Below, one piece after another: positions 1 through 29,936 of a stretch of DNA of 29,936 nt. The notes beneath the pieces are model-generated. The model worked only from the letters and a program-made list of their open reading frames with translations, was not told where the DNA came from and did not search any database. The translations under genes were made by a program, and so were the position numbers. This stretch comes from a virus. Numbering within the stretch: the stretch's first letter is position 1; each line of letters opens with the position of its first letter. The DNA lies in the IMG/VR virus record IMGVR_UViG_3300037847_006539, positions 1 to 29,936 of that record; one strand, given 5' to 3'.

Positions 1-11
1 GTCATAGATAG
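1..11. repeat. 11-bp direct terminal repeat, left copy
   Basis: The first 11 bases (GTCATAGATAG) are identical to the last 11 bases of the window (29926-29936). This fits a circular contig with a short residual overlap, or cohesive or short redundant ends. The small terminase gene lies at the right end, where packaging sites often sit. Which explanation holds cannot be decided from sequence alone. Confidence 0.75.
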
Positions 12-36
12 TATGCGGGTTTTTTTGTACTGACAA
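8..36 (-). promoter_or_regulatory. Candidate leftward late promoter across the contig junction
   Basis: On the minus strand TTGTCA (31-36) is followed after 17 bases by TACTAT (8-13). This is a sigma70-like pair whose start would fall at about base 1. If the sequence is circular, transcription continues into the untranslated region at 29856-29936 and then the terminase genes, so it is the best visible candidate for the late promoter. The -10 hexamer is only a moderate match. Confidence 0.4.
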
Positions 37-42
37 CCCCAG

Positions 43-279
43 TTATTCTTCATCTTTTATGATTGGCCAATCTTTATAGTATGGTGCCATTGCTTCGATA
101 TTAAAACTGATGTTATCCCTAGCCATGGAAACAGCTTCTTCCCATGTTATATCTGGGTTCTGTTGTTTATAATGAGTAGATAAAACATCTATCAATTTGT
201 GATAACCATAAATATTTTTATTGTCTTCTTGTCCAATGATGGCTTCATCGTATAAACTCCTGGGCTCCAAATATATCAT
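43..279 (-). CDS. Small acidic protein of unknown function
   Basis: This is a 78-residue protein with no family I recognise. It is rich in aromatic and acidic residues, with no membrane segment or signal peptide. Its ATG overlaps the stop of the upstream gene in an ATGA overlap (276-279), so the two are translationally coupled and very likely co-transcribed from the promoter at 687-715. It is the last gene of this short leftward unit before the left end. Its reality rests on the coupling and on good coding density. Confidence 0.65.
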   Translation of the reverse strand: MIYLEPRSLYDEAIIGQEDNKNIYGYHKLIDVLSTHYKQQNPDITWEEAVSMARDNISFNIEAMAPYYKDWPIIKDEE

Positions 280-650
280 TTCTTCTTAGGTCTCTTTTTA
301 TTGGTGGTAAACATCAGTGGATTTTTGCGTAGATATTGTCTTTGGTATTCTCCCACGGATGAAGTGGGTAATGGGTCTTGTGTTATCTGGATTGTTCTTT
401 TGGGTTGTCTTCTTCTTTGGAGCTGGGCCACGGCAAAGGCACCCAAAGAAAGTTTCCCACTCTTCTTTTGTTGGGCTGTCTCGACTTTTCCACCCATCCC
501 AAGTTGGCCAACGCTTTCCAATCTGATGGCCACGGCTGTGGCTTGTCTTTTCCCATATCCCAAGTCGGCTTGTATCTTGGGAATGGCTCGTTCTATTCGT
601 CGATTCGCTTCTCTTCCAATGATGGTTATGTTCTGTCTCTTTCTTGCCAT
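276..650 (-). CDS. Small very basic protein, unknown function
   Basis: This 124-residue protein is rich in Arg, Lys and Gln and ends in a lysine-rich tail (KKRPKKK). It has no membrane segment. The charge suggests nucleic-acid binding, but I recognise no domain. A weak GGAAG lies about 11 bases before the ATG. It is the first gene of a two-gene leftward unit with the 78-residue gene and is divergent from the gene at 717. The strong-looking promoter at 687-715 lies directly upstream. Several open frames on the opposite strand are shadows of this gene. Confidence 0.7.
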   Translation of the reverse strand: MARKRQNITIIGREANRRIERAIPKIQADLGYGKRQATAVAIRLESVGQLGMGGKVETAQQKKSGKLSLGAFAVAQLQRRRQPKRTIQITQDPLPTSSVGEYQRQYLRKNPLMFTTNKKRPKKK

Positions 651-686
651 TGTGCTATACTTCCACTGTGGATATATCTATATCCT

Positions 687-715
687 ATCATATAACAAAT
701 TATCATAGGTGTAAA
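687..715 (-). promoter_or_regulatory. Leftward sigma70-like promoter
   Basis: The minus strand reads TTTACA (710-715), a 17-base spacer, then TATGAT (687-692). Each hexamer differs from consensus at one position. Transcription would start near 680 and give a leader of about 30 bases before the ATG at 650. It overlaps the ribosome-binding region of the divergent gene at 717, so the two genes may interfere with each other. Confidence 0.6.
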
Positions 716-716
716 C

Positions 717-1076
717 ATGTCAGTTAATCGAATTCCACCAGTTTCAGTTCGTCGCAATGCCCAAAGAGGTTTGGATATCCGTTCCAAATCTGTTCCATCA
801 AAGAAAGCCATGGTGGGAGAAGATGGGAAGCCCTCCAAAGGCGTGTTCACTGCCAGAGCTCTTATATCCGGAAAGCCCATATCACCCAAGCTCATCCAAA
901 CGATGGTGGCTTGGTTTGCTCGACATGACAAGGCAGAAGATGAAGTAGCGAATCGTAGGGACAAAACATCCAAAGCATATCAGGCTTTCTTGGCTTGGGG
1001 TGGTGCTGAAGGAAGAGCATGGGCCAAAAGAACACTGAGAAGAATAAGACAAGAAGAAGCACAAAAGAAATCTTGA
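717..1076 (+). CDS. Small basic phage protein with a conserved phage accessory motif
   Basis: This 119-residue basic protein starts at ATG 717 behind an AGGTG site six bases upstream. The order RNAQRGLDIRSK, then GVFTARALISGKPISP, then AWFARHDKAED, then AYQAFLAWGGAEGRAWAKR resembles a small module often seen in phage proteins, where the pattern is ARDLA..LSP...M..FF.RHE...GG..GR.W. I know the pattern but not its function. It is the only rightward gene left of 6.5 kb and faces the leftward early operon. A terminator-like hairpin follows at 1174-1207. It may act in DNA packaging or regulation, but that is speculation. Confidence 0.7.
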   Translation: MSVNRIPPVSVRRNAQRGLDIRSKSVPSKKAMVGEDGKPSKGVFTARALISGKPISPKLIQTMVAWFARHDKAEDEVANRRDKTSKAYQAFLAWGGAEGRAWAKRTLRRIRQEEAQKKS

Positions 1077-1085
1077 TAGCCCAAT

Positions 1086-1250
1086 GGGACAACGAAAAGC
1101 CCCAACATATATACAGTAATTATATATATCTTTTTTTTCTCTTTTTTCTTGTCCCATTGTCCCATTAGTAACAAAACCACCATTCCAGCTATATGGAACA
1201 GTGGTTTATTATTGACCTGTAAAGGGACAAGACGGGACAAGGGTTGTCCC
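1086..1250. repeat. Six copies of the heptamer GGGACAA in an intergenic gap
   Basis: The gap 1077-1258 between convergent genes holds six copies of GGGACAA or its complement: plus strand at 1086-1092, 1224-1230 and 1234-1240; minus strand at 1149-1155, 1157-1163 and 1244-1250. Several form inverted pairs. An 11-bp arm around 1083-1092 pairs with 1149-1159, and 1222-1230 pairs with 1244-1252. A pyrimidine-rich tract (1130-1150) lies between. They could be protein-binding sites or fold into RNA hairpins. Confidence 0.6.
1170..1210. terminator. Bidirectional terminator-like hairpin
   Basis: The arms 1174-1187 and 1194-1207 pair with only a two-base internal mismatch around a six-base loop (GCTATA). 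Downstream on the plus strand is TTTATTATT. On the minus strand the stem is followed by TTTTGTT. The element sits between convergent genes ending at 1076 and 1259, where a two-way terminator is expected. The T-tracts are short, so efficiency is uncertain. Confidence 0.5.
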
Positions 1251-1258
1251 TTGATACG

Positions 1259-1828
1259 TCAAGATTGTGTTCTTTTCAGTTTCTTCTCTGCCATATACTG
1301 AAAAGCCGCTATATCCAAATCTTTGAATAGATTATGGTTCACACATGAATGGAGACTTCTGGCCACTTTGATGGGTATAATCCACAGTTTCAAACCTTGG
1401 TCCCCACCATGTAGCACTTTACAATCTGGACGAAACACGCACATCCATTCCAGTTCTTTGATGAGATAATCAACACCCATCCCAATTTGGAAGATATCCA
1501 ATCCAAAATCCATATGGTTGACGTATGCCAGAAACATATTTGTCTTTTTGTGGGCCATGGCCCATCGTTTCAATCTGATTAGCCCTTCTTCTTCAAAGGC
1601 AAGATTACCAGTTTGGGCCGCCATCAAATCTTCTTTCACTTCTATGGTGGTGGGGCTTCTCTTTTCGCACTGGATATCTGGAACATGCCAGCCTTTGGGG
1701 ATGGCTTCTTTCTGTTCCTCATGTGGAGTACAAAAGAAACCCAAGCCGTGTTTCCATTCCAGAAAAGAACAAACAAGTTCTTCACTATCTTGGGCGGCTT
1801 GGGCCATACGTTCGAATCGTTCATCCAT
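1259..1828 (-). CDS. PD-(D/E)XK nuclease-like protein
   Basis: This 189-residue protein has a recognisable nuclease-like core. VPD at residues 49-51 is followed by TIEVKED at 61-67, giving the D...ExK signature of the PD-(D/E)XK superfamily, and then by GNLAFE at 74-79, which resembles the substrate-side motif of such nucleases. Members include Holliday-junction resolvases, recombination exonucleases and restriction-like enzymes, and the length fits a small phage nuclease. It is the last gene of the leftward early operon. Its ATG shares one base with the upstream stop (TAATG). A role in recombination, repair or degrading foreign DNA is inferred from the fold motif only. Confidence 0.55.
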   Translation of the reverse strand: MDERFERMAQAAQDSEELVCSFLEWKHGLGFFCTPHEEQKEAIPKGWHVPDIQCEKRSPTTIEVKEDLMAAQTGNLAFEEEGLIRLKRWAMAHKKTNMFLAYVNHMDFGLDIFQIGMGVDYLIKELEWMCVFRPDCKVLHGGDQGLKLWIIPIKVARSLHSCVNHNLFKDLDIAAFQYMAEKKLKRTQS

Positions 1829-2070
1829 TATTCAGAACCAAAATCCATTACCGGTTCCTCTTCCTCAAAAGTGGCGCGGCTGAACTTATCGAGGAATTGA
1901 CGAAACAGATTCATGATTTGGGTATATGTGGCCCCTTGGGCGTCCAGTTCCAAGATAGCCATAAACATCCCCATTCTAGCGATGGCCATGGGTTCCACCC
2001 CTTGTTCCAATAACTTATAATGTAGTTTCAATAGCTGAAGTGTTCTTTGGTCTATCTGTGGCACTGGCAT
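1828..2070 (-). CDS. Small protein of unknown function
   Basis: This 80-residue protein appears largely helical, with a Met/Leu-rich middle and an acidic C-terminus (FEEEEPVMDFGSE). I do not recognise it. It starts at ATG 2070 behind AAGGTG, a few bases after the stop of the basic protein upstream, and ends in a TAATG overlap with the nuclease-like gene downstream. The tight packing makes it a genuine operon member. Being small and acidic, it may partner the adjacent nuclease, but nothing in the sequence proves it. Confidence 0.65.
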   Translation of the reverse strand: MPVPQIDQRTLQLLKLHYKLLEQGVEPMAIARMGMFMAILELDAQGATYTQIMNLFRQFLDKFSRATFEEEEPVMDFGSE

Positions 2071-2074
2071 ATCA

Positions 2075-2554
2075 TCACCTTAGTTTCATATAGCCACCAG
2101 CCCTTTGGGCTTTCTTGGCTCGGTTATACAAATCTCTATCATGGCCTTTTGTTACAGTGTTTCCCTTTCGTAGAAAGCTATATACTCTGGCCTTGGCCCA
2201 TTGTGATTGCGTGGCCCCTGGCCTATGGGAAACAGCCCAAGCCGCTTCACCCTTTTCGTATACACGTCGGACAATGGAAGATGGTATTTTCATTTCAGCC
2301 GCTACGGAGCTGATGAACTTGTTCTTCGCTGAAGAAGCCTTGGATTTGGCACTTCTTTCTGATACTCGACTTCTGAATCTGGTCAATGATTTTGTATACT
2401 TGGATGGCTTTGTTTTGGCCGTCTTATCCCCAGCCAATGGAGCATAAGACGGTTTCTTTTGTGTTGCTCTTCTTCGTATTTGGGCCGCTCTTTTGGCCGC
2501 CATACGTCCAGATAACCCAGCCACATTTTTTCTTTGTACCTTTCTTTTGGCCAT
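2075..2554 (-). CDS. Basic phage protein with a DUF5824-like C-terminal module
   Basis: This 159-residue protein has an N-terminal half packed with Lys, Arg and Ala (AKRKVQRKN at the start), typical of nucleic-acid binding tails. The C-terminal half, VYEKGEAAWAVSHRPGATQ then WAKARVYSFLRKG then DLYNRAKKAQ, resembles a small domain I associate with DUF5824 in phage proteins (G..A......RPG.T...W..AR..SF). I chose the ATG at 2554, not the one at 2572, because it forms a TAATG overlap with the stop of the helicase gene, like other junctions in this operon. Function is unknown; DNA binding is an inference from charge. Confidence 0.65.
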   Translation of the reverse strand: MAKRKVQRKNVAGLSGRMAAKRAAQIRRRATQKKPSYAPLAGDKTAKTKPSKYTKSLTRFRSRVSERSAKSKASSAKNKFISSVAAEMKIPSSIVRRVYEKGEAAWAVSHRPGATQSQWAKARVYSFLRKGNTVTKGHDRDLYNRAKKAQRAGGYMKLR

Positions 2555-3804
2555 TATCGCCCCCAAGCCCATTTTCTTCCATTGTCGGTATATCGCCTTG
2601 CCTTAGTATACCCTAATTCCATCAGTATCGATTCAATAATTATTCTTGCCTTGTGGTCACGTTGTGCCACTGGGATATCCATCCTTGATAAAATATCATC
2701 CACTTGGAAATATTGTGGAAGCTGTTTAAGAAGAAGTTGGATGGTTGGGGTCCATGGGTGATTGGCTGTGAATGCTTCTCTTCCATTTTCCCTAAGAAGT
2801 TCTTCTTCATCGGATAACCACCACTGAAATGATTCATCATTGGCAAGATGTAAGGCTTCCAACCATAATTGTTCTCTGTCTCGTTTCAGTCCCTTGATAT
2901 CTATCATTCTTCCCTTGGGCCATGGTGTCATTTCTCCATTCTCCCAATCATATCCACACATCACGGGCCACCAACGACGGGAACCCGTGGCATCTGTCAA
3001 GATGTCCAGTCTATTGGTGGTGGCGATAAAGGAACATCTTCTGGGAAGGTCTATCCTTAGCTTTCCATATGGCAATCTGAGACTATCCACTTTCTCGTCA
3101 ATGAATGCTTTTTCGACTTTCTTATCTTTGGCACGTTTGGCCATCTCCTTGAGTTCATACAATAACTTCCCTTGGATGAGTATGACAGCATCTTTGGAAC
3201 CCATTTCCAGGGGAGTATCCCCAAACCATCTTGGGAGAATGGCCAATGTTTCCACGGCTGTACTTTTCCCAAGTCCTTGGCGACCGAACAAAGCCAAACA
3301 GGCTTCATGTTTCACGGGTTTGTCAATGGTGGAAAACATGGCGCGCTTTATGGCACCCACAAAATATTTCTTGGAATATGCTCTATTCAATGGGCTGGGT
3401 TCAGCACCAAAATATCTTTCCAGAAGAAATTCCAATCTTGGTTTCCCATCCCATTCCTTCCCATCAAAATATTCCTTCAAAGGGTTGTATTGCTTATCTT
3501 CAGCCACTTGGCCAACGCTTTCCAAAACCAATTGGGTGGATGGGGTGATATTGTATACCGCTTCCATCCACGTGGCTATTCTTCCCAATTGGTTATCATC
3601 CAAGGCCTTCCCATTCCAATACACTGTTTTATCGAAAGTGTTGAACCGGAGTTGGGAGAAGTATGGATGTTTCATCAACAGAAGAACCACATTATATCTG
3701 GATGATTTCACAGTCTGAACCACTTGGCCAGATATCACGCGTGTATTCATTTTCAGCCCAAGTTCGATTGGGTCCACATAATCTTTTATATTCATATCAA
3801 TCAT
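2554..3804 (-). CDS. VirE-type replicative helicase / P-loop ATPase
   Basis: This 416-residue protein matches the virulence-associated E family of phage and plasmid superfamily 3-like helicases. Residues 174-182 are a Walker A loop (GRQGLGKST). A Walker B-like LLYELKEM lies at about 214-221, a sensor segment SFIATTN at 258-264, and TGSRRWWPV at 273-281 is the typical arginine-containing family motif. It directly follows the primase gene, so the two probably form a primase-helicase pair unwinding the phage origin. I chose ATG 3804 because a perfect AGGAGA site lies six bases upstream. Longer starts would run into the primase gene. Confidence 0.88.
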   Translation of the reverse strand: MIDMNIKDYVDPIELGLKMNTRVISGQVVQTVKSSRYNVVLLLMKHPYFSQLRFNTFDKTVYWNGKALDDNQLGRIATWMEAVYNITPSTQLVLESVGQVAEDKQYNPLKEYFDGKEWDGKPRLEFLLERYFGAEPSPLNRAYSKKYFVGAIKRAMFSTIDKPVKHEACLALFGRQGLGKSTAVETLAILPRWFGDTPLEMGSKDAVILIQGKLLYELKEMAKRAKDKKVEKAFIDEKVDSLRLPYGKLRIDLPRRCSFIATTNRLDILTDATGSRRWWPVMCGYDWENGEMTPWPKGRMIDIKGLKRDREQLWLEALHLANDESFQWWLSDEEELLRENGREAFTANHPWTPTIQLLLKQLPQYFQVDDILSRMDIPVAQRDHKARIIIESILMELGYTKARRYTDNGRKWAWGR

Positions 3805-3815
3805 TTTCTTCTCTC

Positions 3816-4715
3816 CTAACATACACCAAACAATCTTCCCAAAGTGAACAAGGACCATCTTTGACCACAGCTATTCATATGGCCACAATTGGCCCATGAA
3901 CTATTGGCCACTGGTGAAACATAAAAATACGTAGCATCTGAACGTCCACAATTTGGGCATTTCCATCCAACGATTCTTGGGTTGCTTCCACCACTGTTTT
4001 TTCCTTGGATTTTGTTTCCCAACTCGATACGATAGCTTTCTTCTGTGGCCAGTTTTATGGATAGATGTTCTTTTGGGTCTTGTAGATAATATGGCATGTT
4101 CTCAATGGCTTTGGCGCGCTTTCTCATTCGTTCCAGCTTCTCCATCTGTTCTTTCTTTTTGTCCTCCACATACTTATGAGCCACATCAAAATCTATGGAA
4201 AACAGCCCATCCCCATCTTCTGGGATGTTGATATGGAATTGGGAACCAGTATTGGGAAGGAAATAGAACCTTCTTGGGTCCTTACATTGTTCATCCATCG
4301 TTCTTCCAGTGTATTCAAAAAACATCTTCTTACATTGCATCCAAGCCCCAGCCCAATAATCAACATTTTCAAAAGTTTCCACGGGTTTGGCAAATGGAAT
4401 AACCAGCCGCCATTTGTGCTTCTTCCTCGAATGGGAGAAAGATGTGTAGGCGATATACTTAAAATCTTGGAATGCTCTGTGATAGCCAAAATCCAATCCT
4501 TCATCAATATCGAATACAGCCAATGAAACAGCCATCACATCACTGTTTTTCAGTCCTCTTTTGAAGAACATGGCTGGGGAGAAAGCTGGAAGTTCTTCTT
4601 TCTTGTCTTCACTCCTGGGCATTGTAAGAAACAAGGCCAGTTGTTCAAAAGAATATTCTATTTGAATGGGGTTCTGTGTGTTGTATATTTTACGTAGGGC
4701 GGTTATAGTGTACAT
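3816..4715 (-). CDS. Primase-polymerase-like protein with C-terminal zinc ribbon
   Basis: The protein is about 299 residues. AVFDIDEG near residues 66-73 is the acidic hhhDhD motif of archaeo-eukaryotic type primases. TSFSHSRKKHKWRLVIP follows at about 91-107, with the His/Arg residues expected for nucleotide binding, and DPRRFYFLPN comes later. The C-terminus has a four-cysteine zinc ribbon (CPNC near 253-256, then CGH and SCGQRW). It would make RNA or DNA primers and sits immediately before the helicase. The AAGGA site is eight bases before ATG 4715. Upstream in-frame ATGs at 4721 and 4736 are possible but worse placed. Confidence 0.75.
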   Translation of the reverse strand: MYTITALRKIYNTQNPIQIEYSFEQLALFLTMPRSEDKKEELPAFSPAMFFKRGLKNSDVMAVSLAVFDIDEGLDFGYHRAFQDFKYIAYTSFSHSRKKHKWRLVIPFAKPVETFENVDYWAGAWMQCKKMFFEYTGRTMDEQCKDPRRFYFLPNTGSQFHINIPEDGDGLFSIDFDVAHKYVEDKKKEQMEKLERMRKRAKAIENMPYYLQDPKEHLSIKLATEESYRIELGNKIQGKNSGGSNPRIVGWKCPNCGRSDATYFYVSPVANSSWANCGHMNSCGQRWSLFTLGRLFGVC

Positions 4716-4747
4716 GTGCATTTTCCTTGTTTGCATATTAGGTACAT

Positions 4748-4775
4748 AAGGGATGATGATTATTCATCATCCCTT
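4748..4775. promoter_or_regulatory. Perfect 12-bp stem-loop between resolvase and primase genes
   Basis: The arms 4748-4759 and 4764-4775 pair perfectly around a four-base loop. The structure includes the stop codon of the RusA-like gene (4767-4769) and precedes the primase start by about 33 bases. On the plus strand it is followed by TCTTATTTTT, a terminator shape for antisense transcription. On the sense (minus) strand there is no U-tract, so there it may act in mRNA processing, stability or translation control. Confidence 0.55.
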
Positions 4776-5363
4776 TCTTATTTTTACGATGATTTTGGGT
4801 TCATAGGCCCAAAATTTGGCACCCCTTAGGGTGGGCACCATACAATCATTTTGTATAATGCCTGCATCCTCAAAACTATCCAGAACGGATTTTTCGAGGT
4901 TATCAGTATCCGGCTTTTGGATGTGCCATCCCCAAGCCTTGGTTTCCGAGAAGAACCAAAATTCGATATCCATATGAACAAAGTGGGGATATTGCTGTAT
5001 ATTCTTCTTCTTGATTTGTCGAATCATCTCTTTCTTGAAAAGACCATATTTTGGTGGCATGTATGTCCTTCCATATTTGGTAAAACGTGGCCTTGGGCAT
5101 GCCATGGGATGGACATCGAAAAGATAGATATCATCATAGATGAATTTTTCCCGTTCTCCCAATATTGTGGTCAATAATACCCTTTGCCATATTTGGATTT
5201 TGTATGGACTATCGGATATCGTTCGAATAATCTTCATCATCTGCTTATGGGTGGGCATCCGTTCACCACTCAACCATTTCAGCCACAAATCCTTCTTTGT
5301 TACCTTTGAAAGATTGGGATGTTCTTGGTCTAGTCGATTCAGTATTTGGGTAAAGGTTTCCAT
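4767..5363 (-). CDS. rusA: RusA-family Holliday junction resolvase with N-terminal extension
   Basis: This 198-residue protein carries the RusA core. PRPRFTKYGRTYMP starts near residue 90, KPDTDNLEKSVLDSFEDAG runs from 150, and ND follows near 172. The aspartates in KPDTDN, LD and ND are the metal-binding residues of this family, which cuts four-way junctions and supports packaging of unbranched DNA. The family core is about 110-120 residues; here about 80 extra N-terminal residues precede it, helical and unrecognised. ATG 5363 is chosen because GGAGG lies just upstream and it overlaps the methylase stop (TAATG). Confidence 0.85.
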   Translation of the reverse strand: METFTQILNRLDQEHPNLSKVTKKDLWLKWLSGERMPTHKQMMKIIRTISDSPYKIQIWQRVLLTTILGEREKFIYDDIYLFDVHPMACPRPRFTKYGRTYMPPKYGLFKKEMIRQIKKKNIQQYPHFVHMDIEFWFFSETKAWGWHIQKPDTDNLEKSVLDSFEDAGIIQNDCMVPTLRGAKFWAYEPKIIVKIRKG

Positions 5364-6193
5364 TATACTTCCTCCAATAAGCCCGATTTCCAAATCTGTT
5401 CACCAATCCATTGACTACATTGTGGAACGATGGCATTTCCCAGAGCTTTCAATCTAGCCACCCTTTTGGAAATCCCATCATCCACTGAACAAAATGGGGG
5501 TTCAGTCGTTCCTTTTGCCCAATGGTTTTTTGGGTATGGCCCATTTTTTTGGCTATCTCTACATTTAAATCTTCTTTTTGATTCCATGCTGATGGTGTTG
5601 ATGGATTGTTTTTCCATATTCTGGATTGTGGGGTGGGAAGCATCCCTTTCCAATGTTTTCGGAAAGATGGGGCGGCTTGGTTTGCTTTGGCTGTTGGCGT
5701 CGGATAAATAGCAGATGGAAAACCATCTGGCCCTTCTGTGATTGGCCCCAAAATCTGAAGCTCGAATAATTGTCCATTCTGAATCATACCCGATTTCGGC
5801 AAGGGACCCGAGAACGTCGAGTCCCCCCAAGTGAAGGATATTTGCAACGTTTTCCAAGACAACGACCCTTGGCTTTCTTCTGAGGTTGCCAATAATCCTA
5901 TGCATTTCCCACCAAAGGCCCGACTTTTTACCATGTATACCTTCCATTTTTCCAGCGTTACTCAAATCCTGACAAGGAAAACCACCACAAACTATAGTGG
6001 GTGGTTCCAGTTCTTTGGCTTGGATTGTGGTAACATCATTATATAATTTGGCCTTGGGCCAATGCTTCTTCAATATCGATTGACAATATTTGTCTTTCTC
6101 CACTTGCCAGATGGTGGATGAATTGGGAATGGCACGTTCCAAACCCAGTTCAAAACCTCCGATACCTGAAAATAAACTTCCAATGGTAATCAT
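5363..6193 (-). CDS. DNA (cytosine-5) methyltransferase
   Basis: This 276-residue protein has the ordered C5-methylase motifs: motif I GSLFSGIGGFE at 5-15, catalytic GGFPCQDLS with Cys74, ENV at 114-116, NHRRARWF at about 151-158, a variable target-recognition segment, and KALGNAIVPQ near the C-terminus. It methylates cosine-ring carbon 5 of cytosine in a short site that cannot be read from sequence. No partner endonuclease is adjacent, so it is an orphan enzyme likely protecting phage DNA from restriction. ATG 6193 overlaps the regulator stop (ATGA). The upstream TTG at 6208 is less likely. It is shorter than typical bacterial Dcm, but normal for phage. Confidence 0.92.
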   Translation of the reverse strand: MITIGSLFSGIGGFELGLERAIPNSSTIWQVEKDKYCQSILKKHWPKAKLYNDVTTIQAKELEPPTIVCGGFPCQDLSNAGKMEGIHGKKSGLWWEMHRIIGNLRRKPRVVVLENVANILHLGGLDVLGSLAEIGYDSEWTIIRASDFGANHRRARWFSICYLSDANSQSKPSRPIFPKTLERDASHPTIQNMEKQSINTISMESKRRFKCRDSQKNGPYPKNHWAKGTTEPPFCSVDDGISKRVARLKALGNAIVPQCSQWIGEQIWKSGLLEEV

Positions 6194-6483
6194 GATACCA
6201 AATCCCAAATCACCATGGGTTCCACTTCCAGAGCATTGGAAAACTTTTTGATGTGGTTGATATTCAAAGGTCTTTTTCCATTCAACAACCTGGAAAGCAG
6301 TGTTTCATCCATGTTCATCTTATTGGCCAAATCTCTTTGGGACAATCCATACTCGTTCATCTTGAGACAAACCCAAACAGGGAAAGTTGGGTTCTTGAGT
6401 TTTTCACCAGCTCCCACCATTCCATATTCTTTTACCAATCTCCTGATGGGTCGATAATTCATAAGTTCTTCTGTAATTTTCAT
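6190..6483 (-). CDS. HTH (Cro/CI or HigA-like) transcriptional regulator
   Basis: This 97-residue protein contains a lambda-repressor type helix-turn-helix at about residues 40-90: MNEYGLSQRDLANKMNMDE, then LLSRLLNGKRPLNINHIKKF, where LSQRDLA is the positioning helix and the LSRLLNG region the recognition side. A good AGGAG site lies eight to nine bases before the ATG. It is the first gene of the leftward early operon and lies beside two operator-like palindromes, so it is the natural candidate for the switch repressor. The fold also occurs in HigA-type antitoxins, but no toxin is adjacent. Confidence 0.82.
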   Translation of the reverse strand: MKITEELMNYRPIRRLVKEYGMVGAGEKLKNPTFPVWVCLKMNEYGLSQRDLANKMNMDETLLSRLLNGKRPLNINHIKKFSNALEVEPMVIWDLVS

Positions 6484-6510
6484 TTTTTTTTTCTCCTATA
6501 AAGAAAAGTC

Positions 6511-6539
6511 TTGACTTGTCATAGTGACAATCTTATTAT
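6511..6539 (+). promoter_or_regulatory. Rightward early promoter of the central switch
   Basis: TTGACT (6511-6516), a 17-base spacer and TATTAT (6534-6539) each match the sigma70 consensus at five of six positions. Transcription would start near 6546 and reach the ATG at 6588. Its -10 lies on the same bases as the -10 of the leftward promoter, so both cannot be occupied at once. Confidence 0.65.
6516..6530. promoter_or_regulatory. Operator-like perfect palindrome 1
   Basis: TTGTCATAGTGACAA is a perfect inverted repeat with six-base arms and a three-base centre. It covers the end of the -35 and the spacer of the rightward promoter and lies at the start of the leftward transcript. Size and position fit an operator for a dimeric HTH repressor. 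Confidence 0.65.
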
Positions 6540-6564
6540 TACTTTACGTTTGTCATTCTGTCAA
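6535..6564 (-). promoter_or_regulatory. Leftward early promoter of the central switch
   Basis: On the minus strand TTGACA (6559-6564, perfect) is followed after 18 bases by AATAAT (6535-6540). The start would be near 6528, reading the HTH regulator, methylase and replication genes. The -35 lies inside operator-like palindrome 2 and the -10 overlaps that of the rightward promoter. Confidence 0.7.
6550..6564. promoter_or_regulatory. Operator-like palindrome 2 with one arm mismatch
   Basis: TTGTCATTCTGTCAA has the same layout as palindrome 1 with one asymmetric base, and contains the whole -35 of the leftward promoter. The centres of the two palindromes are 34 bp apart, about three helical turns, which would allow cooperative binding on one DNA face. 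Confidence 0.6.
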
Positions 6565-6587
6565 GCGAAAAAAAACAAGGAAAAAAA

Positions 6588-6725
6588 ATGTACGCTTTTA
6601 TCTATGAAATCCACTTGGTCATGGCCACAGCCAAACCAGTTCTACAAAATTTGGCCATATCTGCTAGTATATTGGGGATTATGATATATTGGATTTGGGA
6701 ATCGAACAATGGAAAACGAAAATGA
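6588..6725 (+). CDS. 45-residue small membrane peptide
   Basis: The open frame runs from ATG 6588 to TGA 6723-6725, too short for routine gene calling. It has an AAGGA site about eight bases upstream, and its stop overlaps the start of the exonuclease gene as ATGA (6722-6725), so it looks translated and coupled. The product has one hydrophobic stretch (about residues 17-37, including NLAISASILGIMIYWIW) and a charged end NGKRK, consistent with a single membrane span. It is the first product of the rightward transcript. It could be a superinfection-exclusion or host-membrane peptide, but that is only inference. Confidence 0.6.
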   Translation: MYAFIYEIHLVMATAKPVLQNLAISASILGIMIYWIWESNNGKRK

Positions 6726-7300
6726 AAAACCAAGAAATTATCTATCTCGATACTGAAACCACGGGATTGGACCCTGATTATCATGAAATAATCTCTGTTT
6801 GTGTCATACGTCAATCTGATGGCAGAATATATACATGGAAAGCCAATCCAGATTGGCCCGACCATATAGATGATATGGCTGTGACTGTGAACGGATACAC
6901 CCCACAAGATTGGGCCACAGCAATAACACAAAACGAAATGGCCCATGAACTGGGGATGGTCTTGGATGGTGCTGTTATTGTCGGCCACAATCCCAAGTTT
7001 GATTTGTCGTTTATAGAAAACCTATTTTGGCGACATAAGGTCCAATGTAGGATTTCTCATCGTGCCATTGATACCATAACTTTGGCTTATGTGTATCTTG
7101 TCCCTTGGGGGCTGAAATCATTATCATTGGATGGTATCCGTGTTTATCTGGGATGGAAGAAACACAAAATCCATACAGCCCTACAAGATACCCAAGATGT
7201 GAAGAAACTTTTCGAAATCCTGACATCTTGGAAACGATATCTTCTCTATGCCAAGTTGATAAGCCGTTGGATATCACGGAAGATGAAATGGAAAAAGTGA
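6722..7300 (+). CDS. DnaQ-like DEDDh 3'-5' exonuclease
   Basis: This 192-residue protein has all three Exo motifs: Exo I IYLDTETTGLDP with Asp10 and Glu12, Exo II VGHNPKFDLSFIE at about 87-99, and Exo III HTALQDTQD with His151 and Asp156. The histidine puts it in the DEDDh group (DNA polymerase epsilon subunit, RNase T, oligoribonuclease-like). It removes nucleotides from 3' ends of DNA or RNA. No polymerase gene is visible, so it is free-standing and may act in repair, host DNA or RNA turnover, or proofreading of a host enzyme. ATG 6722 gives the ATGA overlap with the small peptide; an upstream ATG at 6689 is rejected. Confidence 0.88.
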   Translation: MKNQEIIYLDTETTGLDPDYHEIISVCVIRQSDGRIYTWKANPDWPDHIDDMAVTVNGYTPQDWATAITQNEMAHELGMVLDGAVIVGHNPKFDLSFIENLFWRHKVQCRISHRAIDTITLAYVYLVPWGLKSLSLDGIRVYLGWKKHKIHTALQDTQDVKKLFEILTSWKRYLLYAKLISRWISRKMKWKK

Positions 7301-7563
7301 GGAGTCCACATTTTTCACAATGGCTATGTAAGCGAAAACGAAAAGACAAATTCAAGTGGAAGGACTTGGCCAATCATCTGGATATCTCCACCCAAGGCGT
7401 GGATAACTATGCCAAAGGCTTTTCCCATCCACAATGTATGAAACTATATCGGCTGTGTGAATTCATAGCCATACACACTAACAAATCCACAGAAGTGGTT
7501 TGGTATGAAGCATTGAAGCCGATTATCAAAGATTATAACCATAAAACAAGGAAAAAAACATGA
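7288..7563 (+). CDS. Small basic HTH-like protein
   Basis: This 91-residue basic protein contains FKWKDLANHLDISTQGVDNYAKG at about residues 22-45, which has the spacing of a helix-turn-helix (DLANHLDIS as the first helix and turn, TQGVDNYAKG as the recognition helix), followed by a helical segment. ATG 7288 has GGAAG seven bases upstream and overlaps the exonuclease end by 13 bases. GTG 7297 is an alternative giving a GTGA overlap. As an early gene opposite the main HTH gene it could be a Cro-like or activator protein. That role is inferred from position and fold only. Confidence 0.65.
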   Translation: MEKVRSPHFSQWLCKRKRKDKFKWKDLANHLDISTQGVDNYAKGFSHPQCMKLYRLCEFIAIHTNKSTEVVWYEALKPIIKDYNHKTRKKT

Positions 7564-7874
7564 GAAGAAGATTCAACCAAGATTTACTTCCATCCAGCTG
7601 GAAGCCCAGGAGTTTTACCAAGATATTTTGTCCAATCTCGTTTGGGGCTTGGGTCAAAACCACCCAAGAAAAATATGATGTCAACACTGTAAGAATGGAA
7701 TCGGCCGGATTTAATCCAGGCACCCTTACAAGATGGAGACAAGGAAAACAGAAAAGAAAGCCTAATTATTCGATGATAGTAAAATTTTGTGAATGCATCC
7801 AAAAGGAATCAACGGAAAAGAATATCCTCGAAAAGCTGATAATAGAAGCTGAACAAAATATGTATGAACAATAA
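7560..7874 (+). CDS. Second small HTH-like protein, weakly recognised
   Basis: This 104-residue basic protein is coupled to the previous gene by an ATGA overlap (7560-7563) and has AAGGA seven bases before its ATG. The middle section, EKYDVNTVRMESAGFNPGTLTRWRQG followed by a lysine-rich turn and a helix, resembles a helix-turn-helix with GTLTRWRQG as the recognition part. Its arrangement parallels its neighbour, so the two may be diverged relatives or form a regulatory pair. Function is not established. Confidence 0.6.
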   Translation: MRRRFNQDLLPSSWKPRSFTKIFCPISFGAWVKTTQEKYDVNTVRMESAGFNPGTLTRWRQGKQKRKPNYSMIVKFCECIQKESTEKNILEKLIIEAEQNMYEQ

Positions 7875-7888
7875 ATAGAGACAGAACC

Positions 7889-8527
7889 ATGATACACATT
7901 TACAATCAAGATTGTATGGAAGCCATGGCATCCATGCAAGATAACCAATTCGATTTGGCCATAGTGGACCCACCATATGGTATAGGCATAGATGGCCAGA
8001 AAGAATCTATATGTAAGAATCCAAAGCATAATAGAAAATATTTTGAACACAAGGGATGGGATACAAAACCACCTTCAAAAAAATACTTTGATGAATTATT
8101 TCGTGTTTCAAAAAATCAAATAATATGGGGCGCTAATTATTATCCACAATATCTTTTCTCCTCAAAGGGCTGGATAATATGGGATAAAGGCCAAAAAGGA
8201 TTAACAATGTCAGATTGTGAACTTGCATTTTCTTCTTTTAATCGCGCCACTCGAATATTTGTATGTAATCGTAGGGCATTAGCGCAAGAAGGAACGATTC
8301 ACCCCACACAAAAGCCTATAAAACTATATACTTGGATTCTTGATAAGTATGCCAAGAAGGGGTGGAAGATATTGGATACCCATCTGGGAAGTGGTTCTTC
8401 TGCCATAGCTGCCCATAATATGGGCTATGAGTTCCATGGATACGAGCTGGACAAGGAATATTATCTGGCAGCCAAAGAAAGACTGGAAAACCACCAAAGA
8501 CAATTAAAACTTCCATTGGAGATATAG
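7889..8527 (+). CDS. DNA methyltransferase, N6-adenine or N4-cytosine, beta-type order
   Basis: This 212-residue protein has the catalytic motif DPPYG at 27-31 first, HPTQKP at 138-143, then the SAM-binding segment ILDTHLGSGSSAIAA near 161-175 followed by YELDKEYYLAAKERL. This order (catalytic before SAM-binding) defines the beta class that includes CcrM-like enzymes, not the alpha class of Dam. It methylates exocyclic amino groups of A or C in an unknown site. No endonuclease is adjacent, so it is an orphan. The gene is visibly more AT-rich than its neighbours, suggesting more recent acquisition. It lies on the opposite arm of the switch from the C5-methylase. Confidence 0.9.
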   Translation: MIHIYNQDCMEAMASMQDNQFDLAIVDPPYGIGIDGQKESICKNPKHNRKYFEHKGWDTKPPSKKYFDELFRVSKNQIIWGANYYPQYLFSSKGWIIWDKGQKGLTMSDCELAFSSFNRATRIFVCNRRALAQEGTIHPTQKPIKLYTWILDKYAKKGWKILDTHLGSGSSAIAAHNMGYEFHGYELDKEYYLAAKERLENHQRQLKLPLEI

Positions 8528-8531
8528 AACC

Positions 8532-8870
8532 ATGATAATTATTTTGTATCACATAAAGGATTTTGAATCCTATACCAGAACACAAACCCCAAGAAGTGTT
8601 GGGCCCATTGCCATCAACGTCCAACAAATTTCATCCATCGTTCCCATGGAACTGTGGGTGGATGGGAACGAAAAGAACAGAAATATCACCCAAGTAACAA
8701 TGGCCAATGGAACGGTATACTATGCCAATCATTCTATGGATGAAATGGATGGAATGTTACGTGGAATAACCTGTGTTCATGACTATAGGCCAGAACATGG
8801 AAGCCATTATTTAGTCCCTCACGAATACGAAAAGCCGGAGCATTTCCATGATATTGAAGACCTTATATAA
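8532..8870 (+). CDS. Unknown protein with a small beta-rich region
   Basis: This is a 112-residue protein. Residues 24-70 (GPIAINVQQISSIVPMELW, then ITQVTMANGTVYYANHSMDEMD) alternate as short beta strands with a NG turn, faintly like FlbD-type or other small beta regulators. The similarity is too weak for a name. The C-terminus is rich in His and acidic residues (HYLVPHEYEKPEHFHDIEDLI). It follows the methylase by four bases and its 3' end overlaps the SWIM gene by 23 bases. The leaders of this gene and the methylase share AGAACCATGATA. Confidence 0.65.
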   Translation: MIIILYHIKDFESYTRTQTPRSVGPIAINVQQISSIVPMELWVDGNEKNRNITQVTMANGTVYYANHSMDEMDGMLRGITCVHDYRPEHGSHYLVPHEYEKPEHFHDIEDLI

Positions 8871-9066
8871 GAAATCGTATGACATCCCAAAGCATGGAAA
8901 ATGCTTATATTGGGAACTGGATGTAAAGGGATACTGGGTTTCCCTACGATACATCCCAGCCAAAGGATTTTGGGGTTATTGTACTTGTGTAGCTGGCCAA
9001 TATCGGAAACCATGTAAACATCTACATTTTGGAATAGAAGCCATGAAAAAAGAGGAAGGATTATAA
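8848..9066 (+). CDS. SWIM-type zinc-finger miniprotein
   Basis: This 72-residue protein ends with YCTCVAGQYRKPCKHLHFGIEAM, which has the CxC...CxH spacing of the SWIM zinc finger (Cys, Cys, Cys and His). SWIM fingers occur in transposases, helicases and plant and bacterial proteins and bind DNA or protein; here the finger makes up most of the protein. GGAG lies seven bases upstream of ATG 8848, and the gene overlaps its upstream neighbour by 23 bases. It closes the rightward operon. The leftward terminator of the late operon lies within its last codons, and the rightward terminator follows at 9105. Confidence 0.75.
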   Translation: MILKTLYKKSYDIPKHGKCLYWELDVKGYWVSLRYIPAKGFWGYCTCVAGQYRKPCKHLHFGIEAMKKEEGL

Positions 9067-9075
9067 TCCCTCCTC
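9046..9075 (-). terminator. Leftward terminator closing the late operon
   Basis: On the minus strand the arms 9064-9075 and 9052-9063 pair with one mismatch in 12 and are followed by six T residues (9051-9046). The late operon ends at 9134, so this is its expected Rho-independent terminator. It lies within the 3' end of the opposing SWIM gene. Confidence 0.7.
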
Positions 9076-9104
9076 TCCATGCAAGTCAATATTTTCTCTA
9101 TCCA

Positions 9105-9134
9105 CCCATGGAAAACCCATGGGCTTTTTTATTT
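9105..9134 (+). terminator. Rightward terminator closing the rightward early operon
   Basis: The stem CCCATGG (9105-9111), a five-base loop and CCATGGG (9117-9123) is followed by C and a T-rich run (9125-9134). It is a clear Rho-independent terminator for the operon that ends at 9066. Confidence 0.75.
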
Positions 9135-9523
9135 TAACCGATTTCTTTTCGTATTTCTTCTTTCAGTTCTATTTTTTCCACTTTGCTTTTTACGGCTTTC
9201 AAATCTTCCAGAGCGTGGAATATCTTCCGAATCTGCTTTTCCAAAGCCTGAATTCTTGCTTCCAACTGAGTAACCAAAGCATCCCTATCCGCGTTCAGTT
9301 CCTTGATAACCGATTCGAATCTGGTTCTTAGCTGAACCTCTTCTTCTTTGGCTTCTGTCCTCATTTCCTTAATTTGGTCCATCTGCTCTTTTCGGATGGT
9401 TTCCATCTTTTCCCGTTGTTCTTTCAAGTCCTTTTGGGCTGTGAGATATTGCCAGATAATAAACCCCAAGAATGGGAAATTGGACAGCATATCCACCAAA
9501 AAAGTTCCTGTATCCATAGACAT
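9134..9523 (-). CDS. Holin-like or lysis-associated membrane coiled-coil protein
   Basis: This 129-residue protein has one hydrophobic segment (NFPFLGFIIWQYL, about residues 15-27) near the N-terminus, then a long charged heptad-rich coiled coil to the end. The arrangement recalls BhlA/UviB-type holin-like proteins or an inner-membrane spanin, and the gene directly follows the endolysin, where lysis helpers lie. ATG 9523 is chosen because it forms the TGATATG junction with the endolysin stop that is also seen at 15407 and 19631. Which lysis role it has, if any, cannot be fixed from the sequence. Confidence 0.6.
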   Translation of the reverse strand: MSMDTGTFLVDMLSNFPFLGFIIWQYLTAQKDLKEQREKMETIRKEQMDQIKEMRTEAKEEEVQLRTRFESVIKELNADRDALVTQLEARIQALEKQIRKIFHALEDLKAVKSKVEKIELKEEIRKEIG

Positions 9524-9524
9524 A

Positions 9525-10385
9525 TCAAACCCCCAAGTATTCAACCATATCCAAGCCCCCACAGTCTATCTTCTTATTGGAGACATGAAAATGGTGTACA
9601 AATCCTTTCCACTTTCCTTTGGTGGCTGGTTCATAGAGATTATCTATCATCTGGCCATTCTTTATTGGACATCGTAACGGAATATCACAAGCATGGGCCA
9701 CAGCCTTCCAAAGGGCTTGAAGGGCTTTCATCTGGATGGGATAGAAACCCATATGTGGTTCCAGCTTCTTCCCTCTGACAGTTCCACCCCACAATGGTCG
9801 TTCTGGAAATCCGTTCTTGGTATACCATGATTGATATTTTGGATAATACGCGTTGGCAACCTCGACACCGATGGCAAATTTATTTGTGTTTCCAGCGTGG
9901 AAGGTGATGTGTTGCATATCACAAGTTTGGTATATGGTTCCATCATTATCAATCAAGAAGTGGACCGACAATCCACGCTTATCCAATACCCTTTGGCATA
10001 TGGAAGAAGAAAGGCATACATCCCAATGGTTTACAAAAATCTTTGGCTCCCTTGGTTCACCAATCACCTTTCTATAATGTTTGGCTTTGTGGCCACCATC
10101 TTCATCCCAGAGAACAACCCGTTCCCACTCGATATCAAAAAAGTTTCCATCATAGACAATCTTCTTTGTTCCTGGGGAAACTTCTTTGGGTTCCCACTTT
10201 GATATTTCGGATTCTCTCTTTACAAAGATACGTCTATATGTGGCGGGTCCACATAATCCATCATCGTCCAATCCATGTTCCCTTTGGAATTCCATAATGG
10301 CTTCATCCAATATTCTTCCAAAGGAATCAACACCAAACCATTGTGGGGTCCATCCAAATTTCCTAGCTGAATCTTGATTATACAT
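9525..10385 (-). CDS. Endolysin: N-acetylmuramoyl-L-alanine amidase with peptidoglycan-binding domain
   Basis: This is a 286-residue protein. Residues 5-52 resemble a peptidoglycan-binding repeat (EFQREHGLDDDGLCGPAT). Residues about 115-275 are an amidase_2 domain: FVNHWDVC gives the first zinc ligand, TFHAGNTNKFAIGVEVAN the second His and acid, and GFVHHFHVSNKKIDCGG the C-terminal ligands. It cuts the amide bond between muramic acid and the stem peptide at lysis. No signal peptide is seen, so it needs a holin, for which the next gene is a candidate. ATG 10385 fits AGG ten bases upstream; 10394 is also possible. Confidence 0.9.
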   Translation of the reverse strand: MYNQDSARKFGWTPQWFGVDSFGRILDEAIMEFQREHGLDDDGLCGPATYRRIFVKRESEISKWEPKEVSPGTKKIVYDGNFFDIEWERVVLWDEDGGHKAKHYRKVIGEPREPKIFVNHWDVCLSSSICQRVLDKRGLSVHFLIDNDGTIYQTCDMQHITFHAGNTNKFAIGVEVANAYYPKYQSWYTKNGFPERPLWGGTVRGKKLEPHMGFYPIQMKALQALWKAVAHACDIPLRCPIKNGQMIDNLYEPATKGKWKGFVHHFHVSNKKIDCGGLDMVEYLGV

Positions 10386-12105
10386 TTCTTTCATACCTGT
10401 TTGGGTTTTCGTCAATCTTCATATCTATAAGCCAACGGCCACCACTGAAAACTTTCTGAATGATTTGGCACCGATGGTTATTCAGTCCAATATCATTATC
10501 AGTTATCTCCACTATATCACCCAATACAAGATAACCATATCGAATAGATACACTATATTGTACCGTTCTTGTGGGTAGTGCTTCCCTTTCCAAGATATCT
10601 TGGGCTATCCTTTGGGCAGTGAGATTCGAATAACAATAATCCAGTTCTATAACTTTCTTCTTCTTCCCATATCTTTGGATGGATATCATGGATTTGGGAT
10701 GGGCTATATATGCCGTACTGGATAACGTTCCACCAGCTGGGATAACATTGGAAACCTGAACGAATGTGGTGAAATCATCCACCACCCCATTTCTGGCATA
10801 TCTCACAGTGATAACATTGGAAACATCTTCTGGGGTGTTTTCCGTTGTTACTGGGCCAAACCTTTGGAAATCCGGTCCCTCTATGATGGATAATCTTGGG
10901 CTTAGGTCAATCCCACTTTGGGCCATATCAAGAACGGGTTTCAGTCCATATGGACCATTCACGACATGGATGGGAAGATGGGCCAGAATATTCTTTTGGA
11001 GCCACTGAAACACTGTGATTTTATCATCATTGACGTATCCAGCGAATTCGTATTGATTGAGATATGGCCTAAGTGAATTCCATGCTTCATAATCGATATC
11101 GTCCGTTAGTTCACTCAGTAACCACAAACAGATATCACCAGCCCCAGAAAGGTTTCCTGTTCCCACTGGATTGGGATACGCCCCACCATCATCCCACTCA
11201 ACCCATACTTGTCTATCTGTATTGGCCGCTACACTTTGTGGGATGTGGCTGGAATTCAATATCTTGACGTATGTATATACTCGATTATCTATATTTACAA
11301 AGGTGAATATGTTGGAACTATCTGTTTCACCAGTATTGGAAAACAGATTCACAGAAGAAGCATTGGTGACATGGCCAGCCACAAGATAATACACTGGTTG
11401 ACCAGCCGCCCCACTATCAAAGGCAATAACATAAGCTGGGGTTATGGGTATACTGGCATCCAAACCATTCGAATGTTCAACCCCATGGAGTTCACCGAAT
11501 ACCCATGGAATGGCCTTCCCTCTATGAATATCCTGAACCTCCACCAATCCGCGTTCATATGTGAAGTCGGGTTCCACATATAAAGCATTGGAACAAGATA
11601 CATCCTCGATATACATATTCTCACCAATAACCGTAGCCAATAAGCCTTGGGAAGAAATGAATACTTCATTCTCTATACTGAATTCCACATATCCGGTTTC
11701 CTGCTCTGGATGCCCATATACTGGGGTGGTGATAATACCTTGGAAGATGATGGGTCTGTTCCCATATTCCGTTATAATCTGGCCATTCTGGACAAGTACA
11801 TAACCAATTTTGGCCTTGGAACCTTCAATGAACTTTCCATTCATTTGGTCTTGGGCTATGTTCCTATCTGGGAAGGTGATGGCGATGGATATGGAATCGG
11901 CTTCTATCGATATATCCCCAACTTGTTTCAGTGATTGGGAAACTTCCACATCTTCCAATCCACCCACATATGGATATGATTTCCCATCATCATCTTCCAA
12001 ATCCAAAGTGATGGTGGCAAATCTATATTCTTCTCCGAGATATTCTATTTCCAACGTCCATATAATATCGACATCTTCCCAATCTGTACGTGACCCATAA
12101 AACAT
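10378..12105 (-). CDS. Tail tip or baseplate-hub-like protein
   Basis: This is a 575-residue protein. Its beta-rich N-terminus (WTLEIEYLGEEYRFATI), long middle and C-terminal segment (AQDILEREALPTRTVQYSVS, then LVLGDIVEITDNDIGL) resemble phage tail tip or hub proteins, where the latter is an OB-like hub region. The gene lies between the large tip/receptor protein and the endolysin, the usual place. It starts in a TAATG overlap at 12105. Its role is to build the distal tail end with the 1100-residue neighbour. Assignment is by order, size and general pattern, not by a diagnostic motif. Confidence 0.65.
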   Translation of the reverse strand: MFYGSRTDWEDVDIIWTLEIEYLGEEYRFATITLDLEDDDGKSYPYVGGLEDVEVSQSLKQVGDISIEADSISIAITFPDRNIAQDQMNGKFIEGSKAKIGYVLVQNGQIITEYGNRPIIFQGIITTPVYGHPEQETGYVEFSIENEVFISSQGLLATVIGENMYIEDVSCSNALYVEPDFTYERGLVEVQDIHRGKAIPWVFGELHGVEHSNGLDASIPITPAYVIAFDSGAAGQPVYYLVAGHVTNASSVNLFSNTGETDSSNIFTFVNIDNRVYTYVKILNSSHIPQSVAANTDRQVWVEWDDGGAYPNPVGTGNLSGAGDICLWLLSELTDDIDYEAWNSLRPYLNQYEFAGYVNDDKITVFQWLQKNILAHLPIHVVNGPYGLKPVLDMAQSGIDLSPRLSIIEGPDFQRFGPVTTENTPEDVSNVITVRYARNGVVDDFTTFVQVSNVIPAGGTLSSTAYIAHPKSMISIQRYGKKKKVIELDYCYSNLTAQRIAQDILEREALPTRTVQYSVSIRYGYLVLGDIVEITDNDIGLNNHRCQIIQKVFSGGRWLIDMKIDENPNRYERNV

Positions 12106-15100
12106 TATGTTACCTGCTTCATGTTGATGGTGGCAATTCGGAACACTTCACCGGTTTGGCTTTGGAGCTCATCACCTACCACGTGTTCTATCTGAATATC
12201 ACTTTCCAACGTTACCATAACTTGTTCATCCACTCGACCAAGATATCTTTTATCCTCAGAAGATGAAGTGGATTTGGATATGTTGGGAAGATATACAAAG
12301 TGTTTCTTGGAACCTTGGACATAATCAAGGAAACCCAACATCAAATCTGGGGCCTCATTGTTCACCGCTATGGGTTCCGCGTTGGCAGTGGTGGAAGATA
12401 CCCAATAATCCACAGTGGGTTCACTTCCTTGTAACTGGGAAATATCGATTCCATCCGTCCAAGCCAAGGAATATATCCTTTGTGGTGGCCTAAGTTCTCT
12501 TGAATATCTCATTCCATCTTGTGTTTCTATGGTTTCCGTACCACTTTCCATAGATATCGTTCTTCCTCTTCCGTATTGTCGCCCAGGAATAATTACGGGT
12601 CCAATAATCACTTCACCGATTCGTATATCGTTATGATAGGTCACTTGGCTATCTATTACCAGTTTGAATCCACTGGCTTGGATGCCATTGAAGTTTATCA
12701 CCATGGAAAAGTCTTTTGGGATGAGATAAACAGATGTGGCCCCTGATGGTGGTGGGGTTTCGAATGTTATTGTGGATTGTTTCGTTCCAGTGGCTGTTCC
12801 TCCAAATTTTCCTTCTGTATTGGAAACTATCTTATGGGCTTGGGCTGTTTCACCAACGGAGAAGAAAGCCGTCCACCCGATAAGTTCATTCAAAGTGAAG
12901 TAAGGCTGTGTCATGGTGGCATCCCCACGAATCGTTCTCCCTTTTACAGTACACCCACATCTTATTTGGTTGGATACATTGGCAAGAGAAACCCACGTGG
13001 TCCCATTGTGATAAAACAGTTCTCCACTTCTCCAATTTACATTGGCAAAATGGAACCCCACCAAATCATTGGGCATATGTTCCACCAATGATGTACCTGT
13101 ATCACTGTATAACTTCCATGATATGGTTTGGGCAGCCACTGAACCACTGGCCACGGCTTCACTTCTCCATGTTATTCTTGGGCTTGGGCTGGAAGATTGG
13201 AACGTGTTTCCAATCGGATAATCAAACTGTGGAAGAATCTGGAACTCTTCTCCTTCATAAGTGGACCCATCAGTGGAAGATATCGATACATTATCATACA
13301 CATATGTAAATTGGCCCAATGGTGGATATGGCATAGAAGCACAATCATCAGGGTTTTCAAAGCCAAAAGCCATTTGTCTCCCAGTGGCCGTAAGATTGGA
13401 TACGTGAAACTCATTCCAGTTTGTGGAATAATTACTGGCATATGTAAGATGCCCAAATCGAACCAGCTGGCCAGCCCCAGAAGAAGCCCCAGCCGAAACA
13501 GTCCCAGCATCAATAAGAACAGTCCATTCCCGTGTTTCATCATAATCCAAGGTACGAAACCATCCTGAAACCTTATTATCAGCCATGGCAAAGATGATAT
13601 CCACCCCATTGGTGTTTGTGTGTGATACTGTGGCCAAAGTGGTAGAAGCCCCCACATCTTCCACCACGATTTGGGTGGGAGTAATATAGACACCAATTTT
13701 ATATCTATTACTTCCATTATCTGTCTCGAGAAGAAAGCCCCTTTGGGATGTGGTGGCATTTCCACCAGTATCCACAATCAGAGAACAACGAATGATAACC
13801 CCTTGGGAAACATAATTGGAGCTGGTTCCAGTGGTTGGAAGATTGTTCCATGTATAATGCCTTTCAGCCGTTGCAACACTGGAAGAAGATATTCTTAGAT
13901 AACCACCAGTGATAGAATCGGTTCCAGTTCCTCCCACAGTCAATCCAGTGATATCACTGGGAACATCCATTGGAAGATAGTTCCTGATGAAGCCAACCCG
14001 CCCCCAATCGGCTTCATCCCCAGCATAATCATTCTGTGGAAGATTGACAGTGGAATAACCTCCCAAATATGTCATGAGAACAGAATTATCTATGATGGTG
14101 GAACTGTCCATATTTGAGACAATCACCCCACGGCCAAGCCAATGAACGGCCGTAAGATTGGATAATCTTGTGGTACTATCATCACAATTTAAAACCACTC
14201 CTTGGGATACAGAGAAGTTTCCATTGGTGTATCTGAATGTAATCCCATCAGAAGAATATCTGGCATTTATGAAATCATTGGAACCACCACTGTATATATA
14301 TAGATATACACTGCCATCATCGTTTATCAACATGGCCAAATCTCCACCCGTCATATAATCATTGGAACCAGTGGTGGCACTGGGGGCCGATATCGTTACA
14401 AATCCACTACTTTCCCGAAGAAGATGGATATTGCTGAATGGGTTGGGGAGTTCCATATAGTGAACATTGGATGTATCTGAAACATAGCTGAAAACATATC
14501 TTCCCAATCTCTTCCCAAGGTCTATCATTCTGAATGAATTGCTTTCCAGATTGGTGGTGGTACTCAATAGGGAAAATGTTCCACCTGAATCTATGGATAC
14601 ATATTGGAATAGCTGATTTCTTTTGGTGGTGGATGTATCGTTATATTCTGTCTCGACCAATAAAACGATGGAACCACTGATGGATTCCATTCTCATTCTC
14701 TGAACGTCGTGTGTAGTGACACCAGAACCAGAAGTGTTTCCCACAGAAATGGAGAGCTCCCAACCTTGTCGTGATACATTGGTCCATGAAACTCCATCAT
14801 CTTGGGAACGGTATATTCTTACATTGGCCTTTCCATCATCTTCCAGAAGATGGGCCAAAAGAATGGAACCATCTTCCAATTCACACATACAGGATATGAT
14901 TTGTTGTGTTCTGGATGCAAAGGCTGGGAAAGTGTACACTGTGGAAGTGGTACTGGAACCCGTCTTGGGAAGCCGACGAACAAATACTGTATCACTGGTG
15001 AAATCGTGAAAGATGGCTATCAATAATGTATTGGAAGATGTGACCAAACTATCTTGGATAAAGTAATTATTGGATAGTGCTGTGGATATATCTTGGTATT

Positions 15101-15407
15101 GAAATCCTGAAATGGCATTATATGAATCTCTTCCATATTCAGCCGTGGTGGATGTTACATTATCCTTGAAAGTAAATCTGGAACCAAATCCGGCTGAACC
15201 TGCTTTTCTGGAAACAATGGTGATATCTCCAGTGGTGCTTTGGTTCCCTTTGGCCAATAATCGCATTTTGGATGATTGAAGTGGGTTTGGGTCCCCAGCC
15301 GTGGGATTTTGTTGGGTGAAGCTGCTTTGGGTTTGCCAAATATTTTCAACAGTTAAATCCAGGGGGAGAATAAAACCACGTAGAAATTGGGGGGTTACAT
15401 CTGCCAT
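12105..15407 (-). CDS. Large distal-tail / receptor-binding protein with Asp-box repeats
   Basis: This 1100-residue protein is rich in Ser, Thr, Gly and Asn. Residues 201-208 (SQDDGVSW), 271-278 (SIDSGGTF) and 385-391 (SSDGITF) are Asp-box (BNR) motifs, which mark beta-propellers in sialidases and carbohydrate-binding proteins. Around 540-680 there is a concanavalin/LamG-like jelly-roll pattern (RGFLLETDNGSNRYKIGVYI, VSGWFRTLDYD). It sits after the tape measure, so it is part of the tail end and the best host-receptor candidate. ATG 15407 has AAGGA eight bases upstream and forms the TGATATG junction; the upstream ATG at 15440 is unlikely. No catalytic residues of a sialidase can be claimed. 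Confidence 0.75.
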   Translation of the reverse strand: MADVTPQFLRGFILPLDLTVENIWQTQSSFTQQNPTAGDPNPLQSSKMRLLAKGNQSTTGDITIVSRKAGSAGFGSRFTFKDNVTSTTAEYGRDSYNAISGFQYQDISTALSNNYFIQDSLVTSSNTLLIAIFHDFTSDTVFVRRLPKTGSSTTSTVYTFPAFASRTQQIISCMCELEDGSILLAHLLEDDGKANVRIYRSQDDGVSWTNVSRQGWELSISVGNTSGSGVTTHDVQRMRMESISGSIVLLVETEYNDTSTTKRNQLFQYVSIDSGGTFSLLSTTTNLESNSFRMIDLGKRLGRYVFSYVSDTSNVHYMELPNPFSNIHLLRESSGFVTISAPSATTGSNDYMTGGDLAMLINDDGSVYLYIYSGGSNDFINARYSSDGITFRYTNGNFSVSQGVVLNCDDSTTRLSNLTAVHWLGRGVIVSNMDSSTIIDNSVLMTYLGGYSTVNLPQNDYAGDEADWGRVGFIRNYLPMDVPSDITGLTVGGTGTDSITGGYLRISSSSVATAERHYTWNNLPTTGTSSNYVSQGVIIRCSLIVDTGGNATTSQRGFLLETDNGSNRYKIGVYITPTQIVVEDVGASTTLATVSHTNTNGVDIIFAMADNKVSGWFRTLDYDETREWTVLIDAGTVSAGASSGAGQLVRFGHLTYASNYSTNWNEFHVSNLTATGRQMAFGFENPDDCASMPYPPLGQFTYVYDNVSISSTDGSTYEGEEFQILPQFDYPIGNTFQSSSPSPRITWRSEAVASGSVAAQTISWKLYSDTGTSLVEHMPNDLVGFHFANVNWRSGELFYHNGTTWVSLANVSNQIRCGCTVKGRTIRGDATMTQPYFTLNELIGWTAFFSVGETAQAHKIVSNTEGKFGGTATGTKQSTITFETPPPSGATSVYLIPKDFSMVINFNGIQASGFKLVIDSQVTYHNDIRIGEVIIGPVIIPGRQYGRGRTISMESGTETIETQDGMRYSRELRPPQRIYSLAWTDGIDISQLQGSEPTVDYWVSSTTANAEPIAVNNEAPDLMLGFLDYVQGSKKHFVYLPNISKSTSSSEDKRYLGRVDEQVMVTLESDIQIEHVVGDELQSQTGEVFRIATINMKQVT

Positions 15408-15408
15408 A

Positions 15409-17607
15409 TCAATATCCTTTTCTTCCAGTGGAAGTTCCACCCATTCCCATGGCTGTTCTTCCCTTTATAAACCTATCATAATGTTTGAAAGGATTCATCA
15501 CTATTACAGTGGGTTCCAATCCTTGGCCCCGTTCAATGGCCCTTACTCCTTCAGCACCTATCTTATTGACGGCTGACGTGGATAGTATGGCTTCTCCTCT
15601 TTTCGCCCTCACCATGGTTTCGTCTGGGGCCAATGGGCTGGCATCCCCAACCATTCCACCCATATGAAATTTGGGCTGTTGTGCTGATATGATGGCCAGT
15701 TGGGCCGCACCAATGGCACCCATGGCACCCATGGCAAAGGGACCAAGTGGGGCCACAGCCACCACATTTTTGGCAGTTTCTATAACTACATCAGCCATGG
15801 AAGCCGCTTTTCGTATCCCAAAGGCTATTTCTTCCGTTTCTTTTGTCTTGGCTCCAAAGGTTTCCACCATCTGGGCCGCTGTTTCAAATCCGGTTCCCAA
15901 CTGCCCAACCATAAACATGGCCGCGTTGGCTTCTGCTTCTTTTCGTAGTTTCACCGATTCCAAGTGTTGTTCCAGAACTTGGCCCATCTTGGAAGATACC
16001 TTGTCCATGTTATCCATCTGGACTTGGAATACTTCATTTTCAGCGTCAATCTTAGCGTTTTTTATCTCTTCCGTTATCTGGTCGCTTCTTACTTGAAAGG
16101 CTTCTTCCAGCTCTAAAAGTTTGGCATCTTCTTCAGCCGTTCTTTCTTTCAAGAATAATCTTTCAATCTCTGTTCCCAATGTATCATTGATGATTTCTTG
16201 GGCTTTTAAGAGCTTTTCTATTTCTCTATCACGGATGGCCAATATCTGTTCTTCTTCACCCAACGAACTTATCCTTCTTTGGGTTTGTTTCTCGATAGAC
16301 GAATCGATATCCCTTAGCACAGTGGCCAATATCTTTTCAGCCTTGGCCAGTTCATTCACTTCTTTGGCTACCTTGGCCACCCGTCCAGTTCTGGGGACCC
16401 GTGCAAGTGATGGACCCCCAGCCGGTCCACCAGTGGATGGGCCTTGGGCTGTGGGTGCTGACATGGTGGCGGCCAAAGATTTTCTAAAATCTTCCAGTCT
16501 TGTGGTGGCTCTATCGACTGTACCCGAAAACATGTTTCCAGCTGATGAAGTAAAAGTCTGTAATTGTTCATTAAATACTTGTTGGGCGCGCGCTGCATCT
16601 TCTGTACTACCCGTGATTCCTTGCAGTATCATATTCATGGCGGCCAATTGTAAGTTTCCACTGGCTATAACCGTTCCAAATACATCCCCAGTGATGGAAC
16701 CCAGCAATATAATAGATTCTGTGGCTCCCAGAATGGCATTGGTCAAACCTCGACCACCAGAACCACTTCCACCCATCAGCACATCCACCAATCGCATCAT
16801 TTCGCCCATGACAACATTGGCAGCCGTGGCGGCTACTCGTTGGAAATCTGCCATCTGGTTGGTCATGTTGGGACCCGTGGAAACCCCAAATTCTTCAGCC
16901 AATGAAACAAAGGCTTCCAAATTATCTATGGCTCCACTTTGGATGAACTTGGGGCCAGCATTTCTTCCAAAGATTTCAGCCGCCAAAGCCGCTTTTTCTT
17001 CTTGGCTGGTTACCTGCTGAAGAGAATGGAAAACATCTTTCAAGACATCATCAGCCGTTCGCAACTGTTCAAAGCCATCCACTGTTTGGGTGGTGGCCAC
17101 TCCCAATTTCTGGAAAGCCTCCTGGGCTTTCTTGGAACCGTTGGCCGCTTGGTTCATCATCTGTGGAAGTCGTATCAAACCCATTTCCAGTTCTTCGAAG
17201 GCCAATCCACTTCCTTCAGCCGCCAATCTTAGCCCATTCAGTGTATCAACATTTACACCAGTCTTGGCACTGGCATCCACCAATTGATTGGACATATCCG
17301 CCATCTTTTGGCCAAACATCAGCACAGCCGCCCCAGCCGCGGCCGCCCCCACTGCTATGGAAGAGAAAGCCCCTTTGATATCCTTTCCCACTGCCTTGGA
17401 TTTCTTGGATACTTGTTCCAATGCTTCTTTCTGTTTCTTGGCTGATTTCTTGGCTTCTTTGGATGCTTTTTCGTAGGCTTTATCGAGATTGTCCACAATT
17501 TCTTTGGCTTCCTTCTCTGACACTTTGCCCACGCGTTGGAGCCCCTGAACCAGATTGGAAACTTCAGCCCGATAGGCTATCTGTATTGTCTTGTTTATAT
17601 CAGCCAT
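15409..17607 (-). CDS. Tail tape measure protein
   Basis: This is a 732-residue protein. A Lys/Ala-rich coiled coil (residues 30-80) leads to a hydrophobic Ala-rich segment (FSSIAVGAAAAGAAVLMFG) and the TP901-like core KTGVNVDTLNGLRLAAEGSG. A second helical coiled coil follows. The C-terminus has GGMVGDASPLAPDETMVRAKRGEAILS, a characteristic tape-measure ending. It sets tail length: at about 0.15 nm per residue this predicts roughly 110 nm. It is one of the longest genes, lies downstream of the chaperone genes and shares one base with the gene before it (TAATG at 17607). Confidence 0.92.
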   Translation of the reverse strand: MADINKTIQIAYRAEVSNLVQGLQRVGKVSEKEAKEIVDNLDKAYEKASKEAKKSAKKQKEALEQVSKKSKAVGKDIKGAFSSIAVGAAAAGAAVLMFGQKMADMSNQLVDASAKTGVNVDTLNGLRLAAEGSGLAFEELEMGLIRLPQMMNQAANGSKKAQEAFQKLGVATTQTVDGFEQLRTADDVLKDVFHSLQQVTSQEEKAALAAEIFGRNAGPKFIQSGAIDNLEAFVSLAEEFGVSTGPNMTNQMADFQRVAATAANVVMGEMMRLVDVLMGGSGSGGRGLTNAILGATESIILLGSITGDVFGTVIASGNLQLAAMNMILQGITGSTEDAARAQQVFNEQLQTFTSSAGNMFSGTVDRATTRLEDFRKSLAATMSAPTAQGPSTGGPAGGPSLARVPRTGRVAKVAKEVNELAKAEKILATVLRDIDSSIEKQTQRRISSLGEEEQILAIRDREIEKLLKAQEIINDTLGTEIERLFLKERTAEEDAKLLELEEAFQVRSDQITEEIKNAKIDAENEVFQVQMDNMDKVSSKMGQVLEQHLESVKLRKEAEANAAMFMVGQLGTGFETAAQMVETFGAKTKETEEIAFGIRKAASMADVVIETAKNVVAVAPLGPFAMGAMGAIGAAQLAIISAQQPKFHMGGMVGDASPLAPDETMVRAKRGEAILSTSAVNKIGAEGVRAIERGQGLEPTVIVMNPFKHYDRFIKGRTAMGMGGTSTGRKGY

Positions 17608-18101
17608 TATTTTACCTTCTTCTGTTCCATTATATAGGCATCTGCCAACTTTTTCACGATTTTATCCACATTGGCTTGGACTGGTTGCCACATTGTGACT
17701 TCTGCCACCAATTGGCCACTGGGAACCGTGGATGGGCTTCCATTGTCTCTTTTCGAGTAATCAGCCGCCTTTATATTATAGGCATATGGGGCCATGTTAC
17801 GAAAAAACCCCTCTATGGCTTTTCCTCCTTGGATGATACGAATACCGGAAGAAAACTTATCGATGGAACGTTGGCTTTTTTGTTTCTGGATGAATGTTCT
17901 TCCATCTCTTCTTGTTACTGGCTTTCCATATCGAACATTCCAATTTTTTTTGGCGTGTTCGATTCTTTCGTCCAGCTCTGTTTCAATGATGTGAAGAGTA
18001 AGTGGGGCCACATCCCTTATGGCTTCTTCAATCATTTCTTTCTGGGTCCCAGTGATTTCAATGGAGCCCTTTCCCTTCCCATATCGCAATCTTCTAGCCA
18101 T
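17607..18101 (-). CDS. HK97 gp10-like tail completion candidate
   Basis: This is a 164-residue basic protein. The sequence around residues 30-115 (a long amphipathic helix ELDERIEHAKKNW, then SIDKFSSGIRII and GFFRNMAPYAYNI) follows the pattern of gp10-like neck or tail-completion proteins. The location between chaperone and tape measure is unusual for such a protein, since these two are normally adjacent. ATG 18101 is preferred to GTG 18107 because AGAGG lies eight bases upstream. The -1 frameshift frame of the chaperone ends inside its first codons, at 18094. Confidence 0.5.
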   Translation of the reverse strand: MARRLRYGKGKGSIEITGTQKEMIEEAIRDVAPLTLHIIETELDERIEHAKKNWNVRYGKPVTRRDGRTFIQKQKSQRSIDKFSSGIRIIQGGKAIEGFFRNMAPYAYNIKAADYSKRDNGSPSTVPSGQLVAEVTMWQPVQANVDKIVKKLADAYIMEQKKVK

Positions 18102-18668
18102 CGTCACAACCTCTTCTTTTATATCTTTGGTGTTCTGTCCTCAGTCGGTTCAGCTGGAAAGATTTCTTCTTCTTGTCGATATCTGCCTTTTTCATGTGGC
18201 TTAGCTTATAATCTGCTATGAGTTCAGCCTGAAGAGACTTGGGAAGATGGAAAAACCATGTCGGTTCCTGATTCCAAAATCTGGAAATTAGGAAACCAGT
18301 TCTTACGATTCCTCCGACTGGTCGATAGAAAAATTTTCGGCTTGTTCTACCTCTGGTTCAGTGGCTATGTGTTCACTCATCTTTTGAAAAAGTTCTGTTC
18401 CGATGGTCAAAACATCAATGGGACTAACTTTTTTCACAGAAAGCCATTCTTGCATCTTCCCACCATAAGCCAACAAATCACAATCGGATAGACTGTATTT
18501 TGGTTTGGATGGGTGATTGGTGACCATACAACCCCACAAGGCAGCGAATAACCGCCCCAACTGTGCGCGGTTTGGGTTTGTGCTTATCATGTAAAACACA
18601 TCCCAAACCACACACATGGACTTAGGCATTTCAAACACGTAATCAACATTGGAGATATTCTTTTTCAT
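18094..18668 (-). CDS. Tail assembly chaperone, -1 frameshift fusion form (gpG-T like)
   Basis: Reading 113 codons in the normal frame to TTT at 18330-18332 and slipping back one base continues as 78 more codons without a stop to TAG at 18094-18096, a 191-residue product. The added part contains RFWNQEPTWFFHLP and LQAELIADYKL, which looks like a genuine tail-chaperone T domain and not random sequence. It overlaps the start of the next gene by eight bases. The T part has no independent start with a ribosome site that I can see. Ratios of short to long form are normally critical for tail length control. Confidence 0.75.
18303..18668 (-). CDS. Tail assembly chaperone, short (unshifted) form
   Basis: This 121-residue protein is immediately downstream of the tail-tube gene and upstream of the tape measure, the place of lambda gpG-like chaperones. 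It begins with a GGAG-type leader and ends with an acidic tail (EPEVEQAENFSIDQSEES). It would bind and protect the tape measure during tail assembly. Near its end lies the slippery heptamer A AAT TTT at 18330-18336, so part of translation should continue in the -1 frame (see the entry at 18094-18668). Family identity is by location, size and frameshift. Confidence 0.8.
   Translation of the reverse strand: MKKNISNVDYVFEMPKSMCVVWDVFYMISTNPNRAQLGRLFAALWGCMVTNHPSKPKYSLSDCDLLAYGGKMQEWLSVKKVSPIDVLTIGTELFQKMSEHIATEPEVEQAENFSIDQSEES
18330..18336 (-). promoter_or_regulatory. -1 frameshift slippery heptamer A AAT TTT
   Basis: In the zero frame of the chaperone gene the codons GAA AAT TTT give the heptamer A AAT TTT, a canonical X XXY YYZ slip site. 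A T residue and TCT follow. The stop of the zero frame is 25 bases downstream. No stimulatory structure was worked out. Confidence 0.8.
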
Positions 18669-18685
18669 GGTTCCCTATCTCCAAT

Positions 18686-19168
18686 CTATGCTTCTGCTCT
18701 GGTGATATCTCCATAGACTTCACCAGTGAAGGAAATAGATGTGGGGTTTCCTTCTGCCACTGATGCGGTTAGAAGTACCTTATTGAATGTTGCCTTTGTA
18801 TTGGAACCACCCAAAGCCGCCATATTGGCTTGGAATTCCACAGTAACCAAAAATTGTTCAAACCCAGTTCCACCCGTGGAAGTGGCACCACTGGAATTTC
18901 CAGTCTTGTATACAAAATCCAAGATTGTATCTTCTGAACTATCAGCCAATTCACGTAGATGAACCGAAAAAGAAATACTGGGGATGGGGTCATTCCCAGC
19001 ACGCAAGCCCACGATAGTGGCTCTGTCATAAATCACGATTCTTTCTGCTTTGTCAAAATTAGCGTTAAAATCGCCTGCTTCATAGGCCACTGTATAAGAT
19101 ACAGCATCCCCATTTGTTATTGTTATTGTGCCATCGCGTGGGACAGCTACCACGGTAGTTTCAGCCAT
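18686..19168 (-). CDS. Major tail (tube) protein
   Basis: This 160-residue beta-rich protein opens with AETTVVAVPRDGTITITNGD and has a mid-region FSVHLRELADSSEDTILDFV and a C-terminal SISFTGEVYGDITRAEA, as expected for tail-tube subunits. A strong AAGGAG lies six bases before the ATG. Position after the tail-terminator candidate and before the chaperone genes fits siphovirus order exactly. It polymerises into the tube through which DNA passes. The exact family is not certain, because tube proteins are poorly conserved. Confidence 0.75.
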   Translation of the reverse strand: MAETTVVAVPRDGTITITNGDAVSYTVAYEAGDFNANFDKAERIVIYDRATIVGLRAGNDPIPSISFSVHLRELADSSEDTILDFVYKTGNSSGATSTGGTGFEQFLVTVEFQANMAALGGSNTKATFNKVLLTASVAEGNPTSISFTGEVYGDITRAEA

Positions 19169-19178
19169 GATAATCTCC

Positions 19179-19631
19179 TTATGTTGTTAAAGGTATGAAG
19201 TGTAGTAGTTCAAAGGATAATGTAGAAATCATGTACTCGCCACTATCCGTTAGTTGTCTATTGGTTGATAATAATTTGATATGTAGATTTTGATATAGGG
19301 TGGTGTTCGTTCTGTCCAGAACATTGGCGATTATGGTATTCTCCAAATCCAATGATGCATCCACATCCACCAGCTGGGCCAATGGACGAATCCGAAAAGA
19401 TACCTTTATATCCATATCAGTTTGTAACATGGCCCCTTCTGTGGGTCGTTGCCTATCATCCTGGGCATTGGAACCACCCATTCCAATCGAAAAGGCTTTG
19501 TGGGCTATGGAATTGGGTGTTCTCCCAAAGGCGCCATATGGAAGTGGTGATTGTTTCAAACCAGCCCCCACAATGGCTTCCACGGCTGTGGCCACTCGAC
19601 TTCTGATAATGGATAGTTTCACAGTGGCCAT
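19179..19631 (-). CDS. Tail terminator / tail completion-like protein
   Basis: This is a 150-residue protein. A helical N-terminus (IRSRVATAVEAIVGAG) and a beta-rich remainder (DIKVSFRIRPLAQLVDVDAS, then a long C-terminal strand region ISTLSFELLHFIPL) resemble gpU or gp17-type proteins that cap the tail tube at the head side. It lies directly before the tube gene. It is joined to its upstream neighbour by TGATATG. The identification rests on order, length and secondary-structure pattern. Confidence 0.55.
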   Translation of the reverse strand: MATVKLSIIRSRVATAVEAIVGAGLKQSPLPYGAFGRTPNSIAHKAFSIGMGGSNAQDDRQRPTEGAMLQTDMDIKVSFRIRPLAQLVDVDASLDLENTIIANVLDRTNTTLYQNLHIKLLSTNRQLTDSGEYMISTLSFELLHFIPLTT

Positions 19632-19632
19632 A

Positions 19633-20409
19633 TCAGTATTTCCGATACTTGAATCTGTGATATCTGGATGGTGGATTGGTGGTGGAAATCATTGGAAAAG
19701 CCGCGCGTCTTTTGTCCACATCATCAGCCCTCCCATCTTCATCCATATCATATCTGAAAGATATCTGTTTCCACTGATATTCATAGGTCTTGATATGCTC
19801 TTTGTACAAATCCAAATATCTTCCATTGGATTGGCCCAAAGACGAATGCATGTTTCTCCATATCAGAGCCAAAGCCAATTCCAAGTGGGATGAACGAAGG
19901 CTTTGTGGGTCCGTGATGAGATAGGGAAGATTCCCTTGTTGTCTCAATCTTTCCAGTATTCGAACCCATGCTTCATCAATATATCTTTGCCATCCATCGG
20001 TATAGCTGGCTGGAAGAAGATTGGCCAAGTCGCTATAACTGGCCTCCAAATCAATATCTGATATGCATGGATACAATGGACGGCGGCAAAGAAAGGCCGA
20101 ACGTTGGAAGGTGAAGTTCAAACCTGAAATCTCCACTTCCCACAGTTCGAAAAGCCCATCTGATAACGACATGGAATCTGGGATGGAACTGGCTGGGATT
20201 GTAAATTGGCATTTACTCGCCCCAATGGTAGCCGATGAAACAGAAATGATATCTGTTCCATCTTCATCCAATAGCTGATATGTAGCCGATGTGGGTGTAA
20301 CAATCGCCCCATTTCGATACACTGCCAGTTCCACCACTTGGGTTTTCCCACGTTGTATCATCTGTGGGACCCTTATCCGTGGTGCGTAATAATCGCCCAA
20401 CAAAGCCAT
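19633..20409 (-). CDS. Head-tail connector or neck protein candidate
   Basis: This 258-residue protein has two parts. The first half is a beta domain (KTQVVELAVYRNGAIVTPTS, CQFTIPASSI, GLFELWEVEIS); the second half is helical (ASYSDLANLLPASYTDGW, EAWVRILERLRQQGN, HLELALALIWRNM, YEYQWKQISFRYD). Helical connector proteins of the gp6/gp15 type lie here between capsid and tail genes. The added beta domain is unusual. A good AGGA site precedes the ATG by eight bases. Which neck ring it forms is unknown. Confidence 0.5.
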   Translation of the reverse strand: MALLGDYYAPRIRVPQMIQRGKTQVVELAVYRNGAIVTPTSATYQLLDEDGTDIISVSSATIGASKCQFTIPASSIPDSMSLSDGLFELWEVEISGLNFTFQRSAFLCRRPLYPCISDIDLEASYSDLANLLPASYTDGWQRYIDEAWVRILERLRQQGNLPYLITDPQSLRSSHLELALALIWRNMHSSLGQSNGRYLDLYKEHIKTYEYQWKQISFRYDMDEDGRADDVDKRRAAFPMISTTNPPSRYHRFKYRKY

Positions 20410-20418
20410 TTTTCAATC

Positions 20419-20745
20419 CTAAGCGTTAATGACTTGATACCATTGTGACCCGTCACAAGCTATCATAAGGCCCTTTCCATCACTAACCAAAATAGTACTG
20501 GCATCTGGTTTTGTAACTGTAAGGTCATGTCCACCAGAACCGCTATTGGCTATCCAAAAAACCATTCCATCTTTCAGAGCTGGAAGATTGACAACACGGC
20601 CAGCCCCACCAGTATTCAAAACCTGAATCATGGAAGAGGACTTGTCCAATGTTTTGGGACCTGCTAGGGTTTCAACATTGACACCATTTTTTAAGACTAT
20701 CTGTCTTGGTACTGTAAAAGATTGTTTTCCGTTGTAATTCGCCAT
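20419..20745 (-). CDS. Small beta-rich virion surface protein
   Basis: This is a 108-residue protein. Its composition and pattern (LAGPKTLDKSSSMIQVLNTG, VVNLPALKDGMVFWIANSGS, then a GQWYQVINA end) resemble head-decoration or fibre beta-helical domains of phage tails and heads. AAGGAG lies well placed before ATG 20745. It lies with the head genes. It may coat the capsid or serve as a fibre. Function is inferred, not shown. Confidence 0.55.
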   Translation of the reverse strand: MANYNGKQSFTVPRQIVLKNGVNVETLAGPKTLDKSSSMIQVLNTGGAGRVVNLPALKDGMVFWIANSGSGGHDLTVTKPDASTILVSDGKGLMIACDGSQWYQVINA

Positions 20746-20768
20746 TTCAAAATCTCCTTGATTGGTTG

Positions 20769-20915
20769 TTATTTCCCATGCTTATGGTCATGACGTTTGG
20801 CTACATTGCGCGCCATTTCGCGCGCTGCATCCACATCTATTCTACCACTAGTTTTTCGTTGTTGTTCGATAATTTTTCCCACAAATCTTTCATAGGCTTC
20901 TCTCTTATCAGACAT
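20769..20915 (-). CDS. Small charged helical protein, unknown
   Basis: This 48-residue product from ATG 20915 (AAGGA about eight bases upstream) is Lys, Arg and His rich and predicted helical (SDKREAYERFVGKIIEQQ, AAREMARNVAKRH). Its start overlaps the stop of the upstream gene. Extending to ATG 20951 would run further into that gene. I do not recognise it. It may bind DNA inside the capsid or be a scaffold-related peptide; neither is supported beyond charge and position. Confidence 0.5.
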   Translation of the reverse strand: MSDKREAYERFVGKIIEQQRKTSGRIDVDAAREMARNVAKRHDHKHGK

Positions 20916-21549
20916 CTCTTTTTCCTTTTGTTTTCTTGGGTGGTTTTCCATTCTCTGAAACTGGGCCTTTGTTGTCTATGTATGCCCTCATGAGTTCCAG
21001 CTTCTTCACATCTTTTTCATATTGTGATTTAAGGCGTGGGGTCATGTTCTTCCCTTCGTTTCTCTGTACTCTCTTTTCTTGCATATCCACAAAAAATTCC
21101 AGTACATCCACATCGGGCATTTCAATCACACCAGTATCGAGTAATTCGAATCTCCATTCATTGTACGTATCCAAATCTCTTTTCCATACAACACGATTTC
21201 CAATAATCTTTGGTGTATCCCATACGGAAGAATAAAACCATCCTCCATTCTTTGTTCTGTGGCGGGTTTGATATCCCATTTCCCAATCCAGAACTTCAAA
21301 TCCATTATCCATCATTTTCACTCTGGCCATCTGGGAATCTGTTCCACCCCCTGGCACCATTCGAACACCATTCACCCCAGCTATTTCGAAAAGTCTTCTG
21401 AACTTGGGAAGGAACATCCACTGTTCCTTATGTTTTACAAACTCCCAACATGTGTTGGGATGGTGCATATACCAGAATGGGGCATTCTGTCTTATTGGTA
21501 GCGCGTTGGCCTTTGTTATATCGTTTCCTGTCCAAGGTTGATTATTCAT
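20908..21549 (-). CDS. Unknown late structural-region protein
   Basis: This 213-residue protein is rich in aromatic and charged residues (MYHHPNTC-like stretch, FVKHKEQWMFLPKFRRLF) with a Lys-rich C-terminal tail (KPPKKTKGKRD). No family is recognised. ATG 21549 has GAGGA upstream; longer in-frame starts would run through the stem-loop at 21563-21633. It directly follows the capsid gene and precedes neck genes, so a head role is likely but unproven. Confidence 0.6.
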   Translation of the reverse strand: MNNQPWTGNDITKANALPIRQNAPFWYMHHPNTCWEFVKHKEQWMFLPKFRRLFEIAGVNGVRMVPGGGTDSQMARVKMMDNGFEVLDWEMGYQTRHRTKNGGWFYSSVWDTPKIIGNRVVWKRDLDTYNEWRFELLDTGVIEMPDVDVLEFFVDMQEKRVQRNEGKNMTPRLKSQYEKDVKKLELMRAYIDNKGPVSENGKPPKKTKGKRDV

Positions 21550-21562
21550 GGTTTCCTCAGTT

Positions 21563-21633
21563 TTATCATGGTTCGTAAATAATATGGTGGGGGCCAAGGC
21601 CCCCCAAAGGATGGGGAATGGGAACCATGATAA
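21563..21633 (-). promoter_or_regulatory. Large stem-loop after the major capsid gene
   Basis: A perfect 12-bp outer inverted repeat (21563-21574 and 21622-21633) encloses a GC-rich inner hairpin (21589-21595 with 21598-21604). It lies between the capsid stop (21661) and the next start (21549). On the transcribed minus strand no run of T follows, so it is not a standard terminator. It could stabilise the capsid mRNA 3' end, cause partial termination or be cut by RNase III. Confidence 0.6.
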
Positions 21634-21660
21634 GACAATCCCCATCCACCCAATCAAAAA

Positions 21661-22584
21661 TTATGCGTCGGTTGCAATCTCTACAATTCGGCTTTGCTCA
21701 ATGACAGCCGCCCCAGTGTAAGCGGTTCCCACGATTTTGGTCAATGAAAACGCGCTATCTCGTTCGAGCTCCACAAGTACGGGAGTTCCAGCGGGACGGA
21801 TTTCACCAGCGGGACCAGCCAATGGAACGGGAGTACCCAAAGCGTATCCAATCGCACCGGCTGAGAACATAGCGCCTGAACGGTCCGTTCCATCACTTGG
21901 AACATATGCTGATTTGTGGACCTGTACACCCATGAAATCACCAACAAAACCTTGTCCAAGGCTTTTCATGAGTTCGTGATGTGCAGGGTTGAACGCAATG
22001 GCGTTAGCGGTTTCGTTACGAATAGAAGACTGAAGGTCAGCTATTTGGCGTGGGTGGAGAACTGCGAATAACTGGGATGGGTTATTGGCAATCTCGAGAA
22101 GATACAAAGCATCCATGAAGTCATCAACTGACATATCCACACCAGTGGTTCCAACAGAAGAAGAAGCACTGGAAAACAGAGCGCAAATCATTTCCATGAA
22201 ACGAGATTCAAAAGCTCCGGCCATTGATTCACTAAGTCGGAAAACGTCGATATCTTGGCCCAACTTTGTGAGCGCGGCGAGGTCGGTCAAATCGTACCGG
22301 AGTCCAATCCGTCCCACAGTGATATCTTCTGTGGCGGTTGTGAGTGCTGAAGATGTGATTTCTGAACCGTCACCCACTGTATTCATGGCCTCAAAGCCAT
22401 CCAAGCCAGCGTAACGAAGTGAAATGGCATCTGAACCCATGCCAGCGACATCACCAGCAAAAAGAAGAGCCCCAGAATTTCGGATAGAAGCCGCATCAAA
22501 AAGTAGCGCGCGAACTTCATTTTCAATCATCTTATCAAGACGGAGTCCATCAGTTTGAAGGACATTATATGTAATAGTAGACAT
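21661..22584 (-). CDS. Major capsid protein (HK97-fold type)
   Basis: This is a 307-residue protein. It follows the scaffold, portal and terminase genes in transcription order and has capsid-like features: an N-terminal helical arm (LRLDKMIENEVRALLFDAASI), VGRIGLRYDLTDLAALTK, HPRQIADLQSSIRNETANA in the spine helix region, and a C-terminal P-domain strand region (GTPVLVELERDSAFSLTKIV). The codon use is more GC-rich at third positions than its neighbours, as for a highly expressed gene. TAGGA precedes the ATG at 22584. The candidate origin and a cysteine-rich gene lie upstream, the large stem-loop downstream. Confidence 0.8.
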   Translation of the reverse strand: MSTITYNVLQTDGLRLDKMIENEVRALLFDAASIRNSGALLFAGDVAGMGSDAISLRYAGLDGFEAMNTVGDGSEITSSALTTATEDITVGRIGLRYDLTDLAALTKLGQDIDVFRLSESMAGAFESRFMEMICALFSSASSSVGTTGVDMSVDDFMDALYLLEIANNPSQLFAVLHPRQIADLQSSIRNETANAIAFNPAHHELMKSLGQGFVGDFMGVQVHKSAYVPSDGTDRSGAMFSAGAIGYALGTPVPLAGPAGEIRPAGTPVLVELERDSAFSLTKIVGTAYTGAAVIEQSRIVEIATDA

Positions 22585-22762
22585 TTTTTTTTCCTATATG
22601 GTTATTGGTTTTTCGTGGCCCTACACTGTTTACGGTTGTGACCCTAACCACACATTTACATTATACACAAGTTATTCATAGCTGTGAATAACCTGTGTAT
22701 AACTTTTTTCACAAGTTATTCATAGGCTGTGAAAAACCTGTGAATAACCTGTGTATAACTTT
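22585..22762. other. Candidate replication origin: cluster of DnaA-box-like 9-mers
   Basis: This 178-base gap has seven 9-mers fitting TTWTNCACA: plus strand at 22661-22669 (TTATACACA) and 22705-22713 (TTTTTCACA); minus strand at 22683-22691, 22694-22702, 22728-22736, 22739-22747 and 22750-22758. The minus-strand copies step by exactly 11 bases within each group. The two halves (about 22666-22709 and 22711-22762) are imperfect tandem copies. The region 22661-22702 also folds as an 18-bp inverted repeat with a six-base loop, followed by a T-run (22704-22709). Host DnaA binding and replication start are inferred. Confidence 0.65.
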
Positions 22763-23140
22763 CTATATACCTCTTTTCTGGAAGATTTCCAAGCATTCTT
22801 CAAAATCTTCTTTCACTGGATAATTTTTTTTACACCATCCAATCAGGTCTTTTTTGTTTCTCAGGTTTGTAATATTGCTGCACATCTCCCCACTCACTTC
22901 ACCAGTGGCGGAATTGGTTTGGGTCATACACATAAGTTCCCGACAAAGACCATCCCCATTCTTCCCAATGAAATCCGGTTCACATATCGGAAGAACCACA
23001 TCCAACTTTCCCAGTTCTTTGGCCACTGGGTCACTTGGAACCACAATGGTTTCCTGGGCTTTGTTTCCGTTCATTATTCCGAAAGTTACAGAGCCACCAA
23101 CGACCAATCCAACCACAGCCGCCACAATAATTTCTATCAT
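22763..23140 (-). CDS. Cysteine-rich membrane-anchored protein of unknown function
   Basis: This 125-residue product from ATG 23140 (GAGG five bases upstream) has one N-terminal membrane segment (IIVAAVVGLVVGGSVTFGI) and an outside-facing domain with six cysteines (ICEPD, LCRE, MCMT, MCSN, WCKK, ECLE), suggesting three disulfides. I have no family name. It lies directly upstream of the origin-like region and the capsid gene, and downstream of a terminator at 23152-23183. It may be a lysis, superinfection or virion surface protein; position does not settle this. Confidence 0.65.
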   Translation of the reverse strand: MIEIIVAAVVGLVVGGSVTFGIMNGNKAQETIVVPSDPVAKELGKLDVVLPICEPDFIGKNGDGLCRELMCMTQTNSATGEVSGEMCSNITNLRNKKDLIGWCKKNYPVKEDFEECLEIFQKRGI

Positions 23141-23151
23141 AAAAACCTCGT

Positions 23152-23183
23152 AAAAAAGGGGATGGGTAATTACACCCATCCCC
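23152..23183 (-). terminator. Strong Rho-independent terminator after the fibre gene
   Basis: On the minus strand the stem GGGGATGGGT (23183-23174) and ACCCATCCCC (23167-23158) with a six-base loop is followed by TTTTTT (23157-23152). It lies just after the fibre gene stop and before the cysteine-rich gene. A terminator inside the late operon would reduce readthrough into the capsid genes unless another promoter or antitermination exists. Confidence 0.85.
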
Positions 23184-23204
23184 AAAGTGGAGAATAATGG
23201 AAGA

Positions 23205-24905
23205 TTATAGAGAAATAGCTACATCAACAGTGACACCTGTCACACTTGTTACTCTCAAAGCAGTGGTGGAAACATAAACGACATCCAAGTGGATGAGGTT
23301 TCCAGCTGAGTCCATCGCTGAAACATGAACAAGTTTCTTTCCAAGATTATGGGTGATGGTTTGGGCTGTGTTGGCTGTTAGCGTAACTTGTGATTCATGT
23401 CGCAAGTCTTGAAGACGCAACGAAAAAGAACCATTGGAACTATCATAATTGATGAGTTCATCCGCTTGGGAACCAGCTGTGACAGCCGCGCGAACACGTG
23501 CATCTGTATAGTAAAGATTGTTACTTCCTTCAGCCACATCATCAGTATCGGCATCCAAAGAGTATTCACCAACGCCATCATAGGAAAGGCCAGTTCCAGC
23601 ACTGAATTCAGCAACGATATCAGAAAGAAGAACTTTGGCTTCACCAGTAGAACTATTGTATTGGAATAGGTTGGAATCTGGGGATGATACACTTTCGGCA
23701 CTGATGGCACCGCGCGCGCGCGCTTGCGTGAAATATTGGTTTGTTCCTTCTGAAACATCAGAAGTGGAACCATTGAAAGCAATAACGCCATTTGAAATTC
23801 CAATGGCAGTTCCACCACTGAAAACACCTCGAACGTTAGCAGTGGAAACCAACATATCACCACTGGAATTTGTGTATTGTAAAAGGTTCCCAGCATCTGA
23901 TGACGCTTGAACACTTCCACGCGCTCGAGATTGGGAGAAGTAAAGATTGGAACTTCCTTCATCGACATCATCAGAATCACCATTGAAAGAGATGGTACTT
24001 CCAGAAATGCCAATGGCAGTTCCACCAGTCAAGTTTATGCCGAAAACACCAGTAGAACTATTATAAGCCAAACCAGTTCCAGCACTTACAGCCGCGCGAG
24101 CTCTGGCATCCGTAAAGTAAAGATTGTTACTTCCTTCAGCGATATCATCACTATCGGCATCCAGTTCAAATTCACCAACGCCATCATAAGAAAGACCACT
24201 TCCAGCACTGAATTCACCAGTAACATCAGAAATCAAAACTTTCATGGCACCAGTAGAACTATTGTATTGAAGAAGGTTCCCATCTGGGGATGATACACTT
24301 TCAGCACTGATGGCGTTACGCGCTCGAGCTTGGGTGAAGTATAGGTTCGATGTTCCTTCAGCGATATCATCAGTATCAGCATTCAGAGAGAAGGTGATTT
24401 GTCCGCTGTTTGTACTGGCAGAAAGACCAGAACCAGCCGCGATGTTTGCTGAAATGGTAGCATTGGAAGCATTTACCGTTATACCGTCACCAGCTTGGAG
24501 AACGGCCCCAACTTCAGCCGCTGAAAGTGGGCTTTCAATCTCTGTATAGTTGGCAGTACTTGAACCATTCGCACCGGAAACGATATAGGTTTCTGTTCCA
24601 GCACTTGGGGCGGTAAGAATAAGAACATCACCTTCTTTCAGTGAAGCGGCTGTGGAACCTTCATTGGCTACAAAATTAGCCAAACTGGTTTGGGTGCTGT
24701 CCACATGAACATCTGTAATGGCCAATGATGATATCGAAAGTTCACCATCTGCCACACTCAACATCGAGGAAGAGCCACTGGCAATAGCATTTATGAAAGA
24801 AAGCGCTGAAACATCTTGTTTTCGTACAAGGTGATTATCTGCACTTGGGGCGTTATCAGCTTGTACAGCCCCTTTAAAAGTTACGGATGGATTAAAAAAG
24901 TCCAT
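23205..24905 (-). CDS. Repeat-rich fibre protein (head fibre or tail fibre)
   Basis: This 566-residue Ser/Gly/Ala-rich protein has an N-terminal virion-attachment-like stretch (NHLVRKQDVSAL) and five copies of a 22-23 residue unit of the form DDxxEGSxNLYFTxARARxAxxA at residues 179-201, 253-275, 312-334, 382-403 and 455-477. Such units are common in trimeric phage fibres. The C-terminus (TITHNLGKKLVHVSAMDSAG) is a small beta domain also seen in the next small gene. The gene lies in the capsid region, not with the tail tip, so a head fibre is possible. GGAG lies seven bases before the ATG. Confidence 0.75.
   Translation of the reverse strand: MDFFNPSVTFKGAVQADNAPSADNHLVRKQDVSALSFINAIASGSSSMLSVADGELSISSLAITDVHVDSTQTSLANFVANEGSTAASLKEGDVLILTAPSAGTETYIVSGANGSSTANYTEIESPLSAAEVGAVLQAGDGITVNASNATISANIAAGSGLSASTNSGQITFSLNADTDDIAEGTSNLYFTQARARNAISAESVSSPDGNLLQYNSSTGAMKVLISDVTGEFSAGSGLSYDGVGEFELDADSDDIAEGSNNLYFTDARARAAVSAGTGLAYNSSTGVFGINLTGGTAIGISGSTISFNGDSDDVDEGSSNLYFSQSRARGSVQASSDAGNLLQYTNSSGDMLVSTANVRGVFSGGTAIGISNGVIAFNGSTSDVSEGTNQYFTQARARGAISAESVSSPDSNLFQYNSSTGEAKVLLSDIVAEFSAGTGLSYDGVGEYSLDADTDDVAEGSNNLYYTDARVRAAVTAGSQADELINYDSSNGSFSLRLQDLRHESQVTLTANTAQTITHNLGKKLVHVSAMDSAGNLIHLDVVYVSTTALRVTSVTGVTVDVAISL
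23475..24371 (-). repeat. Five-copy intragenic repeat in the fibre gene
   Basis: The fibre gene encodes five near-identical blocks of 22-23 residues separated by 37-51 residues, with longer similar stretches between copies 1 and 4 (AESVSSPD) and copies 2 and 5 (LSYDGVGE precedes both). Recombination between copies could change the fibre length. One copy contains the alternating CG run at 23711-23723. Confidence 0.8.
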
Positions 24906-24932
24906 GGTTGTTCTCCATTGGTTGTTATGAAT

Positions 24933-25157
24933 CTATGTCAAATATACAGTGCCACTTATCGCCACTGCAAAGGTGATAGTGATGGAATTGCTGTAATATT
25001 GTATATCACCCATTATCTGATTTCCATCTGAATCTACTATGATAACCCGTGGTTTGTGACCAAAAGAATGGGAAATTGATACACTAGATTGATTATCGAA
25101 ATCTGTTGTAGTTTGGGTAGTCCCACCAGTGGATGGGTTGTATATTGGGATGGCCAT
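24933..25157 (-). CDS. Small beta-domain protein related to the fibre C-terminus
   Basis: This is a 74-residue protein. Residues 27-74 (SVSISHSFGHKPRVIIVDSDG, then ITITFAVAISGTVYLT) align in pattern with the last 55 residues of the fibre gene (TITHNLGKKLVHVSAMDSAG, then LRVTSVTGVTVDVAISL). It therefore looks like a free copy of the fibre's small C-terminal domain, possibly a virion cement or fibre-tip protein. AAGGAAGGA precedes ATG 25157 well. Confidence 0.65.
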   Translation of the reverse strand: MAIPIYNPSTGGTTQTTTDFDNQSSVSISHSFGHKPRVIIVDSDGNQIMGDIQYYSNSITITFAVAISGTVYLT

Positions 25158-25173
25158 GGTTCCTTCCTTTGGT

Positions 25174-25482
25174 CTATTCGAATATCAAATAGATAGTCGC
25201 GGTTCCAGATTGGGAAGCCAAATAGATACTTCTATTGCTTGTGGTCTGTACTGGGTTGTATTGGATGATACTGGATACGGCTTGTGGGAATGCATCCGCC
25301 ACCGGTGAAGCCCCATCTGTTCCAATATAAGAGAAATAAATTGCTTGGGATACTGCTTGTACCGTTACAAGCTTGGCCCATTTCGGAATGATTACTTCTT
25401 GATTGGTAGTGGTGACACTTGCTATTTTTTTATTTGCTCCACCATTGTTCCAATTTAAAGTGGTAAGGTCAATTGCTGCCAT
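25174..25482 (-). CDS. Small beta-rich virion protein, unknown
   Basis: This 102-residue protein is rich in Thr, Ser, Ala and Ile, with alternating hydrophobic residues (KLVTVQAVSQAIYFSYIG and RSIYLASQSGTATIYLIFE) indicating a beta sandwich. AGGA lies about seven bases before ATG 25482. Together with its neighbours it makes a group of small beta proteins between scaffold and capsid, probably on the virion surface. Head decoration is a reasonable guess only. Confidence 0.55.
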   Translation of the reverse strand: MAAIDLTTLNWNNGGANKKIASVTTTNQEVIIPKWAKLVTVQAVSQAIYFSYIGTDGASPVADAFPQAVSSIIQYNPVQTTSNRSIYLASQSGTATIYLIFE

Positions 25483-25742
25483 TGTTTTTCCTGTGGTTTA
25501 TTGGTTATTTTTTTCGTTTCCGATTCGTTGTTGTTCTGTTCCCACGCTTGGGGAGTTTCCGTTTTTTCCCAGCCATCGACAAAGCTATAGCAATGGATTG
25601 CTTTCGTCCTTTGCCCTCTTTCAAGAGCTTCTTTATTTTCTTGGATACGTTTTTTGATTTTTTTCTTTGTGTTGGCATTGGGTTTTCCAGGATGTAGATA
25701 GTATTCACCATCTATATTATAGGCCGTGATATTGGTTATCAT
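25455..25742 (-). CDS. Overlapping open frame, 95 residues, uncertain
   Basis: This frame starts with an ATGA overlap to the scaffold stop (25739-25742), as expected for a real operon gene, and runs to 25455, overlapping the next gene by 28 bases. It also overlaps, in another frame, the whole of the small basic protein at 25505-25678. Its first part (ITNITAYNIDGEYYLHPGKP) looks protein-like; the rest is Lys/Gln/Asn-rich. Either both are translated or only one is. I give moderate support because of the coupled start. Confidence 0.4.
   Translation of the reverse strand: MITNITAYNIDGEYYLHPGKPNANTKKKIKKRIQENKEALERGQRTKAIHCYSFVDGWEKTETPQAWEQNNNESETKKITNKPQEKQWQQLTLPL
25505..25678 (-). CDS. Short basic protein of the DUF6496-like type
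   Basis: This 57-residue protein from ATG 25678 (PTQRKKSKNVSKKIKKLLKE, then RKQSIAIALSMAGKKRK) has the K..AIAIALS.AGK motif of a widespread small basic phage and bacterial family that I associate with DUF6496. A weak GGA lies upstream. It overlaps the 95-residue frame entirely in another reading frame. The motif match makes it the better-supported of the two. High charge suggests DNA association. Confidence 0.6.
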   Translation of the reverse strand: MPTQRKKSKNVSKKIKKLLKEGKGRKQSIAIALSMAGKKRKLPKRGNRTTTNRKRKK

Positions 25743-26410
25743 TGCTTAAATCTGTTGTTTCTCATTTCGTAGTATTGTTTTTTCAACTGGGCACGATTCT
25801 GTTGATAAAATTCGAAATCACTTCCAGCACGCTTCCACATATCGGCTGAAGTGGAATGGTCTTGGGTTTGGGCTACTCCTTGATTGGAAGTGGGCCTTTG
25901 TGCCATTGGATTGGAAGATGGGGATGGGGCTGGGGCTTGGGTTTGTGCTGGGGCTTGGCCTTGGGCTGGGGCTTGTTCTTGTCCTTCTTCTGTTATTCTA
26001 AAATATGGCTGAAGAACAGTGGGTATTTCTCCACTTTCACCCATTCCACTTATCCATTCCGAAAGTGATTTTTTATCCTTCTGGCTTTTCCCGTCCATGG
26101 CTTTGGTATATTGCCACTCGATAAGGTCTCTTATTTCTGGGTCGGTTATCCCATGGCTTGCGATGGCTGAATGACGTTCATATCTTTGATTGGATACAGC
26201 CAATTCATCTTGTAACTGTGATAGCTGGGAAGCCATGGCATCCACACCCTTCACTTTTTCATTCATGGTTTCCAGTTGGGCTTCCAGCTCTGAAACCTTC
26301 CCTTCTGCCATCCTCTTTCCTTCAGCCACTTTGGATAGTCGTTCCCTAACAATCCCATCCACTTCTGATTTTAGGATATATTCTTGTCCTTCATGTGTAA
26401 TTATTTTCAT
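25739..26410 (-). CDS. Capsid scaffolding protein
   Basis: This 223-residue protein has a coiled-coil N-terminal half (VAEGKRMAEGKVSELEAQLE, SQLSQLQDELAV), a linker very rich in Ala, Pro and Gln (residues about 144-180), and a basic C-terminal tail (RAQLKKQYYEMRNNRFKQ), the usual features of a phage scaffold whose basic end touches the coat. It lies directly downstream of the portal. AAGGAG lies seven bases before ATG 26410. No protease domain is seen, so the scaffold may leave intact. Confidence 0.85.
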   Translation of the reverse strand: MKIITHEGQEYILKSEVDGIVRERLSKVAEGKRMAEGKVSELEAQLETMNEKVKGVDAMASQLSQLQDELAVSNQRYERHSAIASHGITDPEIRDLIEWQYTKAMDGKSQKDKKSLSEWISGMGESGEIPTVLQPYFRITEEGQEQAPAQGQAPAQTQAPAPSPSSNPMAQRPTSNQGVAQTQDHSTSADMWKRAGSDFEFYQQNRAQLKKQYYEMRNNRFKQ

Positions 26411-26425
26411 GGTTCACTCCTTTGA

Positions 26426-27874
26426 TTATGCAAATTCTATTTTTTGTTGTCTTATGGTGCGTAGTTTTTCCACGGCCTGTTCTTCTGTCGTAATATCTGG
26501 ATACAGTTTCATTATGGCATCCACCGGACCTATCAGATTCTTATCCAATAGCGCAATGATATTTTCCCTTTGGGCCTTGGCTTCCATCTCTGAAAGTTCA
26601 ATGGCTTCATAACTGATAATATACCCATCTTCTGGATAATTTGTGTCTAAAATGGCATTGGATATCATGGCAGCCTTGGAAATGGCTTCCATATCAGAAG
26701 TTCGGAACTGGAATTCATACTTTTCCTGGGCATCCCTCATAGATTCCTTGGACATTGCAATGGAATAACCACTTCTTGGGTCGGAAGAAACTTTTTGAAC
26801 ACTGGCTGGGTCTATTCCCATTTGCGTGGCCAATCTTCTTTCATAGGTGACAATGGCCCCCAACATGGTGGATGGGTCCGACATTCCGGCTTGGAACTGC
26901 CCCAACATTGGTTGGGTGGAAGAATCTGGGTCCGCTACAAAACAAAGAATGGATGATGGGTCTGTGGATAGGCTCATTCTTTGGGATGCCATATTGGTAT
27001 CCATCGTGTTCAGTCCAGCCAATTGGCAGGAAACTGTATAGCGTTGGGGAAACGAATTATCGAACATAAGGTGCTTAAGGTACGTATAATATGTGGATGC
27101 TACCATGGAACCCGCCACCACTTCAGATAGCTGATAGGGTGAAAACAGCTTTCCTTCTATACTGGCATGATAGATAACCCATGGAAGGAATGGTTTTCCA
27201 GCCCCATCACGATATGGGTATTTCTCCCCACTGTGGTTTCCACCAAGAAATATTTCTGAAACATCTTCACCAAAGCTTCCATCTTTCTCCACAATATGGA
27301 CAGCATATTTGGGATTGTTCATGTCACGGATATCGTAACAGTCAGCCGTCCAGAACATTTCGCCAGTATTATCATTTTGTCTTAGTCTCAACTCATAAAG
27401 ATAATTCGGTTTCATGGGGTCACCGGCTGGGGCCATGGCATAAACCATATCTGGAGTTACTGGACGGAACATTATCTGATTGGAATCGGATATGTCTATT
27501 CTCATCAGCATTTCTCTAAGTCCAATCGTTTTCATCTGGACACTGCCCATCATTTCAAAATACTGGGACTTGTCCAAAGCCCCTTGGGGACCGATGAAAT
27601 CAAAGGCGGCTTGGGCTTTGTCTCTCTTTATTCCCACAGTGGGCTTTCTCGAATACAGAACCGCCAAGGCTTCACATCCATTCTTGAATACATTGGACGA
27701 CGTATCCAATGAACCCCATATGGCACGTCTATCCAAGGCCACTGAATCGGTTATGAAGTCCTCCAAATCTGGGGCCCAATTGCCTTCCAAAAGTCTTCTT
27801 CTTCTGGCTGTGGTTTCACATCTATCATTTGTGGCTTTGTCGGGATACATTGGTTTCACGGGTTGCGTTAACAT
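26426..27874 (-). CDS. Portal protein
   Basis: This is a 482-residue protein, normal size for a portal. It lies directly after the large terminase and before the scaffold. It has a portal-like pattern: N-terminal wing (DLEDFITDSVALDRRAIWGS), central region (PFLPWVIYHASIEGKLFSPY, VAGSMVASTYYTYLKHLMFD), and a C-terminal helical tail (YEFQFRTSDMEAISKAAMIS). It forms the dodecameric ring through which DNA enters the head. AGGA precedes the ATG by about nine bases. It resembles the SPP1/DUF935-like portals loosely; the assignment relies on order and length. Confidence 0.85.
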   Translation of the reverse strand: MLTQPVKPMYPDKATNDRCETTARRRRLLEGNWAPDLEDFITDSVALDRRAIWGSLDTSSNVFKNGCEALAVLYSRKPTVGIKRDKAQAAFDFIGPQGALDKSQYFEMMGSVQMKTIGLREMLMRIDISDSNQIMFRPVTPDMVYAMAPAGDPMKPNYLYELRLRQNDNTGEMFWTADCYDIRDMNNPKYAVHIVEKDGSFGEDVSEIFLGGNHSGEKYPYRDGAGKPFLPWVIYHASIEGKLFSPYQLSEVVAGSMVASTYYTYLKHLMFDNSFPQRYTVSCQLAGLNTMDTNMASQRMSLSTDPSSILCFVADPDSSTQPMLGQFQAGMSDPSTMLGAIVTYERRLATQMGIDPASVQKVSSDPRSGYSIAMSKESMRDAQEKYEFQFRTSDMEAISKAAMISNAILDTNYPEDGYIISYEAIELSEMEAKAQRENIIALLDKNLIGPVDAIMKLYPDITTEEQAVEKLRTIRQQKIEFA

Positions 27875-27876
27875 GA

Positions 27877-29322
27877 TTATTTCCTGTGTATTGGTATTTT
27901 CGAAAATTTGGGGGCACTGTATTTTACATCAAGAATGGGTACCACTGCATAACGTAATGCGTCAATTATATGCTTCCATTCTGACAGTCTATCCATGGCC
28001 CCACTTTTTTTCAAGGTCCAAGAAGATAGAGACCTAATAAGCCGTTTACATTTGGGATGGACAATAAATCTTCCTTGAACCATGGCTTCATGGATAAGTT
28101 GGCACCCATAATAGACGGACCATCTAGGCTTATGGGCTGTATGGATACGAAATGGGCATGAATTAGCCGGATAATCCAGAACATGTTCCAAGGCTGAACG
28201 AAGAAGCGAATTGGACATTCTTCCACCATGTTTTCCACCACCATGGGGACGGTCCCCAGTCCAGCGATTGATTTGTAGTGGTTCCAATCCGTTTCTTCTT
28301 ATCATTGCCACCATTGCCCTGGCATGGCGTCGAGCTGTGCCTTTTTCCTTTTCGCCACCAGCCGCAAAATATTCATCCAGAACATAGATGGTTTTATCAT
28401 CTTCTGATATCGCCACCAATAAGGCACACTGGGAAGTAGGTGTGTGCCCATGGTCGATACCGATGGAAAACTTATATTCTCCCACTGGACAAGGTGAATC
28501 GGATATATGTTGTTCTCCAAAATGTTCGAATATACGGCCATCCATGGGAACCCCAACATCCCAACTGGCTTCAAATCTGGCCCCTTTATCTATGGAAAGA
28601 TAGGTATCCGCCACCCTATCCACGTCTTCTTGGGATAACAAGGGTTCACAGCCCAATGGGGTGGTATTCTCCACCGATAAGGGAGCATGGATATCCCTAA
28701 CCTTTGGTGGTTTGGTTTCTGTTAAATTTTTCAACCATGTTAAATCACCCCCCCCTATTGGTGTCATCGTCATAAGCATCCGTCCTCTATTCCTCAATAG
28801 TCGAGCCGCAATTTCTCCAAAAAGTGCTTGGGGGCAGGGTTCATCCGCCCATGCAAAATCAATCGTACCAGATGCGGCTCCCAAGGTGCCTTGGTTGGCT
28901 GTCTTGAAGAACAACATGGAACCATTCTTGAGTTTGAACCATGGGTTCTTGGCTCTGTATCCTCTTCCTTCTTGATATTCTGGGCTATCTTCTGCATATT
29001 CATCAGCACCAATCAAAGAATGAATTTTGGATTGGATAATTTTGGATTGTTCCCAGCTATGGACAATGGCCCAAACTGTGATGGGTGGTTTTATGTGGCT
29101 AATATCCTTCCAAGGTGAAAAGCCTTTCATATGATATAAGCATTCAGCCGCCCCGACATAAGTTTTTCCCAGCTGATTGGCCGCACGAAATAGAGTTATG
29201 GGATGGGTACATTCCAGAACTTCTTTCTGTGGTGGGGATGGCATGAAAAAATCCAGAGGTTTGGCATCTGCCAATTCTTTCAGTTCTTTGGTTTTTCGCG
29301 CTGCTTGTAAAAGAGAAATCAT
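27877..29322 (-). CDS. terL: Terminase large subunit (packaging ATPase-nuclease)
   Basis: This is a 481-residue protein. Residues 46-54 (RAANQLGKT) are the Walker A-like loop, 154-162 (IDFAWADEP) the Walker B with catalytic Glu, and LMTMTP near 183-188 the coupling motif. The C-terminal nuclease has the acidic residues D290 (SIGIDHGH), D316 (YVLDEYF) and D454 (HIIDALRYA). It drives DNA translocation and cuts it at head filling. Start at 29322 overlaps the small terminase stop (ATGA). It is followed by the portal with a two-base gap. Confidence 0.93.
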   Translation of the reverse strand: MISLLQAARKTKELKELADAKPLDFFMPSPPQKEVLECTHPITLFRAANQLGKTYVGAAECLYHMKGFSPWKDISHIKPPITVWAIVHSWEQSKIIQSKIHSLIGADEYAEDSPEYQEGRGYRAKNPWFKLKNGSMLFFKTANQGTLGAASGTIDFAWADEPCPQALFGEIAARLLRNRGRMLMTMTPIGGGDLTWLKNLTETKPPKVRDIHAPLSVENTTPLGCEPLLSQEDVDRVADTYLSIDKGARFEASWDVGVPMDGRIFEHFGEQHISDSPCPVGEYKFSIGIDHGHTPTSQCALLVAISEDDKTIYVLDEYFAAGGEKEKGTARRHARAMVAMIRRNGLEPLQINRWTGDRPHGGGKHGGRMSNSLLRSALEHVLDYPANSCPFRIHTAHKPRWSVYYGCQLIHEAMVQGRFIVHPKCKRLIRSLSSWTLKKSGAMDRLSEWKHIIDALRYAVVPILDVKYSAPKFSKIPIHRK

Positions 29323-29855
29323 TTCTGTTTCAGTCTCACAACATTGGACCCATCCACCATCAGTTCATCCATAATCTGTTTCTTCAGAATGGGTGGAAGA
29401 GATTGGATGGCATCCACAATTTCTATCTTCAGCTGATGGGGTGAAGCTCCATGGGTTTCTTTGGATGCTTCCACAAATGTTCTAAGTTCATCATGTAGAG
29501 ATAGATGGAGTTTGTGGAGACTTCCCAAGGTATGAATAACTTTTTCATCCCGTGCAAACTCGATATCCGATTCAATCTCCAATAACTTACCAATCCTGAA
29601 TCTGATGGGGTCGGTATCGTAACTATCCATCACCTTCTTCTTGGCTTCTTCTCTGGCTTTGGCCTTGGCTTCATTCTTCTCTTTATCGGTTCGATATTTT
29701 TTCATCAGCCGGGAAACATTCGGAAGAGAACAGCCGAACTTTTTGGCGATGGCTGTATATGTCATCTCACCTTCCAGACAAAGCCTAACGATTTCTTGAC
29801 GTTGCCTTTCTGTAAGTTTGTGTTGGGGTGCTTTTCCTTTGGGATGCTTTGGCAT
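29319..29855 (-). CDS. terS: Terminase small subunit
   Basis: This is a 178-residue protein. The N-terminal HTH (LTERQRQEIVRLCLEGEMTY and IAKKFGCSLPNVSRLMKKY) recognises the packaging site. A charged coiled region (RTDKEKNEAKAKAREEAKKK) and an oligomerisation part follow. It is the first gene of the late operon, with the terminase large subunit overlapping by ATGA. The packaging site may lie in or near this gene or at the contig ends. No ribosome site was seen other than weak purines upstream of 29855. Confidence 0.82.
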   Translation of the reverse strand: MPKHPKGKAPQHKLTERQRQEIVRLCLEGEMTYTAIAKKFGCSLPNVSRLMKKYRTDKEKNEAKAKAREEAKKKVMDSYDTDPIRFRIGKLLEIESDIEFARDEKVIHTLGSLHKLHLSLHDELRTFVEASKETHGASPHQLKIEIVDAIQSLPPILKKQIMDELMVDGSNVVRLKQK

Positions 29856-29925
29856 TGGTTATTTTTCCGTTGGTTTCATGGTTACATTAAGCATTGTTGA
29901 CGACGTACAGAGAGAAAATATGGTG

Positions 29926-29936
29926 GTCATAGATAG
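29926..29936. repeat. 11-bp direct terminal repeat, right copy
   Basis: This is the right copy of the 11-bp end repeat. If the molecule is circular, the end of the small terminase operon leader joins directly to the left end, and a leftward promoter-like sequence at 8-36 would then feed the terminase gene. Confidence 0.75.

Follow-up and report, generated by a model that had tools for sequence, protein, structure and literature searches.

A conserved module with a predicted bidirectional promoter and putative paired operators in an uncultivated phage lineage

Gene organization around the divergent region

The window, meaning here the whole 29,936-bp stretch of viral DNA that was analyzed, carries the same 11 bases at its start and end (GTCATAGATAG, 1-11 and 29926-29936), and the record is probably complete. 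The same 11-bp repeat, GTCATAGATAG, is found at the same place at both ends of a relative, G001 (IMGVR_UViG_3300030376_007233, locus L003), which is 29,369 bp long and shows about 80% DNA identity to the window. The terminal repeat suggests fixed genome ends, which are perhaps cohesive. Two further relatives are G003 (IMGVR_UViG_3300021356_000101, loci L013 and L021), whose right end reads GTCATAAATAG, and G004 (IMGVR_UViG_3300022934_000193, locus L025); these two are 90% identical to each other overall. TerL is about 25% identical to the closest isolate terminases, and the window offers neither a tRNA nor an Rfam match as a clue to the host.

All genes are leftward except those of one operon at 6588-9066 (Table 1). 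When the window is compared with G001, substitutions are biased toward third codon positions in a way that backs most of the reading frames, and rightward frames elsewhere in the window display no bias beyond that arising from the overlapping leftward gene. As this operon is the sole rightward one, the 104-bp gap at 6484-6587 constitutes a single divergent region. Among the leftward genes that follow HTH1, those for RusA, primase, and helicase lie on the same strand and overlap or are closely spaced.

The C5-cytosine methylase gene directly behind HTH1 (5363-6208) is present in the window and in G001 and has no match in G003. At its N terminus, the RusA-like resolvase (4767-5393) is extended by about 85 residues with an HTH-like appearance by eye, and its Pfam match covers the RusA part only. 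A DUF5824 protein (2075-2572, E = 8e-16) is 82% identical in G003 and has no match in G001. At 9060-9089 on the minus strand, a promoter-like TTGACT-18-TATAAT (11/12) is oriented antisense to the rightward operon and points into its end. The region at 22660-22760, which precedes the capsid gene (21661-22584) on the minus strand, contains five DnaA-box-like TTATNCACA sites within about 100 bp, together with a promoter-like TTCACA-17-TATAAT. These repeats are also present in G001 and G003, and seven such sites occur in the whole window, compared to 1.6 expected. Lying among structural genes, this region is a candidate replication origin and/or late promoter.

Table 1. Coordinates of the divergent module and of the genes on its two sides in the window
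Feature	Position	Strand	Remarks
Leftward genes 3′ of HTH1: C5 methylase, RusA, primase, helicase	2554-6208	-	Third-position bias confirms frames
HTH1, XRE/HTH_3 regulator, 97 aa, first leftward gene	6190-6483	-	HTH_3, E = 3.6e-9
Bidirectional promoter/double operator module	6511-6564	.	54 bp, equal length in four phages
PR -35, TTGACT	6511-6516	+	5/6 consensus; unchanged in four phages
PR -10, TATTAT	6534-6539	+	Spacer 17; predicted +1 at 6546 (A)
PL -35, TTGACA	6559-6564	-	6/6 consensus; unchanged in four phages
PL -10, AATAAT	6535-6540	-	Spacer 18; predicted +1 at 6528 (G, minus strand)
Operator O1 (putative), TTGTCA-TAG-TGACAA	6516-6530	.	Perfect 6-N3-6 palindrome
Operator O2 (putative), TTGTCA-TTC-TGTCAA	6550-6564	.	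One mismatch to O1
First rightward gene, 45 aa	6588-6725	+	Homologue 3′ of module in relatives; third-position bias not strong
RNase_T/DnaQ-like 3′-5′ exonuclease	6731-7300	+	PF00929, E = 1.4e-19; phrog_192
HTH2, HTH1 paralogue	7288-7563	+	hhalign probability 93, E = 3.5e-7 vs HTH1; weak HTH_3 match
HTH3, predicted XRE-fold protein	7560-7874	+	AlphaFold2 pLDDT 76; VIA-align Z up to 9.1
N6/N4 DNA methyltransferase	7889-8527	+	PF01555
Intrinsic terminator of rightward operon (predicted)	9105-9131	+	7-bp stem, then T run

Architecture and conservation of the 54-bp module

Both predicted promoters lie where the original prediction had placed them, and the rightward PR and the leftward PL match the consensus at 10 and 11 of 12 positions, respectively. 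The original prediction had the two promoters using the same -10 bases; the hexamers do overlap, with five bases in common (6535-6539) and not six. With +1 predicted as seven bases beyond the -10, the two starts would be 18 bp apart and the -11A/-7T pair reciprocal (A6535/T6539), which is the commonest layout of bacterial bidirectional promoters (PMC10268837, PMC12825309). The -7T is absent from the two more distant relatives.

Of the two 15-bp palindromes, for which the original prediction gave one common form, O1 is perfect and O2 has one mismatch. Their distance of 34 bp holds from start to start, equivalently from center to center, and the gap itself is 19 bp. It had also been stated that a palindrome covers each -35, which is true of O2 over the PL element; O1 touches the PR element at a single base, 6516. 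O1 instead fills the PR spacer and lies over the start region of PL (about -30 to -16 of PR and -2 to +13 of PL), and O2, besides covering the PL -35, is located just 3′ of the PR start (about -36 to -22 of PL and +5 to +19 of PR). Neither occupies a usual activator position. The mismatch in O2 falls on the base that completes the perfect TTGACA of PL, and all four phages break the symmetry of O2 at this base. No further site of the O1/O2 type was found in the window at up to two mismatches, nor was the operator found elsewhere in the phage genomes examined; such confinement to the module fits the expectation for a local autoregulator.

A sequence search with HTH1 alone retrieved only G001, and the other relatives were obtained by a DNA pattern search and an exonuclease search. 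Pattern searches did not find the module in other viral contigs or, as a combined module, in any of 84,980 species genomes, and the pattern with the exact O1 center gave no match. Pattern matches at L014, L015, L016, and L018 in viral contigs turned out to be unrelated repeat arrays, and exonuclease matches at L026 and L027 (27-37% identity) were without the module.

Single 6-N3-6 palindromes are not rare, since 13 of them occur in the window, and when the window was shuffled 100 times with its dinucleotides preserved, two such palindromes within 60 bp were found in 2 of the shuffles. None of the 100 shuffles gave an overlapping promoter pair with a summed score of at least 21 of 24. The comparative evidence is stronger than the shuffle evidence. 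The module is exactly 54 bp long in the window and in G001, G003, and G004, and its motif positions, set from the window alone, are invariant at 33 of 36 sites versus 4 of 18 for the other positions (Fisher p = 5e-7, with alignment positions taken as independent and the four phages unweighted although G003 and G004 are close). Among the operator arm bases, 11 of 12 are invariant in O1 and 12 of 12 in O2. Between the window and G001, the module is identical at 51 of 54 positions, compared to about 0.57-0.85 for synonymous third positions of the neighboring genes, and conservation ends at the outer edges of both -35 elements in the two phage pairs compared. On the basis of the shuffles and the invariance of the motif positions, chance palindromes were rejected, and the region at 6511-6564 very probably represents a genuine, conserved control element. 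The difference between G003 and G004 at 7 of the 54 positions, with identical immediate flanks, is not anomalous given their overall identity.

The -10 block is variable across the four phages (TATTATTA, TATTATTA, TATAAATA, and TATTAATA). For PR, the -10 hexamers of the relatives read TATTAT, TATAAA, and TATTAA; that of PL is a poor match in G003 (TATTTA) and an intermediate one in G004 (TATTAA), and PL may be weak or start elsewhere in these two phages.

Candidate regulators and predicted working of the module

HTH1, which adjoins the module as originally described, scores 37 bits against the Pfam HTH_3 gathering cut-off of 23, and the unit is conserved: in each of the four phages, an HTH_3 gene ranks first, second, or third on the leftward side. 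Between the module and HTH1, G001 has a 165-aa gene, G003 has this gene and a small ORF, and G004 has the small ORF. The larger gene, 157-165 aa long in G001 and G003 (L003:5433-5930 and L021:6652-7125), has no assigned family and is absent from the window. In the small ORF of G003 (L021:6489-6791) and G004, a 50-aa part is similar to the N-terminal portion of HTH1 (pairwise comparison of the two sequences, E = 4e-4), suggesting a gene fusion or fission. HTH1 of G003 is 23% identical to that of the window, with Q49, E60, S/T61, S64, and R65 kept; by an inferred alignment, these would correspond to the base-contact positions of lambda repressor. Such contact residues are common across XRE proteins.

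Two more candidates are encoded in the rightward operon. HTH2 is kept in the relatives, with 52% identity in G003 compared to 23% for HTH1. Its structural model is weak (pLDDT 66, best Z 3.9), no Foldseek match was obtained at E ≤ 0.001, and the model cannot place the protein, so its HTH assignment rests on the profile comparison. For HTH3, no sequence-family match was found, and the top fold matches by VIA-align are nearly all XRE regulators. HTH1 is a plausible ligand of O1 and O2, and HTH2, the better conserved of the two overall, could take this role instead.

We infer that the module works as one bidirectional promoter with a common -10, forming the single divergent early-promoter region of the phage. 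Firing to the right would express the exonuclease, HTH2, HTH3, and the methyltransferase, and firing to the left would express HTH1, the methylase, RusA, primase, helicase, and the genes beyond. The repressor of both TTGTCA-N3-TGACAA operators would be an XRE-type dimer, most likely of HTH1. As O1 and O2 each overlap both promoters, co-repression is predicted from the geometry, and a repressor on either operator alone would shut both promoters. HTH1 is encoded in the leftward operon and would thus turn down both this operon and the divergent one. The outcome would be autoregulation and coordinated early shut-off, as with TetR at Tn10 tetA/tetR, with no choice of direction; RNA polymerase, bound in one orientation at a time, may add a bias between the two directions. 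Taken as a whole, this reading of co-repression and autoregulation at the divergent early promoter of a non-temperate phage is considered reasonably probable.

A different arrangement resembling CI and Cro would have HTH1 and HTH2, perhaps with HTH3, bind the same operators with differing preference, each favoring its own direction. The position of the two paralogues on either side of the module, the retention of HTH2 in relatives, the XRE fold of HTH3, and the one-base difference between O1 and O2 are in agreement with it. However, the inferred recognition residues of HTH1 and HTH2 are unlike, differential effects are not obvious when each operator overlaps both promoters, and HTH2 is third in its operon and poorly modeled. 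Neither tyrosine (PF00589) nor serine (PF00239) integrases were found in the window and four relatives. Moreover, the predicted leftward transcript contains the resolvase, primase, and helicase genes in addition to HTH1, and with replication genes behind HTH1 it is not a dedicated repressor transcript for lysogeny. The CI/Cro-like arrangement seems unlikely, and a lambda-like switch was rejected as the main reading on account of the missing integrase match, the replication genes behind HTH1, and the overlap of each operator with both promoters. A lambda-like reading of the decision in the original prediction finds no support in the integrase search, the leftward gene content, or the species genomes. 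The phage looks non-temperate, and it may have a non-integrating or other mode of lysogeny. That both promoters are strong enough for polymerase exclusion, while paralogous HTH proteins encoded left and right of the module share its two operators, is more doubtful still.

The original prediction itself held that the two promoters exclude each other, which could dispense with a second repressor; in this reading, both promoters would be strong and a repressor would tip the balance. The common -10 bases and the near-consensus state of both -35 elements are consistent with this, and sites of this kind are bound in one orientation at a time (PMC12825309). On the other hand, the operator geometry predicts co-repression, and the claim that no second repressor takes part is contradicted by the paralogue HTH2 and the XRE-fold protein HTH3 in the rightward operon. 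In addition, the basal activity of five tested E. coli bidirectional promoters was too low for polymerase competition (PMC12825309), which weakens exclusion alone as the switch. Polymerase exclusion is possible as a switch and, in the form originally proposed, improbable.

It is similarly improbable that PR alone is real, with PL a by-product of the -10 symmetry and of a TTGACA-like operator, and with the HTH gene read from elsewhere. The state of the PL -10 in G003 and G004 is in line with this idea, as is the fact that the O2 half-site and the PL -35 are the same bases. Against it, every phage has the O2 mismatch at the very base by which TTGACA is completed, conservation ends at both -35 elements, and the stretch from the module to HTH1 has no other leftward promoter-like site of at least 10/12. 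Another possible reading of the palindromes, for which the putative status of a phage ligand for O1 and O2 leaves some room, is that the phage has borrowed binding sites of a host regulator; it is very remote given the candidate HTH proteins encoded beside the module and the lack of the combined module in the species genomes.

Comparison with known systems

The co-repressed divergent promoter proposed here can be compared with several known systems. It resembles lambda OR with CI and Cro, in that divergent promoters lie between regulator genes and the proteins are of XRE type. In lambda, PR and PRM have no common -10, three operators are present, CI activates PRM, and an integrase is encoded. 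The immI region of P22 (Pant/Pmnt, with Arc and Mnt) also has divergent phage promoters, with an operator between the -35 and -10; its repressors are ribbon-helix-helix proteins, and it is a secondary immunity region.

In Tn10 tetA/tetR, TetR acts on two operators to repress tetA as well as the gene that encodes it (PMC11686294). The module is similar in its overlapping divergent promoters and two like palindromic operators, which serve one repressor in Tn10 (PMC11686294), and HTH1 likewise lies beside the common palindromic operators O1 and O2. The differences are that Tn10 has a TetR-family repressor and a small-molecule inducer, whereas the present module lies between phage operons and has an XRE protein as its proposed ligand, for which no inducer is known. 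The Pc/Pr promoters of pLS20 are overlapping and divergent, with polymerase exclusion and an autoregulating repressor (PMC4207663). As with RcoLS20 at Pc/Pr, the divergent promoters coincide, operators lie over promoters, and a regulator gene is read one way and a large operon the other (PMC4207663). The pLS20 switch differs in relying on numerous sites, on DNA looping, and on a weak Pr that Rco activates; the module has two sites without a further operator at a distance, and both its -35 elements are near consensus.

In E. coli, 19% of the RNAs detected arise from bidirectional promoters with a common -10 (PMC12825309). The near-symmetrical common -10 is shared with the E. coli and Salmonella bidirectional promoters described by Warman, Grainger, and colleagues (PMC12825309, PMC10268837), and the opposed -10 elements of this class likewise have bases in common. 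The 18-bp spacing and the reciprocal -11A/-7T pair of these promoters would also agree with the starts predicted in the window. In contrast to the five tested E. coli promoters with low basal activity, both -35 elements here are near consensus and conserved, and putative operators are built in.

Collectively, the module is of an already known kind, represented by Tn10 tet, pLS20, and E. coli bidirectional promoters, and is not a new lysis-lysogeny switch. Two promoters occupying the same DNA, offered by the original prediction as a departure from lambda, are known from Tn10 tet and from pLS20 Pc/Pr (PMC4207663) and are common among bidirectional promoters (PMC12825309). What distinguishes the module, as read from its sequence, is the combination of two near-consensus -35 elements, putative operators within each half, and a fixed length in the phage lineage. 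In this lineage of uncultivated phages, it represents a compact, evolutionarily footprinted bidirectional promoter for which built-in control by a repressor is predicted. Work on the regulation of bidirectional promoters is at an early stage (PMC12825309), and with near-consensus -35 elements in both directions, the module could provide a natural test of polymerase competition when both directions are strong.

Follow-up and report, generated by a model that had tools for sequence, protein, structure and literature searches.

The window, meaning the whole 29,936-base stretch of DNA analysed here (virus record IMGVR_UViG_3300037847_006539, classed as linear by IMG/VR, which gives it no completeness estimate), carries most of its larger open reading frames (ORFs) on the minus strand, and the gap between the end of a 140-aa ORF and the major capsid protein gene is occupied by an array of 9-mers that resemble DnaA boxes (Table 1). 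A preliminary description had placed this array between capsid genes, which holds on one side, where the minus-strand major capsid gene lies, but not on the other, where the 140-aa ORF matched no PHROG or Pfam family. Elsewhere in the window, a 566-aa structural protein (23205-24905, minus strand) with structural and tail protein matches contains many degenerate 'AEGSSNLYFTDARARA'-type repeats, and two DNA methyltransferases (C5, N4/N6), at 5363-6208 on the minus strand and 7889-8527 on the plus strand, lie beside replication genes and the HTH_3 regulator. Neither a tRNA nor a dif/Xer site was found in the window. A DNA and protein search of annotated phages returned no capsid relatives, and a search of species genomes for prophages that might point to the bacterial host returned no close relatives of the capsid.

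All seven TTWTNCACA 9-mers previously reported at 22661-22758 were present with 0 mismatches, five of them on the minus strand, where they form two groups with 11-bp spacing (starting at 22683 and 22694, and at 22728, 22739 and 22750), and the two halves of the array are indeed tandem near-copies, with repeats that are 84-100% identical and spaced 44-45 bp apart. Each repeat unit additionally holds one imperfect inverted box, whose CTATGAA heptamer is also present in relatives. Across the whole window, TTWTNCACA matched 11 times against 4.4 expected, and 300 dinucleotide shuffles yielded a maximum of 2 boxes within 98 bp against the 7 observed, which rules out chance clustering. Matches of the array to miRNA families were taken as chance, and no intrinsic terminator was found at the array. 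At loci L018, L214 and L262, the repeat units seem more alike within a phage than between phages, in the manner of concerted evolution, and every unit retains the CTATGAA heptamer, which disrupts perfect pairing of the inverted boxes.

The 18-bp stem described for one half of the array was recovered as a run of 18 pairs, and the other half folds too: as single-stranded DNA, positions 22640-22765 form two hairpins, one with the 18-pair run, at −24.1 kcal/mol (z −5.8, equalled by 0 of 200 shuffles). Two hairpins of this strength would suit a stretch that matters solely through its folding in single-stranded DNA or mRNA, for example in processing or priming, but relatives with the array layout of locus L002 retain the boxes and not the long hairpin, and a conserved G-to-A change disrupts perfect pairing in each unit, so that we regard this explanation as extremely improbable.

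Table 1. Features of the window, with strand and remarks where available.
Feature	Position	Strand	Remarks
VapE-type helicase	2554-3858		
Primase-like neighbour of VapE-type helicase	3816-4736		
RusA	4767-5393		
Small HTH_3 protein	6190-6483		
Amidase	9525-10415		
Tape-measure protein	15409-17607		
Major capsid protein gene, 307 aa	21661-22584	-	Start codon at 22584; Pfam Phage_capsid_4, 37.5 bits (cut-off 27); PHROG 544, major head protein
Structured leader RNA	22614-22652	-	Directly behind the -10 element
Leader P1	22646-22652 with 22614-22620	-	Swap test
Leader P2	22642-22644 with 22634-22636	-	In the window, the third pair is G-A
Leader pseudoknot	22638-22640 (CAC) with 22624-22626 (GTG)	-	Pair counts in 29 relatives
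-10 element TATAAT	22660-22665	-	Promoter scan; overlaps the inverted box (22661-22669)
DnaA box TTATACACA	22661-22669	+	Overlaps the -10 element
Imperfect inverted box TTATTCATA	22672-22680	+	T for C at position 8
-35 element TTCACA	22683-22688	-	Promoter scan; last six bases of box TTATTCACA
DnaA box TTATTCACA, promoter-proximal	22683-22691	-	Contains the -35 element
DnaA box TTATACACA	22694-22702	-	
DnaA box TTTTTCACA	22705-22713	+	
Imperfect inverted box TTATTCATA, second copy	22716-22724	+	
DnaA box TTTTTCACA	22728-22736	-	
DnaA box TTATTCACA	22739-22747	-	
DnaA box TTATACACA	22750-22758	-	4 bases away from the stop codon of the 140-aa ORF
Small ORF upstream of the array, 140 aa	22763-23185	-	
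Large terminase	27877-29322		
HTH protein adjoining the large terminase	29319-29855		

The identity of the 9-mers was judged from relatives recruited via the capsid protein, without use of the motif. Among 11 relatives with the L002-like layout and 8 boxes (L014 was omitted as a repeat of L013 in this stretch), the seven fixed box positions deviated in 8 of 616 cases, whereas degenerate positions 3 and 5 deviated in 47 of 176 and the spacers between boxes in 112 of 899. With the fixed positions constrained and positions 3 and 5 free, the boxes appear to be under selection as DnaA boxes. The tandem 25-mer pattern with 11-bp phasing was also found at 55 loci in genome contigs of bacteria and archaea, where 25 of 130 neighbouring proteins were DnaA and 16 were DnaN, the setting of oriC (130 of the 140 listed ORFs were scanned). 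In viral DNA, the pattern was found in at least 120 stretches, varied in kind and position, and a scrambled version of the tandem pattern with the same composition in 1, ruling out an illusory pattern. The DnaA-box identity proposed earlier is thus well supported at the level of sequence, by constraint in relatives and by the same arrays at bacterial dnaA/dnaN. In one contig labelled as a Klebsiella pneumoniae MAG (L186), a protein is ~67% identical to the DnaA of Candidatus Binatia (L173), as is also the case for L183, and the Klebsiella pneumoniae label of L186 looks wrong.

Given that the window encodes two HTH proteins (6190-6483 and 29319-29855), the repeats could instead bind a phage-encoded regulator and resemble DnaA boxes by convergence. 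We consider this very unlikely, as the variation tolerated in the repeats is that of the DnaA consensus and identical arrays lie at bacterial dnaA/dnaN. A DnaA-type DNA-binding domain was found in 0 of 6 records (the window and five long relatives), which rules out a phage-encoded DnaA-like protein there and implies that the protein acting on the boxes would be the host's.

A promoter scan of 22480-22900 identified a single sigma-70-like site, TTCACA-17-TATAAT on the minus strand, which matches 11 of 12 consensus bases; at a lower threshold, the scan gave a mean of 1.5 promoter-like sites in shuffles. TATAAT was the same in all 15 aligned sequences, and the -35/-10 pair with its 16-18 bp spacer is conserved among the related loci. 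Boxes were present in 21 of 23 loci (the window and 22 related loci, a count that includes three loci repeating others in this stretch), and in all 21 of these an exact TATAAT follows the end of the last forward box at a distance of 16-18 bp, with a core promoter element overlapped by a box in constant register, while the number of units further upstream varies, giving 5 to 12 boxes. In a second layout, typified by L002, the -35 element lies within a box and the -10 element outside. The register may have been inherited from one ancestor, so the 21 loci are not 21 independent events. The two loci that carry no box, L004 and L005, retain TATAAT, a TTTACA -35 element and the leader, indicating that the array is not required for the promoter. 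In the window, the array is predicted to be the promoter of the major capsid gene, with the -35 element inside one box and the -10 element overlapped by another, a role of the boxes as core capsid promoter that the earlier reading had missed.

In E. coli, datA serves as a titration locus. Like datA, the window array is a cluster of boxes potentially binding much DnaA, but datA works with accessory factors in a chromosomal setting, and the comparison covers the box cluster; a role of datA in DnaA-ATP hydrolysis has been reported. By analogy, the array could be a decoy that withdraws DnaA and stops host replication, its position at the promoter being merely that of a convenient non-coding gap. 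Consistent with such a sink, each genome carries many boxes, the number of units varies while units remain alike within a phage, and viral tandem arrays far outnumber those of the scrambled pattern. A pure sink is compatible with all observations but one, as it leaves unexplained the 16-18 bp register between the last box and the -10 element in 21 of 21 loci; moreover, seven boxes per genome is a small number before the phage has reached many copies. We regard it as unlikely, though still a serious candidate.

We then considered how widely the array is distributed. It was found at the capsid position in 16 of 18 relatives identified by capsid protein, and a wider capsid search returned 71 loci, of which 54 were examined, the remainder being repeats of loci already covered. 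Arrays were present in L212, L213, L214, L215 and L262 (74-84% capsid identity) and absent from L285 (72%) and from L265 and L266, the latter two assessed from partial matches only 41 and 47 residues long. Within 450 bp of the capsid start, none of 47 loci below 70% identity had more than one box; three of them had one, near the start codon. In 7 of 7 array-bearing records, the tandem two-box pattern was confined to the capsid gene, whereas 0 of 20 longer, more distant records, which are fragments, carried a tandem pair anywhere. On this distribution, the array would most simply be a lineage-specific addition, made within one branch, onto an older promoter and leader, although absence from fragmentary records is not proof. 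Several relatives also have an isolated box ~6.8 kb from the array, at a position corresponding approximately to the window gene adjoining the large terminase, which we read as putative coding sequence.

The same distribution bears on whether the array is a DnaA-dependent phage replication origin, as the preliminary description had suggested, with the promoter either incidental or transcriptionally activating the origin, as at ori-lambda. A VapE-type helicase is encoded by the window, by 3 of the 7 array-bearing records and by 12 of the 20 distant records, and the absence of the array where this helicase is present argues against an obligatory origin, although the records are fragments and origins can move. 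L285, L004 and L005 likewise lack the array, and the replication genes of the window (VapE-type helicase, primase-like protein and RusA) lie ~18 kb away. The cumulative GC skew keeps falling through 22.7 kb without an extremum, which is a weak test since gene strand dominates the skew. Repeats near the helicase, sought as iterons of an alternative origin, were scattered and in two or three copies only. An origin is still a candidate owing to the AT-rich 60-mer downstream, which ranks in the top 2% of the locus in 14 of 14 loci, albeit that intergenic DNA is AT-rich anyway. The arrays of other phages are often near very AT-rich DNA as well, with a top-1% 60-mer in 56 of the 91 loci, among 120 viral arrays, that had enough flank. 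The window also shares the identical tandem 11-bp box pattern with bacterial oriC beside dnaA/dnaN, but its array is accompanied by a promoter instead of an initiator gene. Overall, origin use found no support in the distant records, the skew or the gene order, and we consider it improbable, about as likely as a pure sink.

Tandem DnaA boxes in other viral contigs occur in several further contexts. In 24 of 120 viral array loci (L021, L031, L032, L049, L052 and others), the array is accompanied by a near-perfect dif-like (XerCD) sequence and mostly adjoins the gene for the terminase small subunit; these contigs might be phage-plasmids needing dimer resolution. In nine others (L020, L030, L039, L041, L058, L075, L087, L107 and L127), a G-run and AT-rich DNA come after the array, ahead of a promoter-like sequence and a small gene that neighbours an endolysin gene, an arrangement that looks far more origin-like than that of the window. 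In L063 (and, by similarity, L026 and L048), tandem DnaA boxes accompany a replication initiation protein of the microvirus type (PHROG 942).

Directly behind the -10 element, the transcript of the capsid promoter would begin with a structured leader, in which a helix (P1) encloses an H-type pseudoknot, with P2 formed by GGK and MCC, a U-CRY-A loop, a GUNAACA linker and an RYG partner. In 29 sequences, P2 and the pseudoknot were paired in 98.8% of cells compared with 85.8% after shuffling, with 27 double changes compared with 11; counts for further pair types in these 29 sequences were not above those in shuffles. The sequence of P1 is wholly different between phages, yet its pairing is retained: of 24 distinct flank types, 21 reached a helix score of at least 4, whereas 5000 swaps gave 5.6 such types on average and never more than 12. 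This test omitted L316, L317, L319, L320, L322, L324 and L325, which came from a looser scan and are probable chance matches, and L309, L310, L318, L321 and L326 as repeats; with all 59 distinct leaders retained, the score was reached in 43 of 59, against a mean of 27% in swaps. On this covariation, we take the leader to be a pseudoknot RNA that is more widely conserved than the array. The motif lies upstream of capsid genes down to ~42% identity, and also precedes three other genes, in L267, L292 and L294, the last of which codes for a scaffolding protein of the head (PHROG 194). For L292 and L294, an AGGA run that resembles a Shine-Dalgarno sequence lies within the 3′ strand of P1, just 5′ of the start codon, and tandem double copies of the leader occur in L221, L265, L307 and L323. 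Leader RNAs were also noted in L002, L219, L282, L294, L299, L307 and others.

The Rfam family GP20-b precedes phage GP20 genes. It is the nearest Rfam family to the leader (RF03003, typed as cis-regulatory), as the leader of L294, which lies upstream of the scaffold gene, aligns to it at 17.3 bits, compared with a gathering threshold of 36.2. The window leader gave no GP20-b match; unlike GP20-b, it precedes a capsid gene, and nothing resembling the first hairpin of the GP20-b model was seen. No leader among the sequences searched matched Rfam 15 at the gathering threshold, a match to PreQ1 (17.4 of 39 bits) was taken as chance, and Blast searches with short pieces of the leader yielded only partial, chance-like matches in annotated phages. 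The leader offers a second, independent lead on the control of the phage head operon.

Regulation of transcription by DnaA is established in other settings. In PMC8203912, DnaA is described as repressing or activating promoters via boxes, as at dnaA and nrdAB, and as excluding or stabilising RNA polymerase depending on its level and nucleotide; extra boxes, as on titrating plasmids, withdraw DnaA and relieve the repression of dnaA, and in phage lambda DnaA stimulates transcription at ori-lambda. The capsid promoter of the window resembles the E. coli dnaA and nrdAB promoters in being a sigma-70 promoter with DnaA boxes (PMC8203912), but its target is a phage capsid gene and its tandem 11-bp array includes the -35 element and overlaps the -10 element. 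Likewise, the role proposed below resembles that of DnaA at ori-lambda in that host DnaA would act on phage transcription (PMC8203912), but ori-lambda is used in replication, whereas the target in the window is a structural gene with no replication gene near. DnaA-controlled promoters are therefore already known; a capsid promoter made of a DnaA array is, as far as we searched, apparently undescribed, and a limited literature search found no DnaA at a phage structural-gene promoter.

Taking these observations together, we lean, with little more than even confidence, towards a predicted capsid promoter-operator made of host-DnaA boxes, through which DnaA would control capsid transcription. Control would probably be by repression that titration relieves; activation by DnaA is a less likely variant of the same idea. 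Host DnaA would bind the array in competition with RNA polymerase at the capsid promoter, keeping capsid transcription low as long as unbound DnaA remains. With every new phage genome adding 5-12 boxes, this free pool would be titrated and the promoter would open, which would couple capsid synthesis to phage copy number; a side effect would be a shortage of DnaA for the initiation of host replication.

More tentatively, and at a strength that we would call speculative, host DnaA may serve as a copy-number clock for the capsid, without a phage-encoded late activator and with the pseudoknot leader as a second layer of control. The DnaA-bound capsid promoter would then stay off until enough phage genomes had drained free DnaA, phage DNA copy number would set the time at which capsid synthesis begins, and the conserved leader on the transcript would add its control at head assembly.

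Phages should postpone capsid synthesis until there is DNA to package. In this marine phage group, a capsid promoter built of DnaA sites would link production of the shell to host DnaA and, if our reading is true, would tie the timing of capsid synthesis to replication in a simple way, via a host protein that the phage itself titrates.
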